Of a stretch of DNA of 64,000 bases, positions 1-64,000 are shown piece after piece. Within the stretch, counting starts at the first letter, position 1; every line of letters begins with the position of its first letter. The position numbers were made by a program, and so were the translations under genes. The notes under the pieces were generated by a model. The model was not told the DNA's origin. It searched no databases and worked only from the letters and a program-made list of their open reading frames with translations. Origin of the DNA: Stenotrophomonas sp. NA06056 (GTDB taxonomy: Bacteria; Pseudomonadota; Gammaproteobacteria; Xanthomonadales; Xanthomonadaceae); assembly GCF_013364355.1 (NCBI RefSeq), contig NZ_CP054931.1, forward strand, positions 3,348,001 through 3,412,000, in the 5' to 3' direction.

Positions 1-936
1 TTCCACAGCCAGCTTGGCAGCCTTGGCTTCCGCACCGTCGCCAGTGATCAGGATGTGCGCCGCCTGGCGCTGTTCCGGCGTGGTGAACTTGGCCTTCTCG
101 TCGTCGTAGCGCTTGCGCAGGGTCGCTTCGTCGGCCGCGGTCGGCGCCGGCAGATTCGCACCATTGAGCTCGACATATTCCAGCGACACCGATTCGGCCT
201 GGCGGAAATCCTTGCCATGGCTGTCGTACCACTGCTTGATCTGCGCATCGGTCACCGGCGCGGTATCGGCCGGGACTTCCGGCAGCGCGGCCAGTTCCAC
301 GTCACGGGTCTCGCCCAGCAGCTTCAACAGGCGCTCGGTCTCGGCCTGGGTGACAAAGCCGGAATTCTGCAGGCCCGACGGGATCACCGACTGCTGCAGG
401 CTCTCACGCACCAGCTCCTGGAACTGGGTCGGCGTGCGCGGCGGATTGCCACCGGCCAGGGCCAGGCGGTAGTTGCTCTCGCTGAACTTGCCATCGGCAC
501 CCAGGAAGCCCGGAATGGTGGTGATGTATTCGCGGACAGCACCGTCGCCAATCACGACACCGGCCTGCTCACCAACCAGGCGCACGACCTGCTCGTCGAT
601 CAACTGGTCGAGCACGGCCAGCTTGTTCTCGGTGCTTTCGAACGCGCGCGGGTCGAAGTTCTCGCCCTGCTGCTGGCGTTCGCGCATGCGCTCCTGCTCG
701 AAACGGGTGCGGAAGTCCTGTGCACTGATCTCATGGTGCTGCCACATCATGCGCACCGGCCACCAGGACGGTGCCGAGCGCCACCAGGTCGGCGGCGCCG
801 AAACCTTGGCTACGTTCTGTGCGCCGACGCCACCGAGGTAGCTGTTGTCGATCACGAACAGGAACGGAATCATCAGCAGCCCCAGGATCACAGTGACGAT
901 CCAGCCTGAGGTCTTGTCGCGGAGTTTCTGCAGCAT
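1..936 (-). CDS. ppiD: PpiD-type periplasmic folding chaperone / peptidyl-prolyl isomerase, N-terminal part
   Basis: Inner-membrane anchored SurA/PpiD-family chaperone that assists folding of exported proteins. The frame opens with ATG at 936 (MLQKLRDKTSGW) and stays open to the window edge, giving 312 residues of a family that usually has over 600. A single membrane segment spans roughly residues 13-32, followed by the PPTWWRSAPSWWP stretch that I recall from Xanthomonas homologues and then the SurA_N-like helical region. The parvulin domain only begins at the edge (QAAHILITGDG). It is the last gene of the tig-clpP-clpX-lon-hupB neighbourhood, separated from hupB by four tRNA genes, and presumably has its own promoter because a terminator-like hairpin lies just upstream. 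The rest of the gene lies outside the window. Confidence 0.92.
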   Translation of the reverse strand, partial: MLQKLRDKTSGWIVTVILGLLMIPFLFVIDNSYLGGVGAQNVAKVSAPPTWWRSAPSWWPVRMMWQHHEISAQDFRTRFEQERMRERQQQGENFDPRAFESTENKLAVLDQLIDEQVVRLVGEQAGVVIGDGAVREYITTIPGFLGADGKFSESNYRLALAGGNPPRTPTQFQELVRESLQQSVIPSGLQNSGFVTQAETERLLKLLGETRDVELAALPEVPADTAPVTDAQIKQWYDSHGKDFRQAESVSLEYVELNGANLPAPTAADEATLRKRYDDEKAKFTTPEQRQAAHILITGDGAEAKAAKLAVE

Positions 937-1080
937 GGTGAGGAATCACAAGGCTTGATAGGCGAGCCCGGCAGTGTAACCCGCTTCGCGGCGTGGACCA
1001 AAAGCAGTGCCGGTGGGGCCTGGCGCCTCCCGACCCCGGCGGTCGACACGATCGCGTGCATCAAATGATGAAAACGGCAC

Positions 1081-1112
1081 AAAGAAAAAGCCCCCGACTT
1101 GCGTCGAGGGCT
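1081..1112 (-). terminator. Rho-independent terminator after the tRNA-Asp genes
   Basis: On the minus strand a hairpin with 10-bp arms (AGCCCTCGAC and GTCGGGGGCT, one mismatch) is followed by TTTTTCTTT. It sits directly 3' of the last tRNA-Asp gene and before ppiD. Confidence 0.8.
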
Positions 1113-1120
1113 CTTAGAGT

Positions 1121-1197
1121 TGGCGGAGCGGACGGGACTCGAACCCGCGACCTCCGGCGTGACAGGCCAGCATTCTAACCAGCTGAACTACCGCTCC
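1121..1197 (-). tRNA. tRNA-Asp (GTC)
   Basis: Reverse-complement cloverleaf with acceptor GGAGCGG/CCGCTCC, anticodon loop CTGTCAC (GTC) and T loop GTTCGAGTC. The 3' CCA is encoded. Its 77 nt are identical to the two other tRNA-Asp genes at 1305-1381 and 1471-1547. Confidence 0.97.
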
Positions 1198-1304
1198 GCG
1201 CTTGAAACTTTGCAGGCGCTCAGTATATCCGAAGACTTCCTGAAAACCTACCCCGCTGAACACTTTTTTCAAAGTTTTTTCACGAGGATTTAAGAGTTTT
1301 GCAA

Positions 1305-1381
1305 TGGCGGAGCGGACGGGACTCGAACCCGCGACCTCCGGCGTGACAGGCCAGCATTCTAACCAGCTGAACTACCGCTCC
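1305..1381 (-). tRNA. tRNA-Asp (GTC)
   Basis: Second identical copy of the 77-nt tRNA-Asp gene with encoded CCA and anticodon GTC. The spacer to the next copy (1198-1304) is AT-richer than its surroundings and is unrelated to the other spacer. Confidence 0.97.
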
Positions 1382-1424
1382 GTATTGCAGACCTCTTTGT
1401 TTTCTCTGCAACCGGATGGTTGGA

Positions 1425-1461
1425 GAGAAAACAAGGCCCCCAGCTTTTCGGCCGGGGGCCT
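1425..1461 (-). terminator. Terminator-like hairpin between tRNA-Asp copies
   Basis: On the minus strand AGGCCCCCGGCC pairs with the GGGGGCCT side around a small loop and is followed by TGTTTTCTC. It lies just 3' of the tRNA-Asp at 1471-1547, so the hupB/tRNA-Val/tRNA-Asp transcript may end or be processed here, and the two further Asp copies may have a separate promoter. Confidence 0.6.
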
Positions 1462-1470
1462 CGTTGAAAT

Positions 1471-1547
1471 TGGCGGAGCGGACGGGACTCGAACCCGCGA
1501 CCTCCGGCGTGACAGGCCAGCATTCTAACCAGCTGAACTACCGCTCC
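1471..1547 (-). tRNA. tRNA-Asp (GTC)
   Basis: First tRNA-Asp in transcription order, 77 nt with CCA, anticodon GTC. It follows tRNA-Val by 25 nt, so the two are almost certainly one precursor. Confidence 0.97.
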
Positions 1548-1572
1548 ACATTTCAAACTTACCGCGGTGCTG

Positions 1573-1647
1573 TGGTGGGTGCTGAGGGTTTCGAACCCCC
1601 GACCCTCTCCGTGTAAAGGAGACGCTCTACCGCTGAGCTAAGCACCC
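1573..1647 (-). tRNA. tRNA-Val (TAC)
   Basis: Reverse-complement cloverleaf with acceptor GGGTGCT/AGCACCC, anticodon loop TTTACAC (TAC), encoded CCA, 75 nt. Only 11 nt separate it from the hupB stop codon, which leaves no room for its own promoter or for a hupB terminator. Confidence 0.97.
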
Positions 1648-1658
1648 CAGCGAGCCGC

Positions 1659-1931
1659 TTAGTTTACAGCATCCTTCAGGGCCTTACCAGCCTTGAACGA
1701 CGGATTCTTCGAAGCAGCGATCTTGATGGTGTCGCCGGTCTTCGGGTTGCGGCCGGTGCGGGCGGCACGGTCGCGGACCTGGAAGGTACCGAAGCCAACC
1801 AGGGTGACCGCATCGCCGTCCTTCAGCGCCTTGGTGACGGCAGCAACGACGGCATCGACAGCGCGGCTGGACTCGGCCTTGGTCAGGTCGGCGGCTTCAG
1901 CAACGGCATCGATCAATTCGGTCTTGTTCAT
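1659..1931 (-). CDS. hupB: DNA-binding protein HU, beta-type
   Basis: Histone-like nucleoid protein that bends DNA as a dimer. It has 90 residues, the normal HU length. [16 protein letters not shown] starts the helical dimerisation part, and the DNA-contacting arm carries the signature [18 protein letters not shown] (about residues 46-63). An ATG further upstream in frame would add 42 residues unlike HU; the start at 1931 has a good AGGAG about 9 nt in front. It lies downstream of lon, as in many gammaproteobacteria, and immediately upstream of tRNA-Val, with which it is probably co-transcribed. Confidence 0.97.
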
Positions 1932-2149
1932 TCTGTACAACTCCTTTGGCGGTGGGTTCCGCGTATTCGACAGGGAAGCAACCGCACGACGTCTGCATGC
2001 GGTTGCCATGTGGAAACGGTTCGCCGAATTCAGTGAGCGCTGACTGCGGTCACTCATTCGCGAGTGCTGCTTTTATACCAGCGGCCCTACCCCCACGCAA
2101 GCTGGAAAGCCAGCAACGACGCGGGTTTCAAGCATTTCGACAGGACGCA

Positions 2150-4603
2150 TCAATGCTTGACGCGCGCGTTTCCACTCGGTTTGGCCTTGCTGCGCACCGT
2201 GACGCGCTGCGCACTCTTGCGCGTCTTCTTCGGTGCCAGCGGACGTTCCAGCGCCAGATCGAGCACTTGCTCGATGTACTTCACCGGCACGATCTCCAGA
2301 TCGCGGGTGACGTTGGCCGGAATGTCGGCAAGATCCTTGCGGTTCTCTTCGGGGATGATGACCGTGCGGATTCCGCCGCGCAGCGCAGCCAGCAACTTCT
2401 CCTTCAGGCCGCCGATCGCGGTGACGCGACCACGCAGGGTGATTTCGCCGGTCATCGCCACATCGGCACGCACCGCCACCTTGGTCAGCATCGACACCAG
2501 CGAAGTCACCATCGCCGCACCGGCACTGGGGCCATCCTTCGGCGTCGCACCATCGGGTACGTGCAGATGCACGTCATGCTTCTGCAGGAACTCCGGATCG
2601 ATACCGAAGCCGACCGCGCGCGAACGCACCACCGACAACGCCGCCGACGCCGACTCCTTCATCACGTTGCCGAGCTGGCCGGTCAGGATCAGCTGGCCCT
2701 TGCCCGGTACCAGCGTCGATTCGATCTGCAGCAGATCGCCACCGACTTCGGTCCAGGCCAGACCCGTGACCAGACCGATCTCGTTCTCTTCTTCGGCACG
2801 GCCGAAATCGAAGCGACGCACGCCCAGGTACTTGTCCAGGTTCTTGCTCGACACGCTCACCAGCGCCTTGGTCCTGCGCGCGCCCTTCTTCGCCTTCGCC
2901 ACCGGCTGCGGCCCACCCAGTGCGATTTCCTTCACCACCTTGCGGCAGATCTTGGCAATCTCGCGTTCCAGGTTGCGCACGCCGGATTCGCGCGTGTAGT
3001 AACGCACGATGTCCTGGATCGCATCGCTGCCGATCTCCAGCTCTTCCGGCTTCAGGCCGCTGGCCTTGATCTGCTTGGGCGACAGGTAGCGGGTGGCGAT
3101 GTTGAGCTTCTCATCCTCGGTGTAACCGGGGATGCGGATCACTTCCATGCGGTCCAGCAGCGGGCCCGGAATGTTGAGCGAATTGGACGTGGCCACGAAC
3201 ATCACTTCGGACAGGTCCAGGTCCACTTCCAGGTAGTGGTCGTTGAAGGCGTTGTTCTGCTCGGGGTCGAGCACTTCCAGCAGCGCCGAGGACGGATCGC
3301 CGCGGAAGTCCATCGACATCTTGTCGATCTCGTCCAGCACGAACAGCGGGTTCTTGCTGCCGACCTTGTTGAGGTTCTGCACGATGCGGCCCGGCATCGA
3401 ACCGACATAGGTACGACGGTGGCCACGGATCTCGGCTTCGTCGCGCACGCCGCCCAGCGACATGCGCACGAACTTGCGGTTGGTGGCCTTGGCGATGGAC
3501 TGCCCCAGCGAGGTCTTGCCCACGCCCGGCGGCCCGACCAGGCACAGGATCGGGCCCTTCATCTGCTTCACCCGCGACTGCACCGCCAGGTACTCAAGGA
3601 TGCGTTCCTTGACCTTCTCCAGGCCGTAGTGATCGGCATCGAGGGTGTCCTGCGCGGCTTTCAGGTCCTTGCGCACCTTGCTGCGCTTCTTCCACGGCAC
3701 GCCCAGCAGCCACTCCAGGTAGTTGCGCACGACCGCCGCTTCGGCGGACATCGGCGACATCTGCTTGAGCTTGTTGAGCTCGTTGCGCGCCTTGGTCTCC
3801 ACCGGCTTGGGCATGCCCGCTTCGGCGATCTTGCGCGCCAGTTCTTCCAGTTCGCCCGGCGCGTCGTCCAGATCACCCAGTTCCTTCTGGATGGCCTTCA
3901 TCTGTTCGTTGAGGTAGTACTCGCGCTGGCTCTTTTCCATCTGCGACTTCACGCGGCCGCGGATGCGCTTTTCCATCTGCTGCACGTCGATCTCGCCGTC
4001 GACCAGACCGACCAGCATCTCCAGGCGCTCGCCCACGGCCAGCGTTTCCAGCAGGCGCTGCTTGTCCGACAAGCGCACGCTGATATGCGCGGCAATGGTA
4101 TCGGCCAGGCGCGTCGGCTCATCGATGCCGGCCAGGGTCTGCAACAGCTCCGGCGGCAGCTTGCGGTTGGTCTTGACGTACTGCTCGAACAACGACATCA
4201 GCGAGCGGGCGATGGCCTCGATCTCGCGCGGCTCGCGCGCGTCGGCGGCCTCGATTTCCACGGCCTGGCCGTGCAGCGATCCATCACGTTCGCTGACGCT
4301 GGTCACCTGCACGCGCGACAGGCCTTCGACCAGCACCTTGATGGTGCCGTCGGGCAGCTTCAGCAGCTGCAGTACCTGCGCCAGGGTACCGACCTGGTAG
4401 AGGTCGGCGGCCTGCGGATCGTCGGTTTCGGCCGACTTCTGCGCCAGCAGCAGGATGCGCTTGTCCGCTTCCATCGCCTGTTCCAGCGCATGCATGGACT
4501 TGTCGCGGCCGACAAACAGCGGGATGACCATGTGCGGGAATACCACTACGTCGCGCAGCGGCAGGACCGGCAGGTCGAGGGTCTCACTTGGGGAACGGGC
4601 CAT
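2150..4603 (-). CDS. lon: ATP-dependent protease Lon
   Basis: Cytosolic AAA+ serine protease that degrades misfolded and short-lived regulatory proteins. The 817 residues contain the N-terminal substrate-binding domain ([19 protein letters not shown], residues 11-29), a coiled-coil middle part, Walker A GPPGVGKT at 357-364, Walker B FVLDEIDK, and a C-terminal protease domain with the Ser-Lys dyad (Ser in [11 protein letters not shown] near 693, Lys in GGLKEKLL near 736). The C-terminus is a basic tail. An upstream in-frame ATG at 4657 lies against the clpX terminator and is unlikely; ATG 4603 gives [13 protein letters not shown], in register with other Lon proteins. It follows clpX but is separated from it by a strong terminator, so it is probably transcribed from its own promoter. 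Confidence 0.97.
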
Positions 4604-4654
4604 GGGGGCTCCAGGGAAGGGGAAAACCGTCTCCGGGAGGGCATCTTCCGGAGA

Positions 4655-4694
4655 CAAAAAAAGCCGATGGCCCCGTTATGGGGCCATCGGCTTT
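4655..4694 (-). terminator. Rho-independent terminator of clpX
   Basis: On the minus strand AAAGCCGATGGCCCC pairs perfectly with GGGGCCATCGGCTTT around a 4-nt loop, followed by a run of T. It lies about 50 nt after the clpX stop and before the lon start. Confidence 0.93.
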
Positions 4695-4745
4695 CAGATG
4701 CAAGGCGTTCGGAGAAAATTCTTTCTATTCAACAAGTTGAAAGAA

Positions 4746-6035
<1,290 letters not shown>

Positions 6036-6161
6036 GCTTCGCTTACCCAGTTACGCCACCCGCTGAACGGGGGTTCGATTCGAGAATAACACAGGGCCGG
6101 AAGGACATCAGTCCACCCGACCCTGCAGGAACGGGGCCTGCCATGGCCCCGTGGATGCCGG

Positions 6162-6788
6162 TCAGCCGGCCTGGATCGACTCTTCCGGACGACGCTCCAG
6201 CACCTGGTCGACCAGGCCGTAGGCGACCGCATCGACCGCGCTCTTGAAGTTGTCGCGCTCGGTATCACGCGCGATGGTCTCCAGCGACTGGCCGGTGTGC
6301 TTGGCCAGCACCTCGTTCAGACGCGCACGCAGGGTCAGGATCTCGCGTGCGTGGATGTCGATGTCGGTGGCCTGGCCCTGGAAACCACCCAGCGGCTGGT
6401 GGATCATCACGCGCGAATTCGGCAGCGCATAGCGCTTGCCGGCCGCGCCGGAAGCCAGCAGCAGCGCGCCCATCGAGGCGGCCTGGCCGACGCAGATGGT
6501 GCTCACGTCCGGCTTGATGTACTGCATGGTGTCGTAGATCGCCATGCCGGCGGTGACCACGCCACCCGGCGAGTTGATGTAGATGCTGATGTCCTTTTCC
6601 GGGTTTTCCGCTTCCAGGAACAGCAACTGCGCCACCACCACGTTGGCCATGTGATCGTCGATCGGGCCAACCAGGAAGATCAGGCGCTCCTTCAACAGGC
6701 GCGAATAGATGTCGTAGGCACGCTCGCCGCGGCTGGTCTGCTCGACCACCATGGGAACCATGTTCAGGGCTTTGGTTCGGTTGTCCAT
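6162..6788 (-). CDS. clpP: ATP-dependent Clp protease proteolytic subunit ClpP
   Basis: Serine peptidase that assembles into the double-ring proteolytic chamber served by ClpX and ClpA. The 208 residues show the complete triad: Ser105 in [11 protein letters not shown], His130 in MIHQPLGG and Asp179 near ARDTERDN. The N-terminal [15 protein letters not shown] part covers the propeptide and axial loop. It lies between tig and clpX on the same strand. Confidence 0.97.
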
Positions 6789-6852
6789 TTCGTGAGGTAC
6801 CTATCTTGGGGGGAAACACCCCCGCGCCAGGGCTGACGCGGGGTATCCGGCA

Positions 6853-6876
6853 ATCCGCCAGGGATTACTGGCGGAT
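6853..6876 (-). terminator. Hairpin spanning the tig stop codon
   Basis: A perfect 9-bp inverted repeat (ATCCGCCAG and CTGGCGGAT) with a 6-nt loop that contains the tig TAA stop. No T tract follows on the minus strand, so it may act as an attenuator or 3'-end stabiliser rather than a simple terminator. Confidence 0.45.
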
Positions 6877-8160
6877 CGCGTCCTGGAACGACAGCTTTTC
6901 TTCAGTGTGCTGGGCGCGCTCGGCGATCCAGTCGATCACCTGCTCTTCCATCACGCGGTTCTGCAGGCCAGACATGAGCTGGGGGTCGTTGCGGTACATC
7001 TCAATGACCTGCTCCGGCTCTTCGTAGGTCGACGCGATCAGACGCATCGTTTCATTCAGACGCTTCGGCTCCAGGCGCAGGTCGTTGCTGCGGGCCACTT
7101 CGCCGACCACCAGGCCGACCAGCACGCGCTTGGCCGCCGCGTCCTTGAAGCCTTCGTGGGCGTCGGCCGGGATTTCGCCCGGGTTGCGGCCGCTGCGGCG
7201 GATCTGCTCGACCTGCTGGGCCAGCATGGCGCGGGCTTCGTTCTCGACCAGGCGCGGCGGCATTTCCACCGAAGCGTAGGCGGCGATCAGCTGCTCGCCG
7301 ACTTCACGACGCAGGCGATTCATCAGCGCGCCCTTCAGCTCGCGCTCGAGGTTGGCGCGGATGTCGCTGCGGAACTGCTCGACGTCGCCGCCCTTCACGC
7401 CGAAGCTCTTGATGAAGACTTCGTCGACCGCCGGCACGACCGGCTCGGAGACGTCGGTGACCTTGACGGTGACCTGCACGGTCTTGCCCGCCAGCGCCGG
7501 CACGCGCCAGTCAGCCGGGAACGCGACGTCCAAGGTCTTCTCTTCGTCCTTGGCCATGCCGACCAGGCCCTGCTCGATGGTCTCGAACATCATGCCCTGA
7601 CCGAGCACGATGCTGCCCTTCTCGGTGCCTTCGGCCGGCAGGCGCTCGTCACCGGCCTGCGACCAGGTTTCCAGTGCGACCAGGTCGCCGTCCTGTGCGG
7701 CACGGGTGACCGGCGACCAGCTGCGACGCTGGGTCTGCAGGTTTTCGATCATCTGGTCGATGTCGGCGTCGGTGATCTCGGCGGTGTGGCGCACGACGGT
7801 CAGCTTGCTGACGTCGATGTCACCGAAGTCCGGCACCACTTCGACGGTGGCCACGAAGGAGAACTCGCCCTCGTCGCCCTTGTCGATGCGCGGGCTGCCG
7901 ACGATGCGCAGGTCGTGCTCACGCACGGCGGCGTCGAAGGTTTCACGCAGCAGGCCGTCCAGCGCCTCGCCACGGACCTGCGCGCCGAAGCGCTGCTCGA
8001 TCACCTTGGCCGGCACTTTGCCCGGACGGAAACCCTTGATGCGGGTGGTGCGGGCGATTTCGCCCAGGCGGCCGTTGATGTGGCTCTGCAGACGGTCTTC
8101 CGGCAGCGAGAAGCTCAGGCGGCGTTCCAGGTTGCCGATGGTTTCGATCGAAGCTTGCAT
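6865..8160 (-). CDS. tig: Trigger factor, ribosome-associated chaperone
   Basis: Binds at the ribosome exit tunnel and assists folding of nascent chains. The 431 residues match the family length. The N-terminal ribosome-binding domain carries the conserved [17 protein letters not shown] signature (near residues 42-58), followed by an FKBP-like domain (about 150-240, [10 protein letters not shown] and [14 protein letters not shown]) and the C-terminal helical arms. The frame is open far upstream, through the tRNA-Leu gene, but ATG 8160 has an AGGAG about 7 nt in front and gives the expected [15 protein letters not shown] start. It heads the tig-clpP-clpX series. Confidence 0.96.
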
Positions 8161-8351
8161 GTTGACTCCTGCCACCGGTGGCGCCCTGGCCCCCGGCTCG
8201 ATGATGGATGAAACGGTTGTAAGGACACGACGTCGATGACGCGCCTGCTTGCCGCAGCCCTTTAGTTTCGCCCAATTCGGGCGGCGCCGCCAGCATGGCC
8301 GGGCGCAGGGGTTGACGCGGGATGCCCGACTGGGCGGGGGACGAGCCGGCC

Positions 8352-8436
<85 letters not shown>

Positions 8437-8560
8437 GTGGCCGGCTCAGGTGTTCATTGTTGCAGGCGGGGGCGGAAAGCGGAAGGCTTCCACAAAACTG
8501 AATACGCCAGATGACTGGCAGAAGCGGCCCGGGCGGCGGCGGCCGCCCCGGACCATCGGA

Positions 8561-8890
8561 TCACTGCGCGGGCTGTGCCGGCTCCGACACCGCAACGTCA
8601 CCGTCCAGCCCCGCATCACGCTTGCGGATCTCAAGCGTCGAGCCGTCTTCGGAGCGCCTCATTTCAACCGCATCCGCCGGCACCCCCTGCCCCGTCGCCT
8701 GGGCCGGACGCATGGCCGTCGCCACGTCGACCGGTTGCGCGGGGACATGCTCGACATCCGCAGCGCGCTCCACCGTCTGCGCGTGGTCAGGCGCGCCCCC
8801 GGCAGTGGCGGTGTCGTCAGCCCTGCAGCCAGACAGGGCGATCAGCACCGCGCTGGACAGGATCACGCCCACGCTTTTGTTGACTGCCAT
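8561..8890 (-). CDS. Small predicted lipoprotein, function unknown
   Basis: A 109-residue protein with a lipoprotein signal: a hydrophobic segment VGVILSSAVLIALSGC ends in the lipobox LSGC (Cys at about residue 22). The mature part is acidic and rich in Ala, Pro and Val (VERAADVEHVPAQPVDVAT) with a DGSTLEIRKRDAG patch near the C-terminus. I recognise no domain. ATG 8890 has GAGGAG 7 nt in front; a longer frame to 8929 lacks such support. It probably sits in the outer or inner membrane facing the periplasm. Confidence 0.75.
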   Translation of the reverse strand: MAVNKSVGVILSSAVLIALSGCRADDTATAGGAPDHAQTVERAADVEHVPAQPVDVATAMRPAQATGQGVPADAVEMRRSEDGSTLEIRKRDAGLDGDVAVSEPAQPAQ

Positions 8891-9024
8891 CGAAGCACTC
8901 CTCATGCATGCGCCTTCGGCGCGGAACACCTATTGGGAGCGATGCGGCCGGCAACCGGTGAGAAGCAGCTCACAGCATTGAACATGCCGATGACGCATTT
9001 GACGCTGATTTCAGCTGTGCTTCA

Positions 9025-9048
9025 GTAGATCCACGCCGCGCGCGGATG
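9025..9048 (+). repeat. SMAG-type GTAG palindrome
   Basis: Begins with GTAGATCCACGCC and ends in GCGCGGATG, a GTAG-headed imperfect palindrome of the type named SMAG in S. maltophilia. Confidence 0.75.
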
Positions 9049-9108
9049 AACACATCAATGCGTTCGGCACCCACTCCATGACGGGGATCCACCGACGCTG
9101 CCGCAGGC

Positions 9109-9175
9109 AAGAAAAAAGCCACTTGGCGGACCAAGTGGCTTTCGTCTGGTGGGCTGTCAAGGATTCGAACCTTGG
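9109..9175. repeat. 67-bp direct repeat, distal copy (attachment-site-like)
   Basis: Identical to 9326-9392. It contains the last 29 nt of a tRNA-Lys gene (T arm through CCA, minus strand) plus the 3' hairpin GCCACTTGG/CCAAGTGGC followed by a T run. The layout resembles an attL/attR pair of an element that integrated at the tRNA 3' end. Confidence 0.8.
9147..9175 (-). pseudogene. Truncated tRNA-Lys 3' end
   Basis: 29 nt identical to the 3' part of tRNA-Lys at 9364-9439 (CCA, acceptor 3' strand, T arm). Anticodon arm, D arm and 5' acceptor strand are missing; the sequence turns into unrelated GC-rich DNA at 9176. It cannot form a functional tRNA. Confidence 0.85.
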
Positions 9176-9325
9176 GGACGCGGCTGCGCATTCGCGCTGC
9201 CGCCCCACGCGCCGCTGCGCATCGCGCGGGCCCCTCTCACCAACACCCACATCCCCCCGGCTTCGCCGCGCCCCCTTGACTCAAGGGGGCTATCCTCCAG
9301 CCGGCTCCACGCCAGTGGAGACATA

Positions 9326-9392
9326 AAGAAAAAAGCCACTTGGCGGACCAAGTGGCTTTCGTCTGGTGGGCTGTCAAGGATTCGAACCTTGG
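9326..9392. repeat. 67-bp direct repeat, copy at the intact tRNA-Lys
   Basis: Second copy of the 67-bp repeat, here overlapping the 3' end and terminator of the intact tRNA-Lys gene. 150 bp separate the two copies (9176-9325); they include a 10-bp-arm palindrome GCCCCCTTGA/TCAAGGGGGC. Confidence 0.8.
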
Positions 9393-9439
9393 ACCTATTG
9401 ATTAAGAGTCAACTGCTCTACCAACTGAGCTAACAGCCC
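9364..9439 (-). tRNA. tRNA-Lys (CTT)
   Basis: 76-nt cloverleaf with acceptor GGGCTGT/ACAGCCC, anticodon loop CTCTTAA (CTT) and encoded CCA. Its mature sequence is identical to the tRNA-Lys at 9590-9665, but the 3' flanks differ. Confidence 0.97.
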
Positions 9440-9589
9440 GAAATCGGGGGGCGAATTATCACCCGATCCGCGGGGGTGTTGCAAGTACTTTCTTCAACCT
9501 CGCTGAAACAAGCACTGCAACCGGCGATCCATCGCGAAGGGTTACATCTGAAGAAAAAAACCACCGGGCTGACCCGATGGCTTCTGTCT

Positions 9590-9665
9590 TGGTGGGCTGT
9601 CAAGGATTCGAACCTTGGACCTATTGATTAAGAGTCAACTGCTCTACCAACTGAGCTAACAGCCC
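9590..9665 (-). tRNA. tRNA-Lys (CTT)
   Basis: Second tRNA-Lys, same 76-nt sequence and anticodon CTT. It has a different downstream hairpin (CCATCGGGT with the ACCCGGTGG side) followed by a T run. Confidence 0.97.
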
Positions 9666-9744
9666 TTGAAACTCAGACGCACATTGTAGCGTGCACTCTG
9701 TTTATTGCAATACCGTTTCGGCGCTGCCGATGCGGTTGAATCAG

Positions 9745-9822
9745 TGGGGTGGCTGAGGGGATTCGAACCCCCGACCACCGGAATCACAATCCGGTACTCT
9801 AACCAACTGAGCTACAGCCACC
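9745..9822 (-). tRNA. tRNA-His (GTG)
   Basis: Cloverleaf with acceptor GTGGCTG/CAGCCAC plus the extra G at position -1 pairing with C73 that is characteristic of tRNA-His. Anticodon loop TTGTGAT (GTG); CCA encoded. Confidence 0.97.
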
Positions 9823-9994
9823 ACTGAAACTTTCGCTTCACCGCCTATACCGCCGACGCTGAGGCTTGATACGTTGCCCGAGGACTGTCACCGAAGTTCC
9901 GGTCCGCCGAAGCGAGTCCGACATTCTGGTGGAGTCGCCCGGGTTTTGCAAGCACTTCTTCACATCTGCCAGTTGCGTTCCGGTGTCGCACCAA

Positions 9995-10071
9995 TGGCGC
10001 GCCCGACAGGAATCGAACCTGTAACCGCCGGCTTAGAAGGCCGGTGCTCTATCCAGTTGAGCTACGGGCGC
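9995..10071 (-). tRNA. tRNA-Arg (TCT)
   Basis: 77-nt cloverleaf with acceptor GCGCCCG/CGGGCGC, anticodon loop CTTCTAA (TCT) and encoded CCA. Second gene of the Pro-Arg-His-Lys-Lys cluster in transcription order. Confidence 0.97.
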
Positions 10072-10109
10072 CCGAACCGGAACGGCGTCCAATCCGACGT
10101 GATGTGGAT

Positions 10110-10186
10110 TGGTCGGGGTAGAGGGATTCGAACCCCCGACATCCTGCTCCCAAAGCAGGCGCGCTACCAGACTGCGCTATACCCCG
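10110..10186 (-). tRNA. tRNA-Pro (TGG)
   Basis: 77-nt cloverleaf with acceptor CGGGGTA/TACCCCG, anticodon loop TTTGGGA (TGG) and encoded CCA. First gene of the minus-strand tRNA cluster, divergent from the Bax-inhibitor-like gene. Confidence 0.97.
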
Positions 10187-10367
10187 GTGTTGCAATCCCC
10201 TCGGGCGTGAACCCGGGGAGCTGACCATTGTGGCCAAGCGCCCTGCGAACTGTCAACGCGCAATCCCCGCCCCACGTCACCATGACCACAGCTTACGCAG
10301 CCATCGGCTATGCTCGCATCCATCGGCCGGATGGCCGAATCGCCCCCTTTTCGCACGGAGACCTCGC

Positions 10368-11126
10368 ATGCGCAGCGGCAACCCGGCTCTTTCCGAGTCG
10401 ACCTTCCTCGATCTGGCCAGTGGCTCGGTGGTAACCAGCCCCGGCCAGGTCATGACCCTCAATGGCACCGTCAACAAAACCGGCTTCCTGCTGCTGCTGA
10501 CCGTACTGACCGCAGCGTTCGCCTGGAACCAGACCGTGGACGACTACGGCCAGGTGATGGCCGGCGCCAAGCTGTACGCCATGGGCGGCGCGATCGGCGG
10601 CCTGGTGCTGGCCCTGATCACCGTCTTCAAGAAGGAATGGTCGCCGGTCACCGCGCCGCTCTATGCACTGGTGGAGGGCCTGTTCCTGGGCGCCATCTCG
10701 GCCGTGTTCAACATGAAGTTCCCGGGCATCGTGTTCCAGGCGGTGCTGCTGACCTTCGGCACCTTGTTCGCGCTGCTGTTCGCCTACCGCAGCGGCTTGA
10801 TCAAGGCCACCGAGAACTTCAAGCTCGGCGTGGTCGCCGCCACTGGCGGCATCGCCCTGCTGTACCTGGCGTCGTTCGTGCTGGGCTTCTTCAACATCAA
10901 CGTGCCGGTGATCCATGACGCCAGCTGGCTCGGCATCGCCTTCAGCCTGTTCGTGGTGGTCGTGGCCGCTCTGAACCTGGTGCTGGATTTCGACTTCATC
11001 GAAACCGGCGTGGCCCAGCGCGCGCCGAAGTACATGGAATGGTATGGCGCATTCGGCCTGATGGTGACCCTGGTCTGGCTGTATGTGGAATTCCTGCGCC
11101 TGCTGTCGAAGATCCAGCAACGCTGA
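10368..11126 (+). CDS. Bax inhibitor-1 / YccA family integral membrane protein
   Basis: 252-residue protein with seven hydrophobic segments spread over residues 37-245, the layout of the bacterial BaxI_1 branch of the Bax inhibitor-1/YccA superfamily. Family members are inner-membrane proteins; some are proposed to leak cations or to modulate FtsH, but the role here is not known. The cytosolic N-terminus (MRSGNPALSESTF) carries no signal peptide. ATG 10368 has ACGGAG 8 nt upstream, and a longer in-frame start at 10230 adds only low-complexity sequence. It stands alone, with a strong terminator after it. Confidence 0.88.
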   Translation: MRSGNPALSESTFLDLASGSVVTSPGQVMTLNGTVNKTGFLLLLTVLTAAFAWNQTVDDYGQVMAGAKLYAMGGAIGGLVLALITVFKKEWSPVTAPLYALVEGLFLGAISAVFNMKFPGIVFQAVLLTFGTLFALLFAYRSGLIKATENFKLGVVAATGGIALLYLASFVLGFFNINVPVIHDASWLGIAFSLFVVVVAALNLVLDFDFIETGVAQRAPKYMEWYGAFGLMVTLVWLYVEFLRLLSKIQQR

Positions 11127-11148
11127 TCCAGACCATGCCGTAAACGAC

Positions 11149-11183
11149 AAGGCCGCGGTCCGTCTGGATCGCGGCCTTTTTTG
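11149..11183 (+). terminator. Rho-independent terminator
   Basis: GGCCGCG pairs with CGCGGCC around a 12-nt partly pairing loop and is followed by TTTTTT. It ends the Bax-inhibitor-like gene. Confidence 0.9.
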
Positions 11184-11222
11184 TAGCGTCGAGCACGCTC
11201 GCCCCCCCCGCAAACACGCCCC

Positions 11223-11855
11223 ATGACAGACACCCTCCCTCCCCGCGTCCACAGCTACCGCCCGGCCGAGGGCCATCGCCTGCCACACGATCCCTTCAAC
11301 GCCATCATCGGCCCGCGCCCGATCGGCTGGATTTCCAGCCGCGACAGCGAAGGCACTCTGAACCTGGCGCCCTACAGCTTCTTCAACGCCTTCAACTACA
11401 CCCCACCGATCATTGGTTTCTCCAGCCAGGGGCGCAAAGACTCGCTGCGCAACATCGAAGCCACGGGTGAGTTCGTCTGGAACCTCGCCACGTTCGATCT
11501 GGCCCAAGCCATGAACGAAAGCTGCCGCGCAGTCGCGCCTGACGTGGACGAGTTCGCATTGGCAGGGCTGACGCCACTGCCCTCGGAGCAGGTTGCGCCG
11601 CCGCGTGTGGCGCAGAGCCCGGTGAGCATGGAATGCCGCTGCACACAGATCGTGCGCCTGCGCGATGCAGCCGGTAGCGACACCAATGGCTGGCTGGTCC
11701 TGGGAGAAGTGGTCGCGGTGCATATCGATACGCGACTGCTCGTCGACGGTGTCTACGACACTGCCGCGAGCGACACCATCCTGCGCGGCGGCGGACCGGC
11801 CGACTATTTCCGGATCAGCGCCGAGCAACGCTTCCGCATGCCGCGCCCCGCCTGA
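11223..11855 (+). CDS. Flavin reductase-like (FMN-binding) family protein
   Basis: 210-residue protein of the flavin reductase-like domain family (split-barrel FMN binding), with the typical early motif GPRPIGWISSRDSEGTLNLA (about residues 31-50) and SYFFNAFNY-like continuation PYSFFNAFNYTPPIIGFS. Such proteins use NAD(P)H to reduce flavin, or act as a flavoprotein partner of an oxygenase; the substrate cannot be told from sequence. There is no clear Shine-Dalgarno before ATG 11223. It stands alone on the plus strand and is convergent with the TauE-type gene, 4 nt away. Confidence 0.82.
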   Translation: MTDTLPPRVHSYRPAEGHRLPHDPFNAIIGPRPIGWISSRDSEGTLNLAPYSFFNAFNYTPPIIGFSSQGRKDSLRNIEATGEFVWNLATFDLAQAMNESCRAVAPDVDEFALAGLTPLPSEQVAPPRVAQSPVSMECRCTQIVRLRDAAGSDTNGWLVLGEVVAVHIDTRLLVDGVYDTAASDTILRGGGPADYFRISAEQRFRMPRPA

Positions 11856-11859
11856 GCCC

Positions 11860-12621
11860 TCACCCCGCCGCCCCACGGGACAGCAGCAACGGCAACGACG
11901 AGGCCAGCATGGCAACGCCGGAAGCCGTCAACAGGCCGAGGACGATCTGCCGGAAACGCGCCTCACTGATGCCGATGTACAGCTTCGCCCCCAGCAGCGT
12001 TGGCAGCAGCATCGCCGGCGCGACGATGGCGAAGTACGGCAGCATCTGCCGGGTGACCATGCCGGTGCCGACATAGATGGCCATGGTCACCGCCAGCATC
12101 GCCAGGTTGAAGTTCTGGATGACCGCGCGCTGCGCGTCCTTGCCGAAGCCGCGCAGCGTGCTCCACAACGTCGGTACCGGCCCGGCGAAACCACCGATGC
12201 CGCTGAGCACGCCCCCGGCCATGCCGGCCAATGCATCGCCAAAACGACCACCCACGGTGACAGGCGGCAGCGAACGCGCCATCAACATCACAGGGCACCA
12301 CAGCGCGAGGAATCCTCCCAGCAACGCCTTGAACCAGACCATGTCCAGCTGCGGCAGCACCAGCACCCCCAGCGGAATGCCCGCCAGGCCACCGAGCACG
12401 AACGGCAGCAGCAGGCGCAGGTTGAAGCCACGGCGAACGGTGAACACCGCCAGCAACTGGCCGACCAGCGCACCGAACACCGACAACGTTGCCGCGAGCC
12501 GAGGATCCAGCCCCCACGCCCAGAACGACATCGCGACCATGCCGAACGCGAACCCCGACAGCCCCTGCACGAAGCCAGCGACAACGGCGCCCAATGCAAC
12601 CAGCAGATACACCGACTCCAT
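11860..12621 (-). CDS. TauE/SafE family sulfite/organic anion exporter-like permease
   Basis: 253 residues with about eight membrane segments arranged as two halves, each starting with a glycine-rich helix (GAVVAGFVQGLSGFAFGMVA near residue 11 and GDALAGMAGGVLSGIGGFAG near 128), the TauE/SafE signature. Members move small anions such as sulfite, sulfoacetate or organosulfur compounds across the inner membrane; the substrate here is unknown. ATG 12621 has GAGGAG close in front. It follows the LysR gene by 26 bp in the same direction, so co-transcription with the LysR and isochorismatase-like genes is likely. Confidence 0.85.
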   Translation of the reverse strand: MESVYLLVALGAVVAGFVQGLSGFAFGMVAMSFWAWGLDPRLAATLSVFGALVGQLLAVFTVRRGFNLRLLLPFVLGGLAGIPLGVLVLPQLDMVWFKALLGGFLALWCPVMLMARSLPPVTVGGRFGDALAGMAGGVLSGIGGFAGPVPTLWSTLRGFGKDAQRAVIQNFNLAMLAVTMAIYVGTGMVTRQMLPYFAIVAPAMLLPTLLGAKLYIGISEARFRQIVLGLLTASGVAMLASSLPLLLSRGAAG

Positions 12622-12647
12622 CCCCGCTCCTCGCCGCTGTCGTGCAA

Positions 12648-13556
12648 CTACTCTGCCGCACCCGATGGTGCAGCGTAGTGGGCGGCCAGGTGATCGACCA
12701 GCGCGCGCACTTTCGGCGCCAGCGCGCGTGCATGTGGGTACAGCGCGAAATAGCAGCGTGGGCCGCCGTGCCAGTGGGGCAGCACGCGGATCAGGCGACC
12801 ACTGCGCAGATCCTCCTGCACGGTAAGTGCGGTGAACAGGGTGATGCCCAGGCCCGCCAGTGTGGCGGCGTACAACGCCGGTGTCGCATCCACACGCAGA
12901 CGTTGACCGGCCTCGACTGCAGCGATGACGCCTTTCGGCCCGTGCAGTTGCCACGGCACGGTCGCTGCGGTCGGGCTGAATGCCAGCAAGGCGTGCCGCT
13001 GCAGATCAGCCACCTGCCTCGGCAATCCCTGGCGCGCGAGATAGGCGGGTGCGGCGACGAGAATGCGCGGACAACGCGCAAGCTCCCGAGCGACCAGCTG
13101 ACTGTCCGGCAGCGCAGGCGCGATGCGCAGGGCGAGATCGAACCCGCCCCCGACCACGTCGACGAGTTGATCGTCGGCGGACAGATCCAGCGCCACCTGG
13201 GGGTAGCGCTGCAGGAACGAAGGCAACCAGTGCGGCAGCTCCTGGCTGGCGACCACCTGCGGCACGCTGATCCGCAATCGACCGCTGGGCTGCGCCTGAC
13301 CGGCGCGTGCGCGGTCGTCGGCGGCATCCAGGCGATCAAGCAACGCTACCGCCTCCCGATGGTAGTCGCGTCCGGCTTCGGTCAGCGACAGGCGCCGGCT
13401 GTTGCGATCCAGCAAGCGCACCTGCAGGTGCTCCTCCAGTTGCCGCAGTTGCCGCGATATCGCCGAATGGGTGGTGCCCAGGCGCTCAGCGGCTGCGGTG
13501 AAGCTGCCAGCATCGACGATCGCACGCAATGCACGCAGGGCAACGAAATGATCCAT
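12648..13556 (-). CDS. LysR family transcriptional regulator
   Basis: 302 residues. The N-terminal winged helix-turn-helix (MDHFVALRALRAIVDAGSFT, then AAAERLGTTHSAISRQLRQL near 21-40) is typical of LysR regulators, followed by a substrate-binding fold of about 210 residues (GRLRISVPQVVASQELPHWL). ATG 13556 has GGAG about 10 nt upstream; an in-frame extension to 13613 would enter the preceding gene. It lies between an isochorismatase-like gene (53 bp upstream) and a TauE-type permease (26 bp downstream), all on the minus strand, so it may be a local regulator of that set. Confidence 0.92.
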   Translation of the reverse strand: MDHFVALRALRAIVDAGSFTAAAERLGTTHSAISRQLRQLEEHLQVRLLDRNSRRLSLTEAGRDYHREAVALLDRLDAADDRARAGQAQPSGRLRISVPQVVASQELPHWLPSFLQRYPQVALDLSADDQLVDVVGGGFDLALRIAPALPDSQLVARELARCPRILVAAPAYLARQGLPRQVADLQRHALLAFSPTAATVPWQLHGPKGVIAAVEAGQRLRVDATPALYAATLAGLGITLFTALTVQEDLRSGRLIRVLPHWHGGPRCYFALYPHARALAPKVRALVDHLAAHYAAPSGAAE

Positions 13557-13609
13557 CGGCGGGCAACTCCGGTTGGCGGGACCCGCTGGGTGCGGACCCC
13601 GCCAGCTTA

Positions 13610-14353
13610 TCAAGCACCATCGGCAGCCTTGTGCACCGGCAATGCAAGCAGCGCATCGGTGGTCATGACATCGCCAAAGACATCGTCGATCTGTGCCAGC
13701 GATGCCTCATGCAGCGCCCGATGACCGATCGTCTGGCCATTGGCCAGGTCCAGATCACGGCTGGCAACGGCATCGGAGGCCACGATCACCCGGTAGCCGC
13801 GCGGCGCCGCAGCGGCATCGCGTGCAGCACCGGCAACGCAGGCATGGGTCTGCAGGCCGGTGACGATCAGGGTATCGATACCGGCATCCTGCAGCGCCTT
13901 GTCCAATACCGCTGCCGAAGCGCCCGCGAACACGCTGACGTTGTCCTTCTGCACCACGGCTTCGCCCTTGCGCGGCTGCATGTCACGGTGGAAGGCGGCA
14001 TTGACGCTGCCCTGCGCGAACAGCGGCGCGCCGGCCGGCAGCACATGCTGCACATGGATCACGCGGATGCCGTGGGCATCGGCGAAGTCGACCACGCGGC
14101 GCGCCTGGCGCAGCGCGGCCACGCCGTCGGGAATGACCATGCGGCCACCGGCAAACCCCGGTGCGGCGCTGGCATCGAAGTACTCATTCTGGAAATCGAT
14201 CACCAGCACGGCGGTCTTTGCCGCATCCAAGGAGGCGATCGTCGGAGCGCCAGCCATGTGGCGGATGGTGGGATGGGCCGGTTCGGCAGCGACGACGGGG
14301 GCAACGGCGGCCATGCCGATCAGGCTGGCCAGCCCAAAGGCGGTGAAGTTCAT
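13610..14353 (-). CDS. Exported isochorismatase-like cysteine hydrolase
   Basis: 247-residue member of the isochorismatase-like hydrolase family. The catalytic triad is visible: Asp in VLVIDFQNEYF (near residue 52), Lys in VVQKDNVSVF, and Cys in VTGLQTHACVAGAARDA, the usual cis-peptide/cysteine loop. Unlike most relatives it begins with a signal peptide (MNFTAFGLASLIGMAAVA, cleavage probably after VVAA near residue 23), so it should act in the periplasm. The reaction may be hydrolysis of an amide or ester; substrate unknown. ATG 14353 follows GGAG by 8 nt. First gene of a possible three-gene unit with LysR and TauE-type genes. Confidence 0.85.
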   Translation of the reverse strand: MNFTAFGLASLIGMAAVAPVVAAEPAHPTIRHMAGAPTIASLDAAKTAVLVIDFQNEYFDASAAPGFAGGRMVIPDGVAALRQARRVVDFADAHGIRVIHVQHVLPAGAPLFAQGSVNAAFHRDMQPRKGEAVVQKDNVSVFAGASAAVLDKALQDAGIDTLIVTGLQTHACVAGAARDAAAAPRGYRVIVASDAVASRDLDLANGQTIGHRALHEASLAQIDDVFGDVMTTDALLALPVHKAADGA

Positions 14354-14475
14354 GCAAGAGCTCCTGTGCGATGGAAAGTGGACACAGGATGCGGAGCACA
14401 GGACGCACGAACCAGCCATGTGCGGGAACATGATCTGTGCGGAACATGCACAGACAGTTGGTTGTAGAGTCGAGG

Positions 14476-14886
14476 CTACGAGGTCAGCTTTGCGCCATTG
14501 AGACGCACGATCATCGCGTGGTCTCGCCCCAGCACGACTTCGGCGGCGTTGTGGCCTGCGCGCACGGCACGCTTCAGGCCCACCGGGTACTTCACCGGTA
14601 CCCCAGCCAGCGTATGGACGTGCTGGGCAGGAGGATGCCGGCTCCTGATGACGAACTCCGCGCAGAAGCCTTCCAACACATACACAGGCGCGCCTGCCGG
14701 GAACTCGATCAAGCGCAGCGACCGCGCCTCGGACTGCCGCAGGGTCCGGACCGGCGCCCCATGTTTCCGCAGCCGGCGCAACGCGCGCTGCGCACGGGAC
14801 CAGGGCCAGTAGAAGACGAAGTAGGTGACCACACCCAGAACGTAAACGGCGGCCGCCGACAGGATCCACACAGCCGTTTCAGGCAT
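14476..14886 (-). CDS. Hypothetical single-pass membrane protein
   Basis: 136 residues; I recognise no family. One membrane helix at residues 6-25 (VWILSAAAVYVLGVVTYFVF) is followed by a basic stretch (SRAQRALRRLRKHG), then a soluble C-terminal part with the look of a small beta domain (VYVLEGFCAEFVIRS, VLGRDHAMIVRLNG). The N-out/C-in arrangement would follow from the positive charges after the helix, placing the domain in the cytosol. ATG 14886 gives the compact membrane protein; upstream in-frame codons run into the terminator of the isocitrate dehydrogenase gene. Confidence 0.6.
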   Translation of the reverse strand: MPETAVWILSAAAVYVLGVVTYFVFYWPWSRAQRALRRLRKHGAPVRTLRQSEARSLRLIEFPAGAPVYVLEGFCAEFVIRSRHPPAQHVHTLAGVPVKYPVGLKRAVRAGHNAAEVVLGRDHAMIVRLNGAKLTS

Positions 14887-14919
14887 CAACAAAACCCCGT
14901 CGGTGAAAAATGCGCGACT

Positions 14920-14957
14920 CGAAACGCAGACGGGCCGTACAAGGACGGCCCGTCTGC
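14920..14957 (-). terminator. Rho-independent terminator of the isocitrate dehydrogenase gene
   Basis: Perfect 12-bp arms (CAGACGGGCCGT and ACGGCCCGTCTG) with a 6-nt loop, followed on the minus strand by GCGTTTCGAG. The T tract is weak. Confidence 0.75.
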
Positions 14958-15012
14958 ACCTACTACCGTCCTGCATGGACATCGCCTGCGGCGACATCCA
15001 GCAGCCGGCGCC

Positions 15013-16017
15013 TTACAGGCGGCTGGCGATCGCGCGGGCGAAACCCATCGTGTTGCCAGTGCCGCCGAGGTCGCCGGTCAGCGAATCCTTGGCTTCCAGC
15101 GTGGCGACGATGGCCTTGCGCAGACGCTCGGCATTTTCCGGCTGGCCGACATGGTCCAGCATCTGCGCGGCAGCCAGCAGCAGCGCGCACGGATTGGCCT
15201 TGCCCTGGCCGGCGATGTCCGGCGCGGTGCCGTGCACGGCTTCGAAGATCGCCGCGTCCTTGCCGATGTTGGCACCCGGGGCCAGGCCCAGGCCACCGAC
15301 CAGACCGGCGCACAGGTCGGAAATGATGTCGCCGAACAGGTTGGTGGTGACGATGACGTCGAACTGTTCCGGACGCATCACCAGCTGCATGCAGCAGTTG
15401 TCGACGATCATTTCCTGGAACTCGATGTCCGGGTACTGCGCGGCCACTTCACGGGCGACATTCAGGAACAGGCCCGAGGTCGACTTGATGATGTTGGCCT
15501 TGTGCACGGCGGTGACCTTCTTGCGGCCGGTGCTCTTGGCCAGCTCGAAGGCGTAGCGCACGATGCGCTCGGAGCCCTTGCGGGTGATGCGGGTGCCGGA
15601 GAAGGCGGTCTCGCCGTCGGCCGACACTTCCTGGCCTTCGGCCAGGTACGCACCTTCGGTGTTCTCACGAACGGTGATCAGGTCGACGTTGTCGAAACGC
15701 GACTTGGTGTTCGGGAAGGTGTGGGCCGGACGCACGTTGGCGTACAGGTCGAAATGGCGGCGCAGGCTGACGTTGATCGAGGTGAAGCCACCACCGACCG
15801 GCGTGGTCAGCGGGCTCTTCAGCGCGACCTTGTTGCGCGCGATCGATTCCAGGGTCACCGCCGGCATCAGGTCGCCGTGCTTTTCCAGGGCCACCAGGCC
15901 GGCGTCGGCGTCTTCGTACTCCAGGCCAGTCTTGAGCTGGTCGAGCACGAACAGGGTGGCGTCCATGATTTCCGGGCCAATGCCGTCGCCGCGGATGACC
16001 GTAATTTTCTGCGTCAT
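15013..16017 (-). CDS. icd: NAD-dependent isocitrate dehydrogenase
   Basis: 334-residue member of the isocitrate/isopropylmalate dehydrogenase superfamily; converts isocitrate to 2-oxoglutarate in the TCA cycle. The substrate loop SINVSLRRHFDLYANVRP carries the Ser and Asn of the isocitrate-binding SxNxxLR motif rather than the isopropylmalate pattern. HGTAPDIAGQGKANP keeps Asp-Ile where NADP enzymes such as E. coli Icd have Lys-Tyr, so NAD is expected. The metal site aspartates are in TNLFGDIISDL. Xanthomonads are known to have this short NAD-type enzyme. Start ATG 16017; monocistronic, with its own terminator. Confidence 0.9.
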   Translation of the reverse strand: MTQKITVIRGDGIGPEIMDATLFVLDQLKTGLEYEDADAGLVALEKHGDLMPAVTLESIARNKVALKSPLTTPVGGGFTSINVSLRRHFDLYANVRPAHTFPNTKSRFDNVDLITVRENTEGAYLAEGQEVSADGETAFSGTRITRKGSERIVRYAFELAKSTGRKKVTAVHKANIIKSTSGLFLNVAREVAAQYPDIEFQEMIVDNCCMQLVMRPEQFDVIVTTNLFGDIISDLCAGLVGGLGLAPGANIGKDAAIFEAVHGTAPDIAGQGKANPCALLLAAAQMLDHVGQPENAERLRKAIVATLEAKDSLTGDLGGTGNTMGFARAIASRL

Positions 16018-16093
16018 TGATCGATGTTCCGAACAGGGGGAAAAACGCCGTCCGGACGTGCCCGGAAACGCCGGCGCAAAGGAAGTTTCACCC

Positions 16094-16164
16094 GCAATTA
16101 TGCCTTAGCCGGGCCCGGCTACCCAAGTAGACCATGGTCCTGACCCCGGCAAAGGCATAATTGC
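16094..16164. repeat. 13-bp inverted repeat upstream of the isocitrate dehydrogenase gene
   Basis: GCAATTATGCCTT (16094-16106) and AAGGCATAATTGC (16152-16164) are perfect inverted copies 45 bp apart, about 80-150 bp before the icd start codon. This may be an operator or a looping site; no regulator can be assigned. Confidence 0.5.
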
Positions 16165-16247
16165 CCGCGCATTCCTCCTCTACCCCCGCCTGTCGGCGCG
16201 CCCCTTCAACAAGAAGGGGCTCCTGGACTGTTGGATTGCGGGGAAGG

Positions 16248-16259
16248 CCCCCCCCCCCC
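16248..16259. repeat. Homopolymeric tract of 12 C
   Basis: An uninterrupted run of twelve C in the gap between the AhpD-like gene and the isocitrate dehydrogenase gene. The rest of the 297-bp gap has a small CCCCTT/AAGGGG hairpin at 16201-16219 and no gene that I can see. Confidence 0.8.
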
Positions 16260-16314
16260 GCGGCCGGTAGTGCCGGGAAGGGCGCAAGGTCCCGGTTCCC
16301 GGTGTTCGTCAGGG

Positions 16315-16707
16315 TCAGTGCTCGTGCGCGGCCGGGGCGGCGGCGCCGCCTTCCAGCTGGTCGAGGAAGTCCACGGCGCGGCGCAGGTGCGGGATCACGA
16401 TGGAGCCGCCGACCACCAGGCCGACCGAGAAGGTCTCGAAGAACTCCTCACGGGTAACCCCGGCGTCCTTGCACTGGGCCACGTGGTAGCTGATGCAGTC
16501 GTCGCAGCGCAGCACCATCGAGGCCACCAGCCCCAGCAGTTCCTTGGTCTTCACATCCAGCGCGCCGGCCTGGTAGGTCTGCGTGTCCAGCGCGAAGAAG
16601 CGGCGCACCACCTGGTTCGGCTCGCCCAGGATGCGTTCGTTCATGCGCTTGCGGAAGTCGGTGAACTCGGCAATCCGGTCCTTGCTGCCGTCGTCGGCCG
16701 CGCTCAT
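16315..16707 (-). CDS. Carboxymuconolactone decarboxylase / AhpD-like family protein
   Basis: 130 residues. The CMD-family helical core carries KELLGLVASMVLRCDDC followed by ISYH, which is the AhpD-type Glu...CxxC...His active site of thiol peroxidases and disulfide reductases rather than a lactone decarboxylase site. It probably helps reduce peroxides or disulfides in the cytosol. Its start overlaps the stop of the glutaredoxin gene in an ATGA arrangement, so the two are translationally coupled and may be functional partners. The C-terminus is an Ala/His-rich tail. Confidence 0.82.
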   Translation of the reverse strand: MSAADDGSKDRIAEFTDFRKRMNERILGEPNQVVRRFFALDTQTYQAGALDVKTKELLGLVASMVLRCDDCISYHVAQCKDAGVTREEFFETFSVGLVVGGSIVIPHLRRAVDFLDQLEGGAAAPAAHEH

Positions 16708-16994
16708 GCCTGGCCCTGCCCGGCCAGCAGCGGCTCGAGCTTGCCTTCACGGTGCAGGGCCATCATGTCGTCGTAGCCGCCAACGTGGACGTCGCCCACG
16801 AAAATCTGCGGAACGCTGGTACGGCGGGTCTTGGCCATCATCTTCTCGCGCTCGACCGGGTCCAGGTCGATGCGGACCTCGGTCCATTGCTGGCCCTTGC
16901 TCTTGAGAAAATTCTTGGCGGCCACGCAGTACGGGCAGACGGCGGTGGAATAGATGGTGATGGCGGGGGTAGCGCCGGCGGACTGGGCTGTCAC
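16704..16994 (-). CDS. grxC: Glutaredoxin 3-type (GrxC)
   Basis: 96 residues with the dithiol active site CPYC in YSTAVCPYCVAAKNFL, the cis-Pro motif TSVPQIFVGDVHVGGYDD and a final helix. It reduces protein disulfides and mixed disulfides using glutathione. I chose the GTG at 16994 because GGAG lies 8 nt upstream and the resulting protein starts shortly before the first beta strand; a longer frame to 17069 would add an unrelated N-terminus. Overlaps the AhpD-like gene by 4 nt and is divergent from the M48 protease gene. Confidence 0.93.
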   Translation of the reverse strand: MTAQSAGATPAITIYSTAVCPYCVAAKNFLKSKGQQWTEVRIDLDPVEREKMMAKTRRTSVPQIFVGDVHVGGYDDMMALHREGKLEPLLAGQGQA

Positions 16995-17140
16995 GGGAAA
17001 CTCCACGATGGATCGACGGTCCATATATGGTACCGGTGCGCTGGAATTTCCACGCCACGCCCGCAACACTGTGGATTGATTAACGAATGGTTGCCCCCTG
17101 CCCTGCCACGCTGGACAGACCCTGCCCGAGGACCGACCGC

Positions 17141-18787
17141 TTGCGACCCCTGCTGCTCACCGCTGCCCTGACCCTGGCCCTGGCCGCCCCACTGGCGCAG
17201 GCGCAGGAGAAGCTGCCGGACATCGGCTCCTCGGCGGGCGAACTGCTGACCCCGGCCCGCCAGGCCGAGTACGGCGCGATGATGCTGCGCGAGCTGCGCA
17301 ACTACGGCTACCTGCTGGACGATCCACTGGTCAACGACTGGCTGCAGACCATGGGCACCCGCCTTGGCTCCAACAGCGACCAGCCGCGCCAGCCCTACAC
17401 GTTCTTCGTGATGAAGGACCGCCAGATCAACGCCTTCGCCACCCTCGGCGGCTATATCGGCGTCAATGCCGGCCTGGTGCTGACGGCCGAACGCGAGGAC
17501 GAGGTGGCCGCGGTGCTGTCGCACGAAATCGCCCACGTCACCCAGCAGCACGTGCTGCGCGGGGTGGAGCGCGCCCAGCGCGACCAGATCCCGATCCTGC
17601 TGGGCATGCTGGCAGCGGTGGTCGCCGCCCAGGCCAGCAACAGCTCCTCCTCGGGCAATGCGACCATGGCGGCGATCAGCTCGGGTATGGGCCTGATGCA
17701 GCAACGGCAGATCGACTACACCCGCTCCAACGAATCCGAGGCCGACCGGCTGGGCATCCGCACGCTGTCGCGCAGCGGCTATGACGTGGACGCGATGGCC
17801 GGCTTCTTCGAGCGCATGTCCTCGGCGATGCGCGGCAACGATGGCGGCTACAGCGTTCCCGACTTCCTGCGCACCCACCCGGTCAACACCACCCGCATCA
17901 GCGAGGCCAAGGCCCGCGCCGAACAGATGAAGAAGGACACGGTGCTGCTGACAACCCGCACGCCCGGCGGCGAGCGCAGGGAACGGGTGGATCCTGCCGA
18001 CCCGACCCTGGGCGATCCGCTGCTGCGCGGCATCAACCCGCTGCTGCCCAGCAGCGTGCTGCGGGTTCCGGTCGGCCAGCTCAGCCGTGGCGCCAGTGGC
18101 GATTTCAACTGGGCCCGCGAACGCCTGCGCGTACTCAGCGCCGACAGCCCGGCCGAACTGCAACGCGAGTACGCCGATCTTGCGCGGCGGCAGAAGGATG
18201 GCCTGGACGACGCTCAGCGTTACGGCCAGGCACTGGCCACGATGCGCGGCGGCCGCAGCGGCGCCAGCGAGGCCCGGCAGACGTTGACCGACCTGCTGAA
18301 GACCCACCCGGACAGCCTGTGGGTCGCCCTGGCCCTGGCCGAGGCGGAATCGCGCACCGGCCAATCCACCCAAGCCAATGCACGCTTCGAGCAGCTGCTG
18401 CACGAACACCCCAACAGCCGGCCGGTGGCCCTGACCTATGCCGAGATCCTGAACGAGCAGGGCGGCCAGGCCGCGGGGCAGCGCGCGCAGGCCATGCTGC
18501 GCCCACTGCTGTCGCAAAGCAGTAACGATCCGGTCTTCCAGCAGCGCTACGCCCGCGCCAGTGAACTGGCCGGTGACAGTGTCCGCGCCAGTGAAGCCTA
18601 TGCCGAGGCAGCGTTCCTGAGCGGGCGCCCGGAACAGGCCCTGATGCAGCTGCAGGCACTCAAGCGCAACCCTGCCCTGGACTACATCGGCCGGGCCCGG
18701 GTGGATGCGCGGATCGAATCGATCACGCCCACCGTCCTGGAACTGCGCCGGCAAGGCATACAGGACCCGGACCTGGACCGCCGCTGA
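17141..18787 (+). CDS. Periplasmic M48 metalloprotease with TPR region, BepA-like
   Basis: Zinc metallopeptidase of family M48, like E. coli BepA (YfgC), which promotes or degrades LptD and BamA during outer-membrane assembly. The zinc site HEIAHVTQQH is near residue 130, the third ligand Glu lies in SNESEADRLG, and the C-terminal half consists of TPR-like helices (HPDSLWVALALAEAESRTGQ). An in-frame ATG at 17087 exists, but TTG 17141 has GAGGA 8 nt upstream and starts right at a clean signal peptide (RPLLLTAALTLALAAPLAQA). Length 548 from TTG, somewhat longer than E. coli BepA (487). Confidence 0.88.
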   Translation: MRPLLLTAALTLALAAPLAQAQEKLPDIGSSAGELLTPARQAEYGAMMLRELRNYGYLLDDPLVNDWLQTMGTRLGSNSDQPRQPYTFFVMKDRQINAFATLGGYIGVNAGLVLTAEREDEVAAVLSHEIAHVTQQHVLRGVERAQRDQIPILLGMLAAVVAAQASNSSSSGNATMAAISSGMGLMQQRQIDYTRSNESEADRLGIRTLSRSGYDVDAMAGFFERMSSAMRGNDGGYSVPDFLRTHPVNTTRISEAKARAEQMKKDTVLLTTRTPGGERRERVDPADPTLGDPLLRGINPLLPSSVLRVPVGQLSRGASGDFNWARERLRVLSADSPAELQREYADLARRQKDGLDDAQRYGQALATMRGGRSGASEARQTLTDLLKTHPDSLWVALALAEAESRTGQSTQANARFEQLLHEHPNSRPVALTYAEILNEQGGQAAGQRAQAMLRPLLSQSSNDPVFQQRYARASELAGDSVRASEAYAEAAFLSGRPEQALMQLQALKRNPALDYIGRARVDARIESITPTVLELRRQGIQDPDLDRR

Positions 18788-18831
18788 GTGCGGCATGACC
18801 GGCTGATGGCAGCAATGCCAGATGCCGGTCA

Positions 18832-18855
18832 GGTAGTCACAAACATGTCATCAAA
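18832..18855 (+). promoter_or_regulatory. PHO-box-like PhoB site
   Basis: Two half-sites, TAGTCAC and ATGTCAT, repeat with 11-nt spacing and A-rich spacers (GTCACAAAC, GTCATCAAAC), matching the CTGTCA-A/T4 pattern of PhoB boxes. It ends about 50 bp before the phoB start, which fits autoregulation. Confidence 0.6.
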
Positions 18856-18903
18856 CCGTAGTCTACTGGCACCACTCCAGTAACTGAGCCCTACGGTGTC
18901 CTC

Positions 18904-19593
18904 GTGCAGAAACGCATCCTGATCGTCGATGACGAGCCCGCGATCCGCGAAATGGTCGCCTTCGCCCTTCGCAAGGGCGATTACGAACCTGTCCACGCCG
19001 GTGACGCCCGCGAGGCCCAGACCGCCATCGCCGACCGCGTCCCTGACCTGATCCTGCTCGACTGGATGCTGCCCGGCACCAGCGGCCTGGACCTGGCCCG
19101 GCGCTGGCGCAAGGAAACCCTGACCCGCGAAGTGCCGATCATCATGCTGACCGCACGCGGCGAAGAGAACGACCGCGTCGGCGGCCTCGAAGCCGGTGTG
19201 GACGACTACGTGGTCAAGCCGTTCTCGGCACGCGAACTGCTGGCCCGCATCCGTGCGGTCATGCGCCGCGCCCGCGAAGACGACGAGGATGGCAGCGTCG
19301 CGGTGGGCCCGATCCGCATCGATGGCGCCGCCCACCGCGTGTTCGCCAACGACCAGCCGGTGCCGATCGGCCCGACCGAGTACCGTCTGCTGCACTTCTT
19401 CATGACCCACCCAGAGCGCGTGTACACCCGTGCCCAGCTGCTGGATCACGTGTGGGGCGGCAGCGTGTATGTGGAAGAACGCACCATCGACGTGCATATC
19501 CGCCGCCTGCGCAAGACGCTGGAGCCATTCAACGCCGAGAACATGGTGCAGACCGTGCGCGGCGCAGGTTACCGCTTCTCCACCGCCACCTGA
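18904..19593 (+). CDS. phoB: Phosphate regulon response regulator PhoB
   Basis: 229-residue OmpR/PhoB-type response regulator. Receiver domain: acidic pocket VDDEP (residues 8-12), phosphorylation site Asp53 in LLDWMLPG, switch Thr in MLTARGEEND and Lys105 in YVVKPFSAREL. The C-terminal winged helix (about 130-228) ends in VRGAGYRFS, and contains the PhoB-like RAQLLDHVWGG...VEERTIDVHIRRLRK. When phosphate is scarce it should activate the pho regulon. The start is GTG. phoR follows after 105 bp. Confidence 0.93.
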   Translation: MQKRILIVDDEPAIREMVAFALRKGDYEPVHAGDAREAQTAIADRVPDLILLDWMLPGTSGLDLARRWRKETLTREVPIIMLTARGEENDRVGGLEAGVDDYVVKPFSARELLARIRAVMRRAREDDEDGSVAVGPIRIDGAAHRVFANDQPVPIGPTEYRLLHFFMTHPERVYTRAQLLDHVWGGSVYVEERTIDVHIRRLRKTLEPFNAENMVQTVRGAGYRFSTAT

Positions 19594-19644
19594 GTCTCGT
19601 CGTGCCGGCGCCGTGCACCCCACGGTGCCGGCGTCGGCAACTCT

Positions 19645-19674
19645 GCTATAACCCTCGGTTCACCTGCGTGAACC
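19645..19674 (+). promoter_or_regulatory. -10-like hexamer and palindrome between phoB and phoR
   Basis: CTGCTATAACC contains a TATAAC hexamer, and 6 bp later comes GGTTCACCTGCGTGAACC (7-bp arms, 4-bp centre). The hairpin has no T run, so it is an operator or processing candidate rather than a terminator. Confidence 0.4.
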
Positions 19675-19698
19675 GCTGCAACCCACGACGAGACCGCA

Positions 19699-21030
19699 AT
19701 GCCCCGCCACATCCGCTCTGCCTGGTTGAAGACACTGGCCACCGTTGCCACCGTGTTGCTGTTGGCCGGTCTGGTCGGATGGTTCACTGGCCACCTGTGG
19801 CTGTGCATCGCGCTGGCGGCACTGGCCACGCTGGTCTGGCACTACTGGCGGCTGCGCCGCGTGCTGCGCCGGCTGACCGCACGCCAGCGCTGGGATACCG
19901 CCGCCGAAGGCACCGGCGTCTGGAACGAGCTGGACCGTCTGCTGTACCGCAACCAGGTCGAGATGCGCGTGCGCAAGCGGCGCCTGCTGGACATGCTGCG
20001 TAGCTATCGTGCCGCGGCCGCTGCACTGCCCGACGCTGTGGTGGTGCTCGACCGCAACAGCCAGCGTGTGCAGTGGTTCAACGAAGCGGCCACTGCGCTG
20101 CTCGGCCTGCACCATCCCGGCGATCTGGGTGAAGCCCTGGTTGAACGCCTGCAACCGATGCCGCTGGCCCATTGGCTGGCCGGTGGCCGCAATGCCGAAC
20201 CGATTCTGGACGTACCCTCGCCGGTCGATCCTGCGATCCGCCTGAACCTGCGCCTGATTCCCTATTCGTCCGACTACTGGCTGCTGATCGCGCGCGATGT
20301 CAGCAAGCTGCTGCGCCTGGAACAGGTGCGTCGCGACTTCGTGGCCAACGTTTCACATGAGCTGCGCACCCCGCTCACCGTGGTCCACGGTTACCTGGAC
20401 ATGATGGACCCGGAAGATTTCCCGGGAACCGGACCGATGCTGGAAGAGATGCGCAAGCAGAGCCAGCGCATGGCCCAGTTGGTGGAAGACCTGCTGACCC
20501 TGTCGCGACTGGAATCGCAGGAACACAGCGAGGCCGAGACGGTGGCCATGCAGCCCATGCTGGCCACCCTGCGCCGCGAAGCCGAGGCGCACAGCCAGGG
20601 CCGCCACCAGATCAGCATTGATGACCTGGCCGGCGTGGACCTGCAGGGCTCGACCAAGGAACTGCACAGCGCGTTTTCCAACCTGGTCACCAACGCGGTG
20701 CGCTACACCCCGGCCGGTGGCCGCATCGCGGTGGAGTTCCGCCGCGAGGGCGACGGCGCGGTACTGGCGGTGCGTGATACCGGCTACGGCATTCCCGCCA
20801 CGCACCTGCCGCGCCTGACCGAACGTTTCTACCGTGTCTCCAGCAGCCGTTCGCGTGAAAGCGGCGGCACCGGCCTGGGCCTGTCGATCGTCAAGCACAT
20901 CCTCGGTCTGCACCACGCACGTCTGGAAATCGACAGCGAAGTCGGCAAAGGCTCGGTGTTCGCCTGCCATTTCGATGCCGACCACGTGCGGCCGCGTGAC
21001 TCCGCCCCCCTGACCTCCTTCGAAGAATGA
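19699..21030 (+). CDS. phoR: Phosphate regulon sensor histidine kinase PhoR
   Basis: 443 residues. Two membrane helices in residues 12-48, a linker and PAS-like domain (about 100-200, PDAVVVLDRNSQRVQWFNEA), then the dimerisation helix with His220 in VANVSHELRTPL, and the ATPase domain with N box NLVTNAVRYTP, G1 DTGYGIP and G2 GGTGLGLSI. It senses phosphate status through the Pst/PhoU system and phosphorylates PhoB. Only 4 nt separate it from ppk1, so they form an operon. Confidence 0.93.
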   Translation: MPRHIRSAWLKTLATVATVLLLAGLVGWFTGHLWLCIALAALATLVWHYWRLRRVLRRLTARQRWDTAAEGTGVWNELDRLLYRNQVEMRVRKRRLLDMLRSYRAAAAALPDAVVVLDRNSQRVQWFNEAATALLGLHHPGDLGEALVERLQPMPLAHWLAGGRNAEPILDVPSPVDPAIRLNLRLIPYSSDYWLLIARDVSKLLRLEQVRRDFVANVSHELRTPLTVVHGYLDMMDPEDFPGTGPMLEEMRKQSQRMAQLVEDLLTLSRLESQEHSEAETVAMQPMLATLRREAEAHSQGRHQISIDDLAGVDLQGSTKELHSAFSNLVTNAVRYTPAGGRIAVEFRREGDGAVLAVRDTGYGIPATHLPRLTERFYRVSSSRSRESGGTGLGLSIVKHILGLHHARLEIDSEVGKGSVFACHFDADHVRPRDSAPLTSFEE

Positions 21031-21034
21031 CGCC

Positions 21035-23122
21035 ATGAGCAGCCTCGGATCCCTCCCCCTCCCTGTGAGCACGGACAGCGATCCGTTGCGCGACCCGGCG
21101 CTGTACATCAACCGCGAACTGTCACAGCTGGATTTCAACTTCCGCGTGCTGGCGCAGGCGATGGACCCGCAGGTACCTCTGCTGGAGCGCCTGCGCTTCA
21201 TGTGCATCTCGTGCACCAACCTGGATGAATTCTTCGAGATCCGTGCCGCTGCGGTGCGCCATGCGCAGGAGTTCGGCCTGCCGCCGGCGCCGGATGGCAT
21301 GAGCCCGCAGGCTATTCTCAATGCCATCCACGAGCGTGCCGCCGAGCTGGTGGACCAGCAGTACCGCTGCTGGAACCAGACGCTGCGTCCGGCCCTGATG
21401 GAGGCCGGCATCGGTGTACTGGGCCGCAATTCCTGGACCCACCGCCAGAAGCGCTGGCTGCGTGCCTACTTCCGCAACGAGATCATGCCGGTGCTGTCCC
21501 CGCTGGGCCTGGACCCGGTGCATCCGTTCCCGAAGATCCTCAACAAGTCGCTGAACATCGTGGTGGTGCTGAAGGGCACCGATGCATTCGGCCGCAGCGG
21601 CCACCTGGCCATCGTGCGTGCGCCGCGTTCACTGCCGCGGATCATCCAGCTGCCGGAAAAACTCGGCGGGTCGCAGAATTTCGTGTTCCTGTCTTCGGTG
21701 CTGTCCACCTTCGTGGACGAATTGTTCCCGGGGCTGGAAGTGCTGGGCGCCTATCAGTTCCGTGTCACCCGCAACTCCGAGCTGGTGGTGGACGAGGAGG
21801 AAGTGGAGAACCTGGCCCTGGCCCTGCGCGACGAGCTGGTGGACCGTGGCTACCGTCCTGCAGTGCGCCTGGAAATCGCCCACGACATGCCGCGCGACAT
21901 CGTGCGCACCCTGCTGCAGAACTTCGGCCTGACCGAGAACGCGGTGTACCGCATCGATGGACCGGTCAACCTCAACCGCATCATCCAGCTGTACGACCTG
22001 ATCGCGCAGCCGGACCTGAAGTATCCGCCGATGACCCCGCGCACCCTGCGCGACAGCGACGGCATCTTCGAGACCACCGCGCGCAAGGACCTGCTGCTGC
22101 ACCACCCCTTCGACGCCTTCGCTGCAGTGCTGGACCTGATCCGTCAGGCCGCGCTCGATCCGAACGTGCTGGCGATCAAGCAGACCCTGTACCGCACCGG
22201 CAAGGATTCACTGATCGTCGACGCGCTGATCCAGGCCGCACGCGCCGGCAAGGACGTGACCGTGGTGGTCGAGCTGCGCGCGCGCTTCGATGAGGAAGCC
22301 AACCTGGGCCTGGCCGATCGGTTGCAGGAAGCCGGCGTGCAGGTGGTGTACGGCGTGGTCGGTTACAAGACCCACGCCAAGATGCTGCTGATCGTGCGCC
22401 GCGAAGGCCGCAAGCTGCGCCGCTACGTGCACCTGGGCACCGGCAACTACCACAGCGGTACCGCGCGCGCCTACACCGATCTGAGCCTGATCACGGCCGA
22501 CGCCGACATCGGCAATGACGTGCACCTGCTGTTCCAGCAGTTGTCCGGGCTGGCGTCGAAGATGAAGCTCAAGCGCCTGCTGCAGTCACCCTTTACCCTG
22601 CACACCGGCATCCTGGCGAGGATCGAGCGCGAAACGCGCATCGCCGCGGCCGGGCGACCGGCGCGGATCATCGCCAAGATGAACGCCCTCAACGAAGCGC
22701 AGGTGATCCGTGCGCTGTACGCCGCCTCGCAGGCGGGTGTGCAGATCGACCTGATCATCCGTGGCGCCTGCACCCTTCGTCCGGGCGTACCCGGCGTGTC
22801 GGACAACATCCGCGTGCGTTCGATCGTCGGCCGCTTCCTGGAACACAGCCGGGTCTACTGGTTCGGTAACGACGGTGCGCCGGAGCTGTACTGCGCCAGC
22901 GCCGACTGGCTGGAACGCAACCTGCTGCGGCGCGTGGAAACCTGCTTCCCGATCCTGGACCCGGAACTGGCCAAGCGGGTCTACCGCGAAGTGCTGCAGA
23001 ACTACCTGGACGACAACCTCAACGCCTGGGAACTGGATGCCGAGGGCATTTACCACAAGCGCGCACCGGCCCACGACGAAGCCCCGCATTCGGCGCAGAT
23101 GGCATTGATGCAGGGACTCTGA
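21035..23122 (+). CDS. ppk1: Polyphosphate kinase 1
   Basis: 695-residue enzyme making polyphosphate from ATP. N-terminal domain ALYINRELSQLDFNFRVLAQ, head domain, and two phospholipase-D-like C-terminal domains. The phosphorylated His is in GYKTHAKMLL, next to YVHLGTGNYH. Length and motifs are those of Ppk1. It directly follows phoR (4-nt gap), so polyphosphate synthesis is tied to phosphate signalling; the exopolyphosphatase gene ppx comes next after a 373-bp gap filled by repeats. Confidence 0.95.
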   Translation: MSSLGSLPLPVSTDSDPLRDPALYINRELSQLDFNFRVLAQAMDPQVPLLERLRFMCISCTNLDEFFEIRAAAVRHAQEFGLPPAPDGMSPQAILNAIHERAAELVDQQYRCWNQTLRPALMEAGIGVLGRNSWTHRQKRWLRAYFRNEIMPVLSPLGLDPVHPFPKILNKSLNIVVVLKGTDAFGRSGHLAIVRAPRSLPRIIQLPEKLGGSQNFVFLSSVLSTFVDELFPGLEVLGAYQFRVTRNSELVVDEEEVENLALALRDELVDRGYRPAVRLEIAHDMPRDIVRTLLQNFGLTENAVYRIDGPVNLNRIIQLYDLIAQPDLKYPPMTPRTLRDSDGIFETTARKDLLLHHPFDAFAAVLDLIRQAALDPNVLAIKQTLYRTGKDSLIVDALIQAARAGKDVTVVVELRARFDEEANLGLADRLQEAGVQVVYGVVGYKTHAKMLLIVRREGRKLRRYVHLGTGNYHSGTARAYTDLSLITADADIGNDVHLLFQQLSGLASKMKLKRLLQSPFTLHTGILARIERETRIAAAGRPARIIAKMNALNEAQVIRALYAASQAGVQIDLIIRGACTLRPGVPGVSDNIRVRSIVGRFLEHSRVYWFGNDGAPELYCASADWLERNLLRRVETCFPILDPELAKRVYREVLQNYLDDNLNAWELDAEGIYHKRAPAHDEAPHSAQMALMQGL

Positions 23123-23159
23123 GCCGGCAGGCGTCGACTTGGGTCGGCACCTTTGGACT

Positions 23160-23425
23160 CATCCACGCATGGCGTGGATCTACCGTGTCGACCAAGGTCG
23201 ACACCCACCAACAGCAGGCCATGCCATTCCGACAGTTCGCAGGACTCTGTCGAAGGCGGGGTGGGTCCGGTTGCGGGGGTGTCCGCGGCATGGATGCCGC
23301 GGCCAAGCCCCCAAGGATGGGTTCACGGCGTCCCCCGCAACCGGACCCACCTCGCCATCCCACGGATACCCCGCTTTTGACGTTGACGTTGACGTTGCCT
23401 CTGCGGGTGCAGGGCGCAGCCCTGC
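23160..23425 (+). repeat. Composite structured intergenic element, copy A
   Basis: Fills most of the 373-bp gap between ppk1 and ppx. Parts in order: an inverse SMAG palindrome (23160-23183); a palindrome GTGTCGACC/GGTCGACAC (23185-23204); a 25-bp stem with arms 23255-23279 and 23332-23356 (one mismatch; core GTCCGGTTGCGGGGG); inside it a hairpin CCGCGG-CATGGATG-CCGCGG (23283-23302); hexamer repeats TTGACG (23376-23398); and a hairpin GCAGGGC-GCA-GCCCTGC (23409-23425). Copies B and C near 59.1-59.6 kb have the same order. Confidence 0.85.
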
Positions 23426-23495
23426 CGCACTCCCCCCACAAAATGTGAAGGCCGCGCGGTGACGAGTACACCGCCCCTTCGGCTAACATTCGCCC

Positions 23496-25022
23496 ATGCC
23501 GCATACCACCACGACTCCGCCCGCATTGCAGGATGGCGACCTGCTGGCCGCCATCGACCTTGGCTCCAATAGTTTCCACATGGTCATCGCGCGTTACACG
23601 CTTGGCCAGCTGCGGGTGATCGACCGCCTGCGCGAGACCGTGCGCATGGCCGATGGCCTGGACGGCAAGGGCGGACTCTCCGCCGCAGCGCGACAGCGCG
23701 CGCTGGAGTGCCTGGCCCGGTTCGGCCAGCGCATCCGCAACGTCCCGCCGCATCGCGTGCGCGCACTGGCCACCAATACCGTGCGCCAGCTGCGTTCGCC
23801 GCAGGCCTTCCTGATGCCGGCCGAAACCGCGCTCGGGCACGCCATCGAAGTGGTCAGCGGCCGCGAGGAAGCGCGCCTGATCTATCTGGGCGTGGCCCAT
23901 GCGCAGCCCCCCAAGCCCGACCAGCACCGCCTGGTGATCGACATCGGCGGCGGCTCGACCGAGTTCATCATCGGCAAGGGCATGCAGACTCTGGAGCGCG
24001 AAAGCCTGCAGGCCGGCTGCATCGCCAGCACCCGACGCTTTTTCCCGGGCGGCAAACTCAGCAAGAAGCGCTGGAAGGATGCACTGGCCGAGATCGGCCG
24101 GGAGTTCCAGCCCTTCGCCAGCAAGTACCGCGCGCTGGGCTGGCAGGAAGCGCTGGGCTCGTCCGGCACCCACAAGGCCATCAGCGAGATCTGCGCGACG
24201 ATGAAGCTGAGCAAGGGCGCGATCACCGCCGAGGCGTTGCCCCAGCTCCGCGATGAGCTGCTGAAGGCCAAGAAGATCGACGACATCGTGCTACCCGGCC
24301 TGTCCAGCGATCGCCGCCCGATCATCGCCGGCGGCATCCTGGTGCTGGAGGCGGCCTTCCAGGCCCTGGGCCTGCAGAAGCTGCTGGTCAGCAAGGCCGC
24401 GATGCGCGAAGGCATCCTCTATGACATCCTCGGCCGGGCCGGCGACAATGACCCGCGCGACGAATCGGTGGCCGCACTTACCCAGCGCTATGGCATCGAT
24501 ACGGTGCAGGCCGGCCGCGTGCAGGACACCGCACTGTCGTTGCTGGAGCAGGTGCAGGAACGCTGGAAGCTGGATGCCGATGACGCACGCATGCTCGGCT
24601 GGGCCGCGCGCCTGCATGAGCTGGGATTGATGATCGCGCACAGCGGCTATCACGTGCATGGCAGCTATGTACTGGAGAACTCGGACATCGCCGGCTTCTC
24701 GCGGCAGGAACAGCAGATGCTGGCGACGCTGGTGCGCACTCACCGCCGCGGCATCAGCAAGACCGCCTTCGATGCCATTCCCGAACGTCTGCTGCTGACG
24801 GCACGGCGCCTGGCTGCCCTGCTGCGCCTGGCGGTCCTGCTCAACCGTGCGCACGAAGACGCTCCACTGCCGGCGTTGGAGTTGACCGCCGACGACAGCC
24901 GCCTGTCGCTGATCGTGCCGCAGGCCTTCATCGATGCGCGGCCGCTGCTGCGCGCCGACCTGATCGGCGAGACCGAGGGCATCGCTGGACTGGGCATCCA
25001 GTTCCGTCCGTTCGTGGTGTAA
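23496..25022 (+). CDS. ppx: Exopolyphosphatase (Ppx/GppA family)
   Basis: 508 residues. ASKHA-fold phosphatase that removes terminal phosphates from polyphosphate or converts pppGpp to ppGpp. Phosphate loop 1 is AAIDLGSNSFHMVIARY (residues 18-34), phosphate loop 2 is VIDIGGGSTEFIIG, and the C-terminal half is an HD-like helical region (GWAARLHELGLMIAHSGYHV). The size and the link with ppk1 favour Ppx over GppA. A TAACAT sequence lies 8 nt before the ATG, so the transcript could be nearly leaderless. Confidence 0.9.
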   Translation: MPHTTTTPPALQDGDLLAAIDLGSNSFHMVIARYTLGQLRVIDRLRETVRMADGLDGKGGLSAAARQRALECLARFGQRIRNVPPHRVRALATNTVRQLRSPQAFLMPAETALGHAIEVVSGREEARLIYLGVAHAQPPKPDQHRLVIDIGGGSTEFIIGKGMQTLERESLQAGCIASTRRFFPGGKLSKKRWKDALAEIGREFQPFASKYRALGWQEALGSSGTHKAISEICATMKLSKGAITAEALPQLRDELLKAKKIDDIVLPGLSSDRRPIIAGGILVLEAAFQALGLQKLLVSKAAMREGILYDILGRAGDNDPRDESVAALTQRYGIDTVQAGRVQDTALSLLEQVQERWKLDADDARMLGWAARLHELGLMIAHSGYHVHGSYVLENSDIAGFSRQEQQMLATLVRTHRRGISKTAFDAIPERLLLTARRLAALLRLAVLLNRAHEDAPLPALELTADDSRLSLIVPQAFIDARPLLRADLIGETEGIAGLGIQFRPFVV

Positions 25023-25327
25023 GCAGGGCGTCGGGACGCCCGCCGCTGCCTGATTACAATTCGTTACAGTCCGCGCAATCGGCCACCAATTCCTGCTGCA
25101 ACGCAGCAGCTGGTGGCGGGTGCGTGCGTCTCGCCCTGATGTAAACCCCTGCTTTTGTTCACGTTTGGTGAAGGCGCTTGATGTGTAACGACACAAATCG
25201 ACACCCCCTCTTTACATAGCATTAACCAACGAGACTACTATCGGGTCATCGGCTCGGTCCTGGACCTGCTGATTCCTTCGACGCCCGCTTTGGCGTCCTT
25301 TGCACGACCCGAGAGAGAGAGCTCGTC
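25023..25327 (+). promoter_or_regulatory. 305-bp leader region of the TonB-dependent receptor gene
   Basis: No gene is seen. An AT-richer segment at 25205-25245 contains TTTACA and, 19 bp later, TACTAT, a weak promoter candidate. GAGAGAGAG before the ATG serves as ribosome site. I see no Fur box. Confidence 0.3.
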
Positions 25328-28264
25328 ATGACTTCACGCACCACCGCACTGGGGCAGGCCATCCGCTACGCCCTGGCAACCACCGCCACCCTGGCCGCCC
25401 TGCCGGCGTTCGCACAGAGCGGCAGCACTGCCTCGCCGACCAACCTGGACCGCATCGAGATCACCGGTTCGCGTATCCGCCAGGTCGACGTTGAAACCGC
25501 CCAGCCGGTGCTGGCGCTGAGCCGGATGGACATCGAGCGCCAAGGCTTCAGCTCGGTCTCGGACATCCTGCAGAACGTCACCGCGATGGGCACCCCGACC
25601 ATCAGCCGCGCCAACGTGCTGACCGCCGGTGAGAATGCCGGTGGCACCTACGTGGACATGCGCGGCCTGGGCACCCAGCGCACGCTGGTACTGGTCAACG
25701 GCAAGCGCCTGGGCATCAGCACCTCCGGCTACCAGGACCTGTCGGTCCTGCCGGTGTCGGCGATCGAGCGCGTGGAGATCCTGAAGGACGGCGCCTCGGC
25801 CATCTATGGTTCCGACGCCATGGCCGGCGTGGTCAACATCATCACCCGCAGCAACGTCAGCGGCGTGACCGCCAATGTCTACCACGGCCAGTTCAGCGAG
25901 GGTGACGGTGCCCGCGACCGTGTCGACGTGGTTGCCGGCTGGTCCAATGACCGCTTCTCGGCCACCCTGGCACTGGAGCACTCCGAGGAAAAGGCCGTCT
26001 GGGCACGTGACCGCGGCTTCAGCCGTTACAGCAACACCGATCGTCACCCGACCGAAGGTTGGACCACGACCAGCCAGTGGGGCCAGTTCACCGGCCTGCG
26101 TGGTCCCGGTTGTACGGTCGCAGCCGGTTGCGGCTACTCGCTCAACCGTGGCGCCGACCCGACCAAGCCGGGCAACTACCACCTGACCGATCCGGCCGCA
26201 TTCACCGGCGACACCAGCAACACCAACGATCAGATGCACCTGAGCTATCCGATCAAGCGCGATTCGGTGTTCTTCTCCGGCCAGGCCAACATCACCGACA
26301 ACGTCCGCTTCAAGACCGAACTGGGCTACAACAAGCGCTCCTCGACCCGCGTCACCGCTGGCTATCCGCTGGCTTCCAACACGCTGGGCGCGACGGGTGC
26401 TGCGGGCAACATGTCCATCGACAGCTACTTCAACCCGTTCGGCAACAAGAACGGCTATGCGACGCCGACGTCGGTGGCGTGGAACCGCCGTACCTGGGAA
26501 ATGCCGCGCGAAAGCACCAGCGAGCTGAAGACCTACCGCGCCGTCGCCGCTTTCGAAGGCACCTTCGACCTGGGCGAGCGCTACTTCGACTGGGAAGTGG
26601 GCTATCAGTACAGCAAGAACGAGCTGACCCAGCACACCACCGGCAACCTGCACAAGCAGCGTGTCATCGATGCAGTGGGCCCGTCCTACTTCAACAACGC
26701 CACCGGTAAGGTCGAGTGCGGCAGCGCTGCAGCTCCGAAGGCCAACTGCATGGTGTGGAATCCGCTGGTTCCCTACGGCGTACAGAACCCGTATGGCCTG
26801 GACGGCAACCAGGCCCTGCAGGACTGGCTGTTCCCCGCCGAGAACGCTACCGGTGAAACCACGACCAAGAACTGGTTCGCCAACCTGAGTGGCAGCTTGC
26901 TCACCCTGCCGGCAGGCGACCTCGGCTTCGCATTCGGCCTGGAAAACCGTGAAGAGAACGGCAAGTTCATTCCCGATGCCCTGGCCCAGACCGGCGCGAC
27001 CACCAACCTGGCCGCTGGACCGACCGGCGGCTCGTACAAGGTGAAGGAAGCCTACCTGGAGTTGAACGTGCCGGTGCTGGCCGACCTGCCCGGCGCGCGT
27101 GAACTGAGCTTCAACGCAGCTACCCGCTACTCCGACTACAACACCTTCGGCGACACCCTCAACAGCAAGTTCGGCTTCAAGTGGAAGCCGATCGACCAGC
27201 TGCTGGTGCGTGGCACCTGGGCCGAGGGCTTCCGCTCGCCGACCATCAACGATCTGTACGGCGGCGGCTCGCAGACCTTCCCGACCTTCAGCGATCCCTG
27301 CGACAGCGTGTACGGCTCGGCCCGTTCCAACAGCGCCGTGCGTGCACGTTGCGCCCAGGACATTGCCAACATCGATACGTACCGCCAGCTGGACAGCACC
27401 AACAGGCCGACCAGCGGTTCGAGCGCGGCCAGCCCGGTGGCGTTCACCTCCGGCTCCAACCCGGACCTGCTGCCGGAAACCTCGACCAGCCGCACGCTGG
27501 GCGTGGTGTGGAGCCCCACCTTCATCAGCAACTTCAATGTGTCGCTGGACTGGTGGAAGATCCGCATCGACAACACCATCGTGTCCGACAGCTCGAACCA
27601 GATCCTGATCGACTGCTACGAGCAGAACATCGAGTCGCGTTGCGCGCGCTTCTCGCGTGATCCGGTCACCGGCATCGTCACGGGCCTGAAGTTCGGCAAC
27701 CGCAACGCGGGCTTCGCCGAGACCGAAGGCTACGACATGGACGTCAGCTACCGTCTGGATACCGACTACGGCAAGCTGAGCACCTCGTGGTCGACCACCT
27801 ACGTCAGCTCGAACATCAACCGTTCGTCCAATGACGTGGCCACCGTGCCGACCACCACCAACGGTATCGCCACCAACACCGGCATCGGCTTCCGCGTGCG
27901 CTCCAATGCCACCATCGGCTGGGACTACGAGAACTTCGGCGTCAGCTGGACGGCGCGTTACTACTCCGGTGTCAAGGAGCAGTGCCTGAGCCTGCCGAAC
28001 CACCCGGACGAGTGCTCCGATCCGGGCGTGTACGCGCCTTGGTACAAGGGCGCCCGCAACTACAACGAGCGTGGTTCGGTGACCTTCAATGACGTGCAGG
28101 TGCGCTACAAGCTGCCGTGGAACGCCACCGTCTCGGTGGGTGCCAACAACGTGTTCAACCGTCTCGGCCCGGTGATGTACACCAAGCCGAACTCGGTGTA
28201 CTCCTACTCGGGCAGCTTCGACATCGGCCGCTTCGTGTACATGCAGTACAAGCAGAGCTTCTGA
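25328..28264 (+). CDS. TonB-dependent outer-membrane receptor
   Basis: 978-residue outer-membrane transporter. Signal peptide about residues 1-30 (ends LPAFAQ), then a plug domain from about 40 (RIEITGSRIRQVDVETAQPV) with VDMRGLGTQRTLVLVNGKR and VERVEILKDGASAIYGSDAM, then a 22-strand beta barrel ending in the aromatic strand FVYMQYKQSF with C-terminal Phe. A clear TonB box is not visible. The family imports siderophores, vitamin B12, or in xanthomonads carbohydrates and peptides; nothing near it tells the substrate. It stands alone with its own terminator. Confidence 0.92.
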   Translation: MTSRTTALGQAIRYALATTATLAALPAFAQSGSTASPTNLDRIEITGSRIRQVDVETAQPVLALSRMDIERQGFSSVSDILQNVTAMGTPTISRANVLTAGENAGGTYVDMRGLGTQRTLVLVNGKRLGISTSGYQDLSVLPVSAIERVEILKDGASAIYGSDAMAGVVNIITRSNVSGVTANVYHGQFSEGDGARDRVDVVAGWSNDRFSATLALEHSEEKAVWARDRGFSRYSNTDRHPTEGWTTTSQWGQFTGLRGPGCTVAAGCGYSLNRGADPTKPGNYHLTDPAAFTGDTSNTNDQMHLSYPIKRDSVFFSGQANITDNVRFKTELGYNKRSSTRVTAGYPLASNTLGATGAAGNMSIDSYFNPFGNKNGYATPTSVAWNRRTWEMPRESTSELKTYRAVAAFEGTFDLGERYFDWEVGYQYSKNELTQHTTGNLHKQRVIDAVGPSYFNNATGKVECGSAAAPKANCMVWNPLVPYGVQNPYGLDGNQALQDWLFPAENATGETTTKNWFANLSGSLLTLPAGDLGFAFGLENREENGKFIPDALAQTGATTNLAAGPTGGSYKVKEAYLELNVPVLADLPGARELSFNAATRYSDYNTFGDTLNSKFGFKWKPIDQLLVRGTWAEGFRSPTINDLYGGGSQTFPTFSDPCDSVYGSARSNSAVRARCAQDIANIDTYRQLDSTNRPTSGSSAASPVAFTSGSNPDLLPETSTSRTLGVVWSPTFISNFNVSLDWWKIRIDNTIVSDSSNQILIDCYEQNIESRCARFSRDPVTGIVTGLKFGNRNAGFAETEGYDMDVSYRLDTDYGKLSTSWSTTYVSSNINRSSNDVATVPTTTNGIATNTGIGFRVRSNATIGWDYENFGVSWTARYYSGVKEQCLSLPNHPDECSDPGVYAPWYKGARNYNERGSVTFNDVQVRYKLPWNATVSVGANNVFNRLGPVMYTKPNSVYSYSGSFDIGRFVYMQYKQSF

Positions 28265-28289
28265 TCCACGCGCTGTCAGAACACCACGA

Positions 28290-28317
28290 CCACGGCCCTT
28301 CGGGGCCGTGGTTTTTT
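28290..28317 (+). terminator. Rho-independent terminator
   Basis: CCACGGCCC pairs with GGGCCGTGG around a TTCG tetraloop, followed by TTTTTT. Ends the TonB-dependent receptor gene. Confidence 0.95.
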
Positions 28318-28428
28318 GTGCCCTGAACTACGCAGGCAGCGCTCTGCCCGGCCGTCATCGTGCTGTCGCAAAGCGGTCATGTCGTCTACATCGGCAGGGC
28401 CGAGCATGCGTAAAACCGGAGGCCCGCC

Positions 28429-29574
28429 ATGCGCTATGCCATCGTCACCGAAACCTACCCACCGGAGATCAACGGCGTCGCACTGACCGTGCAGGGCCTG
28501 GAGCAGGGATTGCGCGCCGCCGGCCACGAGGTCGACCTGATCCGTCCGCGACAGGTCAGCGAAGCGCTGGAGACGGCGCCGGGCACCTTGTTGGTACCGG
28601 GCGCGGCATTGCCGCGCTATCCCGGCCTGCGCTTCGGCCTGCCGGCACCGATCCGGTTGGGCAGGCACTGGCGGCAGCAGCGCCCGGATGCGATCTACGT
28701 GGCGACCGAGGGCCCGCTGGGCTGGTCGGCGCTGCGCACCGCACGGCGCCTCGGCATTCCGGTCGCTACCGGATTCCACACCCGCTTCGACGAATACCTG
28801 CCCGACTATGGCGTGGCGTGGCTGCAATCGGCGGCAATGCGCTGGATGCGTCGCTTCCACAACCAGGCTGACGCAACCCTCGTGCCCACCCGCGAACTGC
28901 AGGAATTCCTGACCGAGCAGGGCTTCGAGCGTGTGCGCCTGCTCGCGCGTGCGGTCGACAGCCAGCAGTTCGACCCGTCGCGGCGCGACCCGGCGCTGCG
29001 CGAGGAATGGGGCATCGATGGCACCGGCCTGGCAGCGATCTACGTCGGCCGCATCGCCGCCGAAAAGAATCTCGGCCTGGCGGTGAAGGCGTTCCGCAGG
29101 CTGCAGCAGGTACGCCCGAAAGCGCGTTTCATCTGGGTCGGCGATGGCCCGGCGCGCGAGAAGCTGGCGCATGAGAATCCCGATTTCATCTTCTGTGGCA
29201 TCCAGCGCGGCGATGCCCTGGCCCGACATTTCGCCAGTGGCGACCTGTTCCTGTTCCCCAGCCGCAGCGAGACATTCGGCAACGTGACCCTGGAAAGCAT
29301 GGCAAGCGGCCTGGCGACGGTCGCTTTCGACTACGGCGCGGCCCGCGAGTACCTGCGCAACGGCGAGAACGGTGCGGCAGTGGATGGCGACGAGCAGTTC
29401 GTGCAGGCAGCGGTTCAACTGGCTGCCGATGATGCCCTGCGCCGCGAACTGGGCGGCAACGCGGCACGGGCAATGAAGCGACTGCACCCACAGCAGGTGG
29501 TGGCGGAGTTTGAAGACCTGCTGGCGGAACTGGCCAGCGCGCGGAGGAGCGGACATGCGCACCACGCCGCTTGA
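28429..29574 (+). CDS. Glycosyltransferase family 4 protein
   Basis: 381 residues, GT-B fold. The N-terminal MRYAIVTETYPPEINGVALT and the C-terminal donor-site motif SRSETFGNVTLESMASGLAT (E-x7-E) mark it as a retaining GT4 enzyme of the kind that glycosylates lipid carriers such as diacylglycerol or phosphatidylinositol. Donor and acceptor cannot be told. GGAGG stands 6 nt before the ATG. The 3' end overlaps the start of a PAP2 phosphatase gene by 20 nt, implying coupled expression and a shared lipid-related task. Confidence 0.87.
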   Translation: MRYAIVTETYPPEINGVALTVQGLEQGLRAAGHEVDLIRPRQVSEALETAPGTLLVPGAALPRYPGLRFGLPAPIRLGRHWRQQRPDAIYVATEGPLGWSALRTARRLGIPVATGFHTRFDEYLPDYGVAWLQSAAMRWMRRFHNQADATLVPTRELQEFLTEQGFERVRLLARAVDSQQFDPSRRDPALREEWGIDGTGLAAIYVGRIAAEKNLGLAVKAFRRLQQVRPKARFIWVGDGPAREKLAHENPDFIFCGIQRGDALARHFASGDLFLFPSRSETFGNVTLESMASGLATVAFDYGAAREYLRNGENGAAVDGDEQFVQAAVQLAADDALRRELGGNAARAMKRLHPQQVVAEFEDLLAELASARRSGHAHHAA

Positions 29575-30094
29575 ACTGCTGGCAGGTCGCGAAGCCCGGT
29601 TGTGTCGGCGTGCCAACCACTACTGCCGACGTCGCCGCGTGCGGCGTGCCTTCTCGATCATCAGCCGGCTCGGCGATGGCGTGTTCTGGTACGTATTGAT
29701 GGGTGCGCTGGTGCTCATTGATGGCTTCGACGGCCTGCGTGCATCGGTGCACATGGCCGCCACCGGGCTGGCCGCACTGCTGCTGTACAAGGGGTTGAAA
29801 CGCTGGACCCGGCGGCCACGGCCGTACGCGGCCGACCTGCGTATCCGCGCCTGGGTGGCGCCGCTGGATGAGTTCAGTTTCCCATCCGGGCATACGCTGC
29901 ATGCGGTGTCGTTCACCATCGTCGCGCTGGCCTATTACCCCTGGCTGGCACCGCTGCTGGTGCCGTTCACCTTTGGTGTGGGCCTGTCACGCGTGGTACT
30001 TGGCCTGCACTACCCAAGTGACGTTCTGGCTGCCACCGGCATCGCCGCACTGCTGGCCTCGGCCAGCCTGGCTTGGCTGCCGCTGCCGGTGTAG
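29555..30094 (+). CDS. PAP2-family lipid phosphatase, membrane protein
   Basis: 179 residues with four or five membrane helices. All three PAP2 signature motifs are visible: KRWTRRPRP, SFPSGHT and SRVVLGLHYPSDV. Family members remove phosphate from phosphatidic acid, phosphatidylglycerol phosphate or undecaprenyl pyrophosphate at the inner membrane. GGAGGAG precedes ATG 29555. It overlaps the preceding glycosyltransferase gene by 20 nt; lpxH follows after 48 bp. Confidence 0.9.
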   Translation: MRTTPLELLAGREARLCRRANHYCRRRRVRRAFSIISRLGDGVFWYVLMGALVLIDGFDGLRASVHMAATGLAALLLYKGLKRWTRRPRPYAADLRIRAWVAPLDEFSFPSGHTLHAVSFTIVALAYYPWLAPLLVPFTFGVGLSRVVLGLHYPSDVLAATGIAALLASASLAWLPLPV

Positions 30095-30142
30095 CCGGCA
30101 CAGCCCTGCGCCAGCAGCGGAGTGATGCCCTAGAATGTCCGC

Positions 30143-30889
30143 ATGACCACGTTGTTCATCTCCGATCTGCATCTGGACCCCAGCCGTCCGGCCATCACCG
30201 ACCTGTTCCTGCGCTTCCTGCGCGAGGAAGCGCCCGGCGCCGATGCGCTGTACATCCTCGGCGATCTGTTCGAAGCCTGGATCGGCGATGACACTCCCTC
30301 GGCCGCTGCCGACGCGGTAGCCGATGCCCTGAAGGTGCTGTCCGACAACGGCGTGCCGGTCTTCTTCATCCGCGGAAACCGTGACTTCCTGCTGGGCGAA
30401 GACTATGCCCGCCGCGCGGGCCTGCGTATCCTCCCGGACCCGTGCATGATCGAGCTGTACGGTCGCCCGGTGCTGCTGCAGCACGGCGATCTGCTGTGCA
30501 CCGATGACATTCCCTACCAGCAGTTCCGCGCACAGACCCGCGACCCGGTCTTCCAGGCGCAGTTCCTGTCGCAGCCGCTGGCCGCGCGCATCGCCTTCGC
30601 ACAGAAAGCGCGCGATGCCAGCCAGGCGCGCCAGTCGGAAATGAAGCAGGGCGACCGTGCGCAGTTCGAAACCGTCACCGACGTGGCCCCGGCCGAAGTG
30701 GAAGCCACCTACGTGCGCCACGGCGTGGACACGATGATCCATGGCCACACCCATCGCCCGGCGATCCACAGCCTGCAGGCCGGCGGACGCAGCTGCACCC
30801 GCATCGTGCTGGGTGACTGGTACGAACAGGGTTCGGTGCTGCGCGTGGACGCCAACGGCTGGACCCTGGAAACGCTCAGCCGCGAATGA
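30143..30889 (+). CDS. lpxH: UDP-2,3-diacylglucosamine diphosphatase
   Basis: 248-residue calcineurin-like metallophosphoesterase of lipid A synthesis; cleaves UDP-2,3-diacylglucosamine to lipid X and UMP at the inner face of the inner membrane. All metal-site motifs are present: ISDLHLD (residues 6-12), [32 protein letters not shown] and HGHTHRP. TAGAAT lies 7 nt before the start, with little room for a ribosome site, so the mRNA may have a very short leader. Confidence 0.95.
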
Positions 30890-30900
30890 TGGATCGCGGG

Positions 30901-30924
30901 GTGCCAACCAGGGTTGGCATCTAC
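30901..30924 (-). repeat. SMAG-type GTAG palindrome
   Basis: GTGCCAACC/GGTTGGCA arms ending in CTAC on the plus strand, so GTAG-headed on the minus strand. It lies between lpxH and the convergent metalloprotease gene. Confidence 0.7.
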
Positions 30925-30976
30925 CAGAGCAGGTGAACACGCCCTGGTAGAAGCCGCCCCTGGTCGGCGCCTGGCC

Positions 30977-32230
30977 TCAGCGGAAGGCCGCGATGGTGGC
31001 CTTGGTATTGACCAGCACGCGCTGGTTGTCGGCACTGCTGGCGATACCCATCGGCACACCGTTGTAGCTGATGTTCGGATTGGACCAGTAATTCAGCCGC
31101 GGGCAGCCGGCCGAGCAGTCATAGGCCATGATCGTTCGCCAGCGCGATCCGCTGGCCGGTTCATAGCGATAGCCATGGCCATAGGCATACGGTGACGTGC
31201 TCGGATCACTGGCGATATCGTGCCGCGCGCTCTGCAGGTGGCCGATTTCATGGGCGAACGAGTAGTAGCCGGTGGCGCAATCCCAGTACACCGCGGCGAA
31301 CGCAGTCGACGCGGTGGAGCCGATGCCCGACGCCAGACCGCAATAGCTGGTGTTGTTGATCAGCAGCACGCCGACGTCGGCGGCCGTGTTGTTGCGGCTG
31401 GTGTGGATGCTGTCCATGTAGCCGTCGCTGGTGCCACGGAAGCGCGACAGGTCCGTGGTGAAATTGCCGGACTCAGCGTAGCTGGTGGTTTCATAGCCGG
31501 CCAGCTGCAGGGTCAGGCCAACGTTGCTGTTGACGTAACCCTGGTTGGATTCGGCAACGGCCAGCTGCACCAGCGACTGCATGTTGCCACCGTAGGCGGC
31601 CACCGCAGCATTGGTCGCCACCACCAGCACGCGGATGGTCGCCGGACTTCCCGACGAGGCCTGCGCGGCGCCGAGTCGATCATTGGCCGGCATGGCGATC
31701 TTCGGCAACTGGTTGTAGTCGGCCGGATGGTCAGCCGGCATCCGCGATTCATCCACCTCGACCAGCACGTGGCGGTTGCCCAGCGGGCGCAGGCGATACA
31801 GTTTGCCGTCCTTGCGGATCGAGCCGGTCAGGGTATTGCCAGAGCGCACCAGGATCACCGAGTTGCCCGGATCGTCCTGGCCATTGGACGTGGCCGCCTG
31901 CAGGCGATCGGACGGCGCGCGCAACTGGCCGTACCAGACGCTGCCGCCATCCGGCAGCGCCTCGACCTTGCTGCGAACGGCCTGCACCTTCTGTCCAAGC
32001 AGCTCGAATTCCAGTTGCGGCTGCGCGGTGGCAGCGGCATCGACACGCACTTCCTGTACAGCGGCGGTGGACGGGGTGGCCAGCAACCGCCCCAGTGCCG
32101 GCTCACTGGTGGCCGATGCACGGCTGAGCACGGTGACCGGCTCGAACAGCGGCGCCGCACTGGCGGTCGCGGCTACCGACAATCCCAACAACAGACCACC
32201 TGTCGCTTTACTTATCGATCTGGACATCAT
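30977..32230 (-). CDS. Secreted zinc metalloprotease, metzincin (M12-like)
   Basis: 417 residues. Signal peptide about 1-25 (GGLLLGLSVAATASAAP), a pro-region of about 170 residues (GQLRAPSDRLQAATSNGQDD and DESRMPADHPADYNQLPK), then a catalytic domain with HEIGHLQSARHD (zinc histidines) and the Met-turn IMAYD further on. The usual Gly at the third position after the second His is Ser here. Likely an exported protease activated by cleavage of the pro-region. ATG 32230 follows AAGGAG by 8 nt. Divergent from the Tle1-like gene across a 226-bp gap. Confidence 0.82.
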   Translation of the reverse strand: MMSRSISKATGGLLLGLSVAATASAAPLFEPVTVLSRASATSEPALGRLLATPSTAAVQEVRVDAAATAQPQLEFELLGQKVQAVRSKVEALPDGGSVWYGQLRAPSDRLQAATSNGQDDPGNSVILVRSGNTLTGSIRKDGKLYRLRPLGNRHVLVEVDESRMPADHPADYNQLPKIAMPANDRLGAAQASSGSPATIRVLVVATNAAVAAYGGNMQSLVQLAVAESNQGYVNSNVGLTLQLAGYETTSYAESGNFTTDLSRFRGTSDGYMDSIHTSRNNTAADVGVLLINNTSYCGLASGIGSTASTAFAAVYWDCATGYYSFAHEIGHLQSARHDIASDPSTSPYAYGHGYRYEPASGSRWRTIMAYDCSAGCPRLNYWSNPNISYNGVPMGIASSADNQRVLVNTKATIAAFR

Positions 32231-32456
32231 CTTGTCGCTCCTTGGAGTGAAGTGGACAGCGTTGATGCAGCACGACCCGGGGTGCCGGGTTTGGCCATCA
32301 GGCCTGCGCGGGGCGTGTGAATTCAATAGATGAGGGGAATGAAAATCGCGATCTGTGATCAACCGCATCTGCGTTCAGTGAGGTCAAAAGCGTCACTGCA
32401 CATCGCCAATACACAGCTTTCGCGCTACCGTGACACCGCCGCGACGGGGAATGCAC

Positions 32457-33923
32457 ATGGCACCAGGACAGCACAGCAGTGACATGACGGCTGATCCGGG
32501 CCTGCTGCGGATCGGCCTGTTCTTCGACGGTACCCGCAACAACGCGCACAACCTGGCGCAGGGGCACCGGCAGCCGCCGCGACCACGCCCTGCCCTGCTC
32601 CGCGCCGATGATGATTCGACCTACCAGAGCCGACTGACCAGCAGCTACGACAACGGCGCCACCAACATCGCGCGCCTGCATCAGCTGTATCCGGACAGCC
32701 GACGCACGCCTGGCAGCACGCCCTCGCTGGCGATCTATGTTGAAGGTGTCGGTACCCGTGACGACGCTGAGGACGACCTGATCGGCCTGGCCTTCGGCAT
32801 CGGTGCCAGCGGCGTGCGGGCGAAAGTGCAGCGTGCACTGCAGGCGCTGCTGCCGGCGGCACTGTCGGCGCTTGCAGTGCAGTGGCGCGCGCCCCTGCAC
32901 AGCGTGCAGCTGGATCTGTTCGGTTACTCGCGGGGCGCAGCCGCCGCGCGCGATGTGGCCAACAACCTGCGAGGGTGGGATGCCCCGCACTGGCGGCAGC
33001 TGCTGCAGCAGGCCGGGCTTTCGTGCAGCGCCGACTTCGCCCTGCTACGGCCGGCACTGCGCTTCATCGGCCTGTTCGACACAGTGGTCGCCGTCAACGG
33101 GGGACGCGCCGACGAGCAACCCCGCATCGCCCTGCCCGCAGGCATCGCCGAGGCGGTGTTGCAGCTCAGCGCGCGCGATGAGCATCGCCAGCACTATGCA
33201 CTGACCACCGTGGCACCAGCCTATCCCGAGATCGCATTGCCTGGTGTGCACGCCAACATCGGCGGCGGCTACGACCAGGTGGAAGAAGGGCCCAAGCTGC
33301 TCAGCAGGCCGCGACGGCAGCAACTGCGCCGGCCCGGCGTGGAGGACTACCAGACGCCGCCACTGGCCCAGCTGCAGGCAACGACCGCCTACGCTGAAGC
33401 ACAGGCCGACGCCGAACGCTGGCGGCAGCAGTTGGGGCTGAGTCCGAAGGAAGTCTGGGTCGATGTCTGGCACCAGTGGCAGCAGCAGCGACGCGCGGGC
33501 AGCCGCAGCGTGCTGATGTCGCCGGTGCTGTACGTCACCGCGGCAGTGGTGCTGCACCGACGCATCGATTGGCGCTATCAGCTGGTTGCACTGCAGGTGA
33601 TGCAGAAGCACGCCATCGATGCCGGCGTGACCTGGACCGCTGATGCCGCCGAGGTGGCGGGGTGGGAGCTGCCCAGCGCGTTGCAGCCGATCGCTCGTCG
33701 CCTGATCGCCGGCCAGCCGCTGACCCCGACGCAGGAAGCGTTGCTGCGCCGCCGTTACCTGATGCAGTCCGCGCACTGGAATTTCGATGCACTGGGCGAT
33801 ACCGCGCTGACCTACGCCGCCGATGCTGGTGTCAGCGAGTTACCGTATCGACCCGGGCCGGGGTTGTTCTACATCAACCGGCCGACGGTGGATGGCAGGC
33901 GCGTGGTGTTGCCGAACGGGTGA
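32457..33923 (+). CDS. DUF2235 / Tle1-like alpha-beta hydrolase (possible T6SS phospholipase effector)
   Basis: 488 residues. The N-terminal IGLFFDGTRNNA opens the DUF2235 fold, the nucleophile elbow is FGYSRGAAAARDVANN (GxSxG), the acid is in FIGLFDTVVAV and the His in LPGVHANIGGGYDQ, so the complete triad of Tle1-type lipases is present. Such proteins are injected by type VI secretion to cut phospholipids of rivals, or act as housekeeping lipases. There is no signal peptide. GGGGA lies 6 nt before ATG 32457; a GTG at 32430 and an ATG at 32451 are less likely starts. No VgrG, PAAR or immunity gene is adjacent. Confidence 0.8.
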   Translation: MAPGQHSSDMTADPGLLRIGLFFDGTRNNAHNLAQGHRQPPRPRPALLRADDDSTYQSRLTSSYDNGATNIARLHQLYPDSRRTPGSTPSLAIYVEGVGTRDDAEDDLIGLAFGIGASGVRAKVQRALQALLPAALSALAVQWRAPLHSVQLDLFGYSRGAAAARDVANNLRGWDAPHWRQLLQQAGLSCSADFALLRPALRFIGLFDTVVAVNGGRADEQPRIALPAGIAEAVLQLSARDEHRQHYALTTVAPAYPEIALPGVHANIGGGYDQVEEGPKLLSRPRRQQLRRPGVEDYQTPPLAQLQATTAYAEAQADAERWRQQLGLSPKEVWVDVWHQWQQQRRAGSRSVLMSPVLYVTAAVVLHRRIDWRYQLVALQVMQKHAIDAGVTWTADAAEVAGWELPSALQPIARRLIAGQPLTPTQEALLRRRYLMQSAHWNFDALGDTALTYAADAGVSELPYRPGPGLFYINRPTVDGRRVVLPNG

Positions 33924-33935
33924 AAGGGTGAAAGG

Positions 33936-33995
33936 CATCCACGCATGGCGTGGATCTACGCGATCCGTCCAGTAGATCCACGCCATGCGTGGATG
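33936..33995. repeat. Inverted SMAG dimer
   Basis: Two perfect inverted 24-nt SMAGs (33936-33959 and 33972-33995; heads GTAGATCCACGCC) with a 12-nt spacer. It lies between the convergent Tle1-like and DUF455 genes and could form one long hairpin acting on both mRNAs. Confidence 0.85.
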
Positions 33996-34013
33996 AGGAT
34001 CAACCGACGCGAC

Positions 34014-34841
34014 TCAACCCGCCTGTTCGATCAGATTGGCGAGTTCATCCGCATCGAACCCGGCCAGCAGGCGCGCCTCGATATTGAACGGTCCGTGCAG
34101 GTAGCCCCCGGCATACTCGACCAGCAGTTCCTTGAAACGTGCGCGCGGTTCGACACCTGCGCGCTCGCAGTACCACCGGAACCAGCGCGATCCAGCGGCA
34201 ACGTGGGCAACCTCCTCGCGCAGGATCACCTCCAGCACATCGGCGGTTTCACCATCGCCGACGTTGCGCAGCTTGTCGATCATGCCCGGGGTCACGTCCA
34301 GCCCACGTGCTTCCAGCACGCGCGGCACCAGCGCCATGCGCGCCAGGCCGTCGTGCGCGGTCTTCTCGCACATCTCCCACAGGCCGTTGTGGGCGGGGAA
34401 ATCGGCGTAGTCGTGGCCATGCGCCAACAGGCGCTCGCGCAACAGCATGAAGTGGCGCGATTCATCGTCCGCGCAGCTCACCCAGTCGGCATGGAACGCA
34501 GCTGGCAGACCACGGAAGCGGTAGACCGCATCCCAGGCCAGGTCGATCGCATTGAGTTCGATATGGGCGATGGCGTGGATGAACGCGGCGCGCCCGGGTA
34601 CCCCGCCCAGGCCGCGCCTCGGCACTTCACGCGGATGCACCATCATCAGCTGCGGCGGGCGGCCCGGCATGCGGATCGGATCCGCTGGCGGCACCTCGGC
34701 CGGCACGCTCAAGCGGCCGGCGCGGAACGCAGCGGCGTAGGCCTGGGTCAGTGCGACCTTGCGCAGGGGATCGGCTTCGGCCAGGCACTGCTGCGCGGCG
34801 CGCAGCAGATTGCCACCGACGTCGGGCACATCGTTCACCAC
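34014..34841 (-). CDS. DUF455 family ferritin-like protein
   Basis: 275 residues. Ferritin-like four-helix bundle of the DUF455 family with candidate diiron ligands in HAIAHIELNAIDLAWD, CADDESRHFMLLRERL and ILREEVAHV. The biochemical role of the family is not established. Start is a GTG pair (34841 or 34838). It follows purF by 7 nt on the same strand and is the last gene of the purF-cvpA-folC run. Confidence 0.85.
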   Translation of the reverse strand: MVNDVPDVGGNLLRAAQQCLAEADPLRKVALTQAYAAAFRAGRLSVPAEVPPADPIRMPGRPPQLMMVHPREVPRRGLGGVPGRAAFIHAIAHIELNAIDLAWDAVYRFRGLPAAFHADWVSCADDESRHFMLLRERLLAHGHDYADFPAHNGLWEMCEKTAHDGLARMALVPRVLEARGLDVTPGMIDKLRNVGDGETADVLEVILREEVAHVAAGSRWFRWYCERAGVEPRARFKELLVEYAGGYLHGPFNIEARLLAGFDADELANLIEQAG

Positions 34842-34848
34842 CTGGATC

Positions 34849-36315
34849 TCAGGCGCGGCGCTTGTGCTTGGCGTCGTCCGAACGCAGCTGCTGGATGCGC
34901 TCGAAATAGCCCGGTTCGATGCCGGTCGGGTAATGGCCGTTGAAGCACGACGAATCGAAGTTGCGCAGCGCCGGATTGCCTTCGCTCACCGCCGCTTCCA
35001 TGTCTTCGATGTCCTGGTAGATCAGCCAGTCGCAGCCCAGGTGGGCTTCGATTTCCTCGATGCTGCGATTGTGCGCGACCAGCTCTTCCGCCGCCGGCAT
35101 GTCGATGCCGTAGATGTTCGGGTAACGCACCGGCGGCGCGGCGCTGGCCAGGTAGACCTTGCGTGCACCGGCGTCGCGCGCCATCTGCACGATCTGCTGG
35201 CTGGTGGTGCCACGCACGATCGAGTCGTCCACCAGCAGCACCACGCGGTTGCGGAATTCCAGGTGGATCGGGTTGAGCTTGCGACGCACCGACTTCACCC
35301 GTTCGCCCTGGCCCGGCATGATGAACGTGCGGCCGATGTAACGGTTCTTGATGAAGCCTTCGCGGTACTTCACCCCGAGCACGTTGGAGATCTCCAGCGC
35401 GGCATCGCGCGAGGTGTCCGGGATCGGGATGATGGTGTCGATGTCGTGATCCGGGCGCAGGCGCAGGATCTTCTCGCCCAGCTTGATGCCCATGCGCATG
35501 CGCGCCTTGTGCACCGATACGTTGTCGATCATCGAATCCGGGCGTGCGAAGTACACGTACTCGAAGATGCACGGGGTGTGTTCGGCCGGCTCGGCGCAGA
35601 TTTCCGAGAACAGTTCGCCGCGCGCGGTGATCACCAGCGCTTCGCCCGGCTGCACGTCACGCACGCGCTGGAAGCCCAGCACGTCCAGCGCGGCCGACTC
35701 GGAGGCAACGATGTACTCGTCTCCCTCGGCGTGGCTGCGCTTGCCCAGCACCAGCGGACGGATGCCATGCGGATCGCGGAAGGCGACCAGGCCCAGGCCC
35801 AGCACCACGCTGACCACCGCGTAGCCGCCCTTGCAGCGACGGTGCACGCCGGCCACCGCGCGGATGGCGGCTTCCGGGCTGAGCTGGCGCTGCTGTTCCA
35901 GTTCGTAGGCGAACACGTTCAACAGCACTTCGCTGTCCGAATCGGTGTTGACGTTGCGGCGGTCCTGCTCGAACACCTGCTGGCGCAGGGCCTCGGTATT
36001 GATCAGGTTGCCGTTGTGGGCCAGCGCGATGCCATACGGCGAATTGACGTAGAACGGCTGCGCCTCATCCATGCCTTCCGAACCGGCGGTCGGGTAGCGC
36101 ACATGGGCAATACCAACGCTGCCTTCCAACGTGGACATGGTGCGTGCGTCGAAGACATCGCGGACCAACCCGGTGGCCTTCTGCACCCGCAGGCGGCTGC
36201 CATTGACCGTGGCGATACCCGCCGCGTCCTGGCCGCGATGCTGGAGGACGGTCAAGCCGTCATACAACTGCCCGGCGACATTCTGGTTGCCGACGATTCC
36301 GACGATGCCACACAT
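34849..36315 (-). CDS. purF: Amidophosphoribosyltransferase
   Basis: 488 residues; first committed enzyme of purine synthesis, turning PRPP and glutamine into phosphoribosylamine. The N-terminal nucleophile is Cys2 (MCGIVGIVG), exposed after Met removal, with no propeptide. The glutaminase domain fills about 1-230, and the transferase domain carries the PRPP loop [14 protein letters not shown] near residue 365. Gene order cvpA-purF is the same as in E. coli. Confidence 0.97.
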
Positions 36316-36345
36316 GATGCGAGGTCTCCGCTGGGCTGTGCCCAG

Positions 36346-37125
36346 TTACAAGGAAGGTGGCCGTGCCTGGCCAGAGTTGTCGCCGCGTCTGCGGTCGACA
36401 TTGGCCGGATCGCCCGGCTCGATGCTGCCCGGTAGTGCTGGGGCGTCCGGGCGCACTTCGGCCGGATCATATGCCTCGCCCTGTTCCGCCTTCGCAGGCC
36501 GCAGCCATCCGCTGCCCGCCACTATCTGATCGAGAACGCCATTATCGCCTGTCGCCCCCGGCTTGCCCACTCCAACGCCAGCGCTCTTGCCCAGTTCCAT
36601 CAACGCAGATGGGGACAGTGCGTCCATCGGCAAGGCCTTGGGCAGCAGATCGGCCCCCGGCACCTGCCACTGCGGCAGCTTGCTGTTCATCCAGCCCACG
36701 ACAGGGTTCAGCACCGGACGCAGCGCCGAGCCACGCCAGGAGGGTTCGGCGGTCAGCGGGGTGAAGCCGGCCAGCAGCAGCAGCACGGCTGCGATGAGTC
36801 CGCCACGCACGGCGCCGAGGATCCCGCCCAGCAGGCGGTCCAGGCTGCCCAGCATGTTGCGGTGAACGATGGCCTTGATGACCATGCCGATCACGGCGAC
36901 GACGATCATCACGCCGATGCCGACGCTCAGGTAACCACCGATGAAATGCTCGCCGCCGGGCGCGGCCGGTGCCGCCCACCAGCGCGCGGCGTCGTTGCCG
37001 AAGGCAAAGGCCGCCCAGGCAGCTACCAGCCACGATACGGTGCCGATGACAATGCCCACGAAGCCGCGCAGCAACCCGAGCAGGGTCGAGGCGGCGATCA
37101 CGATCAGCAGCACCACGTCGATCAT
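36346..37125 (-). CDS. cvpA: CvpA family membrane protein
   Basis: 259 residues. Four membrane helices within the first 125 residues (MIDVVLLIVIAASTLLGLLR; GVMIVVAVIGMVIKAIV; LIAAVLLLLAGFTP), typical of CvpA, plus a longer soluble C-terminal tail (rich in Pro, Asp, Gly) than in E. coli (162 residues). CvpA is linked to colicin V export, bile resistance and purine-operon expression. ATG 37125 follows GGAG by 9 nt. Directly upstream of purF. Confidence 0.92.
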   Translation of the reverse strand: MIDVVLLIVIAASTLLGLLRGFVGIVIGTVSWLVAAWAAFAFGNDAARWWAAPAAPGGEHFIGGYLSVGIGVMIVVAVIGMVIKAIVHRNMLGSLDRLLGGILGAVRGGLIAAVLLLLAGFTPLTAEPSWRGSALRPVLNPVVGWMNSKLPQWQVPGADLLPKALPMDALSPSALMELGKSAGVGVGKPGATGDNGVLDQIVAGSGWLRPAKAEQGEAYDPAEVRPDAPALPGSIEPGDPANVDRRRGDNSGQARPPSL

Positions 37126-37171
37126 GGCGCCCCGCTCCTTCGGCGGCGCTGGCAACGGGGCCGCGTACAGG

Positions 37172-38194
37172 TCATGGGTGCGGTCGCACCATGCCGGCCA
37201 CGCCGACCTTGGCGGCGACCTGCGCCTTCAACTGTTCGGCATCGGCGCGGTTGGCCACCGGCCCGACACGGACCCGGTGCAGGCTGCCCTTTTCGGTGCG
37301 CACCTGCTCGACGAAGGCGCTGAAACCTGCCGCGCGGACCTTGTCGCGCAGGGCGTTGGCGTCGTTGGCCTGGCCGAACGCGCCAAGCTGCACGGCAAAA
37401 CCCACGCCGCTGGCGGCCGGTGCAGCCGGCGTAGTCGGCGGCGTGGCCGGCTTGCTGGCGGTGGTTTCCGGCTTGGGCTCGGGCTTCGGTTCCGGCTTGG
37501 CCACCGGCTTGGTAGCCGGCGGCGCTGCTGCGGTCGGCGTGCTCGGCGGCAGGCTTTCACTGCGCACCGGGTTGCCGGTCGCCGACGGCGTAGCCGCCGC
37601 GATCGGGGTACTGGCGCTCGGCGCGGGCGCCGGCGTACTGGCCACCGGTGCGCTGGTCGAGGGCTTCGCATCGAGGGTGATGACTTCTGCCTTCACGTCG
37701 GCACGGACCTTGACCGCCTGCAGCCGGCCCGCTTCGGCCTGGGCACGGTCGGCATACGGTCCAACGCGCACGCGCCAGGCCGGGCGACCGTTGATCGATG
37801 CGGTCTCGATGAAGCCCGGAAGCTGCGAGCGCTTCAGATAGGCGACCACCGCATCGGCATCGGCCTGGCTGCCGTAGGCGCCAAAGGTCACTGCGTAGTT
37901 GCCGGCGGCGACGGCTGGCGACGTGTCCACGGTCGGCGGTGCAGCCGGTGCGGCAGCCTCATCGACGGGACGCGCCTGGCCACTCTGCAGACCGGTGGCG
38001 CCACCGGCAGGCGCGACCAGCGGCAGTTCACGGGTCTCGAACTGGCCATCGGCCGGCGCATCGGGTGCAGCGATCGGCACATTGGCCACACCGCTGTCCG
38101 GCGCCGGGCCCTTGACGAGCATCGGCAGGAAGATGACGGCCAAGGCCACCAGGACGATGGCACCAATCAGACGCTGTTTCAGGGGCGTATCCAC
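37172..38194 (-). CDS. DedD-like cell-division protein with two SPOR domains
   Basis: 340 residues. Short cytosolic start, one membrane helix (GAIVLVALAVIFLPMLV, residues 11-27), a first SPOR domain at about 97-165 (NYAVTFGAYGSQADADAVVA), a Pro/Ala/Thr/Lys-rich linker with PKPEPKPEPKPE, and a second SPOR domain at about 262-338 (GFAVQLGAFGQANDANALRD). SPOR domains bind denuded peptidoglycan at the septum. The DedD equivalent in E. coli has one SPOR domain. In the folC-dedD-cvpA-purF order. Confidence 0.9.
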   Translation of the reverse strand: MDTPLKQRLIGAIVLVALAVIFLPMLVKGPAPDSGVANVPIAAPDAPADGQFETRELPLVAPAGGATGLQSGQARPVDEAAAPAAPPTVDTSPAVAAGNYAVTFGAYGSQADADAVVAYLKRSQLPGFIETASINGRPAWRVRVGPYADRAQAEAGRLQAVKVRADVKAEVITLDAKPSTSAPVASTPAPAPSASTPIAAATPSATGNPVRSESLPPSTPTAAAPPATKPVAKPEPKPEPKPETTASKPATPPTTPAAPAASGVGFAVQLGAFGQANDANALRDKVRAAGFSAFVEQVRTEKGSLHRVRVGPVANRADAEQLKAQVAAKVGVAGMVRPHP

Positions 38195-38275
38195 GTAGGG
38201 CAGGCGGCAGGCTGGACGTTGCGGTCGATTATACGGGTGCTGGACCGGACGGCGTCGGCAATGGCTGAACGGCGG

Positions 38276-39547
38276 TCAGGTGTGGGCCTGCAGCCATTGC
38301 AGCGCAGCGGCGGCAGTGTGGAAGGAACCGAACACCAGAACCCGATCACCTCGCTCGGCGCGCGCCAGCACCTGCGCCAGCGCCTGTTCGACCGTGTCGG
38401 CCAGCGTCGCAGTGGCTGCCGCGGTATCGGCCAAGCGCGTCTGCAGCTGCACCGCACTCTGGCCACGCGGGCCGTCCAGCCCGGCCAGGGTCCAGTCGCC
38501 CACCACGCCCTGCAGGGCCTGCACCACGCCGACAGCATCCTTGTCCTGCAGCGCGGCGTACACCGCCAGAGTGCGCCCGGGGGCGGCCTCGGCCTTCAGC
38601 GCGCGCGCCAGCTGGGCGGCCGCCTGCGGGTTGTGGCCGACATCGACGCGAACCTGCACGCCGTCGCGCTCGAACGCCTGCAGGCGCCCGGCAATGCGCG
38701 CCGCGGCCACGCCTGCGGCCCATGCCGCGCGCGGCACCGGCTTGTCCAGCGCACGCAGCGCAGCGATCGCCGCACCGGCGTTGGCCAGCTGGATCGGCCC
38801 GGCCAGCGCAGGGGTCGGCAACTCCAGGCGTGTGCCGACATCGCGCCAACGCCAACGCTGGGCGTCGATCGGTTCGTAGAAATAGTCGCTGCCACCGCGG
38901 ATCGCGTTGGCACCTACCAGGTAGGCGCGCGCCAGCACGCTCGACGGCGGATCGGTCTCGCCCAGGATCACCGGCTTCCAGCCGCGGATGATGCCGGCCT
39001 TCTCGGCACCGATGGTCTCGCGGTCCTCGCCCAGCCATTCGGCGTGGTCGATATCCACGGTGGTGATCACCGACACATCGGCGTCGACAATGTTGACCGC
39101 ATCCAGACGGCCACCCAGGCCGACTTCCAGCACGGCCAGATCGAGAGCGGCATCGGCGAACAACTGCAGCGCGGCCAGCGTGCCGTACTCGAAATAGGTC
39201 AGCGTCACATCGCCGCGCGCTGCCTCGACCGTATTGAACGCAGCGACCAGTGCAGCGTCGTCGACATCCTGGCCATCGACGCGCACGCGCTCGTTGTAGC
39301 GCAGCAGGTGCGGCGAGGTGTACGCACCGACCTTCCAGCCCGCAGCGCGCGCGATGGCTTCGATGAAGGCAACGGTGGAACCCTTGCCGTTGGTGCCACC
39401 GACCACGATGGTGTGCCTGGCCGGCGCGCCCAGGCCCATCGCGGTGGCAACGGTGCGCACGCGCTCCAGTCCCATGTCGATGGTGGCCGGGTGCTGGCGT
39501 TCAATGTAATCCAGCCATTCGGCCAGAGTGGTCGGGGTGTTCTTCAC
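38276..39547 (-). CDS. folC: Folylpolyglutamate synthase / dihydrofolate synthase
   Basis: 423 residues; adds glutamate to dihydropteroate and to folates in the cytosol. Mur-ligase fold with P-loop GGTNGKGSTVAFIEA near residue 48, YTSPHLLRYNERVRVDG at about 75-91, and DIDHAEWLG in the central domain. It follows the histidine-phosphatase gene by 42 bp and precedes the DedD-like gene. Confidence 0.95.
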   Translation of the reverse strand: MKNTPTTLAEWLDYIERQHPATIDMGLERVRTVATAMGLGAPARHTIVVGGTNGKGSTVAFIEAIARAAGWKVGAYTSPHLLRYNERVRVDGQDVDDAALVAAFNTVEAARGDVTLTYFEYGTLAALQLFADAALDLAVLEVGLGGRLDAVNIVDADVSVITTVDIDHAEWLGEDRETIGAEKAGIIRGWKPVILGETDPPSSVLARAYLVGANAIRGGSDYFYEPIDAQRWRWRDVGTRLELPTPALAGPIQLANAGAAIAALRALDKPVPRAAWAAGVAAARIAGRLQAFERDGVQVRVDVGHNPQAAAQLARALKAEAAPGRTLAVYAALQDKDAVGVVQALQGVVGDWTLAGLDGPRGQSAVQLQTRLADTAAATATLADTVEQALAQVLARAERGDRVLVFGSFHTAAAALQWLQAHT

Positions 39548-39589
39548 GGCAAGGCTTCCAACAGGTACAGGTGGTTCAGGACAGGAAAT

Positions 39590-40234
39590 TCAGAGTGCGC
39601 GGTGCTTGGCTTCACCGAAGAACGGCGTGTGGTGGGCGCAGTCGTTCAGGCGCACCACTTCCAGGCTGTCCAGATCGGAACCTTCAAGCAGGTTGAGGGT
39701 GGTCGGTGCCTGGCGGAAGGTCCACAGCCGCGACAGCGGCAGGCCCAGCACCTTGCACAGGATCACCCGGTTGACCGCGTCGTGGGCGACCACCAGCAGG
39801 GTGTCATGCTCGCCAAGGCCATCAGCGGCACGGGCCAGGCCGCGCCAGCTGCGCTCCAGCACCAGGCGCAGCGATTCGCCGCCGGGCATCAGCACGGTAT
39901 CGGGTTCTTCGCGCCAGGCCTGCAGGCGCGACGGGTCTTTTTCGTTGATTTCGCTGGCCAGCAGGCCTTCCCACTCACCGTGGGCGATTTCCTGCAGCTC
40001 CGGCTCGGTCAGCAGCATATCGGCACGTGCAGCGCCAAGGGCCAGCTGTGCGGTGCGCTGGGCGCGCGACAGCGGCGAGGCCACCGCACGGGTGATGTCC
40101 ACCGACGCCAAACGGGCGCCAAGCGCCTGGGCCTGGGCTTCGCCGATGGGCGAAAGCGGAATATCGATCTGGCCTTGGTAGCGGCCTTCGGCGTTCCACG
40201 GCGTTTCGCCGTGACGGGCAAGCAGGATGCGCAT
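39590..40234 (-). CDS. Histidine phosphatase family protein
   Basis: 214 residues with the phosphoglycerate-mutase-like core. Catalytic His in LLARHGETPWN (residue 8), second His in LLVVAHDAVNRV, and arginines in YQGQIDIPLSPIG and SPLSRAQRTA. Relatives include GpmB, alpha-ribazole phosphatase and broad phosphatases, so the substrate is open. The ATG at 40234 starts directly at the first strand; the open frame upstream is non-coding spacer with a terminator. Upstream of folC on the same strand. Confidence 0.87.
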   Translation of the reverse strand: MRILLARHGETPWNAEGRYQGQIDIPLSPIGEAQAQALGARLASVDITRAVASPLSRAQRTAQLALGAARADMLLTEPELQEIAHGEWEGLLASEINEKDPSRLQAWREEPDTVLMPGGESLRLVLERSWRGLARAADGLGEHDTLLVVAHDAVNRVILCKVLGLPLSRLWTFRQAPTTLNLLEGSDLDSLEVVRLNDCAHHTPFFGEAKHRAL

Positions 40235-40341
40235 GCGAACAAGGGGTCCTGGGGGAGGAGTTCCGGCGCAGTGTTCACATCCTGTGAAGTACGCGGAACA
40301 GGAATGATACCTGTTCGGCGGACCGGGCCGGTCGGGGCATG

Positions 40342-40373
40342 AAAAAACCCCGCGACCTGCGTCGCGGGGTTTC
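40342..40373 (-). terminator. Rho-independent terminator of the S46 peptidase gene
   Basis: CCCCGCGAC pairs perfectly with GTCGCGGGG around 4 nt; on the minus strand TTTTTTC follows. It lies about 135 nt after the peptidase stop, with SMAG repeats in between. Confidence 0.9.
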
Positions 40374-40390
40374 GGGTTTCCTGTGGATTC

Positions 40391-40497
40391 CGCCGGGCAT
40401 GGCTCGGCGCTACCGGAGGCGGCCAGTAGATCCACGCCATGCGTGGATGCACCGCCCGGATGTGCATGCCGAGTTGCCGGCCAGCGGCCGGCACTAC
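40391..40497. repeat. Cluster of three SMAG-type palindromes
   Basis: An inverted copy (40391-40413, CGCCGGGCA...GCGCTAC), a direct copy starting GTAGATCCACGCC (40426-40449) and an inverted copy of another subtype (40476-40497, GCCGGCCAGCGGCCGGC). All are in the 3' untranslated stretch of the peptidase gene. Confidence 0.8.
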
Positions 40498-40507
40498 CGC
40501 AACCGGT

Positions 40508-42670
<2,163 letters not shown>

Positions 42671-43017
42671 GGAGCGGCCCCTGGTAGTGGAACCTTCGAT
42701 TGTAGCCCGCCACCCTGCCCCGCCCCGAACCCCGGAAGTCATGGGGCCCTCTTCGCTCCGCCGCGCGCGCGTTGGCCGCGCGCACGGAAACCGTCCTGAG
42801 GGGGCGTGATCACCCTGGCCGGGACCGTTGGCGCCAAGGATGGCGCCATCGAGCACCAAGGAGGGGCTTTTGCGTGTCCCGGCCAGGGTGACCACGCCCC
42901 CTCCCCTCAAATCAGGGAGGCGCTGCTGTTTGCAGGACGTTCGAAACGCCCGCCTGCGTGCAGCTTTCGTTCCACCAATGCACCCGCAGCGCAACATGGG
43001 AAATCCGCGTGGCGCCC

Positions 43018-43023
43018 TATAAT
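43018..43023 (+). promoter_or_regulatory. -10 element (TATAAT) of tdh
   Basis: A perfect TATAAT stands 16 bp before the in-frame ATG 43040 and 46 bp before the family-conform ATG 43070. No good -35 is visible. Confidence 0.5.
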
Positions 43024-43069
43024 CCGCGCTTTCCCCCTGATGAGTTCCACCCCGATGGCGCAGCAAACG

Positions 43070-44092
43070 ATGAAGGCCCTGGTCAAGCGCGAAGCAGCCA
43101 AGGGCATCTGGATGGAAGAGGTTCCGGTGCCGACCCCGGGCCCGAACCAGGTGTTGATCAAGCTGGAGAAGACCGCGATCTGCGGCACCGACCTGCACAT
43201 CTACCTGTGGGACGAGTGGAGCCAGCGCACGATCAAGCCGGGCCTGACCATCGGCCATGAATTCGTCGGCCGCATCGCCGAGATCGGCCCGGGCGTGACC
43301 GGCTACGAGATCGGCCAGCGCGTGTCGGCCGAAGGCCACATCGTCTGCGGTCACTGCCGCAACTGTCGCGGCGGTCGCCCGCACCTGTGCCCGAACACCG
43401 TCGGCATCGGCGTCAACGTCAACGGCGCGTTCGCCGAATACATGGTGATGCCGGCCAGCAACCTGTGGCCGATCCCCGACCAGATCCCGTCCGAACTGGC
43501 CGCGTTCTTCGACCCGTACGGCAATGCCGCGCACTGCGCGCTGGAATTCAACGTCATCGGCGAAGACGTGCTGATCACCGGCGCCGGCCCGATTGGCATC
43601 ATCGCGGCGGGCATCTGCAAGCACATCGGTGCGCGCAACGTGGTGGTGACCGATGTCAACGATTTCCGCCTGAAGCTGGCCGCCGACATGGGTGCTACCC
43701 GCGTGGTCAACGTCGCCAACACGTCGCTGAAGGACGTGATGAAGGAGCTGCACATGGAGGGCTTCGACGTGGGCCTGGAAATGAGCGGCAACCCGCGCGC
43801 GTTCAACGACATGCTCGACTGCATGTACCACGGCGGCAAGATCGCCATGCTCGGCATCATGCCCAAGGGCGCCGGCTGCGACTGGGACAAGATCATCTTC
43901 AAGGGCCTGACCGTGCAGGGCATCTACGGCCGCAAGATGTACGAGACCTGGTACAAGATGACCCAGCTGGTGCTGTCCGGCTTCCCGCTCGGCAAGGTGA
44001 TGACCCACCAGCTGCCGATCGACGATTTCCAGAAGGGCTTCGACCTGATGGAAGAAGGCAAGGCCGGCAAAGTGGTATTGAGCTGGAACTGA
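43070..44092 (+). CDS. tdh: L-threonine 3-dehydrogenase
   Basis: 340 residues; zinc-dependent NAD enzyme that oxidises threonine to 2-amino-3-ketobutyrate. Catalytic zinc site CGTDLHIY and GHEFVGRI, structural zinc cysteines in [15 protein letters not shown], and Rossmann motif [14 protein letters not shown] 43070 ([12 protein letters not shown]) gives the usual length; in-frame ATGs at 43040 and 43055 would add 10 or 5 residues and neither has a clear ribosome site. kbl, the next pathway enzyme, is 1 kb downstream, beyond a convergent porin gene. Confidence 0.96.
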
Positions 44093-44148
44093 TCCTTCGC
44101 CGCGCGCGATGGGTGGGTGCCGAGCTTGCTCGGCACACCTTGAAACTG

Positions 44149-44175
44149 AAAAAGGCGCCCGATGGGCGCCTTTTT
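44149..44175 (+). terminator. Rho-independent terminator, usable in both directions
   Basis: AAAAAGGCGCCC pairs with GGGCGCCTTTTT around GAT. It ends tdh (plus) and can end the convergent porin gene (minus). A GTGCCGAGC/GCTCGGCAC palindrome stands just before it at 44117-44136. Confidence 0.93.
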
Positions 44176-44186
44176 CGTAAAAATGC

Positions 44187-44210
44187 GTGCCAGGCAAGCC
44201 TGGCACCTAC
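44187..44210 (-). repeat. SMAG-type GTAG palindrome
   Basis: GTGCCAGGC/GCCTGGCAC arms closing with CTAC on the plus strand; between the tdh terminator and the porin stop codon. Confidence 0.75.
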
Positions 44211-44226
44211 CGTAACGCCTGCGGCG

Positions 44227-44919
44227 TTACTTGCCTACGGCGACGCTCAGCATCACCCGGCTGTGTGCCAGCTTGCCGGAGTTGTCGCGGCCATTGCCGT
44301 CGGTGCCGTAGTAACCCAGGCCGACATTGAACAGGCCGAACTGGCGGGCGACGCCGACGTTCCAGTCGGTGTAGTCCTTGGCGATACCGTCCTCGAAGGT
44401 GCTGCGACCGACGTTGGCGTTGAGCGTGAAGTCCTTCGGCAGGCCCCAGCTGCCACCCAGGCCGAAGTACCAGCCATCGGTGCTGCTGTTCCACACGTCA
44501 TTGCTGTAGGCCACCGTCAGCTTGTAGGTGTCGTCCAGCGTGGTGGTGGTGATCAGCTCGTTGTAGTTCTGGTGGCTGGACTTGAGGTAGGTGTAACGGT
44601 TCAACAGCACGTCGAAGTTGACGCGCTCGGTCACGTCGACGCCGTAGCCGATCAGGTAGTCGATCTCGGTCTTCGGATCGCCGGCACCGAAGTCGACGCC
44701 CGAGCCCCATACGCCGGCATACAGGCCGACCGGGCTGGTGTAGGTGAAGCCGGCCTGCAGGGTCGGATCCTCATCGGTCTGCGACACACCACGGAACAGG
44801 TAATCGGAAACGGCGGTGACGTTCCAGCTGTACGGAGATTCGTTGTCCTGGGCGCTGGCGGCAAACGGCGCGAGGGTCAGGGCGGCGGCAATGGCGAGGC
44901 AGGCACGGGCGTGCTTCAT
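44227..44919 (-). CDS. TorF family putative porin
   Basis: 230 residues. Signal peptide about 1-23 (AAALTLAPFAASAQ), then repeated amphipathic beta strands: WNVTAVSDYLFRGVSQTDED, PTLQAGFTYTSPVGLYAG, and a final HSRVMLSVAVGK. The SDYLFRGVSQ motif is the mark of the TorF (TIGR02001-type) putative outer-membrane channel family. Substrate unknown. It lies on the opposite strand between tdh and kbl, so no operon link to threonine use can be claimed. Confidence 0.87.
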   Translation of the reverse strand: MKHARACLAIAAALTLAPFAASAQDNESPYSWNVTAVSDYLFRGVSQTDEDPTLQAGFTYTSPVGLYAGVWGSGVDFGAGDPKTEIDYLIGYGVDVTERVNFDVLLNRYTYLKSSHQNYNELITTTTLDDTYKLTVAYSNDVWNSSTDGWYFGLGGSWGLPKDFTLNANVGRSTFEDGIAKDYTDWNVGVARQFGLFNVGLGYYGTDGNGRDNSGKLAHSRVMLSVAVGK

Positions 44920-45129
44920 GGGCGTCTCCGGTGGGGTCGGTGGCGTGGAAGGCGGGATCTGCAGCGGGCGCAGCGACCGGAGCCAGACAGCCCCGGTTCA
45001 CGAATTTTTAACCCGTTTGCTATTGCGATGCAACATGTGCCGGCCATGGCGGTGCCCCGTCCGGCCCGGTCGGCAGCCGTCGATGCCCGGTAGAATCAGC
45101 GGTTTCCCGTGCTGAGCCGTGCCCACGCC

Positions 45130-46335
45130 ATGACCGACTCCTCCGCCCTGACCCGCCACTATGCAGAGGAACTGGACGCCATCCGCGCCCAGGGCCTGTT
45201 CAAGTCCGAGCGGATCATCACCAGCCCGCAGTCCGCCGAGATCACCCTCGAAGACGGCCGCACCGTGCTGAACTTCTGCGCCAACAACTACCTCGGCCTG
45301 GCCGACCATCCGGACCTGATCCAGGCCGCGAAGGACGCGCTGGACAGCCACGGTTTCGGCATGGCCTCGGTGCGCTTCATCTGCGGCACCCAGGACCTGC
45401 ACAAGCAGCTGGAAAAGCAGATCGCCGACTTCTTCGGCAAGCAGGACACCATCCTGTACGCGGCCTGCTTCGACGCCAACGGCGGCCTGTTCGAACCGCT
45501 GCTGGGCGAGAACGACGCGATCATCTCCGATGCGCTGAACCATGCTTCGATCATCGACGGGGTGCGCCTGTGCAAGGCCAAGCGCTTCCGCTACGCCAAC
45601 TGCGACATGGCCGACCTGGAAGCGCAGCTGCAGGCCGCCGATGCCGCTGGCTGCAAGACCAAGCTGATCACCACCGACGGCGTGTTCTCGATGGATGGCT
45701 TCATCGCGCCGCTGGACGAAATCACCGCGCTGGCGAAGAAGTACAACGCGCTGGTGCACATCGACGAATGCCATGCCACCGGCTTCCTCGGCGCAACGGG
45801 CCGCGGCTCGGCCGAAGTCAAAGGCGTGCTGGAGAAGATCGACATCATCACCGGCACGTTGGGCAAGGCCATGGGCGGCGCGCTGGGTGGCTTCACCTGC
45901 GCCAGCGCCGAGGTGATCGAGCTGCTGCGCCAGCGTTCGCGCCCGTACCTGTTCTCCAACTCGTTGCCGCCGCACGTGGTCGCCGCCGGCATCAAGGCGT
46001 TCGAGATGCTGGCCGCGGCCGACGACCTGCGCGACACCCTGGCCGATAACACCACTTACTTCCGCGAGAAAATGACCGCTGCCGGCTTCGACGTGAAGCC
46101 GGGCGTGCATCCGATCAGCCCGGTGATGCTGTACGACGCACCGCTGGCGCAGAAGTTCGCCGAGCGCCTGCTGGAAGAAGGCATCTATGCGATCGGTTTC
46201 TTCTTCCCGGTGGTACCCAAGGGCCAGGCGCGCATCCGCACCCAGATCAGCGCCGCGCACAGCCGCGAGCATCTTGACCGCGCGATCGATGCGTTCACCC
46301 GCATCGGTATCGAGCTGGGCGTGATCAAGGGCTGA
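45130..46335 (+). CDS. kbl: Glycine C-acetyltransferase (2-amino-3-ketobutyrate CoA ligase)
   Basis: 401 residues; PLP enzyme of the alpha-oxoamine synthase family that splits 2-amino-3-ketobutyrate with CoA into glycine and acetyl-CoA, completing the Tdh pathway. Motifs: [29 protein letters not shown], the PLP-binding Lys in [14 protein letters not shown], and [15 protein letters not shown] 45130 gives [15 protein letters not shown]; an ATG-less extension upstream is not needed. A TAGAAT hexamer at 45091-45096 could be its -10. Confidence 0.95.
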
Positions 46336-46361
46336 TCACCGCCGGGGTCGGATCCCAACAG

Positions 46362-46433
46362 GTAGCGCCGGGCCATGCCCGGCGGTTTCCCGATAGCCGC
46401 GCCATGCGCTCGCCGGGCACGGCCCGGCGCTAC
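46362..46433. repeat. Inverted SMAG dimer
   Basis: GTAGCGCCGGGCC... (46362-46385) and its inverse ...GGCCCGGCGCTAC (46411-46433), 25 bp apart, just after kbl and before the convergent small lipoprotein gene. Confidence 0.85.
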
Positions 46434-46454
46434 CGAAATGACGCGCGACGCGCG

Positions 46455-46790
46455 TCATTTCTTTTTCTTCTTGCCCTTCGGTTCGTCCTTGCTGGCGACC
46501 ACCACCGGCTTGGCGGCGGCATCCTGCCCATTGCCCTTGGCTACGCGGATGCCATTGGCTTTCATCCAGGCATCGAACTGGTCGGCGGTCATCTTCTGAT
46601 CACCGTTGCTCATCATGAAGCGATAGCTGCCGCGGCCATCCAGTTCCGGGGTCTTTACTTCAACCACCGGGGTCTCGGCCGGGCGGTCGGCCTTGGCTGT
46701 CTTCTTGTGGCCGCCGCAGGCCGTCAACAGCACGATCGGCAACAACAGGCTGGCGCAGCGCAGGGTTTGCTTGAGGGTCGGGTGATACAT
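46455..46790 (-). CDS. Small lipoprotein with C-terminal FDAWMKA motif
   Basis: 111 residues. Lipoprotein signal ending in LLPIVLLTACGG (lipobox LTAC, Cys about 25). The mature part holds YRFMMSNGDQKMTADQFDAW and MKANGIRVAKG, then a charged tail ending in six lysines and arginine-free KGKKKKKK-like sequence. No known domain. The motif is shared with the exported protein at 47706-48212 (RFDMSQNGKRMTAEEFDAWM). The pseudouridine synthase gene lies between the two, all on the minus strand. Confidence 0.75.
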   Translation of the reverse strand: MYHPTLKQTLRCASLLLPIVLLTACGGHKKTAKADRPAETPVVEVKTPELDGRGSYRFMMSNGDQKMTADQFDAWMKANGIRVAKGNGQDAAAKPVVVASKDEPKGKKKKK

Positions 46791-46875
46791 GGGCAGGCTC
46801 CGTTCTGGACATTCGACAACCAGGCGCCCCCTACGCCTGGAACGGTGGCCGGCATCCGCCGGCCGTGGGCATCAC

Positions 46876-47685
46876 TCAGCCCGGTGCAGCGGCCCCCAGC
46901 CGCTGCTGGTCGCTGACCTCCAGCGCCCGCCATTGGCCCTTGCCGAGATCGCCGAGCGTGAGCTCTCCGATCGCAACGCGGACCAGGCGCAGCACCTGCA
47001 GGTCGAAGGCCGCCAGCAGGCGACGGATATGGCGGTTGCGGCCCTCGTCGAGGACCACCTCCAACCAGGCGGTCTTGTCGCCGCTGCGCAGCACGCGCAC
47101 GGCCAGGGCGAGGAGGAACTCACCCTCGTCTTCGACACCGGCGCGCAGCGCGGCCAGGGTGTCGTCATCGGGCAGGCGATCCACCTGCACGTGGTAGGTC
47201 TTCTGCGGGCCTGTGTCCGGATCGGTCAGGCGTGCGGCCCACTGCGGATCATTGCTGAACAGCAACAGGCCTTCACTGGCCTTGTCCAGGCGGCCGACCG
47301 GCGCGATCCACGGCAGGCCGGCGCCATCGAAGCAGCGGTACACGGTGTCGCGGCCACGCTCGTCCTGCACGGTGGTGACCACTCCGCGCGGCTTGTTGAG
47401 CATCAGGTAGAGGCGTTGCGGTGCACCCATCGGCTGGCCGTCGACCTCGATCGGCGGCGCCGGGTTGGCAATCGGGAATTCCGGGTCGCGGACGATGCGC
47501 CCGGCGACGCGGACACGCCCCTCGGCGATCCAGCGCGCGGCCTCGCTGCGCGAGCACACGCCAGCCTTGGACAGCACGCGCGCCAGGCCATGGCGCACGC
47601 CAGCGGAAACCGCAGGAGGATTCGCACGCCCACGCGCAGCGTGGGAGCGGGCAGCGGGGGCAGCAGGTGGGCGGCGTGTGCGCAA
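46876..47685 (-). CDS. RsuA-family 23S/16S rRNA pseudouridine synthase
   Basis: 269 residues. N-terminal S4 RNA-binding domain (GLARVLSKAGVCSRSEAARW, about residues 33-75) and catalytic domain with the Asp in VGRLDKASEGLLLFSND and C-terminal EGRNRHIRRLLAAF. Converts a uridine in rRNA to pseudouridine. It belongs to the RsuA/RluB/RluE/RluF group; which site is modified is not clear. The start is uncertain: TTG 47685 has GGGGAG 7 nt in front but gives a low-complexity basic N-terminus, and a GTG near 47601 would start right at the S4 domain. Confidence 0.85.
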   Translation of the reverse strand: MRTRRPPAAPAARSHAARGRANPPAVSAGVRHGLARVLSKAGVCSRSEAARWIAEGRVRVAGRIVRDPEFPIANPAPPIEVDGQPMGAPQRLYLMLNKPRGVVTTVQDERGRDTVYRCFDGAGLPWIAPVGRLDKASEGLLLFSNDPQWAARLTDPDTGPQKTYHVQVDRLPDDDTLAALRAGVEDEGEFLLALAVRVLRSGDKTAWLEVVLDEGRNRHIRRLLAAFDLQVLRLVRVAIGELTLGDLGKGQWRALEVSDQQRLGAAAPG

Positions 47686-47705
47686 GCCTCTGCTCCCCGC
47701 CCGGC

Positions 47706-48212
47706 TTACTTCTTGTCGACCGGCTTGGTCTCAGCCGGCGCTTCGGTTGCGGCCGGGGTCGCTGCCGGAACCGGGCGTGCCTTGACCACGCGTACGCCAC
47801 GCGCCTTCATCCAGGCGTCGAACTCCTCGGCGGTCATGCGCTTGCCGTTCTGGCTCATGTCGAAGCGCCACGGCGTGTTGTCGAATTCGGTCTGCGGCTT
47901 GTACGCGGCCGGATCATTCGGCTTCACGGCCGGCGCGCTCGGAATCGCCTTGGCGATGTTCTGGCAGCCATCGATGCGCAACCGCTGCAGCACCTGGTCC
48001 AGCGACTGCGACGGATCGTAGCTGCTGCCCAGCACGCCGCTGGCCATGCCCAGCTGGCTGCTGCGGATATACAGCTCGTCGGCCACCGGGGCAACGGCCG
48101 TGGCCGGCAACGGCAGCGGCGAAGCGCTGGTGTTGACCGAGCAATCGACCGCAGCGTGAGCAGCAGGAACCAGGGCCAGCGCCAGAACGGCAGCCGATGC
48201 AGAGCGCAGCAT
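47706..48212 (-). CDS. Exported protein with C-terminal FDAWMKA motif, function unknown
   Basis: 168 residues. Signal peptide about 1-20 (AAVLALALVPAAHA). The mature part has two cysteines (DCSVNTSAS and DGCQNIAKAIP, a possible disulfide), a helical stretch SLDQVLQRLRIDG, and at residues about 108-138 WRFDMSQNGKRMTAEEFDAW and MKARGVRVVKA. This last block is shared with the lipoprotein at 46455-46790. The tail is Ala/Pro/Glu-rich. No family recognised. The pseudouridine synthase gene begins about 20 bp after its stop. Confidence 0.72.
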   Translation of the reverse strand: MLRSASAAVLALALVPAAHAAVDCSVNTSASPLPLPATAVAPVADELYIRSSQLGMASGVLGSSYDPSQSLDQVLQRLRIDGCQNIAKAIPSAPAVKPNDPAAYKPQTEFDNTPWRFDMSQNGKRMTAEEFDAWMKARGVRVVKARPVPAATPAATEAPAETKPVDKK

Positions 48213-48375
48213 GAGGGCATCCACGGAAGGAAGTGACGCGGCGAGTTTAGCAATGCGGCGTCATCTTTCAAGCGCCACTTTCAATGAATACGGCAACTCA
48301 TTGGTTTCATGGGCAAATTGCCGACGAACGGTCGTCACTCAAGCGCTGATTCATCATTCCGGATCGCACAAACAA

Positions 48376-48402
48376 CAAGACCCGGCCGAAGCCGGGTCCT
48401 GC
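48376..48402 (-). terminator. Rho-independent terminator of ompA
   Basis: On the minus strand GACCCGGC-TTCG-GCCGGGTC is followed by TTGTTGTTTG; it lies about 30 nt after the ompA stop. Confidence 0.88.
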
Positions 48403-48429
48403 TGTGTCTTACTGGCAGAGCGTCAGAAC

Positions 48430-49518
48430 TTAGTTCTGGACGTTCAGCTCGGTACGACGGTTCTTGGCGCGACCTTCCGGATTGTCCGAACCATCCGGGT
48501 TGGTGTTCGGCGCAATCGGACGGCTCTCGCCGTAGCCGATCGGACCGGCCAGACGGCCAGCGTCGACGCCGTTCTTGGTCAGGTAGTTGTACACCGCGGT
48601 GGCGCGGCGCTCGGACAGCTTCTGGTTGTAAGCGTCGGTACCCTTCGAGTCGGTGTGACCGGCAACTTCAACGCGCAGATCCGGGTAACGCTTCAGGATC
48701 TCGGTGGCTTCGCTCAGGATGGCCACAGCGTCCGGACGCAGGTTCGACTTGTCGAAGTCGAAGTTCACGCCCTTCAGGTCGATCGAGACCGGCACCGGGC
48801 AACCGTCCGGACCGATGGTCTGACCCGGCTGCGAGTTCGGGCACTTGTCGTCGCAGTTGTTGACGCCGTCACCGTCGTCATCCAGGTCGGCGCAGCTCGG
48901 GGCAACCGGAGCCGGTGCCGGAGCAGCAGCCACCGGGGCCGGGCCCAGCGGGATCACGACGCCGACCGAAGCCAGCACGTCGCCGAACCAGCTTTCGTCG
49001 CGCGCGGCGATGCTCTGGTCGTCGAAGTCAGCGCGGTAGGCCACTTCGGCGCGGACAGCAACGCGCTTGTCGAAGGTGGTCTGCAGGCCGACGCCCAGCT
49101 TGGCAGCCAGGTTGCCGTCCTTGCGGTCAGCCGGGCCGTTCGGGCCAGCGGCGTACTCTTCTTCCGACTTCTGGTAGCCCAGGCCGCCCACGATGTAGGG
49201 GTTCCAGCCGCGGCCTTCCTTGATGAAGTGGCGACGCAGATCGAACGACACGCCGTACTGCGACCAGTTCTGATCCTGGTTGGCGTCGAAGTTCGGGTTC
49301 TGGTAGTTCAGCTCACCATCCAGCGACCAGTTCGGGCTGATGAACTTGCCCAGACCCAGGGTCACGAACGGAGCGTCGTTGGTCAGACGGTCGTTATCCT
49401 GGAAGTTGAAGCCGGCCGAACCGGTCAGGTACCAGCGGTCATCGAACTCCTGCGCCGACGCAGCCTGGGCGAAAGCCAGACCGCCCAGCAGCGCGGCAGT
49501 AAGGATCTTCTTGTTCAT
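48430..49518 (-). CDS. ompA: OmpA family outer-membrane protein
   Basis: 362 residues. Signal peptide 1-22 (LLGGLAFAQAASAQ), an eight-strand beta barrel to about 190 (WYLTGSAGFNFQDND ... VLASVGVVIPLG), a Pro/Ala hinge, one thrombospondin type-3-like calcium motif (DLDDDGDGVNNCDDKCPNS) with conserved cysteines, and a C-terminal OmpA domain binding peptidoglycan (NFDFDKSNLRPDA, VAGHTDSKGTDAYNQKLSER). Joins outer membrane and cell wall. Terminator follows. The barrel-TSP3-OmpA order is the Pseudomonas OprF type. Confidence 0.93.
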   Translation of the reverse strand: MNKKILTAALLGGLAFAQAASAQEFDDRWYLTGSAGFNFQDNDRLTNDAPFVTLGLGKFISPNWSLDGELNYQNPNFDANQDQNWSQYGVSFDLRRHFIKEGRGWNPYIVGGLGYQKSEEEYAAGPNGPADRKDGNLAAKLGVGLQTTFDKRVAVRAEVAYRADFDDQSIAARDESWFGDVLASVGVVIPLGPAPVAAAPAPAPVAPSCADLDDDGDGVNNCDDKCPNSQPGQTIGPDGCPVPVSIDLKGVNFDFDKSNLRPDAVAILSEATEILKRYPDLRVEVAGHTDSKGTDAYNQKLSERRATAVYNYLTKNGVDAGRLAGPIGYGESRPIAPNTNPDGSDNPEGRAKNRRTELNVQN

Positions 49519-49876
49519 TGAGTACAGCTCCTATTTCGGGGGTATGAAACCGGTAGAGGCATGGGCCAGCACTACTGCGTCGATGTTCAGACAGCCGATT
49601 CAGCACGCCACCGCCGCGAACATTATGCTCAGGCGGGTGAAGGTCATGTTAACAGTCCCGTAACATGTGAAGCGTCGTGCACGACCGGCTACCGGCCCGA
49701 CGTTGAAACCCTATACAGGATGATGAAAATCCGCAAGACCCACGCACCACAAGGGTTTGGATGGGTTTAAGAGCCAGATACGACAGTTTTGACGAGGGCT
49801 GTCGCAACGCGGTTCAGCGCGCGCCCATCGAGGTGAGGAACCTTATGATGCAGACAGGAACCGAGCTGGAGCCGCA
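49519..49876. other. 358-bp gap between divergent ompA and the oxidoreductase gene
   Basis: Must carry both promoters. It is AT-richer than its surroundings (for example GAACATTATGCTCAG, GTCATGTTAACAGTCCCG). TGTTAAC and GTAACATG stand close together near 49645-49665. No gene or repeat is recognised. Confidence 0.4.
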
Positions 49877-50896
49877 ATGAAAGCCGTCGCCCTGTCCCGT
49901 GAATCCGCCCCTGCCCTGCGCGACCTGGTGCTGCCACCGCCGCAGCCGCCTCGTGGCCGCGACCTGCTGATCCGTGTCGAAGCAGTTTCCGTCAATCCCG
50001 TGGATGGGAAGCTGCGGACAGGCACTTCGGCCGCGTCGCTGGATACTCCGCGCATCCTCGGCTGGGATGCGGCAGGCGTCGTTGAAGCCATGGGCGAGGA
50101 GGCCAGCCTGTTCGCCTCCGGTGACGAGGTCTATTACGCCGGAGATGTCACCCGGCTTGGCTGCAACGCGCAGTATCAGCTGGTGGATGAGCGACTGGTG
50201 GCGCGCAAACCGACCACCCTCGACTTCGCCGAAGCGGCCGCGCTGCCGCTGACCACCCTGACCGCCTGGGAACTGCTGTTCCAGCGCATGCCCCTGCAGC
50301 TGGATGACCGCCGCCACGCCGGCCAGCGCCTGCTGGTGATCGGCGGTGCCGGCGGCGTCGGCTCGATGGCGATCCAGCTGGGCCAGCACGCAGGCTTCGA
50401 GGTCATTGCAACCGCGTCGCGTGAAGCGTCGATCGACTGGTGCCGGCGGATGGGCGCCCAGCATGTCGTCGACCACCGGCAACCGCTGCTGCCACAGCTG
50501 CAGGCGCTTGGCATCGACGACGTGCAGGTGGCCCTCAACCTGGCCGACACCGACCACTACTGGGACGAACTGGGCGAGCTGCTGGCACCACAAGGACATG
50601 TCGGCCTGATCGTCGAACCGCGCGGCCCGCTGCGCATCGGCGATCCCTACAAAGCCAAGTGCATCGGCATCCATTGGGAATTCATGTTCGCCCGCGCGCG
50701 CTTTGCCACCGCCGACCGTATCGAGCAGCACCGCATCCTCAACCGCGCCGCCAGCATGATCGATGCAGGCCAGTTGCGCGGCACGCTGAGCGAGGTACTG
50801 GGGCCGATCAATGCGGCCAACCTGGAAGCTGCCCATCAGCGCCTGGCCGGCGGCCGCACCATCGGCAAGCTGGCGCTGGCCGGCTGGGGCGACTGA
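49877..50896 (+). CDS. Zinc-free alcohol dehydrogenase / quinone oxidoreductase-like protein
   Basis: 339 residues of the medium-chain dehydrogenase/reductase superfamily. The substrate domain starts MKAVALSRESAPALRDLVLP and includes VEAVSVNPVDGKLRTG and ILGWDAAGVVEAMGEE, where the zinc ligands of true alcohol dehydrogenases are missing (Asn-Pro-Val-Asp as in quinone oxidoreductases). Rossmann motif GGAGGVGSMAIQLGQ (about 157). Probably NADPH-dependent; substrate unknown. GGAG stands 7 nt before the ATG. Confidence 0.87.
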   Translation: MKAVALSRESAPALRDLVLPPPQPPRGRDLLIRVEAVSVNPVDGKLRTGTSAASLDTPRILGWDAAGVVEAMGEEASLFASGDEVYYAGDVTRLGCNAQYQLVDERLVARKPTTLDFAEAAALPLTTLTAWELLFQRMPLQLDDRRHAGQRLLVIGGAGGVGSMAIQLGQHAGFEVIATASREASIDWCRRMGAQHVVDHRQPLLPQLQALGIDDVQVALNLADTDHYWDELGELLAPQGHVGLIVEPRGPLRIGDPYKAKCIGIHWEFMFARARFATADRIEQHRILNRAASMIDAGQLRGTLSEVLGPINAANLEAAHQRLAGGRTIGKLALAGWGD

Positions 50897-50904
50897 CGCG
50901 TCAT

Positions 50905-50970
50905 GCAGAGCCGAGCCCATGCTCGGCTGCTTTGCCTGGCACCGCCAGCCGAGCATGGGCTCGGCTCTAC
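50905..50970. repeat. Inverted SMAG dimer
   Basis: GCAGAGCCGAGCCCATGC... (50905-50930, GTAG mutated to GCAG) and inverse ...CATGGGCTCGGCTCTAC (50944-50970). It lies after the oxidoreductase gene. Confidence 0.85.
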
Positions 50971-51070
50971 AGATTCCGTCTGTGGCGGCGTATTGGCCGA
51001 CATCTGTATCTATGGCGGCGGATAAATCGGGATTACGTTGGGAACAGATCCTCCTCTCCCCGAGCCTGTC

Positions 51071-53846
<2,776 letters not shown>

Positions 53847-54145
53847 TGTGCACCTGAATGGGGGCCGGAATGTGATTTCCGTCACTGGCCCCCAAGCTGA
53901 ATGTCAAGCCGGACGATTCAGGATGCGTTCGGCAATGCCCCCCTACCTTGCGCCATCTTTCCGCTCACCAGCCAGTTTCCGGTGAGCCGGTGCGGACCCC
54001 GCCGATCGATCCACGATCGTGTTCTTGGGGCCGCCCACGGGGCAGCCCCGATGGCTGCCTCCCCATGACGCCAAGTCGTACCCCGCCTCCAGCAGCCCGC
54101 GCTGCCGGAACCGCTAGGTGCGTCCCACACGGAGCAAGGAGTTAT
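53847..54145 (+). other. 299-bp gap with terminator-like hairpin
   Basis: TGGGGGCC (53859-53866) pairs with GGCCCCCA (53887-53894) just after fadH; the T tract is missing. GGTGCGGACCCC and CGTGTTCTTGGGGCC follow, and no gene is seen. An AAGGAG lies 6 nt before the next start. Confidence 0.4.
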
Positions 54146-54604
54146 ATGAAACTGGCCTGGATTCTCTGGCTGTCGCAGTTGTTGCCGCAGCCGGCCGCTG
54201 ATTCATTGTGTTTGAGCACCACCGTCTACCTGGAAGCCCGCGACCAGACCCTGCGTGGCCAGCAGGCCGTGGCCGAGGTTGCCCTGCGTCGCCTCGACAG
54301 CGGCCTCTGGGGCGACTCGATGTGCCAGGTGGTGACCGCGCGCAAGCAGTTCGCCCCCACCATCGTCTCCCCCGGCACCCAGCTGGGCAACGATGCGGCC
54401 TGGAGTGAAGCGATGGACGTGGCCTTCGACGCCGAGCGCAACTGGGCGCTGCCGGCCGGCGAGCGCCGCGAGATCGTGCCCGGTGCCAGCCACTTCGCTG
54501 CGCTGGCGATTGCCAGCCCGAACTGGCGCAACGCCTACCAGGTGGCCACCATCGGCGATCACACCTTCTACAAGGTGCAGAACCTCAAGCCCCGGCAATC
54601 GTAA
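54146..54604 (+). CDS. SleB-type cell-wall hydrolase, small
   Basis: 152 residues of the Hydrolase_2 (SleB/CwlJ) family. The catalytic Glu is in STTVYLEARDQTLRGQQAVA (near residue 30), with AEVALRRLDSGLWGDSMCQV and SHFAA later on. The N-terminal LAWILWLSQLLPQPAADS looks like a short signal peptide. It probably cuts peptidoglycan glycan strands in the periplasm; in non-sporulating bacteria the role is unsettled. AAGGAG 6 nt before ATG 54146 fixes the start. Confidence 0.83.
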   Translation: MKLAWILWLSQLLPQPAADSLCLSTTVYLEARDQTLRGQQAVAEVALRRLDSGLWGDSMCQVVTARKQFAPTIVSPGTQLGNDAAWSEAMDVAFDAERNWALPAGERREIVPGASHFAALAIASPNWRNAYQVATIGDHTFYKVQNLKPRQS

Positions 54605-54689
54605 CGATCCGTTGCTGGCGGCAGCGTTGCCGCGCTCCGGTGGGCTCTGGGATAGTGGGCGTTTCCCGCCCCACCCGCCTGGAGTTCCC

Positions 54690-55301
54690 ATGAAGCTGTA
54701 CAGCAAGCCCGGTGCCTGTTCCACCGCCGACCACATCGCCCTGCAGTGGACCGGCCAGCCGTTCGAGGTCGAACTGCTGAACAAGGACACCCTGAAGGGT
54801 CCGGAATTCCTCAAGATCAATCCGGCCGGCGCCGTACCGGCAGTCGTCGATGGCGACTTCGTACTGCTGCAGAACGCGGCGATCATGGGCTACATCGCCG
54901 ACAGCTACCCGCAGGCAGGCCTCGGCGGTGATGGCAGCCCGCGCCAGCGCGCTGAAGCCACCCGCTGGCTGGCCTTCGTCAACTCCGACGTGCACCCGGC
55001 GTTCTCGCCGCTGTTCTCGCCGGGCAAGTTCATCGCCGATGAAGGCCAGTACGACGCGATCCGCGCCGCTGCGCACAAGCGCCTGCGCGCGCTGTTCGAG
55101 ACCGCCGACAAGCAGCTGGCCGACAAGCCGTGGCTGGCCGGTTTCCGCAGCTTCGCCGATCCCTACTTCTACATCACCCTGCGCTGGGCGGCCGGCACCA
55201 AGGTCGACCTGTCGGGCCTGGACAACCTGGCGGCCTACAAGGCGCGCATGGATGCCGATCCGGGCGTGCAGGCGGTACTGAAGGCCGAAGGCCTGGCCTG
55301 A
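54690..55301 (+). CDS. gst: Glutathione S-transferase, beta class
   Basis: 203 residues. The N-terminal thioredoxin-like domain MKLYSKPGACSTADHIAL has the beta-class Cys10 and Ser11; the glutathione-binding NPAGAVPAVVDGD and LLQNAAIMGYIAD follow. The C-terminal helical domain (about 85-203) includes SFADPYFYITLRW. Conjugates glutathione to electrophiles in the cytosol. GGAG stands just ahead of ATG 54690. A longer open frame upstream overlaps the hydrolase gene and is not used. Confidence 0.92.
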   Translation: MKLYSKPGACSTADHIALQWTGQPFEVELLNKDTLKGPEFLKINPAGAVPAVVDGDFVLLQNAAIMGYIADSYPQAGLGGDGSPRQRAEATRWLAFVNSDVHPAFSPLFSPGKFIADEGQYDAIRAAAHKRLRALFETADKQLADKPWLAGFRSFADPYFYITLRWAAGTKVDLSGLDNLAAYKARMDADPGVQAVLKAEGLA

Positions 55302-55314
55302 TGCAACCGGGGCC

Positions 55315-55341
55315 GGAGCCGTTCGCATCGCGAACGGCTCC
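55315..55341. terminator. Terminator-like hairpin after gst
   Basis: GGAGCCGTTCG pairs with CGAACGGCTCC; the T tract is weak on both strands. It lies between the convergent gst and SUFU-domain genes. Confidence 0.6.
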
Positions 55342-55366
55342 GACTCCATCTGCTCCATCAGCGCGG

Positions 55367-56410
55367 TCAGCCGATTTCGCGGATCACGTCTCCCTTTGCG
55401 TCGCGCAGGAACGTCGGCACCACTTCAACCTGCAGCGTGCTCGACACTGTGTAGGTCCCGCGTTGCGGCCGCACCTCATGCCAGGCCTGCAACGCCGCAT
55501 CGTCCAGCACCCAGCGTACGTTGTGGCCGTCGACCATGGCGGCGCCGTTGGTGGCAGGCGTGAATTCCCATTGCCGTTCGCGGCTGACCAGCGTCAGTGA
55601 CTTGCCGTGGCGCAGCCGCAACGGCAGCAGTTCCCCCACACTGCCGACCTGCCCGGCCCCCAGCACCAGCGTGGTGATACCCGCCGTCTGCCGCCAGTCC
55701 AGCGTTTCGATGAACAACATGCCGGTACTGGATCCCTCGCGCTCGCTGCCGGCCTTCGCTTGCGCCGCCAGCGCCGGATCGTCCAGCAGGTTGCCGCGAT
55801 GCAGATCGGTGATCCACAGCGGCATCGCCGGCTCCAGCACCTGCAGCACACCGCGCGTCGACCAGCGCTTGATCGCATCCATTTCCTCGTCGGTCAGCCC
55901 CACCACCTGCAGGAACTGCAACTGTCCATTGGCAGTGTCGCGTGCGGGCAACTGCGGATCGGCAACGAACGCCAGATGGCAAAGACGGGTGTCGGTCTCC
56001 AGCGCGATCGGACCGTTGGCGTTGAGGTGGTGCCCATCCTCGAACACATTGCCGCTGCTGAACACATAGCGCGCCAGATTCTGCAGCAGATTCATCGGCC
56101 ATGCCGGCGGCGTGCTGCCTGCATCCTCACCCTTGTCTGCAGCCAGGCGGAACGTCAGCTCGAAGCCGTAGCCACTGGTGGCCGCATCGCTGCTTTCCTT
56201 TGCATAAAGTTCGGACAGACCGTAGGTGACGTAGTGCCAATGCGGAACCGGTGCTTCCACCCAGTACACGCTGATGCCGTCGAGCGGATCCTGGCCACCC
56301 AGGGTGTACGGCAGCGCGGTACCGAAGTGACGCGGTTCCTGGCCGGCGTACAGCGGTGCCAGCGCGGCATTGATCGCATCCCAACCGGGGGTATCGGTGT
56401 CGTCCTGCAT
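55367..56410 (-). CDS. Suppressor-of-fused (SUFU) domain protein
   Basis: 347 residues. The N-terminal half matches the bacterial SUFU domain: ALPYTLGGQDPLDGISVYWV, APVPHWHYVTYGLSELYAKE and SGYGFELTFRLAADKGE. The C-terminal half (about 210-347) is a second beta-rich part with LLPLRLRHGKSLTLVSRERQ. In bacteria SUFU domains are proposed as immunity proteins against toxins or as scaffold proteins; the function here is not known. CAGGAG lies 7 nt before ATG 56410. The next gene upstream on this strand is an unrecognised protein 46 bp away. Confidence 0.83.
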   Translation of the reverse strand: MQDDTDTPGWDAINAALAPLYAGQEPRHFGTALPYTLGGQDPLDGISVYWVEAPVPHWHYVTYGLSELYAKESSDAATSGYGFELTFRLAADKGEDAGSTPPAWPMNLLQNLARYVFSSGNVFEDGHHLNANGPIALETDTRLCHLAFVADPQLPARDTANGQLQFLQVVGLTDEEMDAIKRWSTRGVLQVLEPAMPLWITDLHRGNLLDDPALAAQAKAGSEREGSSTGMLFIETLDWRQTAGITTLVLGAGQVGSVGELLPLRLRHGKSLTLVSRERQWEFTPATNGAAMVDGHNVRWVLDDAALQAWHEVRPQRGTYTVSSTLQVEVVPTFLRDAKGDVIREIG

Positions 56411-56456
56411 GCGGGGCTCCTGGGCGGAAAATGAGCGCACCACTTTACTCCGCGCG

Positions 56457-56960
56457 TCAGCCGGGCATGACCCCGGCAGAGACGGGCGCCAGCGACACCT
56501 GGACCTCCTGCCACCAGCGCTGTGCCAGCGCCGGACTGCGCGCTTTGCCGATCGCGGCGATCATTTCGGGGCACAGTCGCTCCAAGGTGATCGCGTCATT
56601 GCATCGCTCGATCTTCAACTGCATGAAGTAGCCCTTCAGACCAAGATGGCGGCGCACGGCATCGCTCATCGCGTCGTACAGCTGCTGGTAAAGCGCCGGA
56701 TCCTGCTCGCGGCCGCTGCAGAGCCCGCGCTGCGGGGCAGGCTCGGCCCTGCCGCCGACCACTTCGATCAGGCCAAGTGCGGCCAGCTGTTCCAGCGCGT
56801 CCTGCGGCGCGCGCAGTCCTTCAAACATGCTGCGCAGTTCGCTTTCATCACGCTGGCCGTCAACCATCAACAGGATCGAGCGCAGCGCTGCCGGCAGGCG
56901 CCGGGCGCGGTCTTCGATCTCCTGGCGGCCAGCGGCCGTCTTGGCATGCAGCAGTGCCAT
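56457..56960 (-). CDS. Hypothetical protein, unrecognised
   Basis: 167 residues, cytosolic by appearance (no signal, no membrane helix). An N-terminal helical part resembles a small winged-helix (LPAALRSILLMVDGQRDESE, LRAPQDALEQLAALGLIEVV), then a linker with SGREQDPALY and a helical C-terminal part (AVRRHLGLKGYFMQLKIERC, MIAAIGKARSPALAQRWWQE). GGGGGAG stands close to ATG 56960. It may be cotranscribed with the SUFU-domain gene (46-bp gap). Confidence 0.65.
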   Translation of the reverse strand: MALLHAKTAAGRQEIEDRARRLPAALRSILLMVDGQRDESELRSMFEGLRAPQDALEQLAALGLIEVVGGRAEPAPQRGLCSGREQDPALYQQLYDAMSDAVRRHLGLKGYFMQLKIERCNDAITLERLCPEMIAAIGKARSPALAQRWWQEVQVSLAPVSAGVMPG

Positions 56961-57073
56961 AGCTCCCCCCTTCTCGATGCGATGCCTGCGTGCCCTTGCG
57001 GGCACGCTCCCCGTGGCGAGCTTAGCGCACCGGTGGCGGCGAGGAAGCTGCGCTGCAGCACCGTTGGATCTCT

Positions 57074-57140
57074 GTAGAGCCGAGCCCATGCTCGGCTGCG
57101 TGTACCTGACCCGGGCAGCCGAGCATGGGCTCGGCTCTAC
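57074..57140. repeat. Inverted SMAG dimer
   Basis: GTAGAGCCGAGCCCATGC... (57074-57099) and the exact inverse ending CGGCTCTAC (57115-57140). It lies 9 bp beyond the prpE stop codon, in a position to form the prpE mRNA 3' end. Confidence 0.88.
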
Positions 57141-57149
57141 AGGACCGGG

Positions 57150-59030
57150 TCAACGCCCCAGCGCGCGGCGGATCTCTTCCAGCGCGCCCGGATCGTCCAG
57201 CGTCGACAGATCGCCGGGATCGCGCTGCTCGGCCAATGCCTGCAGCGAGCGCCGCAACAGCTTGCCCGAGCGGGTCTTGGGCAGAGCATTGACCACGTGC
57301 ACATGCGCCGGCCGCGCCACCGCGCCCAGCGACGTGGTCACCGTGGCCATCATCTCGGCCACCACCGCAGCCGGGTCTTCGCCACCCAGGCCCTGCTTGA
57401 GGGTCACGAACACCAGCGGCACCTGCCCCTTCAGCTCGTCCTTCACCCCGATCACGGCTGCTTCGGCCACGCGCGGGTGACTGGAGATGGCCTCTTCAAT
57501 CTCACGTGTGCCCAGACGGTGCCCGGCAACGTTGATCACATCGTCGGTGCGGCCCAGGATGAAGGTGTAGCCATCGTCGTCGCGGATGGCCCAGTCCAGC
57601 GAGCTGTACAGCAGTTCCTTGAAGTGGCTGAAGTAGCTCTGCAGGAAGCGGCTGTCGTCATTCCAGACGGTACTCATGCAGCCCGGCGGCAACGGCGGCG
57701 TCATCACCAGCACGCCCTTCTGCCCGGCCGCCACTTCTTCACCGGTGTTCTCATCGATCACTTTCATCCGGTAGCCGAGATTGGGGAACCCCGGTGAGCC
57801 GAACCGCACCGGCTTCATGTCCAGGCCGGGCAGCAGGGTCAGCGCCGGCCAACCGGTTTCGGTCTGCCAGTAGTTGTCGATGATCGGCTTACCCAGCGCG
57901 TCGCTGATCCAGTGCGCGGTGGGTTCGTCCAGCGGCTCGCCAGCCAGGAACAGATACTTCAACGCATCCAGGTCGTGCCGGTGGATGAAATCGGCATCGT
58001 GCTTCTTCAGCACGCGGATCGCCGTCGGCGAAGAGAACATCGTACGCACGCTGTACTGCTCGCACAGCGCCCACCAGATGCCCGGATCGGGGTTGGTCGG
58101 CAGCCCTTCGTACAGCAGCGAGGTGCAGCCGCCGATCAGCGGGCCGTACACGTTGTAGGAGTGGCCCACGGCCCAGCCGACATCGGAGGTGGAGAACATC
58201 ACCTGCCCCGGCTTGCAATCGAACACGGTCTGCATCGACTGCGCCATCGCTACCGCGTAGCCACCGACATCGCGCTGCACGCCCTTCGGCTTGCCGGTGG
58301 TGCCGGAGGTGTACAGCAGATAGCTGGGTTCGCTCGACTCCAGCCATTGCACCGGCACATCGGTTTCGCCGATCTGCGCACGCAAGGTGGCGTACTCGAC
58401 GTCACGCCCTTCGATACGTGGCTCGGCCGGGTCCAGCCCGCGCGAAACGATCAGCACGTGCGGCGGCGGATTGCTGGCTTCCGCACAAGCGGCATCGACC
58501 ATCGCCTTGTACGGAATGAGTTTGCCACCGCGCATGCCGGCATCGGCGGCGATCAGCAGCTTCGGCTTGGCATCGTCGATGCGCAGCGCGAGGTTGTGCG
58601 CGGCGAAGCCACCGAACACCACCGAGTGCACCGCGCCGATGCGTGCACAGGCAAGCATGGCGAACACCGCTTCGGCCATGTTCGGCATGTAGATGACCAC
58701 GCGGTCGCCGTGACCGACACCGAGGTGCTTGAGCACGGCGGCGAAGTCGTTCACTTCGCGATACAGCTGGCGATAGGTGATTTCGCGGGTGCTGTCGGTT
58801 TCGGTGGAGATGGCGACCAGTGCGAGCTGGTCCGGGCGATCGGCCAGATGCCGGTCGACGGCGTTGTAGCAGAGATTGGTTTCGCCGCCGACGAACCAGC
58901 GCCGGAACGGCGGGTTGCTGTAGTCGAGCACCTGTTGTGGTGGCGTGTGCCAATGGATGCGCTTGGCTTCCTCGCCCCAGAATGCCTCCGGCTCGTCGAT
59001 CGAGCGGCGGTAGGTTTCCTCGTAGTTCAT
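57150..59030 (-). CDS. prpE: Propionyl-CoA synthetase
   Basis: 626 residues of the acyl-CoA synthetase family. N-terminal YEETYRRSIDEPEAFWGEEA, AMP-binding motif YTSGTTGKPKGVQRDVGGY, DNYWQTETGWPAL and the C-terminal catalytic Lys in LPKTRSGKLLRRSL. Converts propionate, CoA and ATP to propionyl-CoA; acetate is the alternative substrate, but WFVGGETNLCYNAVDRHLA and the short length fit PrpE rather than Acs. ATG 59030 has GAGGG in front. The rest of the prp cluster is not in the window. Confidence 0.88.
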   Translation of the reverse strand: MNYEETYRRSIDEPEAFWGEEAKRIHWHTPPQQVLDYSNPPFRRWFVGGETNLCYNAVDRHLADRPDQLALVAISTETDSTREITYRQLYREVNDFAAVLKHLGVGHGDRVVIYMPNMAEAVFAMLACARIGAVHSVVFGGFAAHNLALRIDDAKPKLLIAADAGMRGGKLIPYKAMVDAACAEASNPPPHVLIVSRGLDPAEPRIEGRDVEYATLRAQIGETDVPVQWLESSEPSYLLYTSGTTGKPKGVQRDVGGYAVAMAQSMQTVFDCKPGQVMFSTSDVGWAVGHSYNVYGPLIGGCTSLLYEGLPTNPDPGIWWALCEQYSVRTMFSSPTAIRVLKKHDADFIHRHDLDALKYLFLAGEPLDEPTAHWISDALGKPIIDNYWQTETGWPALTLLPGLDMKPVRFGSPGFPNLGYRMKVIDENTGEEVAAGQKGVLVMTPPLPPGCMSTVWNDDSRFLQSYFSHFKELLYSSLDWAIRDDDGYTFILGRTDDVINVAGHRLGTREIEEAISSHPRVAEAAVIGVKDELKGQVPLVFVTLKQGLGGEDPAAVVAEMMATVTTSLGAVARPAHVHVVNALPKTRSGKLLRRSLQALAEQRDPGDLSTLDDPGALEEIRRALGR

Positions 59031-59123
59031 GACGCAGCCCTCCCAGACAAAGTCATGGCTTCGAGCATAGTCCGGCGCTGGCGCGCGGGCCGCCCTACCT
59101 TGGTAGGGGGTGGGGTTTGTTCT

Positions 59124-59385
59124 GCAGGGCTTGCAGCCCTGCACCTGCAGAATCAACGTCAACGTCAACGTCAACGTCAAAAGCCGGGCTACTGAAGGAT
59201 GGCGGGGCGGGTCCGGTTGCGGGGGACGCCGTGAATACGTCCCTGTAGGCTCGGTCGCGCCATCCATGGCGCTCACGCCCCCGCAACCGGACCCACCCCG
59301 CCTTCGACAATTTCCCACCGCTGTTGGGCTGCTGTTGGTGGGTGTCGACCTTGGTCGACACGTAGATCCACGCCATGCGTGGATG
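59124..59385 (-). repeat. Composite structured intergenic element, copy B (inverse orientation)
   Basis: Mirror of copy A. Left to right: hairpin GCAGGGC/GCCCTGC (59124-59142); hexamers AACGTC x4-5 (59153-59180); 25-bp stem 59201-59225 with 59278-59302 (one G-T type mismatch); inner hairpin GCGCCATCCATGGCGC (59257-59272); palindrome GTGTCGACC/GGTCGACAC (59342-59361); SMAG GTAGATCCACGCC... (59362-59385). Confidence 0.85.
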
Positions 59386-59427
59386 CTTTTCGATGAACTA
59401 TCGAAATATTTGATTCCGATGGATTTG

Positions 59428-59645
59428 ATCCACGCAAAGCGTGGATGGACCATCCGTCACCGGGAATCTGTCGAAGGTGGGGCGGTGTCGGATTGCGGGG
59501 TGTCAGCCGCATGGATGCGGCTGCCAAGCCTACAGGGACGTACTTGCGGCGTCCCCGTAATCCGACACCGCCCCGCCACACCACGGAATGCAGCTGTTGA
59601 TGTTGCTGTTGCTGTTGCTTCGGCGGGTGCAGGGCGCAGCCCTGC
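59428..59645 (+). repeat. Composite structured intergenic element, copy C
   Basis: Same orientation as copy A: SMAG-like ATCCACGCAAAGCGTGGAT (59428-59446); no GTGTCGAC palindrome; 25-bp stem 59476-59500 with 59553-59577 (core GGTGTCGGATTGCGGGG); inner hairpin CAGCCG-CATGGATG-CGGCTG (59504-59523); hexamers GTTGCT x3-4 (59596-59619); hairpin GCAGGGC-GCA-GCCCTGC (59629-59645). Copies B and C fill the 629-bp prpE-rluA gap head to head. Confidence 0.85.
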
Positions 59646-59659
59646 CGATACACCACTCT

Positions 59660-60274
59660 CTAGAACGGAGTCGCAGACTCGAACGCGAGCGCTTCGCCCG
59701 TCAGCGGATGGGTGAACTGCAGCTTCCGCGCATGCAGGTGCACGCGCTGCGCCGCCACCGCGCCATACAGCACGTCGCCGACGATGGGATGACCGAGGCT
59801 CGCCATGTGCAGCCGCAACTGGTGACTGCGGCCCGTGACCGGTTCCAGTTCAACGCGCGTGCGTTGCACCGCGATGTCACGCGACAGCACGCGCCAACGT
59901 GTAAGTGCAGGTTTGCCACGTTGGTGGTCGATCATCTGCTTCGGGCGGTTCGGCCAGTCGACGATCAACGGCAGGTCCACTTCACCCGCATCCCCTTCAA
60001 GCAGCCCCTGCACGATGGCTTCGTAACGCTTGCCCACCTGGCGCTTCTCGAACTGCGTTGACAGCGCCACCTGCATGTCCTTGCCGCGCGCGTGCAGCAG
60101 CAGGCCGGAGGTGACCTGGTCCAGGCGATGCACGGTCAGCGCGTCGGGATACACCGCCCGCAGGCGCGCGACCACGCAATCCTGGTTCTCCTCCGAGCGG
60201 CCGGGCACGGACAGCAGACCGGCAGGCTTTTCGGCCACCAGCAGCGCGTCGTCGATGTAGTGCAGATGGATCAT
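59660..60274 (-). CDS. rluA: RluA-type pseudouridine synthase
   Basis: 204 residues, without S4 domain, like E. coli RluA (219). Motifs: KPAGLLSVPGRSEENQD, the catalytic Asp in VHRLDQVTSGLLL, DLPLIVDWPNRPKQ, and VTGRSHQLRLHMASLGHPI. RluA modifies 23S rRNA U746 and U32 of some tRNAs. ATG 60274 was chosen; the ribosome site is weak. The stop is about 14 bp from the terminal hairpin of copy C. Confidence 0.9.
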   Translation of the reverse strand: MIHLHYIDDALLVAEKPAGLLSVPGRSEENQDCVVARLRAVYPDALTVHRLDQVTSGLLLHARGKDMQVALSTQFEKRQVGKRYEAIVQGLLEGDAGEVDLPLIVDWPNRPKQMIDHQRGKPALTRWRVLSRDIAVQRTRVELEPVTGRSHQLRLHMASLGHPIVGDVLYGAVAAQRVHLHARKLQFTHPLTGEALAFESATPF

Positions 60275-60289
60275 GCGGTTCCGTACCCG

Positions 60290-60324
60290 TTCAAACAAAA
60301 ACGGGGAAGCCGAAGCTTCCCCGC
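60290..60324 (-). terminator. Rho-independent terminator of mdh
   Basis: On the minus strand GGGGAAGC-TTCG-GCTTCCCC is followed by GTTTTTGTTTG. It separates mdh from rluA. Confidence 0.93.
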
Positions 60325-60331
60325 TTTCTGC

Positions 60332-60394
60332 GTACCGACCAACGGTCGGTACCTACCTTGCTGGTGAAGGTACCGAGCAACGGTCGGTACCTAC
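60332..60394 (-). repeat. Tandem pair of SMAG-type palindromes
   Basis: Two direct copies (60332-60356 and 60370-60394) with ACGGTCGGTACCTAC ends, 13 bp apart, differing at one position (GTACCGACC versus GTACCGAGC). Between mdh and its terminator. Confidence 0.82.
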
Positions 60395-60409
60395 CGGCCG
60401 AAGCCCGTA

Positions 60410-61543
<1,134 letters not shown>

Positions 61544-62035
61544 TCAGGCGGGAAAGAGCTTGTTCCACTCACCCACGCGCTCAGCCTGGGCGGCGAGCAG
61601 AGCGTCGGTGTCGCCTTCCAGGGTGATCGAATGGATCACGTCGCCCTGCTTGACCGAATCGACGATCGCCTGGCCTTCCAGGACCTGGCCGAACACGGTG
61701 TGCTTGCCGTCCAGCCAATCGGTCTTGATGTGGGTGATGAAGAACTGGCTGCCATTGGTGTTCGGGCCGGCGTTGGCCATCGACAGCGAGCCGACCTGGT
61801 GCTTCACACCATTCTTCTCGTCTTCGAACTTGTAGCCCGGGCCGCCGGTGCCACGACCCTGCGGGCAACCGCCCTGGATCATGAAATCGGGGATCACGCG
61901 GTGGAAGATCAGGCCGTCATAGAAGCCGCGCTTGACCAGGTTCACGAAGTTGGCGACCGTCAGCGGCGCCTTGTCGGCGAACAGCTCGACCTTGATCGGG
62001 CCCTGGGTGGTGTCGAAAGTGGCGATGAGGGACAT
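61544..62035 (-). CDS. ppiB: Cytosolic peptidyl-prolyl isomerase (cyclophilin) PpiB
   Basis: 163 residues with no signal peptide. Cyclophilin core motifs [20 protein letters not shown] (catalytic Arg), [18 protein letters not shown] and [15 protein letters not shown]. Catalyses proline cis-trans isomerisation during folding. AAGGA stands 7 nt before ATG 62035. Divergent from typA. Confidence 0.95.
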
Positions 62036-62222
62036 GCAGATCCTTGGGATGCGGGGTGTGTAATCAGCCCCATAAGGATACACCTCCCCCGTGGCGTGGG
62101 CGGCTTCGACCATCGGCGCAGGCAGGGTCTTCAGCCCGCGGACGGGCAGCGCCGGGGCCCAGGCTGAATGGGGACCTCAGCAGGTCTGAAATCCAGGTTT
62201 TCGCCAATCGTCAAGTTCGACG

Positions 62223-62228
62223 TATAAT
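62223..62228 (+). promoter_or_regulatory. -10 element (TATAAT) of typA
   Basis: Perfect TATAAT 46 bp before the typA start, with a weak TTTCGC-like -35 18 bp upstream (62199-62204). Confidence 0.6.
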
Positions 62229-62274
62229 GTTGGACTTCTTTTTCCAAATCCGGCGCCGACTGGCCCCCTTTCGT

Positions 62275-64000
<1,726 letters not shown>

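Follow-up and report, generated by a model that had tools for sequence, protein, structure and literature searches.

Introduction

TwoAYGGAY (Rfam family RF01731), which was reported in 2010 and is probably an RNA, occurs in the human gut, Gammaproteobacteria, and Clostridiales (PMC2864571). Binding to CsrA has been predicted for it (PMC4333381); its function is a prediction, and the papers found in our literature search contained no test of it. Proteins of the RsmA family bind the site ANGGAN (PMC3791407). In Xanthomonas, the RNA RsmU has been found, and the excerpts of the same article report that a homologue of CsrB or RsmXYZ has not (PMC7694677). Another Rfam family, the Yersinia sRNA Ysr224 (RF02770), is multi-copy in Y. 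ruckeri (PMC12112432).

The composite element and its copies in the window

The DNA analysed is a stretch of 64,000 nucleotides from Stenotrophomonas sp. NA06056 (hereafter, the window). An earlier description made from the letters alone (the sequence-only reading) had proposed three copies (A, B, and C) of a composite intergenic element, and all of its named parts were located at the places it gave. The three copies are real, but their count is too low: there are four in the window and at least 151 in the genome. What had been called SMAG is present and belongs to class SM4, and the 'GTGTCGACC palindrome' is also present but looks like a GGTGGG-tagged REP (compare SM1/SM2); REP classes are taken from PMC3686654, Table 2. 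The features are listed below, with scores from R1, a covariance model built from 45 copies of the same genome ('own copies').

23161..23183, minus strand: SM4-class REP of copy A, placed by exact string, with its GTAG tag on the minus strand; outermost 5' part
23185..23209, minus strand: second REP of copy A, GGTGGG-tagged, of the SM1/SM2 kind (GTGTCGACC palindrome), placed by string; class by PMC3686654, Table 2
23229..23252, plus strand: small 5' hairpin of copy A, CCGACAG..CTGTCG, common to many A-type copies
23255..23356, plus strand: copy A core, with two hairpins inside a long stem of 25 bp (arms 23255-23279 and 23332-23356)
23246-23356: R1 match of copy A, 128.2 bits
23283..23302, plus strand: hairpin 1 of copy A, hexaloop AUGGAU with C-G closing; CATGGATG at 23289-23296
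23309..23321, plus strand: hairpin 2 of copy A, hexaloop AAGGAU with C-G closing; CAAGGATG
23375..23399, plus strand: hexamer repeat (TTGACG)n of copy A
23409..23425, plus strand: GCAGGGC-GCA-GCCCTGC hairpin of copy A (GC hairpin), the 3' end of the composite
59201..59302, minus strand: copy B core (long stem, hairpins 1 and 2); R1 127.9 bits
59337-59361 and 59362-59384: copy B REPs, with its hexamers at 59153-59182 and its GC hairpin at 59124-59142
59476..59577, plus strand: copy C core, with a long stem differing from that of A and B; R1 120.4 bits
59428-59446: degenerate REP of copy C, with its hexamers at 59594-59618 and its GC hairpin at 59629-59645
59362..59446, no strand: REPIN-like doublet of inverted REPs separating copy B from copy C, which are head-to-head
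42792..42900, plus strand: fourth copy, divergent; R1 73.9 bits; loops CAAGGATG and CAAGGAGG; long stem unrelated

In copy A, the GGA of hairpin 2 lies 23 nt downstream of the GGA of hairpin 1. A single inner hairpin had been described, but the alignment of 45 copies shows two; the spacer CCAAGCC is kept, as had been claimed, but CCAAGCC...CGGCGT contains the second hairpin and is not mere spacer. Neither REPs nor a GC hairpin were seen alongside the fourth copy, which adjoins an open reading frame with alcohol-dehydrogenase domains (ORF and Pfam evidence). Separately, the window carries ten tRNA genes altogether, in two minus-strand clusters (8355-10186 and 1124-1647).

Base pairing and covariation of the core

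Folded as RNA, copy A with its flanks has a z-score of -6.6 relative to 200 shuffles, and the four window cores also fold far below 200 shuffles (z from -7.6 to -8.5). Hairpin 2 forms in the single-sequence folds of copy A and the fourth copy and is absent from the minimum-energy forms of copies B and C. In the alignment of 45 own copies (44 of them distinct), hairpin 1 has the loop CATGGATG and both of its arms change together, while hairpin 2 has the loop CANGGAYG and arms CCC/GGG, TCC/GGA, or TAC/GTA. Twenty-four of the 39 pairs are doubly changed in this alignment, 99.2 per cent of cells are paired, and no slid structure exceeds 47.0 per cent. Double-change cells number 210, compared to 57.1 in shuffles, and the compensatory changes that the sequence-only reading had pointed out are therefore far beyond chance. 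The RNAalifold consensus agrees with both the shuffle and the slid-structure counts.

The same structure is retained in 100 copies from other genera (88 loci, with 85 of the copies from outside the order): 37/39 pairs show two-sided change and 97.6 per cent of cells are paired, a value that drops to 37–43 per cent when the structure is slid. The sequence of the outer stem is free to vary in these copies, and its pairing is retained. Covariation of the stems around both loops, one of the features by which we assessed membership in TwoAYGGAY, is present in own and other-genera copies alike.

Some copies depart from this plan. Insertions interrupt hairpin 2 in three own copies (G000:C1 1109588, 1399893, and 3753670), which share one foreign sequence at the same place, and the own copy at G000:C1 1110062 and locus L290 of genome G098 seemingly carry a second kind of insertion in it. 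In a second subfamily (L070:1667-1778, L075:1660-1784, L067:1248-1354, L082:1325-1445, and L092:1501-1619), hairpin 1 is CATGGATG, except for CATGGAGG in L075, and hairpin 2 has a CAGGA apex (for example, GACAGGATGTC) in an otherwise different sequence. We also considered whether the variable stems arose when the core inserted into palindromes that already existed; this reading is not favoured, because within a genus the copies have stem ends in common and mid-stem sequences that differ.

Strand asymmetry of the imperfect pairs

Selection on double-stranded DNA, or repair that matches one arm to the other, should leave behind about as many G-U as A-C pairs. Among stems picked by Watson–Crick matches only, the ratio of G-U to A-C on the GGA strand is 68:12 in distant copies (80 stems), 78:10 in own copies (122 stems), and 46:1 in the loci of the family (34 stems). 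Taken copy by copy, the sign of the G-U excess is 36:5, 59:5, and 24:0, respectively, the copies being non-independent. The same ratio in model-fitted alignments is 97:30 and 89:11. A control in which the GC hairpin and three classes of REP were counted together yielded a GT:AC ratio of 6:5, and so has little power. The wobble asymmetry points to a single-stranded RNA (or single-stranded DNA) of the GGA sense. It is left unexplained by a plain double-stranded site, that is, by the protein-binding DNA that had been offered as one option.

Matched arms might also have arisen without selection, if template switching at quasipalindromes matches the arms and gene conversion swaps whole hairpins. 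The place of copies B and C in genome G855 is in line with such a process, as both copies are there with other stems in conserved flanks (B self-matching, C with one mispair), and so are the subfamilies whose stems agree at their ends and diverge mid-stem. However, template switching is expected to be strand-symmetric, which the three ratios of leftovers are not, and the loop bases stay fixed while the stems change. We consider this explanation improbable. Selection on base pairing, which had been proposed as the simplest reading, is backed by the covariation in own and other-genera copies and by the wobble asymmetry, and these data support the view that the core is a structured molecule selected for base pairing.

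Constraint on the loops

Both core hairpins end in the hexaloop CANGGANG, the recognition motif of RsmA/CsrA; a fuller form of the motif for the RsmA family is (A/U)CANGGANG(U/A). Both motifs are on one strand in 143/150 own copies, and the other 7/150 have one. The core therefore has the two terminal (A)YGGAY/ANGGAN loops of TwoAYGGAY, and it carries GGA in paired hairpin loops like RNAs that sequester RsmA/CsrA.

Hairpin 1 is an invariant CATGGATG in the R1 training copies (45/45), and R1 therefore favours all eight loop letters alike. Because this preference also shaped the search that yielded the 100 other-genera copies, differences among loop positions are the one feature unaffected by it. 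In these copies, hairpin 1 reads C97 A94 N(G46 T44 A9 C1) G98 G99 A98 N(T70 C16 G8 A5) G97, and hairpin 2 reads C100 A99 N G100 G100 A100 N G100. Six letters per loop are thus fixed in 94–100 of 100 copies, and the two N positions vary. The junction letters AGCC and TTYACGGCG are largely retained in the same copies. Since an A-U pair within loop 1 is impossible in 24/99 of them, what is maintained is the hexaloop.

Copy number, attached repeats, and distribution

A DNA search of the own genome recovered at least 134 matching pieces (40 of 383 candidates scored), and an R1 search recovered at least 150 matches (150 of 4226 candidates scored). Of these, 145 score at least 89 bits, and the last five range from 60.5 to 34.0 bits. 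A later R1 scan of own-genome loci added six matches at new places, including window positions 42792-42900, and from the 145 and these six comes the minimum of 151 copies.

An SM4 REP lies within 220 bases on the 5' side of 80 of the 145 copies, an SM1/2-type REP of 88, and either of the two of 106, in agreement with the REP/SMAG relationship suggested by the sequence-only reading. The hexamer tract is found on the 3' side of 79 copies and the GC hairpin of 87; all four parts accompany 38 copies. In 1057 control segments, the respective counts are 4 (SM4), 8 (SM1/2), 69 (hexamer), and 3 (GC hairpin). The 145 copies include 44 close pairs, every one of which (44/44) is head-to-head. Near-identical stems seem to be avoided within such pairs (0/44, versus 8.9 per cent of random pairs). 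In genus g18, five and six copies follow one another in arrays whose orientation alternates (L074:1058-1753 and L233:1279-2127).

The REP/SMAG tag (GTAG or GTGG by an 8–9-bp palindrome) is present in the attached REPs and not in the core. The own genome has 354 exact SM4 sites and three of its congeners have 62 to 106 each; none occurs in genome G029 (same genus) or in five genomes from other genera. Five of these six genomes without sites (ten were searched) carry the element, and the core is therefore not specific to SMAG; for example, genomes G118, G065, G044, and G206 have at least 97, 61, 70, and 39 R1 matches, respectively. Genome G029 has no R1 match among the 150 candidates scored. The REPs, hexamers, and GC hairpin are, judging from these comparisons, a local add-on to the core.

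Beyond the genus, R1 matches were detected in 34/119 genomes of the family (17/54 genera), in 64/369 genomes of the class, and in 32/398 genomes of a phylum sample, where all 32 belong to the same class (the share of other classes in the sample is not given). Nine chosen genomes have, at E-values up to 1e-6, at least 0, 124, 97, 61, 70, 39, 43, 79, and 8 matches; with 150 candidates scored per genome, these counts are lower bounds. Building a covariance model and searching relatives, a check that had been suggested earlier, therefore produced further copies with compensatory changes.

Genomic surroundings and mode of spread

According to codon-model gene calls made in this analysis, 142/150 own copies and 128/144 copies elsewhere lie outside genes. 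The upstream gene is on the same strand in 80/142 own copies and 52/124 copies elsewhere, which corresponds to random orientation. It follows that the dispersal looks mobile and that neighbouring genes are not placed so as to favour transcription of the GGA sense.

Copy A lies between genes for polyphosphate kinase and a Ppx/GppA-family protein, and copies B and C lie between acetyl-CoA-synthetase-like and pseudouridine-synthase genes. At the place of copy A, genome G071 has the element, genome G098 has a REP without the hairpin between the same two genes, and genomes G118 and G016 have short spacers without the element. The search for empty sites that had been recommended thus yielded one hairpin-less site and two element-free spacers.

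Intergenic location, random orientation, high copy number, and recent spread would all be expected of purely mobile DNA, in which the stems and loops are the single-stranded substrate of an HUH (Y1/RAYT-type) nuclease or a recombinase and the likeness to CsrA sites is coincidental. The G098 site, the REPs attached to 106/145 copies, and a RAYT-like gene beside SM4 REPs in the own genome fit this explanation as well, and a one-strand single-stranded DNA hairpin could also favour G-T over A-C. Nevertheless, no core lies within 1.5 kb of any of the Y1 transposase genes that were found in the own genome (0/3), the element is abundant where exact SM4 REPs are absent, and both hairpins fit ANGGAN, including which positions are free. 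On balance, we regard purely mobile DNA as rather unlikely.

A further proposal, which equates the long stem with the TIR of S. maltophilia TIRYT transposases as described by Di Nocera and colleagues, appears exceedingly improbable. Two TIR families have been reported, one of which is self-complementary, in close pairs (PMC3733652), and to this extent they resemble the core; however, the TIRYT-like gene of the own genome is flanked by AAAAGGGGACGGAGGGGATTAAGTCG-type repeats and not by the core, and the core was not found as a repeat flanking a Y1 tyrosine transposase gene, which is the arrangement of TIRtron/TIRYT units. Identity with the Di Nocera TIR families was rejected because the three Y1 transposase genes detected in the own genome carry other flanks. 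The TIRYT-like unit itself (L031, G000:C1:4303608-4306934) consists of a Y1 transposase gene between inverted AAAAGGGGACGGAGGGGATTAAGTCG-type repeats.

The element could alternatively be a terminator or mRNA stabilizer selected in untranslated regions at the 3' ends of genes. Several copies have a stop codon near their GC-hairpin end, the gene on the GC-hairpin side is at a median distance of 101 bp, and 47/142 copies lie between convergent genes. Yet orientation is random, the copy A sequence has no T tract 3' of its GC hairpin, and the GGA loops would be left unexplained, which makes such a role very improbable. Specifically, the nearby stop codons had hinted at a 3'-UTR or Rho-terminator function, which was unsupported once orientations were counted.

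Relationship to Rfam families

The RF01731 model (gathering cut-off of 43 bits) matches 11 of 15 chosen genomes, five of them over the cut-off (best scores of 46.0 bits in G065 and 55.0 bits in G302), and has no match in the other four or in any of 14 control genomes. In the own genome it has five matches, the best at 40.0 bits, and four of the five are R1 copies. In 15 loci with strong R1 matches, searched at E-values up to 1, RF01731 matches 2/15: L157 at 44.0 bits (R1, 89.3 bits), the sole match over the cut-off among these loci, and one more at 35.3 bits. Copy A has no match at E-values up to 10, the window has none at the gathering score, 0/10 sources match at the gathering score, and five g18 loci have no match at E-values up to 0.01. 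The sole Rfam matches in the latter five loci at this threshold, three to a plant-type microRNA model, were taken as chance.

In our assessment, the core likely belongs with TwoAYGGAY; we read both as members of a single superfamily in which the window copies fall just beyond the reach of the RF01731 model, and we take the composite to be a high-copy, REP-fused repeat of the TwoAYGGAY type. The sequence-only reading had known of no description of the unit and had named a match to an established repeat family as an outcome that would count against it. Some sister copies match TwoAYGGAY, a named family, and that outcome was therefore found in part.

Ysr224 (RF02770) matches the opposite strand of copy A at 42.1 bits, its best score and below the gathering score of 70. 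In 15 other loci, it has nine matches in eight loci, again all opposite to the element strand (9/9). As RF02770 is opposite in all matches, RF01731 and RF02770 look like two strands of one repeat, which is what the matches suggest. Among the papers covered, our literature search found none that names both TwoAYGGAY and Ysr224, none containing strings of the element, and none on CsrA together with repetitive elements; nor did it turn up the abundance of copies, their fusion with REPs, the head-to-head arrangement, the evidence on strand, or the link to Ysr224.

A possible RsmA/CsrA decoy

We propose that the core acts as RNA of the TwoAYGGAY type. Transcripts in the GGA sense would form the long stem and two terminal hairpins, each displaying a CANGGANG hexaloop to be read by RsmA/CsrA, and one element could clamp one RsmA dimer and hold it off its mRNA targets. 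In this lineage, the core would have been fused to REPs of RAYT-linked classes (SM4 and SM1/2), and the composite would have multiplied, often as head-to-head pairs around a REP doublet. To this whole explanation, which we consider the best available, we assign a probability of roughly 0.55. It draws on what was observed here, namely a covarying structure, constrained loops, a favoured strand, many copies across a wide range of genomes, and a sequence link to RF01731, and from these we infer transcription, RsmA binding, an effect on the cell, and RAYT-driven spread. Several results count against it: the random orientation towards upstream genes, the Ysr224 matches on the opposite strand, the incomplete match to RF01731, the lack of hairpin 2 in the minimum-energy folds of B and C, the good assembly G312 with the element but no CsrA match, and the Y1 genes with no core nearby, which show that RAYT linkage is not general.

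Binding of RsmA by the core RNA is predicted with modest confidence. The idea of CsrA binding is not new here, since it had been predicted in print for TwoAYGGAY, reportedly by Gardner and Eldai. That the dispersed set acts as an RsmA decoy is a doubtful, putative extension, and slightly more doubtful still is that, in Gammaproteobacteria such as the Xanthomonadaceae, it substitutes for CsrB, the decoy being a mobile repeat and not one sRNA gene. In such a system, each insertion would add a one-dimer clamp, and copy number itself would therefore set the level of free RsmA.

A CsrA gene was detected in 313/369 genomes of the class and in 59/64 element-bearing genomes. The comparison of genomes with and without the element gives 54/55 versus 226/259 in good assemblies (one-sided P-value = 0.009) and 59/64 versus 254/305 in all genomes (one-sided P-value = 0.047), both ignoring phylogeny; the co-occurrence is weak support for a link to RsmA. 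The element-bearing genomes without a CsrA match are G126, G186, G217, G312, and G458; G312, with at least eight copies of the element, is the one good assembly among them.

As a class-wide, high-copy repeat with a constrained GGA strand and constrained loops, the element provides many natural replicates for testing TwoAYGGAY, and it may bear on what titrates RsmA in Xanthomonadaceae. If the proposal is true, it would link a transposon-like repeat with a global RNA regulator; under the CsrB-substitute reading, a selfish repeat would have turned into a global regulatory circuit or would be feeding on one.

Comparison with known systems

The core resembles TwoAYGGAY in its two AYGGAY loops (here ANGGAN), its poorly conserved outer stem, and its presence in Gammaproteobacteria. 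It differs in that copy A has no match to the model and own copies score at most 40.0 bits; moreover, the excerpts of the TwoAYGGAY papers mention neither many copies per genome, nor fusion with REPs, nor pairs that lie head-to-head. Ysr224 matches the same element, but its transcript has the opposite sense and all scores are below gathering.

The SMAG/REP, REPIN, and RAYT systems of Stenotrophomonas are represented by the SM4 and SM1/2 REPs of the composite and by the inverted REP doublet that the pairs flank. REPs, however, are short tagged palindromes, whereas the 102-nt core is tagless and occurs without exact SM4 REPs in other genera. Composite TIRs of Pseudomonas, which combine a degenerate GTAG-1 with unrelated stem-loops and reach hundreds of copies, are a precedent for a REP joined to a stem-loop (PMC3733652); unlike the core, they flank a transposase gene, and they are likened here by description. 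Finally, CsrB, CsrC, RsmX, RsmY, RsmZ, and RsmU resemble the core in having GGA hairpins, by which these RNAs sequester RsmA/CsrA, but they are single genes, whereas the core is a dispersed repeat with two sites per copy.
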